A stretch of 64,000 nucleotides of DNA from Celeribacter sp. HF31 (GTDB taxonomy: Bacteria; Pseudomonadota; Alphaproteobacteria; Rhodobacterales; Rhodobacteraceae): positions 372,001-436,000 of the forward strand of contig NZ_JAATOT010000004.1 of the NCBI RefSeq assembly GCF_011806455.1, written 5' to 3'. Within the stretch, counting starts at the first letter, position 1, and each line of letters opens with the position of its first letter. This document shows, in pieces, positions 1-64,000 of this stretch. Position numbers and translations under genes: made by a program. The notes under the pieces are model-generated. The model saw nothing but the letters and a program-made list of their open reading frames with translations. It searched no databases and was not told the DNA's origin.

Positions 1-989
1 CGTCATCTTCCCAGCGCACAACCTTCAGGAAGACGGAATAGTGGTGGCCCAGACCGGGGCGCTTCTCGGGTGGGGTGATCAGCGAAAAGACGGCGGAAAC
101 CCGTTGCTCTTCGATGCCCAGCGAAGAGACATGCGTGTCGGCGCGCGGCGCGAGACGGATCAGCCGGGCCTCGAGCGCAGGCGTGCCGCCCCAGCGTTCG
201 ACCATGGCACGGGCGCCGATCTCAAGACCCACGGCGTCAGAGGACAGCAAATCCGCCTCGATCTCCAGATCGGCGACATCGCCGATGGACAAGAGCGGCG
301 AGCCGACCGTGACCGCGTGCTCAGAGACCTGCGTGATCGCCAAAACCTTGCCTGCCGCCGGCGCAGTGATCTCGACACAGCAGGTTTCGCCAGTCCGCAG
401 CGACGCCCCCGGTTCGATCAACGCGGCCTCTGCGCGGGCCAGTGAGGATTCGGCCATCTGGACGTTCGAGGCGGAGGCATCGCGGGCGGCAACGCGCAGC
501 GACAAAAGTTGTTGCGCATCTTCGAGGGCTGTGAGTGAGGAGACGCCCCGCGCGACGAGTGCCTTGGTGCGCTCATATTGGTTTTGGGCATAGGACAGCT
601 CTTCGTCGGACTGCCGCAACTGCGCGCCTGCGAGATCGGCGGCGGCACGGGCCTCGCGCACGGCGGCCTCCAACTGCACGCGGGTCCGGGCGTCGATGAG
701 CGAAGGCGCGATGGGTTCGACCTTGGCCACCACGGTCACACCCGCCTCGACCGCATCGCCCTCTTCGACAGGCGACCGCAGAGCCGTGCCCGCAATCGGC
801 GCAGAGACCTCATAGAGGTTGCGGATCTTGGTTTTGCCATCGGCATTGATCGTCACCTGCATCGGCCCCCGGGTCACAGGCGCCAGATCGACGGCCACGG
901 GATGCGGGCGAAAGGCGATGAACAGGAGCGCCACGACGAGTGCGCCAACGATCAGGGTCAAAAGCGATTTACGGGACTTGGAGGTCATG
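1..989 (-). CDS. HlyD/MacA-like periplasmic adaptor subunit (3' end outside window)
   Basis: Translation from ATG at 989 begins MTSKSRKSLLTLIVGALVVA, a short basic N-terminus followed by one membrane anchor (about residues 8-26). The next stretch (VTRGPMQVTINADGKTKIRNLYEVSAPIAG) is a typical barrel-sandwich/lipoyl-like region of membrane-fusion proteins, and a helical-hairpin region follows. The frame stays open to the first base of the window, so the C-terminus is missing. It lies two bases downstream of the permease stop codon and is surely cotranscribed with the permease and ATPase. By family, such adaptors bridge an inner-membrane transporter to the periplasm or an outer-membrane channel. 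The substrate cannot be inferred. Confidence 0.85.
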
Positions 990-991
990 GG

Positions 992-3358
992 TCACTCCCG
1001 GGTTTTCATAACGGAAACAAGGTCAAGCCGGTCAATCCGCTGTCGCACCAGTAGCACGGAGGCCAGCGCCGTGCCCAGTACAACAACGGAGGCCGTGGCA
1101 TAGGCGGCGGGCGGAAGGACCATCGGAATGGTGTAGAGATCGGAGGCGAAACTGGCGGCCATCAGGTGGCCAAGCCCGTAGCCGATGAGCCAGCCCAAAG
1201 GCTGCGCCAGCGCGGCGATCAGCATGATCTCTCCGATCAGGATGTAGGAGACCTCCCAATTCGAGAATCCGAGAATGCGCAGGGAGGCCAATTCGCGGGC
1301 GCGCTCGGAAAGCTGAATGCGGGCGCTGTTATAGGTTAGGCCGACGGTGATCAGGATGGCGACCACGCTGAACAACCCGTTCATGATCGAGATGTTCTCT
1401 TCGACCGTGGCGTCGAATGAAGCTTTCATATCGGTGACGCGCACGGCGCCGGAGATCAGCGGCGTGTCCTTGATGGCGCGGTTGAACGCGTCGTCTTCGG
1501 TGGGATCAAGCGTGACATTGGCGACCGAAATTTGCGGCACGCTGCGGGTCAGGTGGGACATGGCCTCGCGGGTCATGAAAGCGCCGAGGCCAAAGAATTG
1601 CTCAGTGACGCCCGCCACCGTCAAGCTGTAGGTCTCGCGCCGCCCGCTCATGAATTCCACTTCGACGGAATCGCCGGGAGCAAGGCGCAGGACTTCGGCC
1701 ACGCGGGTGGTGATCAAAAGGCCGGGGCCGTCCACCTCGACCACGCGGCCCGCCTCGTCGATGGAGCGCGCCAGAGTGGCGCCCGCGCCGCGTGTGGTGA
1801 TCGACAGCTGTTTCTCCAACGGCCCGTTGCGCAGGGTCACGGGCGTGAACAATTCGCCCTCGACCTCCATCACGCCGGGCAGGGTGCGGATGTCTTCGAG
1901 CGCGGATAGGCTGCGTTCTTTTGTGAAGAGCAAGACGATGTCTTCGCGATTCGATTGGTTAAAGGCGATGTCGGCGATGCTGCTCATCGAATAGGAGAAA
2001 AAGCCCACCGAAATCATGATCGCCACCGCCAAAGACAGGCCAATGGCGGAAAAGGCCGCCCGCAGTGGCCAGCGAAACAGCGAGCGCCAGATCATCATCG
2101 AGGGTTGGCTGAGACGCAGCGCTGCCAATGCCCGGTCGAAGAGACTGCGTTTGAACCGGGGCGGCGCGGGCGGCGACATGGCGACAGCGGGCGGCAGAGC
2201 GGCGGCCCCCATGGCGGAGCGCAGCGCGCCAACGGCGGCGGTCAAAAGCGCGAGGAATCCCGAGATCGCATAGGCATCATAGGAGACGTTGAAAATCAGA
2301 TAGGGGAATTTGAAATATTGCGCATATTCGCCCGCCATCCAGCGCGCCGACAGGCCGCCGGTGACCCAGCCGATCACAACGCCCAACACGGCGGTCAGCC
2401 CGGCCAAAAGCACGTAATGCGCGGCGATGTGGAGATCGGTGTAGCCAAGCGCCTTGAGCAATCCGATCTCGGCGCGCTCAAGCGCGATGATCCGCCCGAT
2501 CACCATATTGACGAGAAAGGCGGAGATGCCAAAAAACACCGGCGGCAGGATGGTCGCCATGTTCTTGAGCTGTTTGATTTCGGTGGCGATGAAAGCGTTG
2601 GAGGCCTGTTCATCGCGGCCATGCGCGCCGGTGCCCCCATAAGGCTCCAACAGCGTATCCAGAGCCTCGATCACCTGATCTTCCTGGGCACCTCGCGAAA
2701 GGCTGAGCGTCACGGAATTGAAGGCGCCGGACATGTCGAAAGCGGAGGCCAGCATCGCCTGCGGCATCCAGAGAATGCCAAAGCTCTCGTCATCGGGCAT
2801 CAGCGTGCCGGGGCCGATGGCATAGACGAATTCGGGCGACAGCGCCGTGCCGGTGATGGTCAGGCGGCGTTTCTGGCCGGACATCAACGCCTCGAAAGTA
2901 TCGCCGATCTCAAAGCCATTGGCCTCGGCGAAGGGTTCATTGACCATGACCTCGTCGCTGGCTTGCGGATCGGGCAGGCGGCCCGCGCGCAGGAGCGGCA
3001 CATTGAGCGTCGGCAGCGCGCCCGTGTCGGGCAAAGACAGCGCAAGGCCTGTCGCCGATTTCACCCGCCCCGGCAGATCGAGCATGAGATATTCCTGCAC
3101 CCGTGCCTCGGCGGTCTGCACGCCGGGAAGGGCGGAGATTTCGGTCAAAAGCGGACGCGGTGCCTTTTCGGTCATCGCCCAGACATCGGCAAATTCATTG
3201 CGCTCGTAAAAGGCCGCCAAAGTGTCGTCCAGCGCCCGGTACATGCCAAAGGCCGTCAAAAGAATCATCACCCCGCAAGCGAGCACCAAAGCGATGGCCA
3301 GCGACTGACCCCAAAGCCGTCTGAAATCGCGCAGGAGTTTTTTGTCGAGCGCATGCAT
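992..3358 (-). CDS. ABC transporter permease, FtsX/MacB-like
   Basis: A protein of about 788 aa with an N-terminal transmembrane helix, a large extracytoplasmic domain, a central block of three helices (about residues 270-390), a second single helix and periplasmic domain, and a C-terminal three-helix block. This is the duplicated FtsX-domain layout of the LolC/MacB-type permeases that have two FtsX modules. The ATG at 3358, two bases after the ATPase stop, is preferred. In-frame GTG codons at 3367 and 3364 overlap the ATPase end and are alternatives. It forms a three-gene unit with the ATPase upstream and the adaptor downstream, so it probably exports or extracts a small molecule, peptide or lipid. 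Confidence 0.88.
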   Translation of the reverse strand: MHALDKKLLRDFRRLWGQSLAIALVLACGVMILLTAFGMYRALDDTLAAFYERNEFADVWAMTEKAPRPLLTEISALPGVQTAEARVQEYLMLDLPGRVKSATGLALSLPDTGALPTLNVPLLRAGRLPDPQASDEVMVNEPFAEANGFEIGDTFEALMSGQKRRLTITGTALSPEFVYAIGPGTLMPDDESFGILWMPQAMLASAFDMSGAFNSVTLSLSRGAQEDQVIEALDTLLEPYGGTGAHGRDEQASNAFIATEIKQLKNMATILPPVFFGISAFLVNMVIGRIIALERAEIGLLKALGYTDLHIAAHYVLLAGLTAVLGVVIGWVTGGLSARWMAGEYAQYFKFPYLIFNVSYDAYAISGFLALLTAAVGALRSAMGAAALPPAVAMSPPAPPRFKRSLFDRALAALRLSQPSMMIWRSLFRWPLRAAFSAIGLSLAVAIMISVGFFSYSMSSIADIAFNQSNREDIVLLFTKERSLSALEDIRTLPGVMEVEGELFTPVTLRNGPLEKQLSITTRGAGATLARSIDEAGRVVEVDGPGLLITTRVAEVLRLAPGDSVEVEFMSGRRETYSLTVAGVTEQFFGLGAFMTREAMSHLTRSVPQISVANVTLDPTEDDAFNRAIKDTPLISGAVRVTDMKASFDATVEENISIMNGLFSVVAILITVGLTYNSARIQLSERARELASLRILGFSNWEVSYILIGEIMLIAALAQPLGWLIGYGLGHLMAASFASDLYTIPMVLPPAAYATASVVVLGTALASVLLVRQRIDRLDLVSVMKTRE

Positions 3359-3360
3359 GA

Positions 3361-4068
3361 TCACCACACGATCTCGGAGGGCGCGATGCGGGTGTCATTG
3401 GTGGCGACTGAGGCGATATTGCCGTCCTGAAACCGCACCACGCGATGTGCCATGGCCTGAATGGCGGCGTTATGCGTGATGACGATGGCGGTGGTGCCGA
3501 GGTCCTCATTGATCTCGCGGATTGCCTCCAGGACCTGCACCCCCGTGCTGCTGTCCAAGGCGCCGGTGGGTTCGTCGCACAACAACACTTCGGGCCGTTT
3601 GGCGATGGCCCGCGCGATGGCGACGCGCTGTTGTTGGCCGCCGGAAAGCTCGGCCGGGAAATGGTCGATCCGGTCGCTCATCCCGACGCGTTCCAGTGCC
3701 TCCTCGGCCCGCATCGGATTGGGGGCGATGTCGGTGACCATCTGGACGTTTTCGCGGGCGGTGAGCGAGGGCACGAGGTTGTAGAACTGAAACACGAAGC
3801 CGACGTGATCGCGGCGAAACCGTGTGAGCGCCCGGTCGGATTGCACCGTCAGATCGAGATCGCGGAACATCACCTTGCCCGAGGTGGCGTGATCCAGACC
3901 GCCTAAGATGTTCAAAAGCGTGGACTTGCCCGACCCCGACGGCCCCAAGAGGACCGTCAACTCGGAAGCGTAAAGATCGAGATCGACGCCAGAGAGCGCA
4001 TGCACCTCCGCACCGCCGGTGCGGTAGGTCTTTACCAGCTTCTCGGTATGAAACACGGTCTCGGGCAT
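3361..4068 (-). CDS. ABC transporter ATP-binding protein, LolD/MacB-type
   Basis: The 235-aa ATPase has every NBD motif in order: Walker [10 protein letters not shown] (about residues 42-50), signature [14 protein letters not shown], Walker [13 protein letters not shown], and the H-loop histidine in VITHNAAI. The CDEPTGALD form is typical of the LolD/MacB/FtsE class that drives mechanotransmission permeases. A strong Shine-Dalgarno (AGGAGG) lies just ahead of ATG 4068. It is the first gene of the ATPase-permease-adaptor operon. It powers the neighbouring permease at the inner membrane. The substrate is unknown. Confidence 0.92.
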
Positions 4069-4161
4069 GAGGATCCTCCTGGGGCCAGTTTACACCCGCC
4101 CAGAGTTATGACCATGAAACGGATCAAATTGCACGTTCCGTCGCTGTCCCCTATCTGTGCC

Positions 4162-7100
4162 TCAATAATCGCGCTCGAAAAACACGCCGAGGCCGGTGTC
4201 GCCTTCGGAACTGACCGATCCTTTGACCGTCACGTTGCGCGTGGCGTCATAATTGAGGTTGATCACAGATTTTCCGGCATTGTCTATGGTTACGTCCGTG
4301 TAGAGCGAATCCGAGATGTATTTGCCCAGCTTGAGCGCGCTGCTGCCCTCTTCGGAGGTCTGAAGGTCGAGATCGTCCAACCCGAAACTGTCCCGGATCG
4401 AGCCGACGAGACCGCTGCCGCCGCCTGTCAAAGTGGCCACCGCATCCGCCATCTGCGCGGCTTGCAATGCGGACATTTGGCTCAGGTCCTTGCCGAACAA
4501 AAGCTGGGCGAGGATTTCGTCATCCGGCAGCGCGGGCGAGGAACTGAGTGTCAGCTCGGGCGAGCTGAGCGGGCCTTCGGTGATCAGCCTGACCGTCATC
4601 GTGTCGGTCTCGGTCTCGGCCACCAGCCGCAGGATCGGGTCCAACTCGCCCTGAAGCGTGATCGCGCCTTCCTCCATCGTGATGCGTTTGCCCAAAAGCG
4701 ACAAGCGCCCACGGATCAAGGAAAACTGCCCGACAGGGATCACATCGGCGGTGGTGCCACGAATGCGCAGACGCCCGCCCAATTCGGCGTCCAAGCCACG
4801 CCCGCGCACGAAAATCCGATTGGGCGCGGAGAGCGTGACATCAAGCCCATAGGCAACGGAAGACCCGCTGCCTTGCTCGCTTTGGATCAACCCTGCGCGA
4901 TCCCGGGTCTGGGTCACGGCGGAGGGCGCACCGCGATGGGTGATGTCGGGAATGTCGCCACCACTGCCCAAAGCGGCGGGGGAGACGGTGATGTCGGTTT
5001 CACCCAACGTCAGATCGCCGGTGATTGTAGCACTGCCGGTCAGGGGGCCGGACACAGTCAGGGCGCCATTGATCGAGGTGCTGTAAAGCTGCGGATCGGT
5101 GAGGCCGAGGGCGTTGAGGCTGATCGACAGGTTGGCGGGGACGCTTCCGCTCACGGTCAAAGAGCCAGAGGTCGAGATCGACCCGCCGGTGTCGGCGGCG
5201 GCCTCCACGTCAATCTGCGCCTGTTCGCCATTGAGCGTGACCACGCCGCGATTGATGGTGAGCGCCAGCCCGGCTGAAGAGACCACAACGCGCGCGCCGG
5301 GGGTGATTTGGGCCTGCCCCCTGACGGACGACAGCGCCAGCGGGCCGTTCACCCCAAGATCGAACCGTGCCGTGCCTTGGGTCAGCGCGGCGGTGGTGAA
5401 GCGGTTGGACAGGCCCAGAGGTGCCGTGCCCGAGAGATCTAGATCGGCGCGGGCAAAGTCTTGCGTCAGCGTGCCGGAAAGCGTGGCGGTCGAGCCGCCG
5501 GGGCCGGTCATTTCGGCACGCGTCGTCCACGGGCTATCCGCGCCGAGGTAGGACATTTCGGCATCGAGCGTTGCAGGGCCGTCGAGAGCTACGCCAAGAC
5601 GCGCGACGTTGTCCAGCCGTCCGCTCACGCTCAGCGTCCCGCTGTCGGAGGTGAGCGCGCCTTTTGCCTCCGCCGTGACGGCCTGCGTCGTCATCGTGCC
5701 CTCGCGCAGCGTCATCCCGGTTTGGTCGCGCAGCGCAGACAGGTGAATGTCGCTGGTGCCGCCGATCAGCGTGTCGAGTTGGTCAATCCCGGTGCGCAGG
5801 CCGGTGCCGGTGGCATCGGCCTCAATGTCGAAGGTGCCGTTGAGCGGCGAGACACTGCCTTGCGCGGTGGCGCTGACGGCGCCGGCCAGATCGAGGCCGG
5901 AAAGTGCCGCGAACCGCGCAAGCCGGGGCGTGTCGAGCGACATGCGCCCGGTGAATTCAAAACCCGCGTCCAGCCCGTCAATGCTACCGGACGCAGTGGC
6001 GCGAGTGGCGTCGGTGCGCGCCTCAAGGCTTTGAATGGCAAAGGGCTGTCCCTCGCGCCAAAACACTTGCGCGGTGAGTGCGGGGGCGGTGCCGACGGCC
6101 TCTTGCAGGGCGGGGTCTTCGGAGGCAAAGCCTTGAACCGTCAGGCCAAACCGCGCTTTGATCGCGCCCAGAATGGTGCCCGCATCGGACCTCTGACGGG
6201 AAAGCGTGCCTTGCGCGCCGAGGCGTGCGGCGTCGATGACGAGCCCGTCTTGGCGATAGCCTTCAAGATCAATGTTCGCGTTCCAGCCTTGCCCGCGCGT
6301 CACATCGTATTTGGCGAGAATTTCGGCCTTTTGCACCATGGCGCGCGCGCTGCCGAAGGGCAAAAGCACGGGGCGCTCATCGGGGCTTTCGAGTGTGCCG
6401 GAGACCGAGAATGCGCTGGGCCAGCCGTCCGTGCCAATGGTCGTAGCCCCGATCAGCGACAGCGTGCGGGTCGAAAGTGCAAAACGTTCGAGATCAAATC
6501 CGCCTGCGGGATAGGACAGGCCTTCGGCGGTGAGCGTCGAGGAGGGGCCGAAGAATTGCGCATAGTCTGCGCTGAACAGCGGGGTCAGATCGCCCGAGAG
6601 ATCGGCGGAAAAACGGCGGGGGGCTGCGGCCTCGGGGGCGTCTGGATCGACCTCGGCCTTGAGCGCGACCTGTCCGGTCAGGCGATCTTCGCCCTGGGTG
6701 GCCAAGGCAATGTCGGCGGCGAAATCATCGAGGGGACCCGCACCTTTCGCGGTGAGCGACAAAGGCGGCGATCCCGGCAGGTTTGCGAGTGTCGAGACGA
6801 TGCCACCCGCGCCCTCGGTCAGCGCAATGTCGAGATCGAGCACTTCGCTGGCGTTGTCATAGGACACGTCCACGGAAAACTGTCCCTCGGCGGCATCGAG
6901 TCGTTCGATTTCGAGTGCGGCCTCGCCTGAGCCATCGGCCAGTTTCGCGGACCCGCTCAGCGACAGATCGACCGCCTCGCCGAGTTTGAGGACGGGCGCG
7001 CCGAGGTGAACGCGCTCCGCCTCGATGGCGCCGATGTCGATAGAGACGGGCAGTTCGGGAAGGGCGAAAGGCGTGGCCTCCGGGTCGGGAAGATCGACGC

Positions 7101-7455
7101 CCTCGCTGGAGGTGTCAGGCAGGCGCTCGAAGATGATTTCTTCGGCGGCGATGCGGGTGACCTCGACACGCCCGGCCAAAAGCGCGGATCGGCTCCAGTC
7201 CAGTTCGGCATTCTTGAGCGTGAACCAGACGCCGGTGTCATCGGCGATGGTCAGCTCGTCCATCGTGGCGGTGGAAGACAGAAGGCCTCGGAAGCCTTCA
7301 ATACGAATATCGCGCCCGGCGCCGGAGAGATTGTCCTCGAGAAAGCCAACAATCATCGAGCGGTCGCGGGCGGTCTCAGGTGCGTTTTCTGTGGCATCCT
7401 GTGCCAGAAGTGTCGCGGGGAACAGCAGCGTGGAGGCGAGAAGAAGGTGTTTCAT
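4162..7455 (-). CDS. tamB: Translocation and assembly module protein TamB (DUF490)
   Basis: A protein of 1097 aa with an N-terminal signal or anchor sequence (MKHLLLASTLLFPATLLAQ), a long repetitive beta-rich body typical of bridge-like AsmA/TamB proteins, and a C-terminal DUF490 domain (about residues 760-1097, ending in FFERDY). The ATG at 7455 overlaps the tamA stop in TGATG, and a TTG at 7458 is an alternative. Translational coupling to tamA supports the call. By family, TamB spans the periplasm from the inner membrane and works with the Omp85 protein TamA in outer-membrane protein insertion or phospholipid transport. Confidence 0.93.
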   Translation of the reverse strand: MKHLLLASTLLFPATLLAQDATENAPETARDRSMIVGFLEDNLSGAGRDIRIEGFRGLLSSTATMDELTIADDTGVWFTLKNAELDWSRSALLAGRVEVTRIAAEEIIFERLPDTSSEGVDLPDPEATPFALPELPVSIDIGAIEAERVHLGAPVLKLGEAVDLSLSGSAKLADGSGEAALEIERLDAAEGQFSVDVSYDNASEVLDLDIALTEGAGGIVSTLANLPGSPPLSLTAKGAGPLDDFAADIALATQGEDRLTGQVALKAEVDPDAPEAAAPRRFSADLSGDLTPLFSADYAQFFGPSSTLTAEGLSYPAGGFDLERFALSTRTLSLIGATTIGTDGWPSAFSVSGTLESPDERPVLLPFGSARAMVQKAEILAKYDVTRGQGWNANIDLEGYRQDGLVIDAARLGAQGTLSRQRSDAGTILGAIKARFGLTVQGFASEDPALQEAVGTAPALTAQVFWREGQPFAIQSLEARTDATRATASGSIDGLDAGFEFTGRMSLDTPRLARFAALSGLDLAGAVSATAQGSVSPLNGTFDIEADATGTGLRTGIDQLDTLIGGTSDIHLSALRDQTGMTLREGTMTTQAVTAEAKGALTSDSGTLSVSGRLDNVARLGVALDGPATLDAEMSYLGADSPWTTRAEMTGPGGSTATLSGTLTQDFARADLDLSGTAPLGLSNRFTTAALTQGTARFDLGVNGPLALSSVRGQAQITPGARVVVSSAGLALTINRGVVTLNGEQAQIDVEAAADTGGSISTSGSLTVSGSVPANLSISLNALGLTDPQLYSTSINGALTVSGPLTGSATITGDLTLGETDITVSPAALGSGGDIPDITHRGAPSAVTQTRDRAGLIQSEQGSGSSVAYGLDVTLSAPNRIFVRGRGLDAELGGRLRIRGTTADVIPVGQFSLIRGRLSLLGKRITMEEGAITLQGELDPILRLVAETETDTMTVRLITEGPLSSPELTLSSSPALPDDEILAQLLFGKDLSQMSALQAAQMADAVATLTGGGSGLVGSIRDSFGLDDLDLQTSEEGSSALKLGKYISDSLYTDVTIDNAGKSVINLNYDATRNVTVKGSVSSEGDTGLGVFFERDY

Positions 7456-9230
7456 CAAAAGGCCTGCCCGATGCCGATGTAAATCTGAATCCCGTCGCCA
7501 GTGTCGCCGGAGACAGGTGCCGCGAGGTCAAAGCGGATCGGCCCGAAACCCGTGTTGTAGCGCAGGCCAAGACCCGCGCCCGCGTGCCATTCGGCGTCCT
7601 CGCCGGGGAGCGCTGTGGTGCCGATCCCGCCCAGATCGTAAAAGCCGACGGCGGAAATATTGCCTTTGACCTTGGCGCGCAATTCGCCGGAGAGGCCGAC
7701 AAAGCTTGACCCGCCGGTTTCATTGCCGCCGCCCAGATCGACATCGAGCGACTGGTAGGGCTGGCCGCGCACGGTGCCGCCGCCGCCGGAGAAAAACAGC
7801 ATGTCGGGGGGCACTTCGGTAAATTCTGCACCAGAAATCGACCCGAGTTGCAGCCGCCCCGCAAGGGTGAAACGATCATCGCCACCGAAGGACAGATAGC
7901 CCCGCCCGTCGGCAAAGACGCGCACGCCGCTGGCAGAGTCATCCAGTCCGACGAAGGGCATGATTTCCGCTTCGAAATAGGTGCCTTGGGTCGGGTTCAG
8001 CGAATTGTCCCGCGTGTCGCGGGAGCCTTCGAAGGGCAGGATCAGGTGAGAGAAGTTGCGATATCCCAGATCATCTTCGACCTCAGAATAGCGATAGCCG
8101 ATGCCGCCGTAAAATGTTGAATTTGGGGAGGTTTCCACATCGAAGCCCAGCGTGAATTCGCCGCTGTCAGAGAGGAAATCCGGCTCGTCGAGATGTTCCA
8201 TGGTGGCGCCCAGAACCAGTGTGGTCTTGCGCGTCACCGTGGCCGGGCGACGGTAGGAGGTGGAGACCGTGACATCGACACCTGTGTTGCCGCCGAGGCC
8301 GGAAACCTCGCCGTCAAAGCGCAGCCTGTCGGCATTGTCGGTCAGGTTGCGATGCATCCAATAGGCGCTGAGCGTGCCGCCTTCGAGCGAAGAAAGCTCG
8401 GCGCCGAACCCGAACCGCCGCGGCTTTTCATCGACCAGCGTGGCGATGATGTCGAGGCTGCCATCGTCATTTAACGTGTCCGCTTCGCGCAGCGTGATGG
8501 ACCGGAAGGTCCCGGTTTTCTGCAGCCGTTTGGTCACCAGATCCAGCTTTTCGGGGTGGTAGGCCGAGCCTGTCGCCAGATTGGAAATCCGCGCCAGACG
8601 GCTTTCGCGCACAGTTGTGGTGCCGGCAAACCGCAACCGGCCCAGGGTGACCGCAGGGCCTGGGTCGATCTCGACATCGACATCGAGGGTCTGGGTGGGA
8701 TGATCGGCAATGACCGTCTGATCTTTGGGCTGTGCCTTGGCATGAGAGGCCTCGCGCCAGCTCTTGATCGCGGCGTCTGTCGCCTCACCAACCAGATAGG
8801 AATGGGCCACTTCACCGCGCCGGAAATCCTCGGGAAGCTCCGTGCCCCTGGCAAGCGGCGCAATGGTGGTGTCGCCAAAGACAAATCGCGGACCGGGGGT
8901 CACCTCAATCGTCACCGTGTTGATCTGCGCGGGCAGGGACACCAAGGACATGGAGGCACCTTCACGCCCGTCGACACGGATCGAAATCTGAGGGCCATAA
9001 TAGCCTTCGCGGTAGAGCGTGCCGATCAGCGCGCGGTAATCCGATTGCACGGCGGCCATGATTTCTTCGGGGGCCGTGACATCCGTATCGGCGGCCTCAA
9101 TCACGGCAGAGGCGCCCCTGAGCCGCTTCGTGAGATCCTCGCCTGCGGAAGTCTCGAAACGGACGTCAAAGGCCTGAGCCGCCGTGGCGCAGACCATGAA
9201 CGCGGTGGTCAATCTGAATATTTGAAGCAC
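7455..9230 (-). CDS. tamA: Omp85-family outer membrane assembly protein TamA
   Basis: From GTG at 9230 the protein is 591 aa: signal peptide ending near ATAAQAFDVRF, POTRA-type domains (about residues 30-260), then a 16-strand surface-antigen/D15 barrel ending in the expected C-terminal phenylalanine (YIGIGQAF). The open frame runs on to 9869, but the extra N-terminus has no homology-like character and is antisense to the PhnA-type gene, so the GTG directly before the signal peptide was chosen. It is followed with overlap by tamB, the canonical pair. It acts in the outer membrane as the barrel partner of TamB. Confidence 0.9.
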   Translation of the reverse strand: MLQIFRLTTAFMVCATAAQAFDVRFETSAGEDLTKRLRGASAVIEAADTDVTAPEEIMAAVQSDYRALIGTLYREGYYGPQISIRVDGREGASMSLVSLPAQINTVTIEVTPGPRFVFGDTTIAPLARGTELPEDFRRGEVAHSYLVGEATDAAIKSWREASHAKAQPKDQTVIADHPTQTLDVDVEIDPGPAVTLGRLRFAGTTTVRESRLARISNLATGSAYHPEKLDLVTKRLQKTGTFRSITLREADTLNDDGSLDIIATLVDEKPRRFGFGAELSSLEGGTLSAYWMHRNLTDNADRLRFDGEVSGLGGNTGVDVTVSTSYRRPATVTRKTTLVLGATMEHLDEPDFLSDSGEFTLGFDVETSPNSTFYGGIGYRYSEVEDDLGYRNFSHLILPFEGSRDTRDNSLNPTQGTYFEAEIMPFVGLDDSASGVRVFADGRGYLSFGGDDRFTLAGRLQLGSISGAEFTEVPPDMLFFSGGGGTVRGQPYQSLDVDLGGGNETGGSSFVGLSGELRAKVKGNISAVGFYDLGGIGTTALPGEDAEWHAGAGLGLRYNTGFGPIRFDLAAPVSGDTGDGIQIYIGIGQAF

Positions 9231-9425
9231 ACTCGGCCTTCCCAACAGACGGCCCCCCCGTCCAATACACAGGACGACTATGCGGTGTTCGTAGACGAGT
9301 TTAAAGGGGGTTTTCCTGACGCTTTCGTGTGTGGCGGCAGTTTGCCGCTTGCTCCGAAGCCGACGTCTCCTTAAAGCCTGTTCGCATATCGCAAACAGGT
9401 TCATCAAATGAAGGAGACCGAGATC

Positions 9426-9932
9426 ATGCAATGTGAGATTTGTGGCGCTGAGGGCTCTTTGACTGCGGTTGCGGTTCAGCCGCGCAGCGAGACGGTGAGC
9501 CTGTGTGAGACCTGTGCGAATGGCCTGAAAGGCGATGCGGTTCCCGAAGGGCATTGGCAGGCGCTCACCACCGCCATGTGGTCCGAAAACGATGCGGTCA
9601 AGGTCGTGTCCTGGCGCTTGCTCAATCGGTTCCGCGACGAAGCCTGGGCGGCGGATGCTTTGGACATGCTCTATCTGGAGCCTGAGGTGGAAGAGTGGGC
9701 TAAGGCGGCTGGTCCCGAGGTGATCCACCGCGACAGCGTCGGCGCTGTGCTGTCCTCGGGCGATACGGTCGTTCTGATCAAGGATCTTCCGGTCAAGGGC
9801 GGTGGGTTTACCGCCAAACGCGGCACGGCTGTGCGCGGGATTTCTCTCGTGCCGGACAATGCGGGTCATATCGAGGGCCGTGTCGAAGGCCAGCGGATCG
9901 TGATCCTGACCGAGTTTGTAAAGAAGCGCTAA
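9426..9932 (+). CDS. PhnA-domain protein with N-terminal zinc ribbon
   Basis: The 168-aa protein begins MQCEICGAEG and has paired cysteines CxxC (residues 3-6) and CxxC (about 26-29), a zinc-ribbon pattern. Its C-terminal 60 residues (SGDTVVLIKDLPVKGGGFTA and onward) match the PhnA/YjdM domain. AAGGAG lies 9-10 bases before ATG 9426, so this start is preferred over the ATG at 9408. Despite the name, PhnA-domain proteins are not established phosphonate enzymes, and their role is unclear. It is a single gene, closed by a perfect hairpin terminator shared with the convergent cold-shock gene. Confidence 0.85.
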   Translation: MQCEICGAEGSLTAVAVQPRSETVSLCETCANGLKGDAVPEGHWQALTTAMWSENDAVKVVSWRLLNRFRDEAWAADALDMLYLEPEVEEWAKAAGPEVIHRDSVGAVLSSGDTVVLIKDLPVKGGGFTAKRGTAVRGISLVPDNAGHIEGRVEGQRIVILTEFVKKR

Positions 9933-9940
9933 AATGCAAA

Positions 9941-9968
9941 AAACGCCCGCAGATCGCGGGCGTTTCTC
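9941..9968. terminator. Bidirectional rho-independent terminator
   Basis: A perfect 10-bp stem AAACGCCCGC / GCGGGCGTTT (9941-9950 and 9956-9965) with a 5-base loop, A-rich before and T-rich after. It lies between the convergent PhnA-type gene and the cold-shock gene and can serve both. Confidence 0.85.
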
Positions 9969-9992
9969 TTTCGTGGTCTCGTGCGCCTGAGA

Positions 9993-10199
9993 TTAGGCGA
10001 GAACGAGGTTCACCGCAGATTCGCGACCGTCACGGCCGGCTTCGATGTCGAAGGTAACCTTCGCGCCATCGGCCAGGCCGGTGAGGCCAGAGCGCTCAAC
10101 GGCAGAGATGTGCACGAACACGTCTTTGCTGCCGCCTTCCGGCTGAATGAAGCCGAAACCTTTGGTGGAATTGAACCATTTCACGGTGCCATTGGCCAT
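9993..10199 (-). CDS. Cold-shock protein CspA family
   Basis: The 68-aa protein [20 protein letters not shown] is a single cold-shock domain with intact RNP1 (KGFGFI) and RNP2 (DVFVHIS) motifs. It binds single-stranded RNA and DNA and acts as an RNA chaperone. A long stretch (10200-10385) without another gene precedes it, long enough for the structured leader that many csp genes carry, though no leader element is proven here. It ends towards the shared terminator at 9941-9968. Confidence 0.96.
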
Positions 10200-10385
10200 C
10201 GTGTTTACTCCTGTTTGTCTTGTCGCTCGCGAGAGTGCAGCGACCCGGCGTCGTCGTAGTCGTTCGATGACTGTGGCCGGTTAGGGAGAACAGAAGGGTC
10301 GAAAGAGGTAACTTAGCGAGGGGGACTATGGCAGGTTTCGGGGGGTAAAGATAGGGGAATTTTGTGGGGTTGGTTGAGGTGGAGA

Positions 10386-10585
10386 CCAATCAAAGATGCA
10401 AAGCATCTTTGACGCAAGCCTTCGGCGAAGCCGAGGGCGTGGCTGTCAGCATATTGCGGAGCAATGTGCGAGAAGCAGCCAGACCCACCCGGTCACGCCG
10501 AAGGCGTGCCGACAGACTATGAACGGCGCACCTTTGGTGCGACGGGGCTGCGCGTTTCACGCGAACTCCCTCGGGTCAGGCGCGG
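10386..10585 (+). repeat. Intergenic multi-hairpin repeat, copy A
   Basis: About 200 bp made almost wholly of short inverted repeats with three-base loops: AAAGATGC-AAA-GCATCTTT (10392-10410), CTTC-GGC-GAAG, GCATATTGC-GGA-GCAATGTGC, CACGCC-GAA-GGCGTG, CGCACC-TTT-GGTGCG and CGCGT-TTC-ACGCG. An outer pairing CCGAGGG / CCCTCGG encloses most of them. It starts with CCAATCA and ends with CCTCGGG...GGCGC, as does the shorter copy at 27645-27757. The strand is assigned only to match that copy. No coding potential is seen. Confidence 0.6.
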
Positions 10586-10600
10586 GGATAAAATGAAAGA

Positions 10601-10620
10601 GGGCGGCCCGAAGGCCGCCC
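10601..10620 (-). terminator. Hairpin with TTCG loop, probable minus-strand terminator
   Basis: Perfect 8-bp stem GGGCGGCC / GGCCGCCC. Read on the minus strand it has a stable TTCG tetraloop and is followed by CTCTTTCATTTT. It lies six bases beyond the stop of the 31-aa open frame at 10626-10721, which supports that frame being a transcribed gene. Confidence 0.5.
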
Positions 10621-10625
10621 AACAA

Positions 10626-10721
10626 TCATATCAAAAGCGCCATGATTGTCAGTACAAGTGATATGGTTCCAATTATGTCACCATACGATACCCGTCCCTC
10701 GATTTTGAATGAAAACCGCAT
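10626..10721 (-). CDS. Probable small membrane peptide, 31 aa
   Basis: ATG at 10721 (minus strand) opens a 31-codon frame: a basic N-terminal part (MRFSFKIEGRVSYG) followed by one strongly hydrophobic segment (DIIGTISLVLTIMALLI), then TGA. This is a textbook single-pass microprotein layout. AGGA lies about 10 bases upstream. A TTCG-loop terminator-like hairpin follows immediately, and a perfect 16-bp palindrome lies 21 bases upstream. The surrounding gap has no other gene. No family is recognised. The conserved look could be chance in AT-richer DNA, so confidence is moderate. Confidence 0.45.
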   Translation of the reverse strand: MRFSFKIEGRVSYGDIIGTISLVLTIMALLI

Positions 10722-10741
10722 TGGAATTTATCCTAAGCGAT

Positions 10742-10757
10742 GCTCATCCGGATGAGC
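10742..10757. promoter_or_regulatory. 16-bp perfect palindrome, candidate operator
   Basis: GCTCATCCGGATGAGC is a perfect palindrome 21 bases upstream of the 31-aa open frame, where a promoter or operator would be expected. No regulator is assigned. Confidence 0.35.
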
Positions 10758-11254
10758 GATTAAGGTTCGCTCAGTATTTATATTCCGCCCCAATTCCGGC
10801 GGTTTGAGCAACTTTTCGGCCGATTGGTCGCTCGTTTCGAAGCGCCACCCGAAGAATTGATCTTTGAATCACTCGTCGATTTCCTTCGGACACCCCTTAG
10901 CCTAATCACCTCTCGGTTTTCGACCTAGCCCCGATGAGGGCTGGCTCTTTTTCCGGTTAACTCAACTCGTGTCCGAAAACGGGTGATTTGGTCGACCAAC
11001 AAGCAATATCTATTGCTCTGCAAGAGTTGATACAAAAGATATTGATTCGCCTTGGTTCCGTCAATACATCAAGGGCACAAAAGGAGAACATTTTGGTTTG
11101 GCATGACCAGTGCGCCCTGGGGCGCCTTTGTCAATCATCCAAATCATAAATCTTCCGCCCTTGCTCCACGGGGCGCGAACGCGCATTTTCTTTAAAAATA
11201 CGCTGCCTCGCGCGCCTCGAAGCCCAAGCGGAACTACAAGAAATCCCCGCGCTT
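10758..11254. other. Intergenic gap of about 500 bp, lower GC
   Basis: No convincing gene is seen on either strand between the palindrome and the ettA stop. The base composition is visibly more AT-rich than the flanks. A short hairpin AGCCC / GGGCT followed by five T (10927-10952, plus strand) could end an unrecognised plus-strand transcript. A hairpin CGCGCT-TTT-AGCGCG at 11248-11262 overlaps the ettA stop codon. Confidence 0.4.
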
Positions 11255-12910
11255 TTAGCGCGAGAACTTCTTGTATTTCAGTCGCTTGGGTTCGAGGGCA
11301 TCCGGCCCCAACCGCCGCTTCTTGTCTTCCTCATAATCCTCGAAGTTGCCTTCGAACCATTCCACATGGGCGTCGCCTTCAAACGCCAGAATGTGGGTAC
11401 AGATCCGGTCGAGGAAGAAGCGGTCGTGGGAGATGACCACGGCGCAGCCTGCGAAGTCTGTCAGCGCGTCCTCAAGGGCACGAAGTGTCTCGACGTCCAA
11501 GTCGTTGGTCGGTTCGTCGAGCAGCAACACGTTGCCGCCCGATTTCAAAAGCCGCGCCATGTGCACGCGGTTGCGTTCACCGCCCGACAGCACGCCGACT
11601 TTCTTCTGCTGATCGCCGCCCTTGAAGTTGAAGGCGGAGCAATAGGCCCGGCCGTTCATCTCTGCGTCGCCCAAAGCGATCACTTGCTGCCCGTCGGAGA
11701 TCGCCTCGAACACCGTGGCGTTCGGGTCCAAATCATCGCGGGACTGGTCAACGTAGCTGAGCTTGACCGTGTCGCCATATTCGACGGTGCCGGCGTCGGG
11801 CTCCAACTGGCCGGTGAGCATGCGGAAGAGCGTGGATTTGCCGGCGCCGTTCGGGCCGATCACGCCGACGATACCACCCGGCGGCAGGGCAAAATCCAGC
11901 CCTTCGATCAGTTGTTTGTCGCCCATATGTTTCGACAGGCCATTGACCTCGATGACCTTGGAACCAAGGCGCGGGCCGTTCGGGATGACGATCTGCGCGC
12001 GGGTGATCTTGTCGCGCTCGGATTGCGAAGCAAGGTCATTGTAGCGGTCGATCCGGGCCTTTTGCTTGGCCTGACGGGCTTTTTGCCCCTGCCGCATCCA
12101 CTCAAGTTCGCGCTCAAGGGTCTTTTGACGGGATTTGTCTTCCTTGGCTTCCTGTTCCAGACGCTTGGCTTTCTGTTCGAGCCACGCCGAATAGTTGCCC
12201 TCGTAAGGAATGCCCGAGCCACGGTCCAGCTCGAGAATCCAGCCGGTGATGTCATCGAGGAAGTAGCGGTCGTGGGTGACGATCAGGATCGTGCCCTTGT
12301 ACTCGATGAGGTGCTGTTGCAGCCAGGCGATGGTCTCGGCGTCGAGGTGGTTGGTGGGTTCGTCGAGGAGCAGCATGTCGGGCGCTTCGAGCAGCAGTTT
12401 GCAGAGCGCGACACGGCGTTTCTCACCGCCCGAGAGCGTGGTGACATCGGCGTCATCGGGGGGGCAACGCAGCGCCTCCATGGAGACGTCGATCTGGCTG
12501 TCGAGATCCCAGAGGTTCTGGGCGTCGATCTCGTCCTGAAGCTTGGCCATCTCGTCGGCAGTCTCGTCGGAGTAGTTCATGGCGAGTTCGTTGTAACGGT
12601 CGAGAATGGCCTTTTTGGCGGCCACCCCGAGCATGACGTTGCCGCGCACGTCCAGCGACGGATCAAGCTCCGGCTCCTGCGGCAGATAGCCGACTTTGGC
12701 GCCTTCTGCGGCCCAGGCCTCGCCCTGAAAGTCCTTGTCCATGCCCGCCATGATGCGCATGAGGGTCGATTTACCGGTGCCGTTGACACCGACGACACCG
12801 ATTTTCACGCCCGGGAGGAAGGAGAGGCGGATGTTCTCGAACACCTTCTTGCCGCCGGGGTAGGTCTTGGACACGCCGTCCATGTGGTAGACGTATTGAT
12901 AGGCTGCCAT
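11255..12910 (-). CDS. ettA: Energy-dependent translational throttle protein EttA (ABC-F)
   Basis: The 551-aa protein has two ABC domains without membrane segments: Walker [10 protein letters not shown] and GPNGAGKST, signatures [14 protein letters not shown] and [14 protein letters not shown], and Walker [12 protein letters not shown] and [12 protein letters not shown] charged linker (about residues 240-300) lies between them. Length and sequence ([20 protein letters not shown] at the start) match EttA closely. AAGGAG lies seven bases before the ATG. By family it binds the ribosomal E site and gates entry into elongation according to ATP/ADP. It is a single gene, divergent from the HNH endonuclease gene. 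Confidence 0.96.
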
Positions 12911-12979
12911 GTCGGGCTCCTTTTGGGGGGGGGATGGTTTGGTGTTAAATAGCGAAGTGATTCATGAGGAGCAATTGAG

Positions 12980-13756
12980 ATGAGCGATAAACTGGTTTTT
13001 GAGGGGATTTCCCGGGGTGTCTTTTCAGAGGTAATGCGGACAAAAGCTTGGGAGGGCGGTTATGACAGTAAGCTTTCGCAAACGACCTATGTAATCGACC
13101 CGGATACCAATGAGCTTTGGGATATAAAAATTGTAGCCGAGGTGGCGGGTAAAATAGCTAAATCTCCAATGAGAAAAGGTTTCCAAACTCACGAAGCAGA
13201 AGATGTGGCAAAAAATCTGGGTTTTCCATACTTGAAGTTTCGTGATCGCAAATCGCGTGAATTAGGCGTTCGAGGCTTTGATCCCGAGGAACTTTATGAT
13301 GCGCATGAAGTATTTTATCCAGATGGAACGAGTAGAAGGTTTGAGAACGGAGAACACGCCGACTTTGCGATAAATGCAGTCGGAGATGAAGAAACTCCTA
13401 GCTTCAAAGAGCGGCGCGTTGCCCGTCTTCACACCGCATGGGAACGAAGAGGTGTTAATACGCGGAAGGTCAAAGAAATCAGAGGTCTCACATGTGAAGG
13501 CTGTGGTCTTAATGCCGAAGTGCATTTCGGGCGTAAGATTGCACTGAGTTGTATCGAGGCTCATCATCTTAAGCCCGTTGCGGAGATGCCTGTCGAAGGT
13601 CGTCACGCTGATCCAGATGATTTTGCAGTTCTTTGCGCAACCTGTCATCGCATCATCCATCGGCTTGAAAGCCCCGATGACTTGGAGGGATTGAGGGCTG
13701 TTGTGAAAGGCGTGCGAGACCTTCACACCCTCTTCTCAAAAAACAAATCCGGATAG
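12980..13756 (+). CDS. HNH endonuclease, possible orphan restriction/defence enzyme
   Basis: A 258-aa protein whose C-terminal third is a zinc-type HNH module: CEGC (172-175), EAHHLKP (194-200), LCATCHRIIH (218-227). The four cysteines and the EAHH core are intact. The N-terminal 140 residues match no family I recognise and could be a DNA-recognition part. RBS AGGAGC precedes ATG 12980. The coding region is clearly richer in A and T than its neighbours, with codons rare elsewhere in the window (ATA, AAA, TTA), suggesting acquisition. Its 3' end overlaps the convergent MarR-GNAT gene by 34 bp. No methyltransferase is adjacent. Confidence 0.82.
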   Translation: MSDKLVFEGISRGVFSEVMRTKAWEGGYDSKLSQTTYVIDPDTNELWDIKIVAEVAGKIAKSPMRKGFQTHEAEDVAKNLGFPYLKFRDRKSRELGVRGFDPEELYDAHEVFYPDGTSRRFENGEHADFAINAVGDEETPSFKERRVARLHTAWERRGVNTRKVKEIRGLTCEGCGLNAEVHFGRKIALSCIEAHHLKPVAEMPVEGRHADPDDFAVLCATCHRIIHRLESPDDLEGLRAVVKGVRDLHTLFSKNKSG

Positions 13757-14598
13757 GGATCGTCGTTAAATCGCTCAATCTCCCTCCACCCCAGCCGCTG
13801 ATACAGTCCCGCCGCTTCCGGCAGCGCTGAGTTGGTGTCGAGCCGGAGCGTGGTGATGCCCATTGCCCGCGCGTGGGTCTCGGCCTCGGACATCAGCCGT
13901 TTCGCCAATCCAAGTCCCCGCGCCGACGGAGCGACCCAGAGGCGTTTGATTTCTGCGTAGCCTTTATCGGTGCCTTTCAGACCCACGCAGCCGGATGGCA
14001 GCCCATCGGACAAGGCCACGAGGAACACGCCACGCGGCGGGCGCATGTCGTCGCTGTCGAGGCGGGCGGCTTTGGCCGGGTCGAAGCCCATGGCGAAGCG
14101 CGCGGCCAGTTCGGCGTAGTAGCTTTCGAGGCAAAGGATGGCGGGGGCGCTGTGCGGATCGCTTTCCACAATCTCGATCCGGTCGCGGCCCAGAGCGGAG
14201 GCGATCAGGTCCATGGCGGCGAGGAGTGCTTCGGGATGCGGATGACGGTCCAGAAGCGCCTGCGCGCGGGTGTCGGAGAGGCTCTCGTAAGCGGCGTATT
14301 CACGCAGGCCCTCGGGTGTCAGGTGCGCGATGCGGCGGCGTTTGTCGGCGGGGTCTTCGGTGACGGTGGCGAGGCCTTCGTCCTCAAGACTACGCAACAG
14401 GCGCGACAGAAGGCCGGTGTCGAGATCGAGGAAGGCGCGGATGTCGGAGACGGCGCGGCCGGAGGGGCCGATGGCATTGAGCACGCGGGCGGCGCCGAGC
14501 GGGCGGCCCCGGCCGAGAAAGCTCTGGTCCAACACGCCGGTTTCGGTGGTCACGGCGCGGTTGAAGCGGCGGATGCGGGCGATGGGGGAAAGGGTCAT
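13723..14598 (-). CDS. Bifunctional MarR-type regulator / GNAT N-acetyltransferase
   Basis: The 291-aa protein has an N-terminal winged-helix MarR domain (about residues 5-140; DLDTGLLSRLLRSLEDEGLATVTEDPADKRRRIAHLT holds the recognition helix and wing) and a C-terminal GNAT domain (about 145-291) with the acetyl-CoA loop in ARGLGLAKRLM. ATG 14598 starts the MarR domain exactly; the longer open frame upstream is antisense to nadD. An inverted repeat TGAC-TTTA-GTCA at 14631-14642, just upstream, is a likely self-operator. The acetylation substrate is unknown. Confidence 0.9.
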   Translation of the reverse strand: MTLSPIARIRRFNRAVTTETGVLDQSFLGRGRPLGAARVLNAIGPSGRAVSDIRAFLDLDTGLLSRLLRSLEDEGLATVTEDPADKRRRIAHLTPEGLREYAAYESLSDTRAQALLDRHPHPEALLAAMDLIASALGRDRIEIVESDPHSAPAILCLESYYAELAARFAMGFDPAKAARLDSDDMRPPRGVFLVALSDGLPSGCVGLKGTDKGYAEIKRLWVAPSARGLGLAKRLMSEAETHARAMGITTLRLDTNSALPEAAGLYQRLGWREIERFNDDPYPDLFFEKRV

Positions 14599-14629
14599 GG
14601 TGATGTCTGACTGAGGTCTGTTATTTCTT

Positions 14630-14643
14630 CTGACTTTAGTCAG
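14630..14643. promoter_or_regulatory. Inverted repeat CTGAC-TTTA-GTCAG, candidate MarR operator
   Basis: A 14-bp imperfect dyad in the divergent space between the MarR-GNAT gene and nadD, 32 bases upstream of the regulator start. Position and size fit a MarR-family operator. Binding is inferred. Confidence 0.45.
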
Positions 14644-14706
14644 GTGAAATTTGAAGTCAAGCAAGAGCGATTGACAGTCTCGCGCCTTCCCGCCATGCAA
14701 GTCGTC

Positions 14707-15312
14707 ATGCGTTGCAACCTGCCATATGCGCGTTCCGGTCAAGTGATCGGCCTGCTCGGGGGATCCTTCGATCCCGCGCATGAGGGGCATGTGCATATCA
14801 CCAAAATGGCGCTGAAACGGTTCAATTTGGATCGTGTCTGGTGGTTGGTCAGCCCGGGGAACCCTTTGAAAGAAAAGGGACCTGCAAGTATGGAGCGGCG
14901 CCTGACCCACGCCCGCGAGATCATGGATCACCCCAGGGTCGAAGTGACGGACATCGAGGCGCGCACGGGCACGCGCTATACGGCGGCGACGCTTGAGGCG
15001 ATCAAAGGGCTTTATCCCGGCGTGACTTTCGTGTGGCTGATGGGGGCGGACAATCTGGCCCAGTTTCATCTTTGGCAGGACTGGCGCGACATCATGCAAA
15101 CCACGCCTGTCGGCGTGATCGCCCGGCCCGGCACGCGCGGGGCGGCGCGCAATTCGGTGGCGGCGCAAAGCTTTGCTCATGCGAAACTCTCGCCCCGCGC
15201 CTCGCGGCTTTTGGGGCGCTGCGGCACGCCGTGCTGGTGTTTCATCAACGTGCCGATGTCGGATGCCTCCTCGACGGAAATCCGGGCCAAAGGTGGCTGG
15301 GTCCGGGACTGA
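14707..15312 (+). CDS. nadD: Nicotinate-nucleotide adenylyltransferase
   Basis: The protein (201 aa from ATG 14707) has the nucleotidyltransferase motif [14 protein letters not shown] (Rossmann fold, HxGH-type) near its start and the C-terminal SSTEIR motif typical of NadD. It converts nicotinate mononucleotide plus ATP to deamido-NAD in NAD synthesis. The frame is open back to GTG 14644 and has an ATG at 14695. I chose 14707 because the family starts a dozen residues before the GSFDPAH motif. It is divergent from the MarR-GNAT gene. Confidence 0.93.
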
Positions 15313-15403
15313 TCGCATTTTGCCCAGAAAGGTGACGCACGGGGAGCAAAAGACAGGTTTTCCCGTCTTGCCCATGACGCAAACGCAGGCTTAACTCACG
15401 GCC

Positions 15404-16915
15404 ATGATGAAGACTGAAAATTCACGGATCAATCGACGCGGGATGCTTGGGCTTCTGTTGGGCGGTATCGCTCAGGCAGGGATGGCGCGCGGCGCTTTGG
15501 CTGAGGGGCTCACCTCCTCGCCGCTGCCGAAACCGCGTCCGGCGGATCTCTACCTTCAGTCAATCCCGACGGGAGAGGCGCTGATCGAGGCCTCGGGTCT
15601 GTCGGGGCAGGTCAGCTATGTGGTGGCGGACAGCGTGAGTGGGGCAATCCATGAATCCCATGCGCCGCTTTTGCGGCTTCCCCCGGCCTCCGTCGCCAAG
15701 ACCGTGACCGCGCTTTATGCGCTGGAGCATTTGGGCGCGGACTATCGCTTTGCCACGCGCGTGCTGCGCAGCGGGCCGGTGGTGGACGGGATTGTGCAGG
15801 GCGATCTGATCCTCGCGGGCGGGGGCGATCCGACCTTGGACACGGACGGGTTGGCGGTGCTGGCCGGGCAGCTTGTCGAGCAAGGCATCAAAGGCGTTAG
15901 TGGGCGGTTTTTGATTGATGACACGGCCCTGCCTCGGATCGAGGAAATCGACGCGGGGCAGACGGAATATGCGGGCTACAATCCGACGATTTCGGGGCTG
16001 AATCTGAATTACAACCGCGTGCATTTCGAATGGAAACGGCAAGGCGAGGGCTACAGCCTCAAGATGGACGCTCGCGCCGAACGTTATGCGCCGGATGTGC
16101 GGATCGCGCGGATCAGCGTGGCGGCGCGCAACCTGCCGGTGTTCGACCATGTGGCCGGGCAGGGGCGGGACGAATGGACAGTGGCGCAAAGCGCGCTGGG
16201 CAATGGCGGGGCGCGGTGGTTGCCGGTGCGATTGCCGGGGCTTTATGCGGGCGAAGTGTTTCAGGCGGTGGCTGGTGCGCAGGGGCTGCGCCTGCCGCAG
16301 GGGCAAAGGATGGCGGCGTCCGGTGAAGAGATCGCGCGCATTGAGAGCGCGCCTTTGAGTGTCGTTGTGCGCGATATGTTGAAATATTCGACCAACCTGA
16401 CGGCAGAGGTTCTTGGCCTCACGGCCAGCCGTGCGCGCGGTCTCGCGGTGAACAGTTTGCAGTCCTCGGCCAGCGCGATGAGCGACTGGGCGCGTGAGGC
16501 GCTGAACATGCGGCATATATCTTTTGTGGATCATTCGGGCCTTGGCGGGGCATCAAAAGTGACCACGGTTGATCTGGCCCATATGTTGACGGCCCCGGGC
16601 GTCGAAGCGCGTTTGGCGCCTTTGCTCAAGTCTATTCCCATGAAAAATGACCAAGGCGGCGTGATCAAAAACCACCCGCTCTCCGTCGTCGCCAAGACCG
16701 GAACGCTGAATTTCGTGTCCACTCTGGCGGGGTATGTGGACGCGCCGGGCGGCACGCGCATGGCCTTTGCGATCTTCGTTGCGGATGTGCCTCGGCGAGA
16801 GGCGGCCAAGGCGCAAGGCGCGGAAATTCCGCAAGGGGCGCGGACGTTCAACGGGCGGGCGAAAAAGCTGCAGCAAGCGTTGATTGAGCGCTGGGCGGGG
16901 GTGTATGCGGGGTGA
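15404..16915 (+). CDS. dacB: D-alanyl-D-alanine carboxypeptidase/endopeptidase (PBP4, class C)
   Basis: The 503-aa peptidase S13 protein shows all three penicillin-binding motifs: SVAK (96-99), STN in KYSTNLTAEVLG, and KTGTLN near residue 435. The N-terminus carries NRRGMLGLLLGG, a twin-arginine-like signal, so export may be by Tat rather than Sec. ATG codons at 15404 and 15407 are both usable. It trims peptidoglycan cross-links and terminal D-Ala in the periplasm. It follows nadD by 91 bases and is probably an independent gene. Confidence 0.93.
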   Translation: MMKTENSRINRRGMLGLLLGGIAQAGMARGALAEGLTSSPLPKPRPADLYLQSIPTGEALIEASGLSGQVSYVVADSVSGAIHESHAPLLRLPPASVAKTVTALYALEHLGADYRFATRVLRSGPVVDGIVQGDLILAGGGDPTLDTDGLAVLAGQLVEQGIKGVSGRFLIDDTALPRIEEIDAGQTEYAGYNPTISGLNLNYNRVHFEWKRQGEGYSLKMDARAERYAPDVRIARISVAARNLPVFDHVAGQGRDEWTVAQSALGNGGARWLPVRLPGLYAGEVFQAVAGAQGLRLPQGQRMAASGEEIARIESAPLSVVVRDMLKYSTNLTAEVLGLTASRARGLAVNSLQSSASAMSDWAREALNMRHISFVDHSGLGGASKVTTVDLAHMLTAPGVEARLAPLLKSIPMKNDQGGVIKNHPLSVVAKTGTLNFVSTLAGYVDAPGGTRMAFAIFVADVPRREAAKAQGAEIPQGARTFNGRAKKLQQALIERWAGVYAG

Positions 16916-17013
16916 GAAGAGGGGTAATGCACAAAGAACGCCCTTGATTTTCAGGCGCAATCCCACTCTCTGAGGGCGCAGTTCTTATTCACGATCTGGC
17001 GATGTGCAGAGCC

Positions 17014-17454
17014 TCACCCAACAACATCGGTGTGAAGGAGCATATACCGCGCCCGCGCGCCGCGTTCGATGGCGGCGGCATGCAGCCGGTCGATGTTCAA
17101 CTCGTAGCGAATCTCTTCGAGCAGGCGCAATTCGGCCTCATAGGTATGGCCATCGGCGGCGGCGACGTCACAGGCCAGCGCATAGGCCGTTTCGTGCAGA
17201 TACTCGGGCAGGTTGTCGCGAATGAGGCCGAAAAGCGCGTCCAGCCCGTCCTCTTCGGAAAAGAGATCGAAGACCGTCGAGGAAACCATTTTGATCCGGT
17301 CGGTGTCGTATTCGCCAAAAATAGGCAAATGGTTGACGATATTCTCGATGGTGACCAATTCGGCGGTGCGAATGTTCTCATCGGACATCGACAAGGCGAT
17401 CATCACAGCGACGAGACAGTCCTGGGGCGTGAGGGAATGGGGAATATCGTTCAT
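17014..17454 (-). CDS. TerB-like (tellurite-resistance family) protein
   Basis: The 146-aa all-helical acidic protein has two repeated four-helix elements, each with a metal-binding-like acidic patch (SDENIRTAELVTIENIV and AADGHTYEAELRLLEEI), the pattern of TerB/DjlA-type domains. The chosen start MNDIPHSLTPQD (ATG 17454) has GGAGCC upstream; the frame extends further without RBS support. TerB-family proteins are linked to metal or envelope stress, but a lone copy gives no clear function. It is divergent from lysK and convergent with dacB. Confidence 0.75.
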   Translation of the reverse strand: MNDIPHSLTPQDCLVAVMIALSMSDENIRTAELVTIENIVNHLPIFGEYDTDRIKMVSSTVFDLFSEEDGLDALFGLIRDNLPEYLHETAYALACDVAAADGHTYEAELRLLEEIRYELNIDRLHAAAIERGARARYMLLHTDVVG

Positions 17455-17566
17455 TTTATTGGCTCCGAAGGGGCATGTTTGGTCAAACAATATTGACGCA
17501 AGCCGGGGGGTTCAATAGGAGTTGCGCCTTGCGGGAGAGACCCGTGCGACAAAAGGATTGCTGAAA

Positions 17567-19219
17567 ATGACGGACCTGCGTGATGCCGGTATGAGCTCGA
17601 AAGCCTGGCCCTTTGAAGAGGCCCGGACTGTTCTCAAGCGGTATGAGGCATCCAAAAAGAAGGGCACGGCGAAGGACTACGTGCTTTTCGAGACCGGTTA
17701 CGGTCCGTCGGGTCTGCCGCATATCGGGACCTTTGGCGAGGTGCTGCGCACGACGATGATCCGCCGGGCGTTCGAGGTGATCTCGGACGTGCCGACGCGT
17801 CTGATCTGTTTCTCCGACGATATGGACGGGATGCGCAAAATCCCGTCGAACGTGCCGAACCAGGAGCGTCTGAAAGAAGACATTCAAAAGCCGCTGACCT
17901 CTGTATTCGACCCTTTCGAAGAGTTCGAAAGCTTTGGCCATCACAACAACGCCATGCTGCGCCGCTTCCTCGATACCTTCGGGTTCGAGTATGAGTTCTA
18001 TTCGGCGACCGAGTTTTACAAATCCGGTCAGTTCGATGAGGTGCTGAAGCGCGCCGTCGAGAAATACGACGATGTGATGAAGGTCATGCTCAAATCCCTG
18101 CGTGAAGAGCGTGCGGCGACCTATTCCATCTTCCTGCCGATCCACCCGGAAACCGGTCGCGTGCTCTACGTGCCGATGAAAGAGGTGAACAAGGACGATT
18201 ACACGATCACCTTTGACGATGAGGACGGGAAGGAGTGGACGCTTCCGGTCACCGGCGGCAATGTGAAATTGCAATGGAAACCGGACTTTGGCGCGCGCTG
18301 GGCAGCACTTGGTGTGGATTTCGAGATGTACGGCAAGGATCACTCGACCAACACGCCGATCTACGACCGGATTTGTGAAATCTTGGGCGGGCAGAAGCCG
18401 GAGCACTTTACTTACGAGCTGTTCCTCGATGCCAATGGTCAGAAAATTTCGAAATCCTCGGGCAATGGCCTGTCGATTGACGAATGGCTGACCTATGCCT
18501 CGACGGAATCTCTGGCCTATTTCATGTATCAAAAGCCGAAAACGGCGAAGCGGATGCACTTCGATGTGATCCCGCGGGCGATGGATGAGTATCACCAACA
18601 GCTGCGCGCCTATCCGACGCAGGACGCGGCGAAACAGGCGGCGAACCCGGTGTTCCACATCCACGGCGCCGATGTGCCGATGTCTGACATGGTGGTGCCC
18701 TTCTCGATGCTTCTGAACCTTGCCTCTGTGGCGGGGGCTGAAGAAAAAGACCAGCTTTGGGGTTTTATCCAGCGCTATGCGCCGGACGCCTCGCCGGAGG
18801 CCAACCCACAGCTTGATGCGGCAGCGGGCTATGCGGTGCGCTATTACAATGACTTCGTGAAGCCGGAGAAAACCTTCCGCGCCCCAAGCGATCAGGAACG
18901 CGCGGCGATGGAAGACCTCAAGGCGGCCTTTGGCTCTGAAGACCTGGCTTTGGCCGCGATTGCGAAGAAAAACGCCGATATGGGCAATGACGAACCGCTG
19001 CCGGAAGCGAATTTTGCCGATGGAGATTTTCTGCAAAGCATCGTCTTCGCGGTCGGCAAGAACCACGGGTTCGAGAATTTGCGCGACTGGTTCAAGGCGC
19101 TCTATGAGGTGCTTTTGGGCCAGTCCCAAGGCCCGCGCTTCGGGTCCTTCGCGGCGCTCTACGGGGTGAATGAGACCATCGGCCTGATCGAAAAAGGTCT
19201 GAACGGCGAGCTGTCGTAA
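17567..19219 (+). CDS. lysK: Lysyl-tRNA synthetase, class I
   Basis: The 550-aa protein has class I synthetase signatures, not class [16 protein letters not shown] (the HIGH-type motif) near residue 45 and KISKSSGNG (the KMSKS motif) near residue 290. This is the archaeal-type LysRS-I, which many Rhodobacteraceae use in place of LysS. The ATG at 17567 ([14 protein letters not shown]) is preceded by AAGGATT. The in-frame codon at 17522 lacks an RBS. It charges tRNA-Lys. The transcript ends at the strong hairpin 19242-19267. Confidence 0.95.
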
Positions 19220-19241
19220 GCCGTTTTTCGCACGTGTTTTC

Positions 19242-19267
19242 AAAGGGCTGCTTCGGCGGCCCTTTTT
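19242..19267 (+). terminator. Rho-independent terminator after lysK
   Basis: A 10-bp stem AAAGGGCTGC / GCGGCCCTTT with one G-T pair, a TTCG tetraloop, and T residues after it. It overlaps the stop codon of the convergent CHAD gene. Confidence 0.85.
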
Positions 19268-20150
19268 ATTTGGCGTGACGCCACAGCCGATACCAGATGG
19301 ACCAGCGATGCGTCAGCGTCTCTGGTGTGTCCGCCAAAAGCCGCGCGCCATCGAGAAAGGCCTGTTTTTCACAGGCGGCGATTTGCGATTTTAATCCAGT
19401 TTCCAGAGTTTTGATTGCGGTTTCGTTGAGACCGGCAGAGTGCGCCTCATCGCCCAAGACGATGAGGTCGTGATGTTTCCCCAAAAGCTCACCCAGACTT
19501 TCGGCGGCTTTGACCTGTGCCGCCATCGCGTCCGGCCAGATCGGGGTCAGAAGGCGGGCATGGTAGAAGTGATATTTCACATGCTTGCGCCAATCGTGGA
19601 AATCCTCGGGCGCTCGGGTTTCGCGGGCGCGTTCCATGGTGCCTCGCGCGGTCGTGTAAGTGGTGGACAGGCCGGGGAAAATCGCTTTGCGGCCATTGTG
19701 GCGCAGCTGCCAATCCGCGCTGGAATGACGAAGCTCGGTCAGGTCTTTCGCAACGGAATGCAGCAGATCGCCAGCTCCTGCGTAGTTTGCATCACGGGCC
19801 TGGCTCAGATGATTGAGGTACTGCGTCAGGAGATCGTCAGAACGCGCAATATAATCGGACAAATGGCCCAGCGTGTCGCAGCGGACTTTGATGTCGCGCA
19901 GTTCGGACAATTGACGCCCGATGTCGCGCAGGCGTCGATCCACCTGTTTGTATCGGTCGAAATCGGGGCCGACGAGGCGCATAAGGCCACGCATCTCCTT
20001 GAGACGTTTGCGAATGTCATGCACCGCAACCATGCGCGCCTCGGGTGTGTCCGCGTCACAGGTCTTGATCGCCCGTCCCAAACGGTCCCTTGCAATGCGG
20101 CGCAGGGCTTGGGTCATGTCGTGATCGTCGGCTTGGATCGAATAGCTCAT
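19266..20150 (-). CDS. CHAD-domain protein
   Basis: The 294-aa helical protein has the conserved histidine/basic pattern of CHAD domains (VHDIRKRLKEMRGLMRLV near residue 45, FHDWRKHVKYHFYHARLL near 185, GKHHDLIVL near 230). CHAD domains bind inorganic polyphosphate. Here there is no attached CYTH domain and no polyphosphate kinase nearby, so the biological role is open. Its stop codon overlaps the lysK terminator. It is divergent from the beta-helix gene across a 265-bp space in which I see no further gene. Confidence 0.85.
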   Translation of the reverse strand: MSYSIQADDHDMTQALRRIARDRLGRAIKTCDADTPEARMVAVHDIRKRLKEMRGLMRLVGPDFDRYKQVDRRLRDIGRQLSELRDIKVRCDTLGHLSDYIARSDDLLTQYLNHLSQARDANYAGAGDLLHSVAKDLTELRHSSADWQLRHNGRKAIFPGLSTTYTTARGTMERARETRAPEDFHDWRKHVKYHFYHARLLTPIWPDAMAAQVKAAESLGELLGKHHDLIVLGDEAHSAGLNETAIKTLETGLKSQIAACEKQAFLDGARLLADTPETLTHRWSIWYRLWRHAK

Positions 20151-20415
20151 GGGGACCTCTGCCCAACTCTAGGCCATGGTACATGACAGGCCAATGACAC
20201 GCTTTGCCGCTGTTGCGTGCGGGGCGAGGGCGGCGTTCGGAGGCTTAAGCGACGGGTTAAACTGCTCCTGTAGACCTTTGCCCATCTCGGGGCTCATGCG
20301 TCCCGAGTTTCCATGATGAGTTTCTCGTACGAGTTTGCCCGGACGGTCTCGTCCAGGGCCGGGATCCGTCATGCAGATCGGTGCGCATGGAATTGAAGGA
20401 TTGAAAGGGGTTCGG

Positions 20416-22704
20416 ATGAACAAGGCCATTACTGACGGGCTGGTGCTGATGCCACCGGCGTTCGAAGACGGGCTGGACGTTTGGTCCAGCGAAGACGGGA
20501 CACCGGGGTCGGCGACCTATGACGGCGCGGGCAATGCGGCATTGGTGGCGGCCGATGCGGATTTTGGCGGCTGTCTCGAGTTGGTCAAAAACGACACGCT
20601 GACCAAGCTGCGCTACATGGGCGAGACGCCTTTGCAGCCGGGCATGTATCTTCAGATCAAAGCGCGGGTGAAAGCCATTTCGGGCAATCTGCCCTCCGTG
20701 CGGATCGCGGGTTGGGCAGGCGATGCCTCGTTCTCGCATGTCTCCGGGTTGACGGAGATCGGCACATCTGAGGCGCTGACCAGCTATGGCGAAGTGGTCG
20801 AGGTGACGGCCATTGTCGGCTCTGGCGACAGAGGTGGCGTGGACATGCCCTGGGGGCTTGAGCCGGTTTATGGCCATTTCGGTCTCGATCTGACGGGCGC
20901 CAATGGCGGCACCGTGCGGATCGACGATATCGTGATCGAGGATGTCTCCGAATGGTTCCTGAGCGAGAGCTCCGGCATGATCGACGTGCGCGATTACGGT
21001 GCTGTGGGCGATGGCACCACCGACAACACGGATGCGTTCAATGCGGCCAATACGGCTGCTGCAGGGCGGAAAATCCTTGTGCCGGAAGGGGTGTATCACC
21101 TTGCGGATACGGTGTCCTTTACCGAAGAGGCGGTGTTCGATGGCACGGTGACCATGTCGGCTTCTGCACGTCTTGTCCTGCGCCATGATTTTCATCTGAA
21201 CGCCTATATCGACGCTTTCGGCGATGAGACCGAAGGTTTGAAACGCGCCATTCAGGCAATGTTTTACTATACGGATCACGACAGCCTCGACATGCGTGGG
21301 CGTCGTGTCGAGCTATATGCGCCGCTGGATGTGGCCGAGATCACTGGCGCGAGCACGCTTGAAGTGCGCCGTGTGATCCGCAATGGGCAGATCAACGTGC
21401 AAAGCTCGACGGATTGGGACACCGAAGAGGTCACGTCGCAAGCGACTTACAGCACAGCCAATGCCCGCACCCTGAGCAATGTCGCCAATATCGCAAATAT
21501 CCAAGTCGGCAGTCTGGTGACGGGCACCGGTGTCGGGCGCGAAGTCTATGTCGAATCTGTCAATGTCGGAAACCAGTCCCTGACACTGAATCACCCGCTG
21601 TTCGGGCCGAACACGACCCAGACCTACACCTTTACACGCTTCAAATACGTGTTTGATTTCTCGGGGCTGTCGAAGCTTTCGCAGTTCGAGCTGTTTGATG
21701 TGGAGTTGCTCTGCAATGGTCGCGCGTCCGGCATCATGCTGGCCGGGGGCGGGAACAATTTCCACCTGCGCGATTGTCATATCAAATCGCCGCTCAATCG
21801 CGGCGTGACGTCGATCGGTGGCGGGTGTCAGGATTTGCACATTGACCGCTGTACTTTCGTGTCGAACGAGCAACCGTTGCGGGCCGAAGATCGTCAGTCG
21901 ATTGCGTTCAACATCAACTCGAACGACTGCAAAATCCGTGACAACCGTTTCCAGCGCTTTGGTCATACGGGGATTGTCTATGGCAATGGCCATATGTTCG
22001 TGGGCAATCACTGGTTCCAGGGGGATGATTTCACCGACAGTCCGCGCACGGCGGGTTTGGTGTTCACCTATCCCAATGTAAAATCCGTGGTGACGGGCAA
22101 TTACATCGACAACTCGTTTATCGAAATGACGAACGAGCACGATGTCGCGCCGGATTTCTCGTCGGAATATTCCTTTGGCGGTCTGACCATCACGGGCAAT
22201 ATTTTCACAGTGAACGATGCGGCAAGTTCGTTCTCCTGGATCGTGATCACCCCTTATGGGCCGGGCCATTTCCTTCAAGGTTTGGCTGTTCAGAACAACA
22301 CGTTCAAGTCCTTGAACGGGTTTATCGAACGGGTTGAGCGGATCGATACAACCTATGCAGATCTCGAGTATAACTCGACACGCAATGTGACCTTCGAGGG
22401 CAACAGCTTCAATGGCGTTAGCCAGAATACGATCAACCCGGTGTCTCTGGAGTTCAGTCAGAATACGGCCTCGACGTCTTGGGTGCTTGATCCTTCCGGC
22501 TATCTGCCCTTTGGGGGCTGGGCGCGTGTGGTGGAGAGCATCGTGTTCCGTAACGAGATGACGAATGCCAGTGGCAGTACGGTGTTCGAAACGCCCTATG
22601 TGACCGTCAATTATGGCTCGAACAAGGATCAGGTCCTGTTGACCTTCGAACAGGCGGTCAAAGGTACGGTGAATCTGATCGCACGGATGGACCGCCCGAT
22701 TTAA
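20416..22704 (+). CDS. Right-handed beta-helix protein (pectate-lyase-3/GH28-related)
   Basis: A 762-aa protein with no signal peptide. The N-terminal part (about 1-185) looks like a carbohydrate-binding jelly roll. The motif MIDVRDYGAVGDGTTDNTDA near residue 187 is the start of a Pectate_lyase_3 domain, followed by beta-helix repeats rich in Asn (NNFHLRDCHI, NTFKSLNGF). RBS GGGG precedes ATG 20416. Lack of a signal peptide fits a phage-like tail or head-spike protein, or a protein exported by another route. Related Rhodobacteraceae proteins may serve as gene-transfer-agent head spikes; this is inference. A perfect terminator follows. Confidence 0.75.
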   Translation: MNKAITDGLVLMPPAFEDGLDVWSSEDGTPGSATYDGAGNAALVAADADFGGCLELVKNDTLTKLRYMGETPLQPGMYLQIKARVKAISGNLPSVRIAGWAGDASFSHVSGLTEIGTSEALTSYGEVVEVTAIVGSGDRGGVDMPWGLEPVYGHFGLDLTGANGGTVRIDDIVIEDVSEWFLSESSGMIDVRDYGAVGDGTTDNTDAFNAANTAAAGRKILVPEGVYHLADTVSFTEEAVFDGTVTMSASARLVLRHDFHLNAYIDAFGDETEGLKRAIQAMFYYTDHDSLDMRGRRVELYAPLDVAEITGASTLEVRRVIRNGQINVQSSTDWDTEEVTSQATYSTANARTLSNVANIANIQVGSLVTGTGVGREVYVESVNVGNQSLTLNHPLFGPNTTQTYTFTRFKYVFDFSGLSKLSQFELFDVELLCNGRASGIMLAGGGNNFHLRDCHIKSPLNRGVTSIGGGCQDLHIDRCTFVSNEQPLRAEDRQSIAFNINSNDCKIRDNRFQRFGHTGIVYGNGHMFVGNHWFQGDDFTDSPRTAGLVFTYPNVKSVVTGNYIDNSFIEMTNEHDVAPDFSSEYSFGGLTITGNIFTVNDAASSFSWIVITPYGPGHFLQGLAVQNNTFKSLNGFIERVERIDTTYADLEYNSTRNVTFEGNSFNGVSQNTINPVSLEFSQNTASTSWVLDPSGYLPFGGWARVVESIVFRNEMTNASGSTVFETPYVTVNYGSNKDQVLLTFEQAVKGTVNLIARMDRPI

Positions 22705-22731
22705 CTCGGGAGCAATAGACAAGATTTGATC

Positions 22732-22762
22732 AACCGGGCGGCGTTTGCTGCCCGGTTTTTCA
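22732..22762 (+). terminator. Rho-independent terminator after the beta-helix gene
   Basis: An 11-bp stem starting AACCGGGC and closing GCCCGGTT, GTTT loop, five T after. It touches the stop codon of the convergent PPOX gene. Confidence 0.85.
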
Positions 22763-23260
22763 TGAGCTCAGACACATGTCTTCGGCCTTTAAGTGATAGG
22801 CCTTGCCGAAGCCACCGTTCAGATCTGCGCTGAGAGGTGTGAATGTGACGAAGGAAAAGTCCGCGAAATCAACATAGAGTGCGGATTTCGGGTGATGTTT
22901 CAGCCAATATTCGCGATGGGATACATGGGCTTTGCTCTCACGCGTCACGAACTCTGCTGTGGCTTGGGCTGACAAGCGGGGAAAGGCCAGAGGGTCGCCT
23001 TTTGTCGGAGCCTCGCCCAACAGGAGGCCGACCTGCGGTGTGGCGCGCAAAGCCCGGGTGTGGAAGGCGAGATCGGAGACCAGAGTGAGCCATTGCCCCT
23101 CAGCACCGAGACCAAACGCCACCCGTGTCACATGCGGCGCACCGTTTTCAGGGTTCACAAAAGCAAGCGCGGCGATGCGCGCGTGCCGTATCAGGTTTTG
23201 CGCCATTTGGCGGGCGTCATCATCCGTGGCACGGATCGGGGAGAAGGTGTCTTTGGTCAT
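22760..23260 (-). CDS. HugZ-like pyridoxamine 5'-phosphate oxidase-fold protein
   Basis: The 166-aa protein has the split-barrel flavin fold: LIRHARIAALAFVNPENGAPHVTRVAF, LTLVSDLAFHTRALRATPQVGLLLGE and the closing YVDFADFSFVTFTP / ADLNGGFGKAYHL stretch, which is characteristic of the HugZ group. HugZ-type members bind or degrade heme, but members of this fold differ widely, so the activity is uncertain. ATG 23260 was chosen over an upstream in-frame codon because the family starts near here. Single gene. Confidence 0.8.
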   Translation of the reverse strand: MTKDTFSPIRATDDDARQMAQNLIRHARIAALAFVNPENGAPHVTRVAFGLGAEGQWLTLVSDLAFHTRALRATPQVGLLLGEAPTKGDPLAFPRLSAQATAEFVTRESKAHVSHREYWLKHHPKSALYVDFADFSFVTFTPLSADLNGGFGKAYHLKAEDMCLSS

Positions 23261-23381
23261 GCGTGGACAATAGAATGTCAGCGCAGCGTATACCATAGTA
23301 AAATTGTAGGCTTTAGTCTTCCGGTTGCCACGATCGTAAATGGCTCACCCCCCTCCGTACGGCGGGCAAAACCATGAGACG

Positions 23382-24275
23382 CTAGAGCTGCGCATATTTT
23401 TGGACTGTGGTGTTGAGCGCACTTAGAAAGAATTCGATGCTGCTGGACAGTTCATGCAATTCGAGTTCGCTCAGTTTGTGCTCATCCATGCTCTCGAAAA
23501 GCGGAACGATATTACTCCATTCCTGCCAGTGATTGAAATTCGCGTTTTCAATTTCCGCGCTTGGGGGAGCTGGCAGGTCGAGCGCGCGCGAGGAAAACGC
23601 GAGGCCAAAGGCAGACTGTTCGAACAGTGCGATTGTCTTTTGCAATTGCTCCAGTTGCGGGGTCATCTCATCAAGAGTGCCAGCCATCTGAGCAAGACAG
23701 GCCTCCTTGCCCGCCTTTTGGATCAACATCCTTTGCCGTCCGGCAATGTTGATCATGCGGCCAAGCTCGGGAGTGCCCTGAGCGGCCAATGCGCTATAGC
23801 GATCATCAAGATTTTGCACCAGAGCATTCGACGTTTCCAGCAGGCGCAACGACAGCTCAGAGAGTGCAGCATAGTCAGAATAGCCCTCAAGTTTGCCTTT
23901 CTTGGCGGCGGTGATCTGATGTTTGAAGACATCCCAGACGTCCTCGATTTCAGCGATCAGGGCCAATGTGGCGGGGTCTGTCTCCGGTTGGAATTTATCC
24001 GGTCCGCCCCCCTCACGAAGGGCTTTCAGGGTGCTGTCGAACAGGAATTTCGAGGTCAGCAACAGGGTGATGTTCTGATCCCGATTGACATCCATTTCGG
24101 CAATACAAGCGGTACGCACCATGCGCTGGCTCAACATGCGTTGGCGGCCGGCGACATCGATCCGCACCTGTAATTCGGAGGTGGTGTTCGGCGTCTCACC
24201 GGCGTGTAGAGGGCCTGGGAGCGTCAGGGCGCCCCCCGACGCAATGAGCAGAAGGAGGAGGAAAATACGAAGCAT
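23382..24275 (-). CDS. Periplasmic protein with two PilJ/NarX-type sensor repeats
   Basis: The 297-aa secreted protein has a signal peptide (MLRIFLLLLLIASGGALTLP) followed by two copies of the type IV pili methyl-accepting N-terminal domain, recognisable by RIDVAGRQRMLSQRMV (about residue 40) and NIAGRQRMLIQKAGK (about 180), each with a downstream helix. There is no transmembrane helix after the signal and no output domain, so it is a free periplasmic sensor or binding module. GGAAAGG lies just before ATG 24275. The response regulator gene upstream on the same strand (gap 100 bases) may be functionally linked. Confidence 0.8.
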   Translation of the reverse strand: MLRIFLLLLLIASGGALTLPGPLHAGETPNTTSELQVRIDVAGRQRMLSQRMVRTACIAEMDVNRDQNITLLLTSKFLFDSTLKALREGGGPDKFQPETDPATLALIAEIEDVWDVFKHQITAAKKGKLEGYSDYAALSELSLRLLETSNALVQNLDDRYSALAAQGTPELGRMINIAGRQRMLIQKAGKEACLAQMAGTLDEMTPQLEQLQKTIALFEQSAFGLAFSSRALDLPAPPSAEIENANFNHWQEWSNIVPLFESMDEHKLSELELHELSSSIEFFLSALNTTVQKYAQL

Positions 24276-24375
24276 GTTGCCTTTCCACATGAGGATCTGT
24301 GCGATGTAATTTTTCTCATCCTTAGGGAAAGAGGATTTACGGGGCCTTAAAATCACCCGATGTCGGGATATTTTA

Positions 24376-25068
24376 TCAGGCAACCTGTTTCTGCGCGGCT
24401 CCCGACGTGATGCGATAGCCCAGTCCCCAAACTGTTTCGACCATTTCGGCATCCCCGCCGCAGAGTTCGATTTGCTGGCGCAGGCGGCTCAGATAGACGT
24501 TGATGATCCGTGCATCGGGTTCGTCGTCCCACGCGTAGAGATGGTTCATCAAGGTCTCCCGTGTCACCAAACGTTCGTGGTTGAGCACCAGCATTTCAAG
24601 GATTTCATATTCCTTGCGTGTCAGTTGCAACGCCTTGCCATGAAGCGTGGCCAGTGTCTGTTCCGTATCAAGACAAAGCGCACCAATCTGCAACGCGGCG
24701 CTTGAATAGCCTGCGGCACGACGCACAGCCGCCTTGATTTGTGCGGCCAAAGCGGCGGGATGCACCGGACCGGAAATCACATCATCCGCGCCACAATCAT
24801 AGGCCTTCTTGCGGCTGCCCCAGTCGGTTTTCTCGGTCAGCGCATAGATCGGTTTCAGCGGGTCTTTGCGGCGCAATTGCTCGATCAATTTGAAACCGTT
24901 GATGTCCGGCATGTCGAGATCCAGAACGACGGCGCTCTGTTCGCCGAAATCGGCAAAATCCATCAATTCGCGTCCGTCATTCACCCGGGTCACGAGGACC
25001 CCGGCATCGGTCAGACCTGCGGCGGCGGTCATGGCATTCCAGTTGGTTTCGGCAAGCAGCACGCGCAT
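24376..25068 (-). CDS. OmpR-type response regulator with atypical receiver
   Basis: The 230-aa protein has a receiver domain (1-115) and a winged-helix DNA-binding domain (about 125-222; LTRKEYEILEMLVLNHERLVTRETLMNHLY). The phospho-acceptor Asp50 (LDLDMPD) and Thr78 are present, but the usual acidic pair at the first strand is reduced to Glu7, and the invariant Lys is replaced by Gly100 (DDVISGPV). Such receivers often work without normal phosphorylation. No histidine kinase is adjacent. Downstream lies the secreted PilJ-repeat protein. Confidence 0.9.
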   Translation of the reverse strand: MRVLLAETNWNAMTAAAGLTDAGVLVTRVNDGRELMDFADFGEQSAVVLDLDMPDINGFKLIEQLRRKDPLKPIYALTEKTDWGSRKKAYDCGADDVISGPVHPAALAAQIKAAVRRAAGYSSAALQIGALCLDTEQTLATLHGKALQLTRKEYEILEMLVLNHERLVTRETLMNHLYAWDDEPDARIINVYLSRLRQQIELCGGDAEMVETVWGLGYRITSGAAQKQVA

Positions 25069-25506
25069 GGCAGTGTCCTTTCTTGGCTCATTCCGGCCTC
25101 GCGTGACAGGGTCTATGGCGAGGCGTTTTCAAGGCATGGGAATGGGTCCGTTCTGGACAAGGTGCGGCGCCGATTTTCCGGGCCTGTTGAGATATTGGTA
25201 GAGTTTTAGCTAAATGTGCCTCAGTTCTGGCAAGCATTTATTATGGTTAATATGCTGAAATCATAGAAAAAATGAAATGAATCAGGGCGTCCCAAGCAAT
25301 TGCGGCAAGGCTTGGGCAAGAGCGGGGAAGAAGCTGGGAGAATAGCCGAAAAACACTGGTTAATATGGACCAGAGCGTTTCGCGGAATGCGAAAGATATA
25401 GCCCCTCTAAAGTGAGTCGCAAAATCCCTTCTGGCTAAAATGCACTCTAATCGTGCTATGTTCATCTCAGGCCCATTTCGGCCAGACGTATCTGAGGGAG
25501 GAGACG
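25069..25506. other. Divergent intergenic region, 438 bp
   Basis: The space between the response regulator (minus) and the ABM monooxygenase (plus). It is AT-rich around 25200-25290 and presumably carries both promoters. I see no gene, terminator or clear repeat in it. Confidence 0.4.
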
Positions 25507-25824
25507 ATGCCGACCATTTCCAAGGACAAAACCTGTCAAACCGTTCTGACGACCTTCGAGACCACACCCGGCGTGGCCCAGGACCTCATGGAGGCGCTTC
25601 AATCCGCCTTCGATGAGGTGATCTCGAAACAGCCGGGGTTCATTTCGGCGGCGCTTCATATCAACGACGCGCAAACCCGGATCGCCAATTATTCGCAATG
25701 GCAGAAACGCGAGGACTACCAGGCCATGCTGCGCACCGAAGAGATGCGCAAACGCAATCGGGAGATCAACGGCATGTGCAAGTCGTTCGAACCCGTCATG
25801 TATGAAGTGGAGGGCATTTATTGA
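25507..25824 (+). CDS. ABM-domain (antibiotic biosynthesis monooxygenase-like) protein
   Basis: The 105-aa protein is one ferredoxin-like ABM domain (VLTTFETTPGVAQDLMEAL, QPGFISAALHINDAQTRIANYSQWQKREDYQAML). ABM proteins include small cofactor-free monooxygenases and heme-binding proteins; the substrate cannot be told. GAGGGAGGAGACG gives a strong RBS before ATG 25507. Its stop overlaps the start of the rhodanese gene (TGATG), so the two are translationally coupled. Confidence 0.85.
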   Translation: MPTISKDKTCQTVLTTFETTPGVAQDLMEALQSAFDEVISKQPGFISAALHINDAQTRIANYSQWQKREDYQAMLRTEEMRKRNREINGMCKSFEPVMYEVEGIY

Positions 25825-26411
25825 TGCATAAGATTTTAACGACAGCTTTGATCGTGCTTGCGGGCGGGGCCTGGGCCGATCCGGTGGGGATCACCCCCGA
25901 TATGATGTCCGCGACAGTGGAAACGCCTTCGGGGCCTATGGAGATTTCCCGCATTCAGGACAACGACAATATGGTTTCGGGGGAGTGGGCCCAGACCTCG
26001 CGCCCCTGTCCGAATTTCTGCATCCAGCCGATGACACCGGCTGAGGGCGTGACCACCATCGGCGAGCTGGAACTGATCGCGATGCTTCAGGACCCAGACG
26101 CCATGGTTTTGGACAGCCGCGTCAAACCCGATTTCGACGGTGGCGCCATCCCCGGCGCCGTGCATATGCCCTACACCGAGGCCGCCGACCGACTGGGCGA
26201 ACTGGGCTGTGAGCCGGATTTCGAGGGCTTCATCTGCGAAGGCGATCAGGTCAAAACCGTCGCGCTCTATTGCAACGGCCCGTGGTGTGGCCAATCCCCC
26301 ACTGCCGCCCGGCGCATGATCGAGGCGGGCTATCCGGCAGAGAAAATCCACTACTACCGCGGCGGCATGCAGGTCTGGCGCATGCTGGGGCTGAGCGTCA
26401 CCGGCGAATGA
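25824..26411 (+). CDS. Periplasmic rhodanese-like protein
   Basis: The 195-aa protein has a signal peptide (MHKILTTALIVLAGGAWADP), a short linker with CPNFC, then a rhodanese domain (about 75-190). It has a catalytic-loop cysteine in ALYCNGPWCGQSPTA and the substrate-region motif MVLDSRVKPDFDGGAIPGAVHMPY. By family it transfers sulfane sulfur or binds anions. Location in the periplasm is inferred from the signal. Coupled by start/stop overlap to the ABM gene, it probably acts in the same stress or detoxification step. Confidence 0.85.
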   Translation: MHKILTTALIVLAGGAWADPVGITPDMMSATVETPSGPMEISRIQDNDNMVSGEWAQTSRPCPNFCIQPMTPAEGVTTIGELELIAMLQDPDAMVLDSRVKPDFDGGAIPGAVHMPYTEAADRLGELGCEPDFEGFICEGDQVKTVALYCNGPWCGQSPTAARRMIEAGYPAEKIHYYRGGMQVWRMLGLSVTGE

Positions 26412-26497
26412 CAAAACGGGAGGGGGGGGCTTGACCCTGCGCTCAGAGACCTAAGTAAATAAGGGTATCTCGCAGCCGCAGCATAGGGACCTCCCTC

Positions 26498-27625
26498 TTG
26501 ACCTTCGAAGAGCTTCTCTCCGAAACCCGCACCTTTTTATTTCGTCTCGATTACTTTTTCGTCGATGTCGCCATCGTCGTGGGGGCCATTCTCGTGGGCC
26601 TTCTCGTCAACTGGTCGCTGCGTGCGGTGATCCGCCGCCTGTTCTCCGACCGCTCCCACATCGCCCGCGTCACCATGCGTCAGGCCATCATCCCGATGCG
26701 CCTCATGGCCGTCTTCCTGTCGCTCATGGTGGTGCTGCCTCTGGTCTCTCTGCCAAGCTCCTGGCTCGCCACCATCCGCCACGTCATGGGCATCATCCTG
26801 ATCCTGACGCTCGGCTGGGCCAGCTACATCGTCGCCAACCATTTCACCACCCGTGCGATGACCCGCTATCAGACGGATGACGAAGAAAACCTCACCGCGC
26901 GCAAAACGCTCACTCAGTTGCGGGTGCTGCGCCAAGTGATGTTCTTTGTGATCTTCATGTTCACCGCCGGCGGCATCCTTTTGACCTTCCCCGGCGTGCG
27001 CGAGATCGGCACGGGGCTCTTCGCCTCCGCCGGTGTCGCGGGTCTTGTCCTCGGCATCGCCGCGCGGCCCGTGCTGTCGAATGTCTTCGCAGGCATCCAG
27101 ATCGCGCTCACCCAACCGATCCGCATCAACGATGTGGTGATCGTCGAGGGCGAATGGGGCTGGATCGAAGAAATCACCGCCACCTATGTCGTTATCCGCA
27201 TCTGGGATTGGCGCCGTCTGGTCGTGCCGCTGACCTATTTCATCGAACACCCGTTCGAGAACTGGACCCGCGACAGTACCAATGTCATCGGCGCTGTGAT
27301 GTGGCGCGTCGACTACACCGCGCCGATTGATGACATCCGGGCGAAGGTGAAGGAATTTGTGCAAGAGAGCGACTATTGGGACGGGCAGGTGGTGAACCTG
27401 CAAGTCGTGGACAGCGCCTCAGACGTGGTGGAGCTGCGTGGGCTGATGTCGGCGCGGACCTCGCCGAGACTGTGGGAGCTGCGCTGTGAAGTGCGGGAGA
27501 AATTGCTGACGTGGTTGCAGGGCGCGCATCCGCACGCGCTGCCCCGGACACGGGCGAGTTTCGAGATCAAGGGTGAAACTCCAAGCGGGCAGGGGCCTTT
27601 GGGCAAGGGGCTGGCGGCGGAGTAG
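26498..27625 (+). CDS. Small-conductance mechanosensitive channel, MscS family
   Basis: A 375-aa protein with four to five N-terminal transmembrane helices (about 20-185) and the MscS pore/beta-domain region (TGLFASAGVAGLVLGIAARPVLSNVFAGIQIALTQPIRINDVV, about 168-215), then a cytoplasmic mixed domain. The start is TTG at 26498, the first start codon in frame before a complete first helix. It opens under membrane tension to release solutes on hypo-osmotic shock. It is a lone gene, followed by hairpin-repeat copy B. Confidence 0.88.
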   Translation: MTFEELLSETRTFLFRLDYFFVDVAIVVGAILVGLLVNWSLRAVIRRLFSDRSHIARVTMRQAIIPMRLMAVFLSLMVVLPLVSLPSSWLATIRHVMGIILILTLGWASYIVANHFTTRAMTRYQTDDEENLTARKTLTQLRVLRQVMFFVIFMFTAGGILLTFPGVREIGTGLFASAGVAGLVLGIAARPVLSNVFAGIQIALTQPIRINDVVIVEGEWGWIEEITATYVVIRIWDWRRLVVPLTYFIEHPFENWTRDSTNVIGAVMWRVDYTAPIDDIRAKVKEFVQESDYWDGQVVNLQVVDSASDVVELRGLMSARTSPRLWELRCEVREKLLTWLQGAHPHALPRTRASFEIKGETPSGQGPLGKGLAAE

Positions 27626-27644
27626 GAGCAATGGTTGCGTTAGG

Positions 27645-27757
27645 CCAATCAGACATGCTTGCATGTCCGAACGCGCCCGACCCGCCCCGTCGTGCTGAAA
27701 GCACGCCTTTGGCGTGACGGCGGGCGCGTTTTACGTACAAGTCCTCGGGCCGGGCGC
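27645..27757 (+). repeat. Intergenic multi-hairpin repeat, copy B
   Basis: Starts with CCAATCA and ends with CCTCGGGCCGGGCGC like copy A at 10386-10585. Inner hairpins are CGTGCT-GAA-AGCACG and CGCC-TTT-GGCG. Two nested long-range stems enclose them: CCGTC (27687-27691) with GACGG (27716-27720), and ACGCGCCCG (27671-27679) with CGGGCGCGT (27721-27729). The stem bases differ from copy A but pairing is kept. No coding potential. Confidence 0.6.
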
Positions 27758-27763
27758 TTTGGC

Positions 27764-28156
27764 TTACCAAACTATATCGATCACACGGCCGTCAGAATGT
27801 TTACAAATTCCAATGCCTCCGGAAGCGGTAAAGCCGCTAGAATCTGCGTAGCGCATTTGGCAATTCAATGAGTGGCCTTGGTCACCCAAAAGAACCGCGA
27901 TAAATTTGTTTGTCGAAGTAGTGCCGAAGATATTCGTGAAGCCTTCACCCCATGCATTAGCATATGTGCTACTCGAGCCGTCCATGATTGCTTTGCCTTT
28001 GAAGGTCTCATTGCCAATCTTGGCGGTATAGATGTCGTGATCCATGCCCTGTTCATAGTTGAACTGAACTTTTTCTCCAGTTTCGCGTACTTGGCCAGTC
28101 ATTGTGCCGCTACAGGCGGTGAGAATTGTTAGAGAGAGAATAGAAAGATAACGCAT
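27764..28156 (-). CDS. Small lipoprotein of unknown function
   Basis: A 130-aa protein with a lipoprotein signal MRYLSILSLTILTAC (lipobox LTAC, cleavage before Cys15) and a small beta-rich mature part with two further cysteines (LNCQMRYA, IGICKHSDG). ATG 28156 starts the signal exactly. The base composition is lower in GC than the neighbours. The C-terminal part resembles the short secreted domain type seen in many alphaproteobacterial lipoproteins, but I recognise no named family. It lies 69 bases downstream of uvrB on the same strand. Confidence 0.75.
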   Translation of the reverse strand: MRYLSILSLTILTACSGTMTGQVRETGEKVQFNYEQGMDHDIYTAKIGNETFKGKAIMDGSSSTYANAWGEGFTNIFGTTSTNKFIAVLLGDQGHSLNCQMRYADSSGFTASGGIGICKHSDGRVIDIVW

Positions 28157-28225
28157 AAAGCCCCTCGTTTCATCAAATGCGGACATGTTTGCGTTAAACG
28201 CGTAAGCGATGCAACTTAGTCTTGA

Positions 28226-30406
28226 TTACTTCCTCTTCCCCCGTCCAGCCTTCCCACCTCTTTGCCCCGGTCTCCCCGCCGTAGACCGTCCACTCTTCGC
28301 CTTCGCATCTGCCACCGCATCGTCCACCGCCGATTGCCGCGCCAGCGGATCGTCGTGCAGCACCAGATCGACGGTTTCGAGCCGCTTGATCTCGTCGCGG
28401 AGTCGCGCGGCTTCTTCGAATTCCAGGTTCTCTGCGGCCACGCGCATGTCGGTTTTGAGGCCGTCCAGAACGGCTTGCAGGTTCTGCCCTGCCATCGGCT
28501 TATCAATCGTCGCCGTCACGCGGTTCATGTCCACGTCGCCCTGATAAAGCCCCGCCAGAATGTCGTCGACGTTCTTCTTGACGGTCTGCGGCGTAATGCC
28601 GTGTTCTTCGTTATAGGCGATCTGTTTCGCGCGGCGGCGGTCGGTTTCGTCCATTGCGCGTTGCATCGAGCCGGTGATCTTGTCAGCATACAAAATCACA
28701 CGCCCGTCGGCGTTGCGCGCGGCGCGGCCGATGGTCTGGATCAGCGAGGTCTCAGAGCGCAGGAAGCCCTCTTTGTCGGCGTCCAGAATGGCGACGAGGC
28801 CACATTCCGGGATGTCCAACCCTTCGCGCAACAGGTTGATCCCCACGAGCACATCAAAGGCCCCAAGCCGCAGGTCGCGCAGGATCTCGATCCGCTCGAT
28901 GGTGTCGATGTCGGAGTGCATATAGCGCACCCGCACGCCCTGTTCGTGGAGGTATTCGGTGAGGTCTTCGGCCATGCGTTTGGTGAGCGTGGTGACCAAA
29001 ATCCGCCGCCCCAGCTCGGTCATCCGCTTGGCCTCGTCCAGGAGATCGTCGACCTGCGTGTCCACCGGGCGAATTTCCACCACGGGGTCCAAAAGGCCGG
29101 TCGGACGAATGATCTGTTCGACGAAAACACCGCCGGATTGCTCCAACTCCCAGTCCTTCGGCGTCGCGGACACAAACACCGATTGCGGCCGCATCGCGTC
29201 CCATTCCTCGAATTTCAAAGGCCGGTTGTCCATGCAGGACGGCAGGCGAAACCCATGCTCCGCAAGCACGGATTTGCGCCGAAAGTCGCCGCGATACATC
29301 CCGCCGATCTGCGGCACGGAAACGTGGCTTTCGTCCGCGAACACAATCGCATTGTCGGGGATGAATTCGAACAGGGTGGGCGGCGGCTCACCCGGCGCGC
29401 GGCCCGTCAGATAGCGCGAATAGTTCTCGATCCCGTTGCAAAAGCCCGAGGCCTCCAACATCTCAAGATCGAAATTCGTGCGCTGCTCCAGCCGCTGCGC
29501 CTCAAGCAATTTTCCCTCATCCGTAAAGCGGATCAGCTGTTGTTTCAGCTCGGCTTTGATGCCGTTGATCGCCTGTTTGATCGTCGGTTTCGGCGTCACA
29601 TAGTGCGAATTCGCGTAGACCCGCACCTGCTCCAGCGTGTCGGTTTTCTTGCCCGTGAGCGGGTCGAATTCGGTGATGCTTTCAAGCTCCTCACCAAAGA
29701 ACGACAGCTTCCACGCGCGGTCCTCCATGTGGGCGGGCCAGATTTCCAAACTGTCGCCCCGCACCCGGAAGGACCCGCGGTCAAAGGCGGTGTCATTGCG
29801 CCGGTATTGCAGCTCGACAAGATCGCTCATCAACTGGCGCTGGTCGTACTCCTGCCCCATCATCAAATCGATGGTCATCGCCATGTACAATTCGGGCGAG
29901 CCGAGGCCGTAGATGCAGGAGACGGAGGCCACGATGATCACATCGTCACGCTCCAACAGAGACCGCGTGGCGGCGTGGCGCATCCGGTCGATCTGTTCGT
30001 TGATCTGGCTCTCTTTCTCGATGAACGTGTCCGAGCGCGCAACATAGGCCTCAGGCTGATAATAGTCATAATACGACACGAAGTATTCGACGGCATTCTC
30101 AGGGAAAAAGCCTTTGAACTCGCCGTAAAGCTGCGCCGCCAGCGTTTTGTTCGGGGCAAGGATGATCGCCGGGCGCTGGGTCGCCTCAATGACCTTCGCC
30201 ATGGTAAAGGTCTTGCCCGTGCCGGTGGCCCCCAAAAGCACTTGATTGTGCTCGCCCGCCTCAATCGCGGCGGAGAGCTCCGCGATGGCTGTCGGCTGGT
30301 CGCCGGAGGGCTCGAACTGGCTGTGCATGACAAAGCGCTTGCCGCCTTCGAGCTTGGGGCGATTTTTCAGATCCTTCGGCGGATCGGTCATCATCAACGG
30401 GTCCAT
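28226..30406 (-). CDS. uvrB: Excinuclease ABC subunit B
   Basis: A 726-aa protein with Walker [10 protein letters not shown] near residue 60, the beta-hairpin region ([11 protein letters not shown]), DEAD-like DESH, helicase motif VI (QTIGRAARN) and a C-terminal UVR domain ([18 protein letters not shown]). About 50 residues longer than E. coli UvrB because of a basic Gly/Lys/Arg tail ([16 protein letters not shown]). AAGGAG precedes ATG 30406. It loads onto damaged DNA in nucleotide excision repair with UvrA and UvrC. Confidence 0.97.
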
Positions 30407-30635
30407 GGGGGCTCCTTGAAGGCGGGCAGGGGAGAGCGGCAGGGCAGATCGTTAACAAATGATCTCTTTTTGTTCACGTTTCAAGTCTTGGGCCAGACTC
30501 TTCTGTGCCAACTGCCACGAGACGCGGAAAGGTAAACAAAGGGTTACCACTATAGGGAGAATTTTATGATTTATTTTGCAACCTAAGCGATATTTTGCCT
30601 TGCTTAACGAAAGCCTTCCTGCCTAATCTGATTAT

Positions 30636-30752
30636 GCAAGCAGCAGAACAGACTGTCCCGACCGGGCGTGTAACACCCCACCCCACCCCTCGCTCCCACA
30701 CCCCGGTCGGGCAGTCACTTCTTCCTCTCCCGCCCTGACAGGCGGGTTTTTT
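30636..30752 (+). ncRNA. Candidate small RNA with own promoter and terminator
   Basis: A strong terminator (CCCGCC-CTGACA-GGCGGG then six T, 30729-30752) sits with no gene upstream on its strand. About 100 bases earlier lies a sigma70-like promoter (TTGCTT at 30600, 17-18 bases, TAATCT at 30624). The region between forms a long stem CCCGACCGGG / CCCGGTCGGG closing a C-rich loop (ACCCCACCCCACCCC) that could pair with Shine-Dalgarno sequences. The 5' end is estimated. It could instead be a leader, but the next gene has its own promoter. Confidence 0.5.
30729..30752 (+). terminator. Rho-independent terminator of the candidate small RNA
   Basis: A 6-bp stem CCCGCC / GGCGGG with a six-base loop and six consecutive T. 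It is strong and on the plus strand, with no open reading frame of quality before it. Confidence 0.7.
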
Positions 30753-30788
30753 ATTGCGCGGATCGGGACCTGCGCGGTTTTGAAAGGC

Positions 30789-30817
30789 TTGAAACACCCG
30801 GCAGAAACGGGGATAAC
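30789..30817 (+). promoter_or_regulatory. Sigma70-type promoter for the ETC subunit gene
   Basis: TTGAAA (30789-30794), 17 bases, GATAAC (30812-30817). It lies 28 bases before the start codon, so the leader would be about 20 bases and includes AAAGGAG. Confidence 0.5.
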
Positions 30818-30844
30818 GCTGGCAAGGAACAAAGGAGTCCCCTG

Positions 30845-31156
30845 ATGCGCGCTCGTATCTATCAGCCCGCTCGCAACGCGATGCAATCCGGGCAAGGCAA
30901 GACCAAACACTGGCTGCTTGATTTCGCGCCGGCCACCAGCCGTGACATTGATCCGCTGATGGGCTGGACCTCGTCCAAGGACACGCAGACGCAGGTCAAG
31001 ATGACCTTCGACAGCAAGGAACAGGCCATCGCCTACGCCGAAGAGCATGGCATCGATTACGTCGTGCAAGAGCCGAAGACCCGTGCCCACAACGTCCGCC
31101 CGGGCGGCTATGGCGAAAACTTCGCAACCAACAGACGGATGCCCTGGACCCATTGA
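30845..31156 (+). CDS. ETC complex I subunit (NDUFS4-like)
   Basis: The 103-aa protein [20 protein letters not shown] with [27 protein letters not shown] and PRTR-like basic end ([14 protein letters not shown]) matches the ETC_C1_NDUFS4 family, an accessory subunit of respiratory complex I found in alphaproteobacteria and mitochondria. AAAGGAG lies before ATG 30845. It binds the hydrophilic arm of NADH:quinone oxidoreductase. As usual, it is encoded away from the nuo operon, here next to tRNA-Arg. Confidence 0.93.
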
Positions 31157-31238
31157 TCCGGTGCCTTTTCGTGACGCCCAAGCGCCGGTCCGCCGGCGCT
31201 TTTTCGACCGCGGCCAGGGTCTAAACTGGCCAAAACGC

Positions 31239-31315
31239 GGTCCCTTAGCTCAACTGGATAGAGCAGCTGACTTCTAATCAGCAGGTTTGGGGTTCGAGTC
31301 CTCAAGGGATCGCCA
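31239..31315 (+). tRNA. tRNA-Arg (anticodon TCT)
   Basis: A full cloverleaf can be drawn: acceptor stem GGTCCCT / AGGGATC (one G-T pair), D arm GCTC...GAGC, anticodon stem GCTGA / TCAGC with loop CTTCTAA (TCT at 31273-31275), T arm with GGTTCGAGTCC, discriminator G and encoded CCA. It reads AGA codons (and AGG by wobble), which are rare in this GC-rich genome. Confidence 0.97.
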
Positions 31316-31520
31316 TTTCTCCGATATAAATTGCCCTGACTTTTGTGATCTGCGCCCTCACCGTGCGTTGGGTCTGTCGTTTGGGAAAACGACCGACATT
31401 TTCCCCCTCCTCTTGCTGCGCGGGGGCCGTAGTACTGAGGCCGCTAAAAGCTCTTATGACGCTTCGCCATGCGCGCCGTCGCGGGCAGTTTCACAAATGA
31501 TCTTCGATCAAGGAAAACCA

Positions 31521-31997
31521 ATGAAAAGACTGTCTCTCGCAACCGCACTGATTTTTGCCGCTGGCATGGCGCAGGCCGCGCAATATTGCCTGCTTGATGG
31601 GACCGAGGTGTTCTCTTGCACCTTCAATGGTGGCGCCAAAGCGGTCGAGCTTTGCGATGCGATTTGGGAAGACGGCGATATGGTGTCCTACGGGTTTTTC
31701 AAATCCAATGGCGAGGTGGAAAAAGAGATCCTGCAAGAGAAGGTGACGCTGTCCTATACGCCGTGGAATGGCATGGGAACCTATATGAGTGACTCCGTGA
31801 CCTTAAGTGCCGATGGCGGCTACGCCTATGAAGTTTGGGCTGGTGGGGAGCAGTCGGCGGAGGCCGCGCTGGAAGGCGGGATCAACGTGCTCCAGAACGA
31901 CGACGTGATCGCGACCCTGTCTTGTGATGCGGGCTCTGTCACCTCCGATCTCGGCGCGCTGATCGAGATGATCGACCTAGCGCAAGTCTCGCCGTAA
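31521..31997 (+). CDS. Secreted protein of unknown function, first of a tandem trio
   Basis: A 158-aa protein with a clear signal peptide (MKRLSLATALIFAAGMAQA) and, right after cleavage, a three-cysteine motif C-x9-C-x11-C (YCLLDGTEVFSCTF...ELC), then a beta-rich domain with a further late cysteine. RBS AAGGAAA precedes ATG 31521. The same N-terminal motif opens the next two genes on the same strand, so the three are tandem paralogues. This is the shortest and lacks the C-terminal extension. Family and function are not recognised; a periplasmic role is inferred from the signal. Confidence 0.75.
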   Translation: MKRLSLATALIFAAGMAQAAQYCLLDGTEVFSCTFNGGAKAVELCDAIWEDGDMVSYGFFKSNGEVEKEILQEKVTLSYTPWNGMGTYMSDSVTLSADGGYAYEVWAGGEQSAEAALEGGINVLQNDDVIATLSCDAGSVTSDLGALIEMIDLAQVSP

Positions 31998-32002
31998 CAG
32001 CG

Positions 32003-32815
32003 ATGCAGAGACATCTCCGAAAAGCGGCTCTGGCCTGTCTGGCCGCAGGTTTTGCCCAAAGCGCGACTGCACAGGCCGTCTGCGACGGCGTGGTCGTGTT
32101 TCAATGCGCCACCGATGCCGAGCCCCGTGAACAGATCACCGTCTGCGCACAAGACGCGCGCTTTAGCCTTGTCCGCCACGCGCTTGAAACCGGCGAGCCT
32201 TACGACGATACGCCACTGATCGCGGAGGCGGCGACCACGTGGTTTAGCTGGCAAGAGGGTGACGATCTGCGCGTCGAATTGGGGTTTTGGAGCACCGATC
32301 TGGGCGAGCCAGTGACGCTGCATGCCAGCCTGCCGTGGGACGATATGGAAGAGGCGGTGGCGCAAGATGGCCCCGCAGAGATGTGGCTGCAATCCGCGCA
32401 TTGGCAGCAAGACAGCGACCAGACACCCTGCCTGTCGCAAACCGTCTACGCCGACACGGAGGCACTTTGGGCGCCGCTGGAGACGCGCGGCCCCATCGGC
32501 CTGTTTTTCTCGCAGGATGTCGTGGTGCCAGAGCCCAATGCGGTTGGCGTCGCAGAGGTGATGCCCCTGCCGTCGGGCGAAGGGCTTGCGGTCTACGCGA
32601 CCGCCCGTCCAAACGCTGCGACGCCTGTCTGGTGGCAGCTCTATGAGGGAGACACTGTGGACGTCATTGCCCGCGAGGGAGATTTTCTCGCCGTGGCAAT
32701 CCCCACCTATGGGGTCACCGCCTGTCTCATCCGGCCCGAGCAGCTTTATACGCCCTACCAAGGCCCCTGTGCGACGGGTTGGGTCGATGGCACATATCTC
32801 GACCGCGTGCAGTGA
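32003..32815 (+). CDS. Secreted protein, second of the trio, with SH3-like C-terminus
   Basis: A 270-aa protein with signal peptide (MQRHLRKAALACLAAGFAQS), the motif C-x7-C-x12-C (VCDGVVVFQCATD...TVC) and a beta domain similar to its upstream neighbour. The extra region after about residue 165 (LPSGEGLAVYATARPNAATP ... GDTVDVIAREGDFLAVAIPTY ... GWVDGTYLDRVQ) resembles a bacterial SH3 fold. It starts five bases after the first gene's stop, so the trio is an operon. SH3-like ends often bind peptidoglycan or peptides; function here is unknown. Confidence 0.75.
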   Translation: MQRHLRKAALACLAAGFAQSATAQAVCDGVVVFQCATDAEPREQITVCAQDARFSLVRHALETGEPYDDTPLIAEAATTWFSWQEGDDLRVELGFWSTDLGEPVTLHASLPWDDMEEAVAQDGPAEMWLQSAHWQQDSDQTPCLSQTVYADTEALWAPLETRGPIGLFFSQDVVVPEPNAVGVAEVMPLPSGEGLAVYATARPNAATPVWWQLYEGDTVDVIAREGDFLAVAIPTYGVTACLIRPEQLYTPYQGPCATGWVDGTYLDRVQ

Positions 32816-32849
32816 CGCGGGTCTCAAAACGGATGTAAGGACGTTAACG

Positions 32850-33758
32850 ATGCGATTTTTCGCCCCCTGTTTCACCCTGGCCCTCCTGTCTTCGACGGCG
32901 GGCGCCCATGCGTTTTGCGATGACATTCTGGCGACGCAGGTGCTTTGCGTGACCGAAGAGGCCGAAGAGATCAAACTCTGCGGCGCGCAGCATCCCGAAA
33001 CGGGCGCCTCGGCTTTTGAGCTGCATGTCACGCCTCAAATCTCAGATGGGCCGCTCACCCAGCTGGCCCTCGACACGCCGTTCGACATGACGCCGGGCAC
33101 CGGGGGCTATCCTTGGGACAGCTATCGTCTGACGTTTTTGCATGAGGGCGGGCGGGCTGTCCTGAACATCCAAACTCCGATTGATGGGACCGGTGCGGCA
33201 GAGGCGGAGATTTGGCTCGATCTCTATCACCGGGATCTGACGCCCCTGCGTACGCTGTCTTGTCTAGCTCCAGCGCTCAGTGCCGAGGTGTCGGACATCC
33301 TTACGGCGCGTCGCATCGCGTTCAACAGTTTCCGCACCGGGCCAAGCCGAGAGAGTGCCGCCTATTATCAGCCCCGCATGCCACTTGTGGGCGCCGCGCC
33401 CTACGGTGGCGCCGAATGTCGTGAAGTCAGCGGTGTGATCAGCAAGAAAGGCACAGAGAGTGGCCAGATCGCGCTCTATGCCGCGCCCTTCGAAGAGGCG
33501 GCCATTTTGGGCTATATCTCGCCCTATGCCTTGAAGCAGGCGTTCGAATGCGATTTCGACAACGGGTTTTCCGGCATCATCTGGACCGACCCTGAAAAAG
33601 GCGACGGCGCGGGCGGTTACATGAAGGAGATGGGGTATGACGCCAAATTGGCGGCCTGTGGTTTGACTCCAGAGGGCTGGTCAACGGAGGCCGCCTATCT
33701 CGGGAAATGCTCCTCCGCCTGGGTGCATGAGGGCAATGTTGCCGGGTTTGAGCCGTGA
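32850..33758 (+). CDS. Secreted protein, third of the trio
   Basis: A 302-aa protein with signal peptide (MRFFAPCFTLALLSSTAGAHA), the motif C-x9-C-x10-C (FCDDILATQVLCVTE...KLC), the shared beta domain, then a C-terminal region (about 195-302) with an SH3-like pattern (SGQIALYAAPFEEAAILGYI) and four more cysteines, ending in a GYMKE...WVHEGNVAGF block. GTAAGGA lies before ATG 32850. The 34-base spacing keeps it in the trio operon. Function is not recognised. Confidence 0.75.
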   Translation: MRFFAPCFTLALLSSTAGAHAFCDDILATQVLCVTEEAEEIKLCGAQHPETGASAFELHVTPQISDGPLTQLALDTPFDMTPGTGGYPWDSYRLTFLHEGGRAVLNIQTPIDGTGAAEAEIWLDLYHRDLTPLRTLSCLAPALSAEVSDILTARRIAFNSFRTGPSRESAAYYQPRMPLVGAAPYGGAECREVSGVISKKGTESGQIALYAAPFEEAAILGYISPYALKQAFECDFDNGFSGIIWTDPEKGDGAGGYMKEMGYDAKLAACGLTPEGWSTEAAYLGKCSSAWVHEGNVAGFEP

Positions 33759-34080
33759 TCGATGGGGCGAGAACACGTCTCTGTGAACGCTAAAATAAAA
33801 AAGTTTCCTTTTATTCCAAAGGTCTTCGCCGCATTGCGGCGAGGTTGGGTTGAAATTTAAGACAGGGTTGCTACCCTATCACTAGGGTTCACGCGACGGA
33901 CCCGCTCGGCACGAACGCGTCCCAAAAGGGCTTAAACTGCGCATGTGTACGACCCGCTTGGCGCTGACCATGGTCCTCTTGGCCTGTCTTTGCCCCTTGT
34001 CGCGCGGCCAGTGTGGCGGGTGGGGCGCGCGGAACCTGAAGACCAGATATTGAGTTAAGAGCACCCAAAAGGAGCTCCCC
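33759..34080. other. Intergenic region upstream of gpsA, 322 bp
   Basis: No gene is seen. It holds an A/T-rich stretch (33790-33815), a hairpin TCGCCGC-ATT-GCGGCGA (33826-33842) with a three-base loop, a dyad ACCCT...AGGGT near 33873-33890, and a weak promoter-like TTGAAA (33850)...TACCCT. The gpsA Shine-Dalgarno AGGAG is at 34070-34074. Confidence 0.4.
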
Positions 34081-35202
34081 ATCAAGGATTCCATCTCCCA
34101 TACCCCGTCGCAGCCCTACGCCCGCGTCGCCGTTCTTGGCGCCGGCAGTTGGGGCACCGCGCTCGCCTCCGTTTTGGCCCGCAATGGCCGTGAGGTGCGC
34201 CTCTGGGCGCGTCGTCCGGACCTTGCCCAACGGATCAATGAAACCAAAGAGAATGCGGATTACCTGCCCGAGGTCGATCTTCCAAACGGTCTGACGGCCA
34301 CCTCTGATCTGTCAGAGGCGCTGGCCGGTGCCGAGGCCGTTTTGATGGTCACACCCTCGTCGACACTGCGCCCGATGTGTCAGGCCATCGCTCCGCATAT
34401 CCCCAAGGGCATTCCGATCGCGCTGGCCTGTAAAGGCGTCGAGCGTCGTACCGGATACCTCTTGTCCGAAGTGGTCTCCGAAGAACTGCCCGGCCATCCG
34501 GTCGGTGCCGTCTCCGGCCCGACCTTTGCGCGTGAAACCGCGCTGGACCATCCGACGGCGGCCACGGTCGCCTTTCCGTTTTCCTACGCGGATCGTCTGA
34601 ACCCAGAAAAAAGCCCGGCGGCGCGTCTGGCCGTGTCGCTCTCAGGTGGCGGCTTTCGCCCCTATGTCTCCGACGATCTCGTCGGCGTCGAAGTGGGCGG
34701 CGCGGTCAAGAATGTGATCGCCATCGCCTGCGGGATGATGTCCGGCGCGGGCTTTGCGGAGAACACCCGCGCGGCGCTGATCACCCGTGGCACCGATGAG
34801 ATGAAACAGCTCGCACAGGCCCTGGGCGGCTCTCGGGAAACCGTGACCGGCCTGTCCGGCGCGGGCGATCTGACCCTGACCTGTAGCTCCACCACTTCGC
34901 GCAACATGTCGCTGGGCTATCAATTGGGCCAAGGTCTTGCACGACCCTCCTGTTTCGAGGGCCGTCCCGTGGTGGTGGAAGGCGAAGTCAACTCCGTTTC
35001 TGTCACCGATCTGGCGCATCGCATCGGCGTGCCGATGCCGATCTGCGAGACGGTGCACGCGGTGTTGCACAAAGGGGCCGACTTGCAAGAGGCCTTTACC
35101 GCGCTTTGGGCCCGTCCCATCGAATCTGAGCCCAATGCGCTCACCCTCTCCCTGACCCATCCCACCCCTGATATGCCGCTGCAATTCGGAGATCCCTCAT
35201 GA
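34081..35202 (+). CDS. gpsA: NAD(P)-dependent glycerol-3-phosphate dehydrogenase, apparent ATC start
   Basis: The protein (373 aa if started at 34081) has the Rossmann motif VAVLGAGSWGTALASVLARNG, then KNVIAIACGMMSG with the catalytic Lys, and GLSGAGDLTLTC. It reduces dihydroxyacetone phosphate to sn-glycerol-3-phosphate. No ATG, GTG or TTG exists between the in-frame stop at 34051 and TTG 34174, and that TTG would delete the GAGSWG motif. A perfect AGGAG is six bases before ATC 34081, so ATC is the likely start. The stop overlaps the phosphatase start (ATGA). Context suggests it feeds glucosylglycerol synthesis. Confidence 0.88.
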   Translation: MKDSISHTPSQPYARVAVLGAGSWGTALASVLARNGREVRLWARRPDLAQRINETKENADYLPEVDLPNGLTATSDLSEALAGAEAVLMVTPSSTLRPMCQAIAPHIPKGIPIALACKGVERRTGYLLSEVVSEELPGHPVGAVSGPTFARETALDHPTAATVAFPFSYADRLNPEKSPAARLAVSLSGGGFRPYVSDDLVGVEVGGAVKNVIAIACGMMSGAGFAENTRAALITRGTDEMKQLAQALGGSRETVTGLSGAGDLTLTCSSTTSRNMSLGYQLGQGLARPSCFEGRPVVVEGEVNSVSVTDLAHRIGVPMPICETVHAVLHKGADLQEAFTALWARPIESEPNALTLSLTHPTPDMPLQFGDPS

Positions 35203-36017
35203 CTGTTCACGCCACACCGCGCCCGGCGATTGCCGCGCGCCGTTTCACCCTTGCGACCGATCTGGATGGGACGTTTCTGGGCGGCTCAGAGGAGGAGCGC
35301 AAAACGCTTTACGACTGGATCGAGGCCAATCGCGACACGGTTGGGCTGATTTTCGTCACCGGGCGCGACCCGGAGTTCATTATGGAGATGTGCCGCGAGC
35401 AGGGGCTTCCGTGGCCGGAATATGTCGTTGGCGATGTCGGCACCACGATTGCGCATGTGCGTGATGACGGTCATGTCGAACCGATCCCCGCGCTGGAGGC
35501 GGACATTGCCGAACGCTGGGGTGACAAAGGAAATGCGGTGCGCGCCACGCTCGATGGCATCTCCGGTCTGACGCTTCAGCCGACGCCGTTTCGCTATCGG
35601 GTCAGCTACGACCTGACGCCCAATGCCTATGACGCCACCGCCGAAGTGCTGGTCGAGGAACTGGGTCTAGATTGGCTCATCTCCGACAACCGCTACTTCG
35701 ACGTGCTGCCCAAGGGCGTTTCGAAAGGTCCGTCGATCAAGCGTCTGATCGCGCATCTCGGCATTCCCGAGACCCGCGTGCTTTGCGCGGGCGACACGAT
35801 GAACGATCTGTCGATGCTGATCTCTGGCCTGCCGGCTGTGGCGGTCGGCAATTCGGAGGCCCCACTCAAACAGCGGCTCTATGGCCGCGACACGGTTTAT
35901 CACGCGACGGGTTTCGGTGCCGCAGGCATCCTTGAGGCCATCAACGCGCTCGACCTGCATGACGCGCCCACGCATGCCGCGGTGCCCGCGTCAAATCTCG
36001 CCCTGAAAGGAGCCTGA
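35199..36017 (+). CDS. HAD-superfamily phosphatase (S6PP-like), probable glucosylglycerol-3-phosphate phosphatase
   Basis: The 272-aa protein has the HAD motifs: I TDLDGTFLGG (nucleophile Asp21, acid Asp23), II FVTGRD, III Lys in PKGVSKGPSIK, IV AGDTMNDLSML. The cap arrangement is that of sucrose-phosphatase-like sugar phosphatases. It overlaps gpsA by four bases and is one base from the GT20 gene. In other bacteria a phosphatase of this kind is fused to or adjacent to GgpS and releases glucosylglycerol. The substrate is inferred from this context only; trehalose-6-phosphate is an alternative. Confidence 0.85.
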   Translation: MTVHATPRPAIAARRFTLATDLDGTFLGGSEEERKTLYDWIEANRDTVGLIFVTGRDPEFIMEMCREQGLPWPEYVVGDVGTTIAHVRDDGHVEPIPALEADIAERWGDKGNAVRATLDGISGLTLQPTPFRYRVSYDLTPNAYDATAEVLVEELGLDWLISDNRYFDVLPKGVSKGPSIKRLIAHLGIPETRVLCAGDTMNDLSMLISGLPAVAVGNSEAPLKQRLYGRDTVYHATGFGAAGILEAINALDLHDAPTHAAVPASNLALKGA

Positions 36018-36018
36018 T

Positions 36019-37530
36019 ATGTCTTCCAATCTTGTGATCGTTTACCACCGCCAGCCCTACGAAGAGGTCGAGGTGGATGGAAAAATCGAATACCGCGAAA
36101 ACAAAAGCCCGAATGGCATCGTGCCGACGCTCAAAAGCTTTTTCGGACGTGTCGACAAGGGCGCGTGGATCGCGTGGAAACACGCCGACGATCCGGCCAA
36201 CCCGGACTTTGAGCGGGTGATCGAGATCGACGATGCTTATGGCAAATACACGGTGTCGCGTTTGCCTTTGACGCCGGAGCAGGTGACGAGTTTCTATCAC
36301 GTCTCCTCCAAAGAGGCCTTCTGGCCGATCCTGCATGGCTTCAAGGAGCGCTACAATTACGACCCCGTCGATTGGCCCACGTTTCGCGAGGTGAACTGGG
36401 CCTTTGCCGAGGCCGCCGCCGCCGAGGCCGCCGAGGGGGCTGTGGTCTGGGTGCATGACTATAACCTCTGGCTCGTGCCAGGGTACCTGCGCACGCTGCG
36501 GCCCGATGTGAAGATCAGCTTCTTTCACCATACGCCGTTTCCGAACGCCGATATTTTCAACGTGCTGCCCTGGCGCAAGGAGATTTTGGAAAGCCTTCTG
36601 GCCTGCGATGTCGTCGGTTTCCATATCCCGCGCTATGTGAACAACTTTGTCTCCGCCGCGCGGTCTTTGTTGGAGGTCGAGACGCTGAAACGCGAAAAGG
36701 TCAAACCGGAACTCGCGTCCGAAACCTCTGCGCTTTCCGAGCAATCCGTGGTGACCGAAGTGGGTTATAACGACCGCACCGTGCGGCTTCAGGCCAGCCC
36801 CGTGGGCGTCGATGTCGATTACATCGAGACCCTTGCGCAAAGCGACAAGACCGCGGCCAAGGTCAAGGAGATCAAGCAAGAGATCGGCGACGGTCAGTTG
36901 ATCCTTTCCGTCGGGCGCACCGATTACACCAAGGGCGGTATCGAACAGCTCGAAAGCTATGAGCGCCTGCTGGAAACCCGCCCCGATCTGCGCGGCAAGG
37001 TGCGGTTGATGCATGTCTCGGTGGCGGCCAATTCCAACATGACCGCCTATGAGGAAATTCAACGCGACCTCGAACATCTCGCCGGTAAAATCAACGGGCG
37101 GTACGGCACCTTTGAGTGGCAACCCATCGCGCTGATTTCGCGGCCTGTGCCGTTCGAGGATCTGGTGGCCTACTACCGCGCTGCCGATGTCGCCTGGATC
37201 ACGCCTTTGGCGGATGGCATGAACCTCGTGTGCAAGGAATATTGCGCCGCGCGCACGGATGAAGACGGGGTTCTGGTCCTGTCGGAATTTGCGGGTGCGG
37301 CCGTCGAATTGGCCGCCGCCGTGCCAACCAATCCGTTCTCTCACAAGTCGATGGACGGGGCGATCCAGTTCGCGCTCGACCTGCCGCCAGAGGAACGCCG
37401 AGGCCGGATGATCTCCAATCGCAAGATGGTCAAGCTGCAAGACATTCGCTTCTGGGCCGAGGATCAGATGCAGGCCTTTGGTGCGGGCGAGGTGCCAGTC
37501 GATCTGATCACAGGTGGCGAAGCGGCCTGA
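36019..37530 (+). CDS. ggpS: GT20 glycosyltransferase, probable glucosylglycerol-phosphate synthase
   Basis: A 503-aa GT-B enzyme of the trehalose-phosphate-synthase family with [45 protein letters not shown] and [15 protein letters not shown]. The N-terminus [23 protein letters not shown] followed by [14 protein letters not shown] resembles GgpS rather than OtsA. GgpS joins (ADP-)glucose to glycerol-3-phosphate. The adjacent gpsA supplies that acceptor and the HAD gene would dephosphorylate the product, giving the osmolyte glucosylglycerol. OtsA activity is not excluded from sequence alone. A 12-bp terminator stem follows. Confidence 0.8.
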
Positions 37531-37537
37531 CCCATAA

Positions 37538-37566
37538 AAAAGGCCTCCCCGGCGGGAGGCCTTTTC
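37538..37566. terminator. Bidirectional terminator between ggpS and the CoA-transferase gene
   Basis: A perfect 12-bp stem AAAAGGCCTCCC / GGGAGGCCTTTT with loop CGGC, A-run and T-run on either side, between convergent genes. Confidence 0.9.
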
Positions 37567-39156
<1,590 letters not shown>

Positions 39157-39260
39157 TCACGCGGTTTGGTTGCCTCCTCCCACAGAGTCTCCCAATTTCG
39201 TCGCATCTACGCGCCATCTGTGGGGAGCTTCCAGTCACATTCTGATGAGGCAACCCCGAT

Positions 39261-39370
39261 ATGCAAATTGCGCACAGATTTTTGAATCATTCTTTGCAAA
39301 AGCAATAAGATGGGGTGGGTTTGCAAATGAGATTTGCAGTGGCAAACCGCTTTGCCACACAGATTTGCAC
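39261..39370. promoter_or_regulatory. Cluster of TTTGCAAA-type boxes
   Basis: Within 110 bases: ATGCAAAT (39261), TTTGCAAA (39293), TTTGCAAA (39320), TTTGCAGT (39333), the inverted pair GGCAAA-CCGC-TTTGCC (39341-39356) and TTTGCAC (39364). TTTGCAAA is the half-site of ScfR-family regulators such as PccR of Rhodobacter. Upstream of an acetyl-CoA-handling gene this is a plausible operator array; regulator and effect are inferred. Confidence 0.5.
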
Positions 39371-39377
39371 ATAGAAA

Positions 39378-39400
39378 AGGCCCGCAATGTCTGCGGGCCT
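39378..39400 (-). terminator. Terminator of the 62-aa protein gene
   Basis: A perfect 9-bp stem AGGCCCGCA / TGCGGGCCT, five-base loop. On the minus strand it is followed by four T. It lies 26 bases after the stop of the small gene at 39426. Confidence 0.75.
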
Positions 39401-39425
39401 GAGACTTTACACCGAAGGGGGCAAC

Positions 39426-39614
39426 TTAGGCGGAAATACCCCGGTCGATGCGCAGGAACTGTTTGACGCGGGCGGCACCTTTCGGGCTTTGGCGTTCCCG
39501 GTCCATTTTGGCCCAGACGCCGGAGCGCCCGGTGGCGCGATCTTGGCTCAAATATTGCACCAGACGGCTGGAATCGGACTTGCGATGCGGTCTGTCTGTA
39601 ATGTGGCGTGTCAT
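39426..39614 (-). CDS. Small basic protein of unknown function, 62 aa
   Basis: MTRHITDRPHRKSDSSRLVQ starts a 62-residue, arginine- and lysine-rich protein with no hydrophobic segment; GVWAKMDRERQSPKGAARVKQ suggests a nucleic-acid-binding or ribosome-associated role, but this is only charge-based. The gene signals are unusually good: AGGAGG seven bases before ATG 39614 and a perfect terminator just after the stop. I therefore call it real. No family is recognised. Confidence 0.65.
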   Translation of the reverse strand: MTRHITDRPHRKSDSSRLVQYLSQDRATGRSGVWAKMDRERQSPKGAARVKQFLRIDRGISA

Positions 39615-39708
39615 AAGGTCTCCTCCTCTTATGGACCGCCAGTATAGCAGATTCTGTCCGACGTGCGGCGATTCAGATCAAATCCGGTGAACCCGAGATG
39701 AAATCCGC

Positions 39709-40929
39709 TCACGAGAAAGCTTGGCGCCGATGCCAACGCCAAAGGATCAGTCCGGCGATCAGGACGATGACCAGGGACAAGAGAAATGGCGCGCCGGGCA
39801 TGTAATGTGCGGTGCCGGGGCGCGAAAAGATCGCGAAGGTTTCGGTCATGATCAAGGGGCTGAGGATGGTGGCGAGCGCGGCGATGGAGCCGGTGACGCC
39901 CTGCAATTCGCCCTGTTGATCGTCTGGCGTGGCGCGGCTCATCATGCCCTGGAGCGCGGGGATGGAAATTGCGGATATGCCAGACAGAATGGACATGATC
40001 CAGACCATCGGTACGCTCGTTGTGAGGCCGAAGGTCAAAAACACCACCGCATCCAGAAGGATCCCCGCCATGGCGACGCGGTAGGCGCCAAAGCGTTTGA
40101 CCAGAGGCCCCACCAAAAGCGCCTGCGCCAACCCGAGAGAGACGCCGAAGGCAAAGAGCGTCATGCCGGTGGCGACCGTGTCGAAACCAAAGCGTTCCTC
40201 GGTGTAAAACGCCCAGATCGCCGGGTAGACGAAATAGGCCAGCTCGTAGAGGCCGAAGACGATGAGCAACCCGGTGAGGCCCTTGAGCGATCCGATGGCG
40301 CGCAAGGCGCCAAAGGGATTGGCGCGGCGCCATTCGAACCGGCGACGTTTTTCGGGCGCGAGGCTTTCGGGCATGACGAAAAAACCGAACAACATATTGG
40401 CCCCGGCAATGGCGGCTGCGGCATAGAACGGTGCACGGGTGTCGATCCCGGCCAAAAGCCCGCCAATCATAGGCCCAAAGGCAAAGCCCAGCCCGAAGGC
40501 GGCATAAATATATCCGAAATTGCGCTCGCGATCCTCTGGCGCGGAAATATCGGCCATAAAGGCAGCCGCCGTGCCGGGCGTGGCAGCGGTGATCCCGGCG
40601 ATCAACCGCCCGATGAGCAAAAGCCAAATCGTTGGTGCGACCGCCATGACGAGATAATCGAGCATCATGACGAAAAGCGCCGTCAGAAGGATCGGTTTGC
40701 GCCCGAAGCGATCCGAGAGGTTGCCCACCAAAGGGCCGAACAGGAATTGCATCACGGCAAAACCCGTCGCCAAAACCCCGCCCCAGATCGCCGCATCGGC
40801 CAGTGTCCGCCCGGTCAACTCGCGGATGAGCGAGGGCATCACGGGGAAAATCAACCCGATGCCGATGGCGTCGATGACAACTGTGAGGGTGATGAACAGA
40901 ACAGGCAGGCGGGTGAGCATATGAGACAT
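39709..40929 (-). CDS. MFS transporter, TetA-like (TCR/Tet family)
   Basis: The 406-aa protein has 12 predicted membrane helices. Motif A between helices 2 and 3 (GNLSDRFGRKPILL), IDAIGIGLIFPVMPSL in helix 1 and FIxxG-type motifs in helix 5 (AFGLGFAFGPMIGG) match the tetracycline/H+ antiporter group. ATG 40929 (MSHMLTRLP) was chosen; the in-frame codon at 40938 is TTG. Chromosomal members of this group export diverse drugs, and resistance to tetracycline should not be assumed. Its own transcription unit lies downstream of the hydrolase pair, on the same strand. Confidence 0.88.
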   Translation of the reverse strand: MSHMLTRLPVLFITLTVVIDAIGIGLIFPVMPSLIRELTGRTLADAAIWGGVLATGFAVMQFLFGPLVGNLSDRFGRKPILLTALFVMMLDYLVMAVAPTIWLLLIGRLIAGITAATPGTAAAFMADISAPEDRERNFGYIYAAFGLGFAFGPMIGGLLAGIDTRAPFYAAAAIAGANMLFGFFVMPESLAPEKRRRFEWRRANPFGALRAIGSLKGLTGLLIVFGLYELAYFVYPAIWAFYTEERFGFDTVATGMTLFAFGVSLGLAQALLVGPLVKRFGAYRVAMAGILLDAVVFLTFGLTTSVPMVWIMSILSGISAISIPALQGMMSRATPDDQQGELQGVTGSIAALATILSPLIMTETFAIFSRPGTAHYMPGAPFLLSLVIVLIAGLILWRWHRRQAFS

Positions 40930-40974
40930 CCAAAACAACCCCGCCTTTGTGGCCGCAAGAGCGCGCCCTGTCCA

Positions 40975-41703
40975 TCACCGTTGCTGCACAATCCCTGTCA
41001 GCAGATCCGCAAGCCGTTCTGGCATCGAGAAAAACGGCGAATGCCCCGACGGCAGGTGGTGGACGTGAGCCTCGGGCCAGCTTTGGACCATTTTGCGCTG
41101 TTCCTCGGGTGGGATCACCCGGTCGTTGTCGCAGATCACATAGTGACGCGGCAGGTCGGTCGAGGCCCCGGTGATATGGAGCGGCGTTTCTTGCGGTGCG
41201 ATGGCTTGCGGGCCGAGATGTGCCTTGGCGAATTCGGCGACCTCGTGCGGGCAGTCGTGGTAGAGCGCCTCTGCACCCTCCGAGAGTTTGAACCGAAAGG
41301 CGCGGCCATCGTCGGTGCGCTCGATCAGGTCGAGCACGGGGTGCTCAGCGGCGCTGCGGCGCATGTCGGCCAGACTCATCCCGTCTTGCGGGACATAGGC
41401 GCAAAGATAGACGAGGGCGGCGATTTTCTCCGGCGCTGTCTCGGCCACGGCCGTGATCGGATAACCGCCGGCGGAATGGCCGACCAGGACAACCGGCCCG
41501 CCGTGTTTTGCGATGTCGGCCAGAATGGCGTCGCGGTAGCGCTCCAAAGTGACCTCTGTGTAATCCGTCAGGCTCTCTCCATGCGACGGTAGATCGAGCG
41601 CGCGGGCTTTGAAGCCCCGGCTTTCAAGTTCTGGCAACAGATCGCGCCAGCACCAGGCGCCATGGGCGGAGCCGTGGACCAGAAGGATCGTGGGGTCAGC
41701 CAT
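40975..41703 (-). CDS. Alpha/beta hydrolase (esterase/hydroxynitrile-lyase-like)
   Basis: The 242-aa protein has LLVHGSAHGAWCW (oxyanion region), nucleophile Ser in VGHSAGG (about residue 78), and a C-terminal catalytic His in LPSGHSPFFSMPERL. This is the salicylate-esterase/hydroxynitrile-lyase type of the fold. ATG 41703 overlaps the 3' end of the enol-lactonase gene by eight bases, so the pair is cotranscribed. The substrate is unknown. An upstream extension in the frame encodes the antisense-like His codons of its neighbour and was not used. Confidence 0.85.
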   Translation of the reverse strand: MADPTILLVHGSAHGAWCWRDLLPELESRGFKARALDLPSHGESLTDYTEVTLERYRDAILADIAKHGGPVVLVGHSAGGYPITAVAETAPEKIAALVYLCAYVPQDGMSLADMRRSAAEHPVLDLIERTDDGRAFRFKLSEGAEALYHDCPHEVAEFAKAHLGPQAIAPQETPLHITGASTDLPRHYVICDNDRVIPPEEQRKMVQSWPEAHVHHLPSGHSPFFSMPERLADLLTGIVQQR

Positions 41704-42622
41704 CGTTATGTTCGCCGTGGGAATGGTCGTGTGAATGACCGTGTGAAGGGCCGTGGGAATGATCGCGGTGATGGTGGCCATGATCGTGAGGATGATTGTT
41801 CAACATCGGCAGATGATCATGCGGGGTCGGATCGCGCCGGACATGGGCGATCTCACTGAGAAACTGGCTCAGGATCGCGGCATAGTCTTCGGGCGCATCG
41901 ACGGGCGGCAGATGGCCGGACCGGCGCATCAATTTAAACTGCGCACCGGGAATGACGCCCAGCGTTTCCTGCACCAGATCGGGCGGCGTCGAGCCGTCAT
42001 AGCCGCCCGCAATGCCCAGACAGGCGAGCCGAAGCCCCGAGGTCGGCGTGTAGAAATCCGTACCCGCGATGGCGGCGGCACAGCCGAGATAGCCCTCAAA
42101 CGGGGTGTCCAAAATGGACTGCGCCCAGCGCTTGGCGGCTTCCGTCTTGCGAAATCCGGGGGCGAACCAGCGCTCCATCGTGGGGGCCAAAAGAGCCTCC
42201 ATACCTTTGGCGCGCACCTCCGCGATGCGTTTGTCCCAGATGCTGCGCACGCCGATTTTCGCCGCCGTGTTCGACAGCACCAGCGCGCGCACCTGATCGA
42301 GCCGCTTGACCGCCAGCCCCTGCGCAATCAGCCCGCCGATGGAAATGCCGACAAAGACCGCGTCTTGCACCTTGAGCGCGTCCAAAAGCCGCTCGGCATC
42401 GCGCACCAGCGCCCCCATCGCATAGGGGCCTTTCGGCACGTCCGACCCGCCATGGCCGCGCAGATCATAGCGAATGAGCCGCAAGCCTTCGGGCAGATGC
42501 GGCAAGACCTCATCCCAGAGATGCAGATCGGTCCCCAGGGCATGGGCAAAGACCACGGGCGCGCCGTCTTCCGGCCCGCTCACCTCGACATTGAGCGACA
42601 GCTCTCCGATCTCGACCCGCAT
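41696..42622 (-). CDS. pcaD: 3-oxoadipate enol-lactonase-like hydrolase with His-rich tail
   Basis: A 308-aa alpha/beta hydrolase with nucleophile Ser94 (VGISIGG), Asp209 (GGYDGSTPP) and His237 (RSGHLPP), closely PcaD-like in residues 1-262. After this the protein carries an unusual tail (268-308) in which 16 of 41 residues are histidine, mixed with Asp, Gly and Ser, like loops of zinc transporters. PcaD opens 3-oxoadipate enol-lactone in the beta-ketoadipate pathway, but no other pca gene is nearby, so the reaction is uncertain. Confidence 0.82.
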   Translation of the reverse strand: MRVEIGELSLNVEVSGPEDGAPVVFAHALGTDLHLWDEVLPHLPEGLRLIRYDLRGHGGSDVPKGPYAMGALVRDAERLLDALKVQDAVFVGISIGGLIAQGLAVKRLDQVRALVLSNTAAKIGVRSIWDKRIAEVRAKGMEALLAPTMERWFAPGFRKTEAAKRWAQSILDTPFEGYLGCAAAIAGTDFYTPTSGLRLACLGIAGGYDGSTPPDLVQETLGVIPGAQFKLMRRSGHLPPVDAPEDYAAILSQFLSEIAHVRRDPTPHDHLPMLNNHPHDHGHHHRDHSHGPSHGHSHDHSHGEHNDG

Positions 42623-42674
42623 CTGGTTCTCCTTTTTGAGGGCACCATAGGCGGGGCGCAGGGGAGGCTCAACC

Positions 42675-42717
42675 TCATGCGCGCCTCATGCGCGCGACCC
42701 TAATGCGCGCCACCTTA
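42675..42717. repeat. Degenerate tandem repeat over the SMR-like gene stop
   Basis: On the plus strand CTCATGCGCGC, CTCATGCGCGCGACC, CTAATGCGCGCCACC and TTAATGGGCGAC follow each other with 11-15 base periods. Read on the coding strand, each unit copies the end of the gene (Val/Gly/Arg-Ala-His then stop or Glu). It looks like replication slippage over the last codons. Confidence 0.5.
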
Positions 42718-43047
42718 ATGGGCGACAGTCGCCAGCCCGACAAAGATGAACCCCATGCCAAGCGCCAGCCGTGGGGTGATCTGTTCGCCGATCAGACAGG
42801 CAAAGCTCAAGACGATGGCGGTCTCGACCGCGATGACGATGAGATAGAGCTGGCTGACTGGGGCCTGCCGCAAAAGGATGATTTCGAAGATGATCGCAGC
42901 GAGAAGCCCCGCGACGATCAGACAAAGGCCAAAGGGCGAGGGCATCGCGCCAGAACTGGCCACAAGTTTCATCCCGACGGTGGCAAGGGCATAGCCCGCT
43001 CCGACCAGGACCAGAAACACCAAATGGTGCGTTGGAAGCGCAAACAT
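42715..43047 (-). CDS. Small four-helix membrane protein (SMR/DMT-like)
   Basis: The 110-aa protein is almost wholly hydrophobic with four helices (for example HLVFLVLVGAGYALATVGMKLVASS, GLCLIVAGLLAAIIFEIILL, LALGMGFIFVGLATVAH), the size and layout of small multidrug resistance/DMT proteins. ATG 43047 was chosen over an upstream codon. Substrate is unknown. Just after its stop codon the DNA repeats the last codons several times with new stops (42675-42717). Confidence 0.75.
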   Translation of the reverse strand: MFALPTHHLVFLVLVGAGYALATVGMKLVASSGAMPSPFGLCLIVAGLLAAIIFEIILLRQAPVSQLYLIVIAVETAIVLSFACLIGEQITPRLALGMGFIFVGLATVAH

Positions 43048-43198
43048 GGGACTCCAAAGATACACGAGTTAACACACGCGAAAGAGCCTATGACGCGGCG
43101 TGGCCCTGATACGCCGCGCAATATGACCCTTTGCGCCGTTACGTTGAACGTCGCTGACCTTTACGTCAAGTCCGGGAAACCTGTCTTCCAGGCCTCTT

Positions 43199-44038
43199 TC
43201 AAACCTCTATGCGGGCAACGAACCGCGCGATCACATCGAGGCTTTCCGGCTCGTCGAGAAAGGGCACATGGCCGCGATCCTTGACCTCGGCGGCGATCAT
43301 GTCGGGGCGGCGGCGCTGCATTTCTTCGTAGGTGCTGCGCGGCAGTAGATTGGAGTTCTCGCCCCTGAGAAGCGCCAGGGGCAGCCCGTCGAAGGCCTCG
43401 AACAGCGGCCAGAGATCGGGGAGCGCTCCGGTGACGCTTTGCGCCTCGATCGCCTCGCGCAGGCCGGGATCGTAGCGCAGTTCCAGACGGCTCCCCCCCT
43501 CTGCCCAGATGCGGCGCGCGTAAGTGAGCCATTGCGCGTGGCTCACATTGGGGAATTGCGCGCCCAGGGCTTTCGGCAATTTGTCGGCGGCGTCCTCAAA
43601 GCTGCGATAGGCGGAGGGGCGGCCAAGGTAATCCATGATATGCGACAGGCCCTGCGGGTCCATCTCCGGCCCGATGTCATTGAGCAAGACGCCCGACAGC
43701 CGCGCCTTCGCGGTCACGGCCCGCGCCATGGCAATCAGCCCGCCGCGCGAGGTGCCGAGGATGGCGGCCTTGTCGATCCCGAGATGATTGAGCAGAGCAA
43801 GGGCATCGGCGCTTTCCTGCGGGATGGTGTAATTCATCACATTCGGATCATGATCGGAGGCCCCGCGTCCCCGGCTGTCGAGGCGGATGATCTGCGCCCG
43901 GTCTGCAAAATGCTCAACGACCGGTTCGAAATCGTCCATGTTGCGCGTGAGGCCCGCGAGACACAGCACAGGCACACCCGTGCCCTGAACGTCATAGGCC
44001 AGATTGAGCCCGTCGGATGTGGTGAAATAGTGAACCAT
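43199..44038 (-). CDS. Alpha/beta-fold hydrolase
   Basis: The 279-aa protein has PVLCLAGLTRNMDDF (oxyanion loop), nucleophile Ser in LGTSRGGLIAM (about residue 96), and the C-terminal His in DRGHVPFLDEPESL. It is the general fluoroacetate-dehalogenase/esterase-like type, and the substrate cannot be told. Single gene on the minus strand between the SMR-like and the site-2-protease-like genes. It is the third alpha/beta hydrolase within 3 kb but not a close copy of the other two. Confidence 0.85.
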   Translation of the reverse strand: MVHYFTTSDGLNLAYDVQGTGVPVLCLAGLTRNMDDFEPVVEHFADRAQIIRLDSRGRGASDHDPNVMNYTIPQESADALALLNHLGIDKAAILGTSRGGLIAMARAVTAKARLSGVLLNDIGPEMDPQGLSHIMDYLGRPSAYRSFEDAADKLPKALGAQFPNVSHAQWLTYARRIWAEGGSRLELRYDPGLREAIEAQSVTGALPDLWPLFEAFDGLPLALLRGENSNLLPRSTYEEMQRRRPDMIAAEVKDRGHVPFLDEPESLDVIARFVARIEV

Positions 44039-44098
44039 GGTGCCCCCTTTCTCCGAAGATTGCCACGGAGTGGAGCGGATGAACAGACTTAGATCAAC

Positions 44099-44878
44099 TC
44101 AGATCAACCCGGCCAAAAGCCAGAACCCGCCGGTAAAATGCACTGTGAGCACAAAGGCATAGCAGGACATCACCAAAAGCGCCTGGTTGTGGGTCAGGCG
44201 TTCTTGCGCCGGACGTCGGCGGTGCAAGAGGCTTTGAAAACCCGCGACGGCGAGGATCGCCATGGCGATGGAATGATCGCGCAAAGCGGCGGAGGCAAAG
44301 GCGGCGCTCATGAAGAGGGTCACGAAGGTGCGCAGCTGCGGCCAAAAGGCATCTGAGACGCTTTGCACCACACGCCCGCCGCCAAAGGGCAGAAAGGGCA
44401 GGAGCATCAGGAAATTGAAGGTGCCCAGCATGATCGCCATGACGCGCAGCACATTGGCAGTCCCCGGCGCGATGGGGGCCAGCACATGAAACAGGCCAAA
44501 GCCGATGATCATCGGCGGGATCGCAAGCGCGGGCGCATAGAGCGCGGCAAAGCTTTCCTCGAGCGCGTGCGCGAAGGGCCGGTCGGAGCGGGGCGCGGCC
44601 ATGAAGGGCAGGGGCACGAGACGCACGCGCGCCACGTCATGGCCGATGATCCGCACCGCCAGAGCCGAGCCCAGTTCATGCAGCAGCACGGCAAAGACAA
44701 AGCCAAACCCGAACATCGGAGAGGTCAGCGTGGCGACGGCGACCGTGATGACAAAACCAATGAGCACGCCCACGCCATTAAATCCGCTGGCCCGGATGTG
44801 CCCCTCGGTCGGTGCCGGGCTGGTCACAAGCGGCAGTGCCATGAGGCCGAGGGCAAGGGCGAGCAAAAGAAAAATCAT
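44099..44878 (-). CDS. Site-2-protease-like (M50) membrane protein with degenerate active site
   Basis: The 259-aa protein has about six membrane helices. The zinc motif is present only in part: HELGS (67-71) in place of HExxH, and the second motif reads FLPFGGGRVV (163-170) where active M50 peptidases have LDG with the third ligand. Topology and motif spacing are those of site-2 proteases, so it is most likely a non-catalytic homologue. ATG 44878 starts the first helix. Divergent from the Cys-rich membrane protein gene. Role unknown. Confidence 0.7.
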   Translation of the reverse strand: MIFLLLALALGLMALPLVTSPAPTEGHIRASGFNGVGVLIGFVITVAVATLTSPMFGFGFVFAVLLHELGSALAVRIIGHDVARVRLVPLPFMAAPRSDRPFAHALEESFAALYAPALAIPPMIIGFGLFHVLAPIAPGTANVLRVMAIMLGTFNFLMLLPFLPFGGGRVVQSVSDAFWPQLRTFVTLFMSAAFASAALRDHSIAMAILAVAGFQSLLHRRRPAQERLTHNQALLVMSCYAFVLTVHFTGGFWLLAGLI

Positions 44879-45133
44879 TGGTGAGTCGGACCGCGCGTTC
44901 GAATAATATTTGAGGTTTTGATGGGTCTTAAATGTGGCGACAATGTGGCGCGGGCTGTCGCGCGGCGCGAACTTCGGCGCGCGCAACGCAGTGTTTCCGC
45001 AGCCGCAACATTTTGAGCGGCAACATCGTGTCGGCAACAGTCTCGGGCAAAAAAACAGTCACGAGATGTCGGGACGCTTGCCAGACCGCGCGAAGGCTCT
45101 ACCCTAAGCGAAAAACAGTGGCTGGAGGCCCGG

Positions 45134-45754
45134 ATGAACAGCACGGTTGAAAAACTCCGCGAGAGCCTGCGGGATTTGCAACTTCAGCTCGAAAAAGAGG
45201 CCCAGGAGGCGCGGGAGCGGTTTCAATACCGGCTTTCGAACGGCCGGGTCGTATTTGAGGAAGAGGCCCGCAAGCGTGGCCGTGCCTTGCGCGTCCGCTG
45301 GTCGGTCTTTCTGCGCCGCGCACGCCCTTGGGAGATCGTCACGGCGCCGGTGATCTACGGGCTGATCATCCCTTTTGCCCTGATGGATCTTTTCGTGACG
45401 GTCTATCAAGCGGTCTGTTTTCCGGTCTACGGCATCCCGAAGGTGAAGCGCAAAAATTACATCGCCGTCGACCGCCACAAGCTCACCTATCTCAATTTCA
45501 TGCAGAAACTGAACTGCGTCTATTGCGGCTATTGCAACGGGCTTTTGGCCTATGTCCGCGAAGTGGCGGGGCGCACGGAATATTACTGGTGCCCGATCAA
45601 ACACGCGCGCAACCTGCCGGATCGGCACGAGCAATATCAACATTTCCTCGCCTTCGGAGATGGTGAGTCCTGGGACGAGAAATTCATCGAAATGAAGGAC
45701 CGCGCGCGGGCCTGTGAAAGCTGCGACAGCTGCGGGCCGGGGGGCTGTCACTAA
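45134..45754 (+). CDS. Cys-rich membrane protein of unknown function
   Basis: The 206-aa protein has an N-terminal coiled-coil-like charged helix (1-60), one or two membrane segments (about 70-98) and a C-terminal part with a striking cysteine set: C128-x2-C131-x2-C134, WC153-PIKH157, and a terminal C194-x2-C197-x2-C200 plus C205. These could bind zinc or an Fe-S cluster. RBS TGGAGG precedes ATG 45134. A 7-bp hairpin with a TTT loop overlaps the stop. I know similar conserved hypothetical proteins in this bacterial group but no assigned function. Confidence 0.75.
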   Translation: MNSTVEKLRESLRDLQLQLEKEAQEARERFQYRLSNGRVVFEEEARKRGRALRVRWSVFLRRARPWEIVTAPVIYGLIIPFALMDLFVTVYQAVCFPVYGIPKVKRKNYIAVDRHKLTYLNFMQKLNCVYCGYCNGLLAYVREVAGRTEYYWCPIKHARNLPDRHEQYQHFLAFGDGESWDEKFIEMKDRARACESCDSCGPGGCH

Positions 45755-45975
45755 AGCGTTTCGCTTTAAACCGGTCTGGCGGGCGTGAGACAGCACAGAC
45801 CCAACCAAGGATGAGCCAATTCATGGGGCCGCTCGGCCGGTGCGGCTTTAACGTCGGTTCGCGTGCGTAGGGTGGAATGGATTTTAGGCAAGCGGAAACT
45901 ATCAAATAAACGCAGGAACTTATGAGGGCTTTCAGGCATTGGGTTGGTGAATGTAAAAGACACTGGAGGAACAGT

Positions 45976-46566
45976 ATGAAACTTTTTACCACATCCGCTC
46001 TCGCTCTGATCGCCGCCACCGGCATCGCCTTTGCTGACAATCACGCCGAAGCTGAAATGGATGAAGCTGGCACGCATATGGAGCAGGCAGCCGATCAGAC
46101 CGGTGCCGCCATGGAAGATGCGGGCGATGCGACTGCAGCCGCTGCCGACAATGCGATGGATGCAACGGCTGACGCCGCCGATGACGCCGCTGACATGGCC
46201 AACATGGGCGATGTGAATGACGGTCACCCGCTGATCCGCACCCGCGACATCACCGACTCCGTGATCTACACCACTGACGAAGCCAATGATGAAGGCTGGG
46301 AACTCGACTCCAACATGACCGAAGTCGGCGAAGACTGGAACGAGATTGGTGAAATCGAAGACATCGTGCTCGACATGAATGGTCAGGTGAAGGGCATCGT
46401 CGCTGAAGTTGGCGGTTTCCTCGACATCGGCGACAAACATGTGATGATCCCGATCGAAAACGTGACACTGACCCGTCTCGACAACGACACCTATGTGGCT
46501 GTGACCGGCTACAATGAGGAAGAGCTTGAGGCGATGGAAAGCGTTGACGAAGGCTTCTGGGACTGA
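45976..46566 (+). CDS. Secreted PRC-barrel domain protein
   Basis: A 196-aa protein with a signal peptide (MKLFTTSALALIAATGIAFA), a low-complexity acidic Ala/Asp/Met stretch (about 22-78), then a PRC-barrel (about 85-190; GWELDSNMTEVGEDWNEIGEIEDIVLD ... GFLDIGDKHVMIPIENVTL). GGAGGA precedes ATG 45976. PRC-barrel proteins of this secreted kind are common in Rhodobacteraceae and their role is unclear. A bidirectional terminator separates it from fabI. Confidence 0.88.
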   Translation: MKLFTTSALALIAATGIAFADNHAEAEMDEAGTHMEQAADQTGAAMEDAGDATAAAADNAMDATADAADDAADMANMGDVNDGHPLIRTRDITDSVIYTTDEANDEGWELDSNMTEVGEDWNEIGEIEDIVLDMNGQVKGIVAEVGGFLDIGDKHVMIPIENVTLTRLDNDTYVAVTGYNEEELEAMESVDEGFWD

Positions 46567-46604
46567 TCCCACCTGATTTCCCATGACATCTTCGATGTAA
46601 AAAG

Positions 46605-46633
46605 AAACGGCCCTCTCGCGGGGGCCGTTTTTT
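46605..46633. terminator. Bidirectional terminator between the PRC-barrel gene and fabI
   Basis: Stem AAACGGCCC / GGGCCGTTT (46605-46613 and 46622-46630) followed by T residues on the plus strand and TTCTTTTTA on the minus strand, between convergent genes. Confidence 0.85.
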
Positions 46634-46653
46634 ATTCAAACCGAACGTCGAAA

Positions 46654-47442
46654 TCAGAGATTTTCGATCCGGGGCATGCCCATGATGTGATAGCCACCAT
46701 CGACGCGGATGATCTCACCGGTGGTGAAAGCACCGCCGTCAGAGGCCAGATAGACCGCCGTGGCGCCGACCGCTTCGAGCGTCGCGTTGGATTGCATCGG
46801 CGCGTTTTGTTCGGCGTGCTTATACGTCCGGCGCGCGCCGCCGATGGCGGAACCGGCCAGCGTTTTCATCGGGCCGGGGGAGATCGCGTTGACACGGATG
46901 CCCTCGGGGCCGAGGTCGTTGGCGAGGTAGCGCACGGAGGATTCCAGTGCCGCCTTGGCCACGCCCATCACGTTGTAATTCGGCACGACCGTGTTCGACC
47001 CCGCGAAGGTCAGGGTCATCAAAGTGCCGCCATCCGTCATCAACTCGGACGCACGTTTGGCGACGTCGATGAAGCTGAAACACGAGATGTGGAGCGAGTT
47101 CTTGAAATTCGCCTCCGAAGTGTCGCGGAACCGGCCCGTGAGTTCGGATTTGTCCGAATAAGCGATGGCGTGGACAACGAAATCGAGCTTGCCCCATTTC
47201 GCTTTGAGCGCCGCGAAGGCCGCGTCCATCTGTTCCGGGTTGGTGACATCGACATCGACCATCGTGTCGGAGCCGACGGAGCTTGCCAGCGGTTCAAGAC
47301 GTTTGCCAAAGGCCGCGCCCTGATAGGTAAACGCCAGCTCCGCGCCCTCATCGGCACAGGCTTTCGCGATGCCCCAGGCAATGGAGCGCTCATTGGCGAC
47401 GCCCATCACGAGCCCGCGTTTGCCTTTGAGAAGATCAGCCAT
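46654..47442 (-). CDS. fabI: Enoyl-ACP reductase (NADH)
   Basis: A 262-aa SDR enzyme with the FabI-type cofactor motif GVANERSIAWGIA and the catalytic Tyr-x6-Lys in YNVMGVAKAALE. It reduces trans-2-enoyl-ACP in the last step of each fatty-acid elongation cycle and is the usual triclosan target. It is the last gene of fabA-fabB-fabI, eight bases after fabB. Confidence 0.96.
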   Translation of the reverse strand: MADLLKGKRGLVMGVANERSIAWGIAKACADEGAELAFTYQGAAFGKRLEPLASSVGSDTMVDVDVTNPEQMDAAFAALKAKWGKLDFVVHAIAYSDKSELTGRFRDTSEANFKNSLHISCFSFIDVAKRASELMTDGGTLMTLTFAGSNTVVPNYNVMGVAKAALESSVRYLANDLGPEGIRVNAISPGPMKTLAGSAIGGARRTYKHAEQNAPMQSNATLEAVGATAVYLASDGGAFTTGEIIRVDGGYHIMGMPRIENL

Positions 47443-47450
47443 CTGTGTTT

Positions 47451-48680
47451 TTACCCCAGATATTTCGACAACAACATCGAGCCATTGGTGCCGCCGAACC
47501 CAAAGGAGTTGGTCATCACCGTATCGAGCCCTGCATTTTCCACCAGTTTGGTCGCAATTTCACCCTCATGGATCGCGGGATCAAGCGTCTCGACGTTGAT
47601 CGACGGGATGATGAAATCGTTCTGCAGCGCGAGCAAGCAATAGACGGCCTCTTGCGCGCCGGTGGCGCCCTGTGAGTGGCCGGTCATGGATTTCGTCGAG
47701 GAAATCACCGGGGTTTGACCTTCGCCAAAAACACGGCGCACCGCTTCGACTTCGCCCACATCGCCGACCGGGGTCGAGGTGCCATGGGCGTTGATATAGC
47801 CGACCTTGCGACCTTCTTCGAGCGACTGAAGTGCGAGGCGCATCGCGCGCTCGCCGCCTTCGCCAGAGGGCGCCACCATATCGGCGCCGTCAGAGGTGGC
47901 GGCAAAGCCGGTGACTTCGGCGTAAATCTTGGCACCGCGGGCTTTCGCGTGTTCCAGCTCTTCGAGCACGAGGATCGCACCGCCGCCGGAGATCACGAAG
48001 CCGTCACGCTCCGCATCAAACGCGCGCGAGGCTTTTTCCGGCGTGTCGTTGTATTTCGAGGACATCGCGCCCATGGCGTCGAACAGGCAGGACAGGGTCC
48101 AGTCCAGTTCCTCGCCGCCGCCCGCGAACATGACGTCCTGCTTGCCCATCATGATCTGCTCAGAGGCCGAGCCGATGCAATGCAGCGAGGTCGAACAGGC
48201 CGAGGTGATCGAATAGTTGATGCCCTTGATCTGGTAGGCCGTCGCAAGGTTGGCGGAAATCGTCGAGCCCATGCATTTCGGCACGGCAAAGGGCCCGACA
48301 CGTTTGGTGGACATGGTCTTGAGCACGGATTGATGCGCGGTCAGCATGGCGGAGGTGGACGGGCCGCCGGAGCCTGCGATCAGACCGGTGCGCGGGTTCA
48401 CCACGTCGCTCTCTTCGAGACCGGAATCCTGGATCGCCTGTTGCATGGCAATCGCCGCATAGGCCGCACCCGGCCCCATGAAGCGCAGCGCGCGTTTGTC
48501 GACATGCTCCTTGATGTCGATGTCCACGGCCCCCGCGATTTGGCTGCGAAAGCCGTATTCCTTCATGTCCTCATTGGCAGTAATGCCGGATTTGCCTGCC
48601 TTCAAAGAGGCAAGCACTTCTTCGGCATTGGTGCCGATGGATGAAACGATCCCAAGACCTGTGACGACGACGCGACGCAT
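47451..48680 (-). CDS. fabB: 3-oxoacyl-ACP synthase I
   Basis: The 409-aa KAS enzyme has the active Cys in SACSTSLHC, and two His in NAHGTSTPVGD and TGHSQGATGA. It begins MRRVVVTGLGIVSSIG. Together with FabA upstream it channels the cis-3-decenoyl intermediate into unsaturated fatty acids. It lies 40 bases downstream of fabA on the same strand. Confidence 0.96.
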   Translation of the reverse strand: MRRVVVTGLGIVSSIGTNAEEVLASLKAGKSGITANEDMKEYGFRSQIAGAVDIDIKEHVDKRALRFMGPGAAYAAIAMQQAIQDSGLEESDVVNPRTGLIAGSGGPSTSAMLTAHQSVLKTMSTKRVGPFAVPKCMGSTISANLATAYQIKGINYSITSACSTSLHCIGSASEQIMMGKQDVMFAGGGEELDWTLSCLFDAMGAMSSKYNDTPEKASRAFDAERDGFVISGGGAILVLEELEHAKARGAKIYAEVTGFAATSDGADMVAPSGEGGERAMRLALQSLEEGRKVGYINAHGTSTPVGDVGEVEAVRRVFGEGQTPVISSTKSMTGHSQGATGAQEAVYCLLALQNDFIIPSINVETLDPAIHEGEIATKLVENAGLDTVMTNSFGFGGTNGSMLLSKYLG

Positions 48681-48720
48681 GGGCGTATTCCTTTTGTTTG
48701 AGTTCGACTGTGCCCTGAGA

Positions 48721-49230
48721 TCAGCTCTCGGACAGCGCGACTTTCATATCCTTGACCTGATAGATCACTTCGCCGTCGGCTTCGACGATGCCGTCCGCAA
48801 CGCCCATGGTCAGGCGGCGGGTCTGGATCGCCTTGGTGAAGTCGATCTTATAGGTCAGCATTTTGCGATCCGGGCGGACCATGCCGGTGAGTTTCACTTC
48901 GCCGACGCCAAGCGCATAGCCGCGCCCCTGCCAGCCGCGCCAGCCGAGGTTAAAGCCGGTGAGCTGCCACAGACCATCGAGGCCGAGACAGCCGGGCATG
49001 ATCGGGTTGCCGGGGAAGTGGCATTCGAAGAACCACAGATCGGGCGTGATGTCGAATTCCGCGATCACGTGACCTTTGCCATGCGCGCCGCCATCGCCGG
49101 AGATCTCGGTGATGCGGTCCATCATCAGCATCGGCGGCGCCGGAAGCTGGGCGTTGCCCTCACCGAACAGCTCGCCGGCTGCGCATTTCAAAAGGTCTTC
49201 TTTTGTGAAGCTCGTCGGATAATCTGCCAT
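48721..49230 (-). CDS. fabA: 3-hydroxydecanoyl-ACP dehydratase/isomerase
   Basis: A 169-aa hot-dog fold protein with the FabA motif [21 protein letters not shown], containing the catalytic His, and the Asp in the same helix. It dehydrates 3-hydroxydecanoyl-ACP and isomerises the product, starting unsaturated fatty-acid synthesis. First gene of fabA-fabB-fabI and divergent from irr across about 207 bases, an arrangement seen in many alphaproteobacteria. Confidence 0.96.
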
Positions 49231-49437
49231 CAGTCTGCGCTCTGCCTTCTACATCTCTTTAAGTCGCACCCCCTCTATCACCCGGTGCCCCGCGCGTGCA
49301 AGGCGCAAGAGAAGAGGTCGCATCCAAGGTTTCACGCCATGATATAAGGGTTTTGATCCAAGCTGTAAGGGATTTCCGATTGAATTTCGCATTCCTTTTC
49401 CCCTATATTCTCCTCTGTAGCCAGGAAATGAACGCAC

Positions 49438-49872
49438 ATGACCCAGATTGCAGACACAGAAATTCGCCGAGGTGAGGCCTGGTTGGCCGGGGGCGGCGTA
49501 CGCCCGACCCGCCAGCGTGTGGCGCTTGCCACGCTTTTGGTCGGCGACGGACATGACCGCCATGTGACCGCCGAAAGCCTGTTCGAGGCCGCGCAGGATG
49601 CGGGCGAAAAAGTGTCTCTGGCCACGGTCTACAACACGTTGCGCGCCTTTTGTCAGGCCGGTCTGATGCAAGAGGTCACGGTCGATGGCTCGCGCAGCTA
49701 TTTCGACACCAATATGGACGAGCACCCGCATTTCTTCTGGGAAGACAATGGCGAGCTGACCGATGCGCCCTCCGAACAGCTCAAGATCGAACGCTTGCCT
49801 GTCGCGCCCGAAGGCATGGAGATCGCCTCCGTCGATGTGGTGATCCGCCTGCGTCCGAAGGCCAAACACTGA
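49438..49872 (+). CDS. irr: Iron response regulator Irr (Fur family)
   Basis: The 144-aa Fur-family protein has the winged helix (RPTRQRVALATLLVG ... VSLATVYNTLRAF), then DTNMDEHPHFFWED in place of the Fur HHHDH cluster, which is the Irr form. It has no C-terminal CxxC zinc site, as usual for Irr. In Rhizobiales and Rhodobacterales, Irr controls heme and iron genes under iron limitation. Its place divergent to fabA is standard. Confidence 0.93.
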   Translation: MTQIADTEIRRGEAWLAGGGVRPTRQRVALATLLVGDGHDRHVTAESLFEAAQDAGEKVSLATVYNTLRAFCQAGLMQEVTVDGSRSYFDTNMDEHPHFFWEDNGELTDAPSEQLKIERLPVAPEGMEIASVDVVIRLRPKAKH

Positions 49873-49892
49873 GCTTTCCACGATCTGCCCAA

Positions 49893-50252
49893 ATGATGAT
49901 CGGCGCTGTCCTATGCGCCGTGCCGGGGCTTTGTGTCGCGCAGAGCGTGGGGCAGGGGGGCTTGCCCGTCCGCTTTGATCCTGAGCGCTTCGATGAGGCC
50001 TCCGGGGCCGACCAATTCCATGTGTTCTTCACGGATCGTGAGTTGCTGGCCGATGAGACATGGTATGTGGTGGGCCGCTGTCAAACGGCGCCTGAACCTG
50101 CCTCTCTGAACGTGGTCGCTTTTGAGCACCTGGCCGACACGACGGTCTATCTCACCTCTTATGGCTATACAGCCGACCGTCAGGTGTGCATCGTCAACCC
50201 CGATGACGCCCCGCCTGCCTTTTGGCGCGCGTATGAGAAAAGGACACCTTGA
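49893..50252 (+). CDS. Small secreted protein of unknown function
   Basis: The 119-aa frame starts MMIGAVLCAVPGLCVAQSVG, a short signal peptide, and continues with a beta-rich region (QFHVFFTDRELLADETWYVV, TTVYLTSYGYTADRQVCIV) with two spaced cysteines. It follows irr by 20 bases and its stop overlaps the tag start (TGATG), so it is in an operon with tag. The ATG pair at 49893/49896 lacks a strong RBS. No family is recognised. Confidence 0.65.
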   Translation: MMIGAVLCAVPGLCVAQSVGQGGLPVRFDPERFDEASGADQFHVFFTDRELLADETWYVVGRCQTAPEPASLNVVAFEHLADTTVYLTSYGYTADRQVCIVNPDDAPPAFWRAYEKRTP

Positions 50253-50860
50253 TGGTTTTTATCGGTGAAGATGGTGTGAGCCGCTGCACCTGGTGCGCCA
50301 GCCACCCGGAGTATATCCGCTACCACGACGAAGAATGGGGCTATCCGGTCTCCGATGACACACGCCTTTTCGAGAAAATCTGTCTCGAAGGCTTTCAGTC
50401 CGGCTTGTCGTGGTGGACGATCCTGCAAAAGCGCGAGAACTTTCGTGCCGCTTTCGAGGGCTTCGATTTTCACAAGGTCGCGCACTTCGGCCAAAGCGAC
50501 ATCGAACGCCTGTTGCAGGACAAAGGCATCGTGCGCCACCGCGGCAAGATCGCGGCCACGATCAACAACGCCGCCCGTGCCATCGAAATGCAGGCGGAAT
50601 TCGGCAGTCTGGCCGCGTTTTTCTGGCGCTATGAGGGCCGCGAAGAGGCGCGGCACATCGAGGGTGTGCCCTCTGTCACCGAGACCTCTAAACGCCTGTC
50701 GAAGGATCTGAAAAAGCGCGGCTGGAACTTTGTCGGGCCGACCACCTGCTATGCCTTCATGCAGGCGATGGGGCTGGTGAACGATCATCACCCGGACTGC
50801 GCGCATCATGCCAAGGCCGAGGCCCTGCGCGCCGCTTTCACCCCGCCTTCGATAGTCTGA
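50252..50860 (+). CDS. tag: DNA-3-methyladenine glycosylase I
   Basis: A 202-aa protein with the Tag zinc-snap ligands: Cys in SRCTWC near the N-terminus, His in YHDEEWG, and HxxDC-type ligands in NDHHPDCAHH near the C-terminus. FQSGLSWWTILQKRENFR is the family hallmark. It removes 3-methyladenine from alkylated DNA. The ATG at 50252 overlaps the previous stop. Confidence 0.95.
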   Translation: MVFIGEDGVSRCTWCASHPEYIRYHDEEWGYPVSDDTRLFEKICLEGFQSGLSWWTILQKRENFRAAFEGFDFHKVAHFGQSDIERLLQDKGIVRHRGKIAATINNAARAIEMQAEFGSLAAFFWRYEGREEARHIEGVPSVTETSKRLSKDLKKRGWNFVGPTTCYAFMQAMGLVNDHHPDCAHHAKAEALRAAFTPPSIV

Positions 50861-50924
50861 GCGGGCAAATCGGGAACACGGCCCCATGGCCATGCGTTCT
50901 TCTTTCAAACGAAAGGAGCACGCT

Positions 50925-51596
50925 ATGAGCACCCTGCTGACACTTGAGAAGAACGAAGCCGTCACCCACGACACGCGCCATCTGGTTTTCACCGCCTCCG
51001 AGGAGATCGACATCACCCCCGGTCAGGCCGTGGACATGACCCTGATGCGCGAAGGCTTTCGCGACGAGGCGCGGCCCTTCACGCCGGTGCACAAAGACGG
51101 TGACAGGATCGAATTCGTGATCAAAAGCTATCCCGAACATGATGGCGTGACCAAGGAAATCCCGACGCTGCGCAAAGGCGAAATGGTCGAAATCTCAGAG
51201 CCTTGGGGCGCGATCCATGACGAAGGCGCAGGCACCTTCATCGCGGGCGGCGCGGGCATCACGCCGTTTTTGGCGATCCTTCACGAACGGCTCGAACGAG
51301 ACGGAACGCTTCAGGGCTGCACCCTGATTTTCTCGAACAAAACCGAGGCCGACATCATTTGCCGCGAAGAGCTTGAGGCGATGCCGGGGCTCAAGACCGT
51401 GTTCACGGTCACGGACCAAAAGACCGCCGATGTCGAGACCGACATGATCGACAAGGCCTTTCTCAAGGACCATCTCGATCCCGAGGCGGGGCCGGTTTAC
51501 GTCTGTGGGCCGGACAAGATGATCGAAGCGGTCGTCTCCGATCTCAAGGATCTGGGCGTGCCTGAGCCGCAGATCGTGATCGAGCAATTCGACTAA
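50925..51596 (+). CDS. FAD-binding ferredoxin-reductase-like oxidoreductase
   Basis: The 223-aa protein starts MSTLLTLEKNEAVTHDTRHL and has the FNR-type FAD domain (RPFTPVHKDGDRIEFVIKSY, with the RxYS-like motif altered to RPFT) and the NAD(P) domain (AGGAGITPFLAIL, VYVCGPDKMIEAV). It ends without an Fe-S domain, so it needs a separate electron carrier. AAAGGAG precedes ATG 50925. The partner is unknown. It follows tag by 64 bases. Confidence 0.88.
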   Translation: MSTLLTLEKNEAVTHDTRHLVFTASEEIDITPGQAVDMTLMREGFRDEARPFTPVHKDGDRIEFVIKSYPEHDGVTKEIPTLRKGEMVEISEPWGAIHDEGAGTFIAGGAGITPFLAILHERLERDGTLQGCTLIFSNKTEADIICREELEAMPGLKTVFTVTDQKTADVETDMIDKAFLKDHLDPEAGPVYVCGPDKMIEAVVSDLKDLGVPEPQIVIEQFD

Positions 51597-51602
51597 AGCG
51601 CG

Positions 51603-52088
51603 TCACCGGGTGACATGCGCGGCCAGACCTTTGAGCCAGGCCCGCAGCGGCGCCGGGTCAAAAACGGCCAAGGCCGCCAGCTCCTGCGCTGTTTCCGTAA
51701 GCTCTGTTTCCCAAGCCTGTCGCTCTGCCGCAACGTCTTCTGGAAGTGGCAGCGCGGCGGCGGCCTTCAGCATCTGGCGCAGCTCCTGAACGTCGCGCAT
51801 CTGCCGAAAGGCTTCGATCATCGGCCGCGCCAACCGCGGTTGATCGCGCCAAGTCTGCTCGAAAAGGGCCGTGACCTTCTGCCCGGCGCCAAGGCATTCA
51901 AATGCGACGCAGCCGCGATAGCCGCTCTCGGGCAATTGCGCATGAATCGCACAGGAAAACCCATCGAGATTGTGGCACGGCAGCCCCGCAGGCTTGTCGT
52001 GACCGAACATTTCGCCCGCATCGAACGCCAAAGCCATGCAGCACAGCGCGGCGCAGTTCGAGCAGTCTGAGGCGAACTCTGAAGTCAT
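51603..52088 (-). CDS. Cys-cluster protein of unknown function
   Basis: The 161-aa protein has an N-terminal cysteine cluster (C-x2-C-x3-CC in SDCSNCAALCCMA, then C...C-x-IH and GCVAFECLGAGQ) of the general YkgJ type that can bind zinc or Fe-S, followed by an all-helical half. The same N-terminal pattern is found fused to pentapeptide repeats in other bacteria, but no pentapeptides are present here. ATG 52088. Convergent with the oxidoreductase. Function unknown. Confidence 0.7.
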   Translation of the reverse strand: MTSEFASDCSNCAALCCMALAFDAGEMFGHDKPAGLPCHNLDGFSCAIHAQLPESGYRGCVAFECLGAGQKVTALFEQTWRDQPRLARPMIEAFRQMRDVQELRQMLKAAAALPLPEDVAAERQAWETELTETAQELAALAVFDPAPLRAWLKGLAAHVTR

Positions 52089-52119
52089 GCCGCCATTTGA
52101 CTCCAAACAGCCCTATGAT

Positions 52120-52150
52120 CAATAAAAAAGGCGGCCCGCCCATCGCGCGC
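52120..52150 (-). terminator. Terminator after the FKBP gene
   Basis: On the minus strand GGCGGC ... GCCGCC with a 13-base loop is followed by six T. It ends the FKBP transcript just upstream of the next minus-strand gene. Confidence 0.6.
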
Positions 52151-52184
52151 CGCCCTGTTTCCTTTGCTGAGCAAATACTCAGCT

Positions 52185-52613
52185 TTAAACGATTTCCACC
52201 AACTCGATGGCAAAGGTCAGGTCTTCACCCGCCAGACGGTGGTTGGCGTCGAGCGTCACTTCCTCGTCGGTGATCTCGACAACCGTGACGGGGATCACCT
52301 GACCCTGCGGGCTCTGCATCTGAAGCTGAAGACCGACTTCAAGCGGAATCTCCGCCGGGATCTGCGCGCGCGGCACGGCCTGTTGCGCGTCGGCGTGGCG
52401 CTGGCCATAGGCCTCGTCGGCGACGGCGACGATGGTTTTCTTTTCGCCCACGGTCATGCCCGGCAGGTGCTTGTCCATGCCCGGAATGATCTGGCCGGAG
52501 CCAACTTCGAATTCCAGCGGGTCGCGGCCTTCGGAGCTGTCGAAGACGGTGCCGTCCGCCAGCGTGCCGGTGTAGTGAATGCGTACTTTGTCGCCCGATT
52601 TAACTTCGGTCAT
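52185..52613 (-). CDS. FKBP-type peptidyl-prolyl isomerase, SlyD-like
   Basis: A 142-aa protein with VRIHYTGTLADGTVFDSSEGR (FKBP core), IIPGMDKHLPGMTVGEKKTI and an inserted IF flap (AYGQRHADAQQAVPRAQIP) as in SlyD/FkpB. It lacks the His-rich metal tail of E. coli SlyD. ATG 52613 was chosen; the frame extends upstream without an RBS. It is a cytosolic isomerase and chaperone. Confidence 0.92.
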   Translation of the reverse strand: MTEVKSGDKVRIHYTGTLADGTVFDSSEGRDPLEFEVGSGQIIPGMDKHLPGMTVGEKKTIVAVADEAYGQRHADAQQAVPRAQIPAEIPLEVGLQLQMQSPQGQVIPVTVVEITDEEVTLDANHRLAGEDLTFAIELVEIV

Positions 52614-52865
52614 GAAGAATCCTAACTGTTCGGGGTGAGTTTTTGGGGCCGCGTCTTTGCGGGTGCCCAATGACGATTGCGCGAAAGGATAAGCAGTGAT
52701 CTGCGAAATGCAACCCGATGGCGGGAAAAAGCCGTAAGAGTCCTAATAATCGCGAGAGACGCATGTGACGCGTTTTCAGGGAAAACGCTGCCTCACATGC
52801 GGGTGTTTTAGAAACCTTGAACAGATTGATAGGGGGGCGCGCGTTTTGGCTGTGCCAAAACGCTC

Positions 52866-53729
52866 TTAGAACCACTGCCCCGGTTCCATCAGCCCGAGAT
52901 CCAGCAATTGCTGGCTGTGCCATTCGAACTCTGTCGAGTTGTGCCACATGAAATTGTGGATGTCATAGGTCGACCCCGCGTTGGTTTTCAAAGCTTTGGC
53001 GGTGCGAAACGACGCGATGGTGGCGGTCAGGTTATGATGCCAGGGGCAGGCATAGGTGTTGTATTCCTCATCGTTGAACAGATGTTCCTCGCTGAGCTTC
53101 AGCCCTTTCTTCGCCTTGAAAATCGCGATCCGGTCGATGCGGCGACGATGCGGCGGCATGTGTTCTTCAAACCGCCACCGGAGCCCGCCGAAAAAGTCGA
53201 GCTGGCGCTCTTTTGGATGCCCCTCGGCGTTATTGCGCCCCAAGGCGTAATAGCCGGAGCGGTCGAGATGCGCGTCCTCCAGAGACACCGCATTCGGATG
53301 CGCGCTCAGGTCCTCGGCATAGAGATCGGCGACATAGCAAAGCATCGCGTCGCGCCGCTCTTCGGTGTGAAATGTCAGCATGTCCGTGATCGTGCGCGTT
53401 TCGCAAAACGGAAAGAACAGGTATTCCGCGTTGTAGCAGTAATACATCCAAATCCCTGGTGCGGCCTCGATCATCCGGTTGACGGCGTCAGACAGCATAT
53501 TGGGCGCGCGGGTGGCGTAGCGGATGCGATGGATTTTCGCCTCCAACCCCTCCGGCAGGCGCACGTCGTCGGGCGCGAACAAAAGCACCTGTTTGAAGCC
53601 CAATGACAGATGATGGCGCAGCGTCGTATCGACCTCGACCAGATCCTCGGCAAAGATCATCGCAATCGGCCCTTTTAGCAGGGCCTCTTTGCCGTCGGTG
53701 AGGAATGTGTCGAGGCTGTCGTACCGCAT
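52866..53729 (-). CDS. Conserved protein, glycosyltransferase-like (GT2-type annotation uncertain)
   Basis: The 287-aa protein has LRHHLSLGFKQVLLFAPDD, IWMYYCYNAEYLFFPFCETRTI, LDRSGYYALGR and PWHHNLTATIASFRTAKALK, and ends EWHSQQLLDLGLMEPGQWF. The pattern of a nucleotide-sugar-like N-terminal strand-helix repeat and an HN/W-rich C-terminus resembles proteins labelled glycosyltransferase family 2 in Rhodobacteraceae, but I see no canonical DxD. ATG 53729 was chosen since the upstream extension is not protein-like. Single gene. Confidence 0.65.
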   Translation of the reverse strand: MRYDSLDTFLTDGKEALLKGPIAMIFAEDLVEVDTTLRHHLSLGFKQVLLFAPDDVRLPEGLEAKIHRIRYATRAPNMLSDAVNRMIEAAPGIWMYYCYNAEYLFFPFCETRTITDMLTFHTEERRDAMLCYVADLYAEDLSAHPNAVSLEDAHLDRSGYYALGRNNAEGHPKERQLDFFGGLRWRFEEHMPPHRRRIDRIAIFKAKKGLKLSEEHLFNDEEYNTYACPWHHNLTATIASFRTAKALKTNAGSTYDIHNFMWHNSTEFEWHSQQLLDLGLMEPGQWF

Positions 53730-53959
53730 CTGTGTCCTTTGCCGGGGGAATGTCGCCGGTTTCGGTAAAAAATGCATGAAGGGCAGGGGATTGCAAGGAT
53801 TGTGGAAACAGTCTTTCCGCCTGCCGCCGCGGCTGTCTCTCTTGTGCCGCAGAAAGATGCCTGTGGTCCAAGAGGGGATCGCGGCAAAACCCGTTTGATC
53901 CATCCTGCCTGTTGCGGTAGAGAAGCGCCTTAATTCCCAGCATGCGTGGACCCTTCCTC

Positions 53960-55309
53960 ATGGCCGAGACACCGAGCAACACCAAAAAGCTGTTCATCAA
54001 GACCTATGGGTGCCAGATGAACGTCTACGACAGCGAACGCATGGCCGAGGCGCTGGGCGGGTCGGGTTACACCGAGGTGTCGTCCCCTGAAGAGGCGGAT
54101 ATGATCTTGCTCAATACCTGCCACATTCGGGAAAAGGCGGCGGAAAAGGTCTATTCAGAGCTGGGCCGCTATAAGGATCTCAAGATTGCCAATCCCGATC
54201 TCAAGATCGGCGTGGCGGGTTGCGTGGCCCAGGCCGAGGGCGAAGAGATCATCAAGCGTCAGCCGATGGTGGACCTCGTGGTCGGGCCGCAAAGCTATCA
54301 CCGCCTGCCGGAGCTTGAGGCCAAGGCGGGGCATGGCGAAAAGGCGCTCGACACGGATTTCCCCGAAGAGGACAAGTTCGAGAAACTGAAATCCCGGCCC
54401 AAGGCAAAGCGCGCGCCTGCGGCGTTTCTGACCGTGCAAGAAGGCTGTGACAAATTCTGTGCCTTCTGCGTTGTCCCCTACACGCGCGGGGCCGAAGTCT
54501 CGCGGCCTGTGGATCGCGTTCTGACCGAGGCGCGCGATCTGGTCGAGCGCGGGGTGCGGGAGATTACCCTTTTGGGACAGAATGTTAACGCCTATCATGG
54601 CGCAGGTGAGGGCGGCGCAGGTCAGTCAACTTGGGGACTTGCGCGTCTCATCCGTGAACTCGCAAAAGTCGACGGGCTGGAGCGCATCCGCTTCACGACT
54701 TCGCACCCGAACGACATGGAAGACGACCTGATCGCCGCGCACGGGGATTGCGACAAGCTCATGCCCTATCTGCATCTTCCGGTGCAGTCCGGCTCCGACA
54801 AAATCCTCAAGGCGATGAACCGCAAACACACCGCCGAAGAGTACCTCCGTCTGATCGAACGCATCCGCGCCGCACGGCCCGACATCGCCATGTCCGGCGA
54901 TTTTATCGTCGGTTTCCCGGGTGAGACGGATCAGGATTTCGAGGATACCATGAGCCTCGTGCGGGAAGTGGGCTATGGCTCGGCGTTTTCGTTCAAATAC
55001 TCGCCGCGTCCGGGCACGCCCGCTGCTGAGAAAGAGGCCAAGATGGTCGACCCGGATGTGGCGTCTGAGCGGCTTTACCGTTTGCAGGAGTTGATCACCC
55101 AGCAACAGCGCGCCTTTCAGGACGCGATGGTCGGTCGCGAGGTCTCTGTGCTCTTTGAACGCAAAGGCCGCCTGCCGGGGCAGATGGTCGGAAAATCCGA
55201 ATATCTTCATGCGGTTCACGTCACCGATGAGGTCGCCGTGGGGAAGATCGGGCGCGTGAGAATCACTGAAAGCGGGCCGAATTCTTTGGGGGGCGTGTTG
55301 TTGCGCTGA
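53960..55309 (+). CDS. miaB: tRNA-2-methylthio-N6-dimethylallyladenosine synthase
   Basis: The 449-aa radical-SAM methylthiotransferase has three N-terminal Fe-S cysteines ([26 protein letters not shown]), the radical SAM CxxxCxxC in [17 protein letters not shown], and a C-terminal TRAM domain (about 385-445). It adds the methylthio group at A37 of tRNAs. ATG 53960 ([10 protein letters not shown]) and ATG 53942 are both possible; neither has a strong RBS. Confidence 0.96.
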
Positions 55310-55555
55310 GGCGTGGCCTTGACCTTCGGGGAAAGGGATTTGCATCGCCTTATGCTCGTGTGGTCAACAATTGCGCGAAATGCGTGATTTCGTTGAGAAA
55401 TGAGCCACAATATCTGGTTATTTTTCTTCACATGGCCCCAAAGTTTGCTATCCTTTAACCACAATATTGGTGAGTAGGGCGCGGGCAGCCAGTGGCTGCA
55501 GGGGCGCATCTGTTATGGGCGGCCCGAAAACGTGAACATTTGGGGGACGGAAGAC

Positions 55556-56137
55556 GTGACCATCGAATTTCTCAAAAAGGGCCGCGCAGGGTTTGCTTTC
55601 GCGGCAAGCCTTGGTTTGGCAGTCGCCACCATGGCCACTGCTCCGGTTCAGGCGCAGATGATTTCCGGCACGGTGAATGGCGAACGCTATGCGCCGACGA
55701 TCTGGATCGACCCGGATGGCTGTGAGCACTGGGTCATGGACGACGGTGTCGAAGGCTACATGGACCTGAAAGTGGACCGTCAGGGCAACCCGACCTGCCA
55801 TCCGGTGCAAAGCTGTGCCGTGATGAATTCGGATCAACTGTTTGCCACCGACAAATATGCGATCTCTGCTGCGGGCCGCAAACGCCTCACGGATTTCTTT
55901 TCTCAGGCGAACGCCACGGCCTATATTATCATCGGTCACACCGACAGCCGCGCCTCTGACGAATACAACATGCGCCTGAGCTACAACCGCGCCAATGCGG
56001 TCGCCAAGATCGCGCAAAGCACCGGCGCCCGTATCGCCGATGTGCGGGGCTATGGCGAGCGGATGCCGAAAGCGTCCAACGCGACCGCCGCTGGCATGCA
56101 GCAAAACCGCCGCGTCGAAATCATCTGTATCAAATGA
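55556..56137 (+). CDS. Secreted OmpA-family protein with a DDGVEGY domain
   Basis: The 193-aa protein from GTG 55556 (RBS GGGGGACGGAAG) has a signal peptide (to APVQAQ), a 35-residue domain IWIDPDGCEHWVMDDGVEGY with two cysteines, then an OmpA C-like domain (about 95-190; YAISAAGRKRLTDFF, IIGHTDSRASDEYNMRLSYNRANAV, NRRVEIICIK) that by family binds peptidoglycan. The next gene carries the same DDGVEGY domain without the OmpA part. The pair forms an operon 11 bases apart. Confidence 0.85.
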   Translation: MTIEFLKKGRAGFAFAASLGLAVATMATAPVQAQMISGTVNGERYAPTIWIDPDGCEHWVMDDGVEGYMDLKVDRQGNPTCHPVQSCAVMNSDQLFATDKYAISAAGRKRLTDFFSQANATAYIIIGHTDSRASDEYNMRLSYNRANAVAKIAQSTGARIADVRGYGERMPKASNATAAGMQQNRRVEIICIK

Positions 56138-56148
56138 GGAGAGAGACG

Positions 56149-56478
56149 ATGAACGTCCTGAAATCCATCGCCCTTCTCGCCGTGCTGGGCTCCACCACCG
56201 CCTGTACCGAGGCCATCGTCGGCGAAGCAGGCTATGAGTCGCACAAAAAAGACAAGACCGTGGACCGCGGGTTCGACAGCAAACACTTGTCGACCTTGGT
56301 CGCGGGCATTTGGATCGATCCGAACGGCTGTGACCACTGGATCATCGACGACGGTGTCGAGGGCTACCTGTCCCCGCGTGTCGACAAATACGGCAAGCCG
56401 GTCTGCTCCGGTGTGGCGGAACCCAACACCGCGATCGGCCCCTATAAAGGCGGCTCGTCTTTCCCTGATCCGGTCTAA
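56149..56478 (+). CDS. Lipoprotein with a stand-alone DDGVEGY domain
   Basis: The 109-aa protein has a lipoprotein signal (MNVLKSIALLAVLGSTTAC) and the domain IWIDPNGCDHWIIDDGVEGY...PVC, nearly identical in pattern to that of the upstream OmpA-family protein. GAGGAGAGAG precedes ATG 56149. No OmpA domain follows. It is probably membrane-anchored and may work with the upstream protein at the cell wall. Function is unknown. Confidence 0.8.
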   Translation: MNVLKSIALLAVLGSTTACTEAIVGEAGYESHKKDKTVDRGFDSKHLSTLVAGIWIDPNGCDHWIIDDGVEGYLSPRVDKYGKPVCSGVAEPNTAIGPYKGGSSFPDPV

Positions 56479-56501
56479 GACCGCTCAGGACATGTGTTTT
56501 C

Positions 56502-56531
56502 AACGGCCACTCCATGCGGGTGGCCGTTTTT
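56502..56531 (+). terminator. Terminator after the DDGVEGY lipoprotein gene
   Basis: A stem AACGGCCAC / GTGGCCGTT with a nine-base loop and five T. Confidence 0.85.
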
Positions 56532-56689
56532 GTTCGCTTGAGGTCCTGCTTAATTTTCGGGCAGATGTCCAAGGTGTGAGCGACGCGTTTTGCGAAGATT
56601 TTGTGTCCCCGCTTGCCAGAACCGCAATCCCTTGGCACCATGAGGTCAGGAACCATCACCAGAGTCGGACCATAACCGGAGAGACATAT

Positions 56690-57700
56690 TTGGGCCTGAG
56701 CGCGTTGACACCCCCGAAATCGCAGGACGCAGTCCACGAAACGCTTCTTGAATTCCATGACAACAGGTTGCTGATTGACCTGTGCGGGGAATTCGACCGA
56801 AACCTCGCTCAGATCGAGCATAAGCTCGAGGTCCAGATCGTCCGACGAGGCAACATGTTGTCTGTCATGGGCACCGGTTCCGCCCGGGGCCGCGCCGCCG
56901 CCGTGTTGCAGGAGCTTTATGGCAAACTCGAAGCCGGGCGCGAGATCGAACCCGGCGACATCGACGGCATGATCCGCATGGGCGAAACGCAGGCGGACAA
57001 GGGATTGCCGGGCGACCAGATGGAAATGTTCCGAGGTGGCGAAGTCGAAATCAAGACTCGCAAGAAACTCGTGGAGCCCCGCACAGAGGCGCAAAAGACC
57101 TATGTGCAGAACCTGTTCAACAACGAACTGGCTTTCGGCATCGGTCCTGCGGGCACCGGCAAGACCTATCTCGCCGTCGCAGTCGGCGTGAACATGCTGA
57201 TCAACGGCCATGTCGACAAGATGATCCTGTCGCGCCCTGCTGTGGAGGCCGGCGAGCGTCTGGGTTTTCTGCCCGGCACGCAGGACGAGAAGGTCGATCC
57301 CTATATGCAGCCGCTTTACGACGCGCTGAATGATTTCTTGCCCGCCAAGCAGGTGCAGAAAATGCGCGAGGAAAAGACCATCGAGATCGCGCCCCTGGCC
57401 TTTATGCGGGGCCGGACTCTGAGCCGTGCCTTCGTGGTTTTGGACGAGGCGCAAAACGCCACCACCATGCAGATGAAAATGTTCCTGACCCGTCTGGGCG
57501 AAGGCTCGCGCATGGTGATCACCGGCGACCGTTCTCAGGTCGATTTGCCGCGCGGTGTGCAATCGGGTCTGCGCGACGCCGAACGCATCCTCGCGGGTGT
57601 GCCGAACATTTCGTTCAACTACTTCTCGTCGAAAGACGTGGTGCGTCACCCGCTTGTCGCCGCGATCATTGAAGCGTATGAGGCCGACGAAGCGCAATAA
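56690..57700 (+). CDS. phoH: PhoH-family ATPase
   Basis: The 336-aa protein has an N-terminal KH-like region (FDRNLAQIEHKLEVQIVRRGN), Walker A GPAGTGKTYLAV, Walker B VVLDEAQNATTMQMKMFLTR and RMVITGDRSQVDLP. The start is TTG 56690 (GLSALTPPKSQDAV) with GGAGAGAC upstream. The longer open frame crosses the previous gene and its terminator. PhoH-like ATPases sit upstream of ybeY across bacteria and are thought to assist RNA processing. Confidence 0.92.
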   Translation: MGLSALTPPKSQDAVHETLLEFHDNRLLIDLCGEFDRNLAQIEHKLEVQIVRRGNMLSVMGTGSARGRAAAVLQELYGKLEAGREIEPGDIDGMIRMGETQADKGLPGDQMEMFRGGEVEIKTRKKLVEPRTEAQKTYVQNLFNNELAFGIGPAGTGKTYLAVAVGVNMLINGHVDKMILSRPAVEAGERLGFLPGTQDEKVDPYMQPLYDALNDFLPAKQVQKMREEKTIEIAPLAFMRGRTLSRAFVVLDEAQNATTMQMKMFLTRLGEGSRMVITGDRSQVDLPRGVQSGLRDAERILAGVPNISFNYFSSKDVVRHPLVAAIIEAYEADEAQ

Positions 57701-57720
57701 GGCGCGATGCGGAGGGCCCC

Positions 57721-58209
57721 TTGGCCGTGGACGTGATCATCGAAGACCCGTGCTGGGATGAGGCGGGATTGGAAGAGCTGACAGAGCGCGCATTTGCGGC
57801 GCTCTGTTCGCATTTGGGGCTGGAGGCGGAGCTCTGCGAAGGCTCGGTGCTGGCCTGTGATGACGCCCGGATCAAACTGTTGAACGCCGATTTTCGCGAG
57901 AAGGACAAGGCAACGAATGTGCTGTCCTGGCCCGCTGAGGAACGTGCCACGCCCGGCGCACGCCCGCCGCTGCCGGAAGAGGATTTCGACGGCACCATTG
58001 AGTTGGGTGACATCGCGATTTCCTATGACACCTGCGCGCGCGAGGCCCAAGAGGCCGACAAGCCGATGGCGGATCATGTCACCCATTTGATCGTTCATGG
58101 TCTGTTACATCTGTTGGGTTATGATCACATATCCGACCAGGATGCCGAAATTATGGAAGGCACAGAGGTCGAAATACTTGCAACCTTGGGGTTGGACGAC
58201 CCATATTAA
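57721..58209 (+). CDS. ybeY: Endoribonuclease YbeY
   Basis: A 162-aa protein with the zinc motif HLIVHGLLHLLGYDH (three His) and the N-terminal MAVDVIIEDPCW. It processes 16S rRNA 3' ends and takes part in ribosome quality control. The start is TTG 57721 with GGAGGGCC upstream, 20 bases after phoH; GTG 57727 is possible. Part of phoH-ybeY-corC-lnt. Confidence 0.93.
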   Translation: MAVDVIIEDPCWDEAGLEELTERAFAALCSHLGLEAELCEGSVLACDDARIKLLNADFREKDKATNVLSWPAEERATPGARPPLPEEDFDGTIELGDIAISYDTCAREAQEADKPMADHVTHLIVHGLLHLLGYDHISDQDAEIMEGTEVEILATLGLDDPY

Positions 58210-58266
58210 GCGAACGGCCGCGTTTCGGCCGCCTCAAATTGAAAGGACGTATGTTGGAAAGGGCAC

Positions 58267-59214
58267 ATGGGCGACACTGAGCCTGGGTCTTCTATGGCAG
58301 CGCAGAGCGCGCCAACGGACCCCATAAGTAAAACGCAGAGCCACGCGAAGGACACAAAGACCGCCACAGGTGTCAAATCCGAAGGGTGGTTCGATCGCAT
58401 CAAGGCGGCGTTTTCCTCTAAACCCGTTAAAACCCCGACGATTGCCGACACACCGGCCCCTGCCGCACAGGTTCCGCCTGCGCAGCGCCCGGGCATGGTC
58501 AACCTGCGCCGTATGCGCGTGGATGATGTGGCCGTGCCAAAGGCCGAAATCGTCGCTGTTCCCTCCGACATCCGAAAAGAGGATCTGGTTCAGGTCTTTC
58601 GCGAAAGCGGCATGACCCGCCTGCCGGTCTACAAAGGCACGCTCGATACGCCCGTGGGCCTCGTGCACCTGAAAGACTTTGCGCTTCAGCATGGCTTTAA
58701 CGGCAAGGGCGCGGAACGTTTCAACCTCAAGAAAATGCTGCGTCCGCTGATCTACGCGCCGCCCTCCATGCCCATCGGCATCCTGTTGCAAAAGATGCAG
58801 TCCGACCGGATGCATATGGCTTTGGTGATCGACGAATACGGCGGTGTGGACGGTTTGGTGACGCTCGAGGATCTGGTCGAACAGGTGATCGGCGAGATTG
58901 AGGACGAGCATGACATCGACGAGGATGTGTTCTGGACCCAGACCGCACCCGGCGTTTTCATCGCTCAGGCCAAAGCGCCGCTCGACGAATTCGAGGCCGC
59001 GATTGGCCTGCGTCTCGCCGATGAGGAAGAGGACGAGGAGATTGACACGCTGGGCGGCCTGGTCTTTTTGCTCTCGGGCCGTGTGCCCGCGCGTGGCGAA
59101 GTGATCCCGCATCCGTCAGGCGCCGCGTTCGAAATCATCGACGCCGACCCGCGCCGGATCAAACGCATTCGCGTGCGTCTGCCCTCCGCCGTCAAACCCA
59201 AGACCGAGGTCTAA
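58267..59214 (+). CDS. CorC/HlyC-type CBS-domain protein
   Basis: The 315-aa cytosolic protein has two CBS repeats (about 90-215; VAVPSDIRKEDLVQVF ... MALVIDEYGGVDGLVTLEDLVEQVIGEI) and a C-terminal CorC_HlyC domain (about 230-305; LGGLVFLLSGRVPARGEVI). The N-terminal 70 residues are low-complexity. It is the usual third gene of the ybeY cluster, linked to magnesium/cobalt efflux in enteric bacteria, with the exact role unclear. Confidence 0.92.
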   Translation: MGDTEPGSSMAAQSAPTDPISKTQSHAKDTKTATGVKSEGWFDRIKAAFSSKPVKTPTIADTPAPAAQVPPAQRPGMVNLRRMRVDDVAVPKAEIVAVPSDIRKEDLVQVFRESGMTRLPVYKGTLDTPVGLVHLKDFALQHGFNGKGAERFNLKKMLRPLIYAPPSMPIGILLQKMQSDRMHMALVIDEYGGVDGLVTLEDLVEQVIGEIEDEHDIDEDVFWTQTAPGVFIAQAKAPLDEFEAAIGLRLADEEEDEEIDTLGGLVFLLSGRVPARGEVIPHPSGAAFEIIDADPRRIKRIRVRLPSAVKPKTEV

Positions 59215-59217
59215 AAT

Positions 59218-60732
59218 ATGGCACAACGCCTGTCCCGTCTGCGGCGCCTGATCACGCCGCCGCGGGCCTTTGCTTTCGGCGCAGGCCTGTTGATCGCTGT
59301 CGGGCAGGCGCCTTTGGGCTTATGGCCGGTGGCTCTCATAGGCCTCACCATGGCAGCGATCAGTTGGCACATGGCGCTCACCCCGAAACAGGCCGCTCTG
59401 CGCGGCTGGCTTGTCGGACTGGCGACATTTCTGATCTCGCTCAGTTGGATCGTGAATCCCTTTCTGGTCGAACCCTGGCGGCACGGCTGGATGATCCCCT
59501 TCGCGCTCTTCTTCATGGCGGGGGGGCTGGCGCTGTTCTGGGCCTTGGCCTTTTTCTTGGCAAAAATACTCAAAACCGGTCTGCCGGGTCTGGCCGCAGT
59601 CTGGGGACTGATGGAACTGGCCCGCGGTCATGTCTTTACCGGTTTCCCATGGGCCATGCCCGGCTACATCTGGCTCGACACCCCCATCGCGCAATTGTCC
59701 GCCTTCATCGGCCCCTATGCGCTCACCGCGCTGAGTTTCGCTTATACCGCGCTTCTGGCGCATGCGGTTCTTACGCGTTCGCGCAGAGTGGCGGCGCTGG
59801 CGGTCGTCTGTTTCATTGCCACATGGGTCGGAGGCGCCTATCGCCTGTCCCAACCGATGCCTCCGGACACCGCGCATAACATCCGCGTGGTCCAACCCAA
59901 CGCGCCGCAGCATCTCAAATGGGACCCGGATTACATCCCCGTCTTTTACAATCGCGCGCTCGATCTGACCGCGCCCGATGCCTCCGAAGCCCCCGCTGAT
60001 CTGGTGATCTGGCCGGAGACCTCCGTCGCCGCGCCGCTCTACGCCGCCGGTCCCTATCTGCGCGAGATTGCAGAGGTGGCAGCCCCCGCGCGCGCCATCG
60101 TCGGCCTCAACCGAGTCGAAGGGATGCAGGGCTATAACAGCGCCATCCACCTCGATGAGACGGGGCAGGTGATCGAAAGCTATGACAAACATCACCTCGT
60201 GCCGTTCGGGGAATATATGCCTTTGCCCTGGCTCTTGGAGCGGATCGGGTTGCGGGCTTTCACCGCGAAGAATGGCTATGGCTATTCCGCCGGTCCCGGC
60301 CCGGAGCTGTTCGACACGGGCGCCTTGGGACAGGCCCTGCCATTGATTTGTTACGAGGCGATTTTCCCGCGCGATCTGCGCAGCAAAACCCGCCCCGACT
60401 GGCTTTTGCAGATGACCAATGACGCGTGGTTCGGTGAATTTTCCGGGCCGCAACAAGCACTTGCGCAGGCGCGGTTCCGGGCGATCGAGACCGGCTTGCC
60501 CATGGTGCGTGCCGCCAACACCGGCGTCTCCGCGCTGATCAATGCGCGTGGCGAGGTCTTGGCGCAAATCCCTCTGGGCACCTCTGGCGCCTTCACCGCG
60601 CCGCTGCCCGGAAAGCTCTCCGAGACCCCTTATATGCAGCTTAAAGAAGCGCCCGTTTGGGCTTTATTAATCCTCTTTGTGATATCAGGGTGGGCAAGAA
60701 CGCGGATGGGGTCCGCCAGAAAAACCGATTGA
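59218..60732 (+). CDS. lnt: Apolipoprotein N-acyltransferase
   Basis: A 504-aa protein with about six N-terminal membrane helices and a C-terminal carbon-nitrogen-hydrolase domain (about 220-480): catalytic Glu in VIWPETS, Lys in the GLNRVEG-region, and nucleophile Cys in LPLICYEAIF. It transfers the third acyl chain to lipoproteins in the inner membrane. It starts three bases after the CBS gene. Its last codons overlap the likely metK promoter. Confidence 0.96.
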   Translation: MAQRLSRLRRLITPPRAFAFGAGLLIAVGQAPLGLWPVALIGLTMAAISWHMALTPKQAALRGWLVGLATFLISLSWIVNPFLVEPWRHGWMIPFALFFMAGGLALFWALAFFLAKILKTGLPGLAAVWGLMELARGHVFTGFPWAMPGYIWLDTPIAQLSAFIGPYALTALSFAYTALLAHAVLTRSRRVAALAVVCFIATWVGGAYRLSQPMPPDTAHNIRVVQPNAPQHLKWDPDYIPVFYNRALDLTAPDASEAPADLVIWPETSVAAPLYAAGPYLREIAEVAAPARAIVGLNRVEGMQGYNSAIHLDETGQVIESYDKHHLVPFGEYMPLPWLLERIGLRAFTAKNGYGYSAGPGPELFDTGALGQALPLICYEAIFPRDLRSKTRPDWLLQMTNDAWFGEFSGPQQALAQARFRAIETGLPMVRAANTGVSALINARGEVLAQIPLGTSGAFTAPLPGKLSETPYMQLKEAPVWALLILFVISGWARTRMGSARKTD

Positions 60733-60756
60733 CCCTCCCTCGCGAGCGACTATATC
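60729..60756 (+). promoter_or_regulatory. Sigma70-type promoter for metK
   Basis: TTGACC (60729-60734), 16 bases, TATATC (60751-60756), overlapping the lnt stop. The riboswitch begins about 17 bases after the -10, so it would lie near the 5' end of the transcript. Confidence 0.55.
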
Positions 60757-60772
60757 GCATTTTAATCAACGG

Positions 60773-60820
60773 CCCACACAACGGCTTCCTGACGTGTGGG
60801 CGACATAATCCAATGGAGCA
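60773..60820 (+). ncRNA. SAM/SAH-type riboswitch upstream of metK
   Basis: Stem CCCACAC (60773-60779) / GTGTGGG (60794-60800), loop with ACGGCTTCCTGAC, then CGACATAATCCAATGGAGCA. The loop GCTTCC can pair with GGAGC at 60815-60819, which holds the Shine-Dalgarno of metK, making the H-type pseudoknot of the known SAM/SAH riboswitch of Rhodobacterales. The Shine-Dalgarno is 10 bases before ATG 60829. By this family, ligand binding would hide it and lower MetK synthesis. Confidence 0.85.
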
Positions 60821-60828
60821 CGACCCCC

Positions 60829-62010
60829 ATGTCCCGCCAAGACTACGTATTCACCTCGGAATCCGTTTCCGAGGGTCACCCCGATAAGGTGTGCGACCGC
60901 ATTTCCGATGCCGTCCTCGACGCTTTGATCTCCGAAGAGCCCGAAGCGCGCGTCGCTTGCGAGACATTCGCCACCACGAACCGCGTCGTCATCGGCGGCG
61001 AGATCGGCCTGTCCGATCAGGACAAGCTGCGCGGTTACATGGACAAGGTCGATGGCATCGTGCGCGACTGTGTGCGCGACATCGGCTATGAGCAGGACAA
61101 ATTTCATTGGAACACGCTGGAGGTGACGAACCTCCTGCACGAACAATCTGCTCATATCGCCCAGGGCGTCGATGCTGCGGGCAACAAGGACGAAGGCGCG
61201 GGCGATCAGGGCATCATGTTCGGGTTCGCGACCAATGAGACCGAAGCGATGATGCCCGCTCCGATCCAGTTTTCTCACGCCATCCTGCGTCGTCTGGCCG
61301 AGGTGCGCAAAAACGGCACCGAGCCGGTGTTGGGCCCGGACGCCAAGGCGCAGCTTTCTGTGCGCTACCAAGGCGGCAAGCCGGTCGAGGTGTCCTCGCT
61401 CGTGCTGTCGACCCAGCACCTTGACGAAAATCTGACCTCCGAGGACGTGCGCGCCATCGTCGCCCCCTATATCGAAGAGGTGCTGCCCGAGGGCTGGCTG
61501 ACCGACAACACGGTCTGGCACGTCAATCCGACCGGTAAATTCGTCATCGGCGGCCCCGATGGCGACGCGGGTCTCACGGGGCGTAAGATCATCGTCGATA
61601 CCTATGGTGGCGCGGCCCCTCATGGTGGCGGGGCGTTTTCGGGCAAAGATCCGACCAAGGTGGACCGCTCGGCCGCCTATGCCGCGCGCTATCTGGCGAA
61701 AAACGTCGTGGCGGCGGGGCTGGCCGACAAGGCTACGATCCAGCTCAGCTACGCCATCGGTGTGGCCGCACCCCTGTCGATCTATGCCGACCTGCACGGT
61801 ACCGGCAAAGTCGATGAGGCATTGATCGAAGCGGCGATCCCGAAGGTGATGGACCTGACCCCGCGCGGCATCCGCACCCATCTGGCGCTGAACAAACCGA
61901 TCTACCAACGCACCGCCGCCTATGGCCATTTCGGTCGCGCGCCGGAGGCCGATGGTGGGTTCAGCTGGGAACGTACCGACCTGGCAGAGGCGTTGAACAA
62001 CGCGGTCTGA
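60829..62010 (+). CDS. metK: S-adenosylmethionine synthetase
   Basis: The 393-aa protein starts [20 protein letters not shown] and contains [32 protein letters not shown] and [19 protein letters not shown], the full set of MAT signatures. It makes S-adenosylmethionine from methionine and ATP. The ATG at 60829 fits the riboswitch-embedded GGAG; an upstream GTG at 60796 lies inside the riboswitch and is rejected. Followed by an 11-bp terminator. Confidence 0.97.
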
Positions 62011-62022
62011 TCGGCCATAGAC

Positions 62023-62050
62023 AAAAGGGCGGGGTTTCCCGCCCTTTTCG
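62023..62050 (+). terminator. Rho-independent terminator after metK
   Basis: A perfect 11-bp stem AAAAGGGCGGG / CCCGCCCTTTT with a GTTT loop, followed by CGTTTTC. Confidence 0.88.
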
Positions 62051-62071
62051 TTTTCGGAGCCAGAGAGAGCC

Positions 62072-62536
62072 ATGGTCAAGACAGACACATCCAGCCTGAC
62101 ACAACTCGGTGGCGCCACCGCCCCGCCAACCTCTCCTGAAGAGGCAGTGCTTGAACGCGTACCGCACACGCACGAAGGCGAACGCTATGTCGCGCGCTTT
62201 ACCGCGCCCGAGTTCACCTCGCTCTGTCCGATGACCGGCCAGCCGGATTTCGGCCATCTGATGATCGACTACATTCCCGGGAAATGGCTGGTGGAGAGCA
62301 AATCGCTCAAGCTCTTCCTCGGCTCTTTCCGCAATCACGGCGCCTTTCACGAGGATTGTTCTGTCTATATCGGCAAGCGCCTGACCGAATTCCTCGATCC
62401 TGTTTGGCTGCGCATCGGTGCCTATTGGTATCCGCGCGGCGGCATTCCTATTGACGTGTTCTGGGCCTCCGGGCCGGAGCCGAAAGATGTCTGGATCCCC
62501 GATCAGGGCGTGCCGCCCTATCGCGGGCGCGGGTAG
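62072..62536 (+). CDS. queF: NADPH-dependent 7-cyano-7-deazaguanine reductase
   Basis: The 154-aa single-domain (type I) enzyme has the QueF motif [22 protein letters not shown] with the active cysteine, and [20 protein letters not shown]. It reduces preQ0 to preQ1 in queuosine synthesis. GGAGCCAGAGAG precedes ATG 62072. It sits alone between terminators. Confidence 0.96.
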
Positions 62537-62559
62537 GAGACCGTTCGGAGGAGGCCGAG

Positions 62560-62771
62560 ATGCGAGAGACCCTGCGTCCCCCTTTGGTTCTGTGCCCTGG
62601 TTCTCTTTGGCCCGATCTTTTCCTGTCGCGCGGGTCTTGGCCCGCCGGTGCCGGTCGGAGAGCTGTTGCATCAACCGGCACATCTGTTTTTCGCGGCCGC
62701 CGATTTCCGCGATGCGCGCCGCTGGTATGCTGACCATGGCGGCGGGGCTTTACATGATTCAGCGGGCCTGA
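62560..62771 (+). pseudogene. Possible frameshifted small membrane-protein gene
   Basis: A strong RBS (GGAGGAGGCCGAG) precedes ATG 62560, yet no single frame stays protein-like. Frame 1 starts MRETLRPPLVLC; frame 2 then reads ALVLFGPIFSCRAG and PVGELLHQPAHLFFAAADF; frame 3 ends AAGMLTMAAGLYMIQRA with a stop at 62771. Joined, they look like a small two-helix membrane protein broken by at least two frame changes. A hairpin with four T follows at 62833-62856. Sequencing error is possible. No family is recognised. Confidence 0.3.
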
Positions 62772-62832
62772 GGACGGGTCCGGTCAGTCAGTATTGCTTT
62801 CCATTGCTTTCCAGTCTGTTTCTTGGCAAAAG

Positions 62833-62856
62833 CCCCGCCGTAACACGCGGGGTTTT
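62833..62856 (+). terminator. Terminator-like hairpin directly before trmB
   Basis: CCCCGC / GCGGGG with an eight-base loop and four T, ending two bases before the trmB start codon. It may terminate the preceding small transcript or regulate trmB. Confidence 0.5.
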
Positions 62857-62858
62857 CC

Positions 62859-63632
62859 ATGTCTGACGATCAACAGCACCAATCAGGAGCCGAAGAAGGT
62901 GGTCACACCTCCGGCACACACGAAAGTGGTCACACCTCCGGTGCTCCGTGGCGCAACTTTTATGGCCGTATCCACGGTAAGACGCTCAATCAGGCGCAAA
63001 AGGAGTACCTCGAAGAGGACCTGCCCAAACTTGCCCCTGGGCCGGTGACCTGGGACGAAAACCCGGAACGCGAAAAGCTCGACCTGACGGCGCGGTTTGG
63101 CGGCAAACCTGTTTGGCTCGAGGTTGGCTTTGGCGCCGGTGAGCACCTCATCCACATGGCGCAGACCTATCCCAATGTGGCGATCATTGGCTGTGAACCC
63201 TATGTCAATGGCGTCGCGTCTTGTTTGGGACATATCCGCCGCGTGGGCGGCCTCGACAATGTGGCGATCCACGCAGGCGATGCGCGCGATCTCTTCGATG
63301 TGCTGCCCGATGAAAGCCTCGACAAAGCCTTTTTGAACTATCCCGATCCTTGGCCGAAAGCCCGTCACCACCGTCGCCGTTTCGTGACCGCAGAGCACCT
63401 CGAGCCGCTTTACCGCGCGCTCAAACCCTGTGCGGAATTCCGCGTGGCGACCGACATTCCGGATTACGTGCGCCAGACCATGGAAGAGGTGCCGCGCGCA
63501 GGGTTTGAATGGCTGGGCGAGAGCGCCGAAGATTGGCGCAAGCCGTGGTCGGATTGGTTCTCGACCCGCTACGAGAAAAAGGCGATCCGTGAAGGCCGCA
63601 GGCCGCATTACATGACGTTTCGCAAAAACTGA
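62859..63632 (+). CDS. trmB: tRNA (guanine-N7-)-methyltransferase
   Basis: The 257-aa Rossmann methyltransferase has LEVGFGAGEHLI (SAM site) and NYPDPWPKARHHRRR (family hallmark), and ends RRPHYMTFRKN. It makes m7G46 in tRNA. The first 28 residues contain a 9-residue tandem repeat (GGHTSG then SGHTSG, 27-bp period, 62899-62941) not expected in the family. ATG 62859 has no Shine-Dalgarno and lies two bases after a hairpin. Confidence 0.94.
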   Translation: MSDDQQHQSGAEEGGHTSGTHESGHTSGAPWRNFYGRIHGKTLNQAQKEYLEEDLPKLAPGPVTWDENPEREKLDLTARFGGKPVWLEVGFGAGEHLIHMAQTYPNVAIIGCEPYVNGVASCLGHIRRVGGLDNVAIHAGDARDLFDVLPDESLDKAFLNYPDPWPKARHHRRRFVTAEHLEPLYRALKPCAEFRVATDIPDYVRQTMEEVPRAGFEWLGESAEDWRKPWSDWFSTRYEKKAIREGRRPHYMTFRKN

Positions 63633-63727
63633 CGGAAACATCTGAGTATTTGGGCTGCAATGAAGACAGCCGATAGACCGCCTGCCGGGCTTGCGTTATC
63701 AGAACGGCAATGTGAGGAGAACGACCC

Positions 63728-64000
63728 ATGTCCAGCCATGCCACCCCGATCCCGATGTCATCGCGCAAGACCGGGCCTTTGAAAGGCACGGCGGCGGTGC
63801 CCGGCGACAAATCTATCTCGCACCGGGCGCTGATTTTCGGTGCCATGGCGGTGGGCGAGACCAAGATCACAGGGCTGTTGGAGGGCGAAGATGTGCTCGA
63901 CACCGCCAAGGCGATGCAGGCGCTGGGGGCCGATGTAGTGCGCGAAGGCGCGGGCGAGTGGACCGTGCATGGCGTGGGGGTTGGCGGCTTTACGGAGCCT
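63728..64000 (+). CDS. aroA: 3-phosphoshikimate 1-carboxyvinyltransferase (5' part)
   Basis: The window ends within this gene. The 91 visible residues contain [22 protein letters not shown] with the conserved substrate-binding Lys and Ser, and [20 protein letters not shown], typical of EPSP synthase. ATG 63728 ([16 protein letters not shown]). By family it joins shikimate-3-phosphate and PEP in aromatic amino acid synthesis. AGGAGAACG lies before the start. Confidence 0.95.

Follow-up and report, generated by a model that had tools for sequence, protein, structure and literature searches.

Comparative evidence for a conserved AUC start codon of an operon-borne gpsA gene in Celeribacter and related Rhodobacteraceae

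Organization of the gpsA locus

The analysed stretch of DNA (hereafter the window) comprises 64,000 nucleotides from Celeribacter sp. HF31 (contig NZ_JAATOT010000004.1, positions 372,001 to 436,000). It contains a gpsA gene (34081..35202, + strand) that is the first gene of an operon for the salt protectant glucosylglycerol and is followed by a gene for a HAD phosphatase and then by ggpS. The gpsA product was identified as an NAD(P)H-dependent glycerol-3-phosphate dehydrogenase (NF000942, 378 bits at a cut-off of 257; PF01210/PF07479). The gene is the second gpsA of this genome, with 42% identity to the other copy, and its nearest named homologues are four Celeribacter records that are 94 to 96% identical. 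The reading frame ends with TGA at 35200-35202, and its predicted start codon is ATC at 34081-34083. Direct reading of the frame after the preceding stop codon (TGA, 34051-34053) gives GTT AAG AGC ACC CAA AAG GAG CTC CCC ATC AAG GAT TCC ATC, and neither ATG, GTG, TTG nor CTG occurs in it before the TTG at 34174, exactly as a first-pass annotation of this DNA had stated. The two other landmarks named there are also in place, namely the Shine-Dalgarno (SD) motif AGGAG six bases upstream of the ATC (34070..34074, + strand) and a four-base overlap with the downstream gene (ATGA, 35199-35202). When translated from ATC 34081, the product matches PF01210 from profile position 2 onward with 175 bits, as compared to position 19 and 135 bits for a translation from TTG 34174. 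Since the latter match begins only at position 19, a start at this TTG would remove the GAGSWG motif; gene-finding software that accepts only ATG, GTG and TTG as starts would truncate the window GpsA at precisely this codon, inside the cofactor-binding fold.

The second gene (35199..36017, + strand), whose ATG overlaps the gpsA stop codon, encodes a HAD-IIB phosphatase (PF05116 S6PP, 152 bits; TIGR01484, 57 bits at a cut-off of 41.8). Judged by the operon context, its substrate is probably glucosylglycerol-phosphate, and the gene is referred to here as ggpP. Its SD sequence CGGAG (35187..35191, + strand) lies inside the 3' end of gpsA. Among 20 lineages ggpP starts with ATG in 18 and with GTG in 2, each time behind an SD of its own (mean energy -6.35), and in the majority of the 37 gpsA clade rows described below it overlaps gpsA or almost does. 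The third gene is ggpS for glucosylglycerol-phosphate synthase (36019..37530, + strand; TIGR02398, 667 bits at a cut-off of 569), which in the window, the copy whose start and SD were analysed, begins with ATG behind a strong SD (-10.7). An operon-dedicated GpsA makes sense in this arrangement, because GgpS uses glycerol-3-phosphate.

The gpsA start codon in related genomes

Inspection of the start codon in close relatives had been proposed as a check of the ATC start and was carried out here. In a survey of 20 Celeribacter genomes, 14 were found to carry the operon-type gpsA. Twelve of these, counting the window, have ATC as the orthologous codon, L010 has ATT and L012 (C. litoreus) has ATG, so that 13 of the 14 gene-carrying genomes have ATC or ATT. 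On the family level, 62 of 394 genomes possess an operon-type gpsA at E values up to 1e-100. Over all genera, 28 distinct non-AUG gpsA sequences were obtained (24 with ATC and 4 with ATT), which span at least nine genera including Celeribacter. Outside Celeribacter, ATC occurs in Pseudooceanicola marinus (two records), Albibacillus, Pararhodobacter marinus and a genome of the same genus (L220), a Rhodovulum MAG, Allosediminivita, Sagittula salina, Marinibacterium and two genomes of its genus, and L118, whereas ATT was found in P. endophyticus and two genomes of the genus Sagittula. Four further records (L219, L221, L226 and L227) are duplicates of L047, L043, L050 and L051.

Eight sister rows have ATG at the orthologous position; they represent Maritimibacter (five), Rhodovulum (L053 and L055) and L120, and their ATG is followed by Lys or Arg and then by Asp. 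ATG also appears inside the AUC clade, in C. litoreus (L012/L058) and in a member of the genus Pararhodobacter (L113); both have kept a strong SD and are useful natural ATG controls. In Donghicola mangrovi (L016/L046) and Sagittula marina (L047) an in-frame ATG overlaps or abuts the SD while an ATC at six-base spacing remains, which leaves the start assignment of L016 and L047 ambiguous. Outside the 37-row clade the codon labels were assigned by eye, and two of the sequences (L074 and L081) contain no ATG or GTG before the motif strand in the codons inspected. With ATC or ATT preceded by an SD at this position in nine genera or more, and ATG in its place in the sister rows, translation of gpsA very likely starts at ATC 34081. 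The ATC start put forward in the first-pass annotation is thus strongly supported by comparison.

Among the best 30 matches listed from a plasmid collection, none exceeded 69% identity to the window gpsA, and therefore no member of the AUC clade is among them. The 153-kb plasmid of Dinoroseobacter shibae carries a gpsA homologue (NC_009956.1, 38289-39350) that is 68% identical to the window gene.

Phylogeny and selection

A tree of 110 rows was calculated from the protein sequences without their N terminus by a quick method, with SH-aLRT values as the only branch support and without bootstrap; L217, L218 and L220 are not part of it. Every non-AUG row of this tree falls into one clade of 37 rows (SH-aLRT 90), which encloses an inner clade of 24 rows (SH-aLRT 96). 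The larger clade consists of 25 non-AUG rows, the two ambiguous rows L016 and L047, and 10 ATG rows. At least four changes of start type are needed on the tree if two states are distinguished and the ambiguous rows are counted as non-AUG.

Pairwise comparison of the window gene with five Celeribacter homologues yielded dN values of 0.009 to 0.088, dS values of 0.146 to 1.03 (dN 0.071 and dS 1.03 against L009) and dN/dS ratios of 0.06 to 0.11. The low dN combined with high dS indicates that gpsA is under purifying selection and that its synonymous sites have been heavily turned over. The comparison shows retention of the putative non-AUG start in a clade of Rhodobacteraceae despite this synonymous turnover. 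Some lineages can do without the weak start, as L012 and L113 have ATG.

The bases flanking the start are likewise conserved, within Celeribacter and beyond. All 24 rows of the inner clade have AAG as codon 2, and 23 of them have GAT as codon 3; elsewhere in the same clade, three conserved Lys columns mix AAG with AAA and nine conserved Asp columns mix GAT with GAC. At the start codon itself, 2 changes between AUC and AUU were counted over 27 rows, as compared to 2 to 5 changes in the 37-row clade (five conserved Ile columns) and 1 to 4 changes in the 24-row clade (six such columns). Selection for AUC over AUU is thus unsupported, the switching being about that of ordinary Ile codons.

This interchange is also what would be expected if the start codon were a neutral relic that drifted to AUC, with a strong SD compensating and the weak start being tolerated rather than used to tune the dose of the enzyme. 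The tolerance would then result from the presence of a second gpsA together with a modest need for expression, and both the ATG rows within the clade and the other gpsA in the genome agree with such a scenario. It is nevertheless considered unlikely. A non-AUG codon has persisted in 28 distinct sequences although AUG is a single base away and dS reaches 1.0, and the bases around the start are conserved in and beyond Celeribacter. In addition, purifying selection generally maintains AUG starts in prokaryotes, according to the available part of a published study (PMC5622118).

Shine-Dalgarno sequence and a candidate hairpin

The AGGAG motif of gpsA forms a duplex of -8.5 kcal/mol with the anti-SD, and the 16S tail used (GGATCACCTCCTTTCT) was found at the end of the 16S gene of the same genome. 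In all 28 non-AUG sequences an SD-like tetramer ends 6 to 9 bases upstream of the start codon. The mean duplex energy was -8.3 kcal/mol in 27 non-AUG rows (L016 and L047 included) versus -4.8 kcal/mol in the 10 ATG rows; the p value of 4e-4 for this difference is overstated, since related rows are counted and kinship is ignored, and the pattern by which the starts were located itself required K, R or Q followed by D, V or F after the start. Weaker SDs of -5.6 to -6.6 occur among the non-AUG rows in L049, L047, L042, L050, L051 and L119. The two ATG rows of the 24-row clade have values of -11.0 (L012) and -8.4 (L113), and the other eight ATG rows range from -2.8 to -5.2. Strong SDs combined with sub-optimal start codons are a known trend that differs between phyla, as far as the accessible part of the source goes (PMC5622118), and in gpsA the strength of the SD would offset part of the weakness of AUC.

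In Celeribacter the gpsA SD lies within a candidate hairpin, GAGC-A-CC-CAAAA-GG-A-GCUC (34059..34077, + strand, in the window), with a local folding energy of -6.6 kcal/mol. In other genera, such as in P. marinus, Albibacillus, P. endophyticus, L113 and L118, the arms differ in sequence yet still pair. When the arms were swapped between lineages, the pairing became weaker; depending on the split point, p was 0.005 to 0.03 in a set of 16 lineages and 0.03 to 0.10 in a set of 20, both sets including the ATG rows L012 and L113. An initial set of 13 lineages yielded 0.009 to 0.066, and for 15 non-AUG lineages, examined at a single split, the value was 0.16. The same test showed nothing in the controls, which were infC (p 0.48 to 0.65, 20 of 29 family loci) and ggpP (p 0.94 to 0.98, 20 lineages); eight ATG rows of gpsA yielded 0.12 to 0.16. 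In L016, L043, L045, L050, L051, L119 and L220 the structure is either weak or of another form. Shuffling of single sequences resulted in p values below 0.05 in 7 of 37 rows (L003, L004, L007, L010, L014, L016 and L044), and the Celeribacter rows among these share one hairpin, or nearly so. A search of positions 33700-34300 against Rfam returned zero matches up to an E value of 1. Taken as sequence patterns, these data are suggestive of a covarying hairpin around the gpsA SD.

Initiation factor 3 and a possible role of the weak start

The first-pass annotation had drawn a parallel to infC, and this parallel holds in the family: infC starts with ATA in 47 and with ATC in 2 of 49 loci (L140-L159 and L188-L216). 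All 20 Celeribacter loci have ATA, and the 29 other family loci comprise 27 with ATA and 2 with ATC. The search pattern admitted only ATA, ATC or ATT at the start and matched at 49 of 49 loci; the counts leave out 7 further family matches. Since infC starts with ATA or ATC in this family, discrimination of start codons by IF3 very probably operates in these bacteria, and a gpsA started by AUC would face it as well.

Translation of gpsA would be initiated at AUC 34081, where the AGGAG located six bases 5' sets the position and the initiator fMet-tRNA presumably reads the codon. Initiation at this codon is expected to be weak and repressed by IF3, so that synthesis of GpsA would be slower than that of GgpP and GgpS. 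Canonical starts, each with a separate SD, are found for ggpP in 20 of 20 lineages and for ggpS in the window. The weak start therefore sets gpsA apart and probably reduces the amount of GpsA compared with GgpP and GgpS instead of holding back the operon as a whole; translational coupling between gpsA and ggpP may still be relevant, given that the two genes overlap or almost overlap in the majority of rows of the 37-row clade. The lower level of GpsA would meter the use of glycerol-3-phosphate, DHAP and NAD(P)H by the copy dedicated to osmolyte synthesis, while the other gpsA would serve lipids, and the small hairpin at the SD may add a second restraint. A regulatory role of the AUC start is plausible, and the reading preferred here is that a conserved weak start probably holds GpsA low relative to its operon partners and exposes gpsA to IF3.

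A more far-reaching version, in which the AUC start and the SD hairpin together gate translation of the osmolyte operon like two locks, appears doubtful. Salt stress would then alter ionic strength and the availability of ribosomes or IF3, relax start-codon discrimination and open the hairpin, and synthesis of GpsA would rise when glucosylglycerol is needed. That salt would release translation in this way, by acting on the hairpin and on the stringency of initiation, is speculative. If it were true, a non-AUG start, retained in many genera and naturally exchanged for AUG in others, would serve as a valve by which stress controls a biosynthetic enzyme.

Alternative initiation sites and the upstream region

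Initiation at another in-frame codon is regarded as very unlikely; the candidates are codon 5, which follows the AAGGAT stretch, and a TTG or GTG further upstream. Codon 5 is indeed ATG in L011 and L015 and GTG in L043 and L220, that is in 4 of the 28 non-AUG sequences, and four Celeribacter sequences contain an in-frame TTG 10 codons upstream, but these sites are not shared among the relatives, codon 5 being GTT, GTA, GCC, CCC or ACC elsewhere. In the window the nearest stop codon lies nine codons 5' of ATC 34081, without a start codon between the two. While 15 of the 28 sequences have an ATG, GTG or TTG somewhere in the open frame, the window and 12 others (13 of 28) lack any such codon in frame from the last stop to residue 14. 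Both kinds of alternative start were rejected for this lack of conservation.

Slightly less probable still is that gpsA is translated by coupling to, or reinitiation after, an upstream leader ORF and does not depend on the SD and AUC. Short ORFs that end 4 to 46 bases upstream of gpsA are present in 14 of 14 Celeribacter sequences, among them in the window a 36-codon ORF (33943-34053) that ends just 5' of gpsA and is in the same frame. From one species to the next, however, these ORFs vary in frame, end and peptide, and the feature that is conserved is instead the SD at 6 to 9 bases from an AUH codon; coupling to a leader ORF was rejected on this account. A base error at 34083 that conceals a true ATG is practically excluded, as eleven other Celeribacter genomes have ATC at this position.

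Further upstream, a block of about 60 bases (33981-34041, TTGCCCCTTGTCGCGCGG ... GGGTGGGGCGCGCGGAACCTGAAGA) is well conserved in most of the 14 Celeribacter sequences and least so in L014. This block is possibly a promoter or a regulator site; a promoter scan of positions 33750-34150 revealed no sigma-70-like site.

Comparison with known systems

One known case of an AUH start is infC, which starts with ATT in E. coli. Like infC, gpsA has an AUH start behind an SD and would be subject to discrimination by IF3. Unlike infC, which encodes IF3 and is thereby part of a feedback loop, gpsA would be a follower outside the loop. The pcnB gene of E. coli (AUU) resembles gpsA in that it encodes an enzyme and that its AUH start is inefficient and limiting, as described in the accessible part of the literature on it; it is not known to be a case of a within-operon ratio. 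In Streptomyces, infC starts with ATC according to the available part of one report (PMC5472188).

The same part of that report describes the sigR-rsrA operon of Streptomyces, where sigR starts with GTC in 32 of 34 species and with GTT in 2, has a strong ribosome-binding site (RBS) and was measured to be repressed by IF3; rsrA has its own RBS, so that the weak start of sigR sets the ratio of the two products (PMC5472188). The likeness to gpsA is considerable, since both are first genes of an operon with a conserved non-canonical start, a minority variant in the third base, an extensive SD and a downstream gene with its own RBS. In contrast to gpsA, sigR codes for a sigma factor and uses GTC, and its repression by IF3 was measured, whereas that of gpsA is deduced. 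Outside Streptomyces, that study found no evidence of such a start in actinobacterial genera (PMC5472188).

Two genes of Staphylococcus aureus, ccpN (AUA) and cvfC1 (AUU), also combine a conserved AUH start with a strong extended SD; cvfC1 is moreover first in its operon like gpsA, and ccpN is tied to carbon metabolism, another likeness (available part of PMC13009471). In poor medium both give about 10% of the expression obtained with AUG, and ccpN reaches up to 30% in rich medium. They differ from gpsA in being a regulator and a small protein of Firmicutes and in having initiation profiling and reporters behind them. The citZ gene, which encodes an enzyme, has an AUA start in one S. aureus lineage, as given in the same portion of the source (PMC13009471).

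Well-supported non-AUG starts outside infC are few, and among the titles and abstracts listed from the open-licence PMC literature none reports a gpsA started by AUC. By the comparative evidence, gpsA would join the small class of genes with conserved non-canonical starts, within which it is notable as a gene for a biosynthetic enzyme, for its occurrence in many genera and for its natural ATG variants. The ATG and ATT variants in close relatives make the role of a weak start codon as the setter of an enzyme ratio directly testable.
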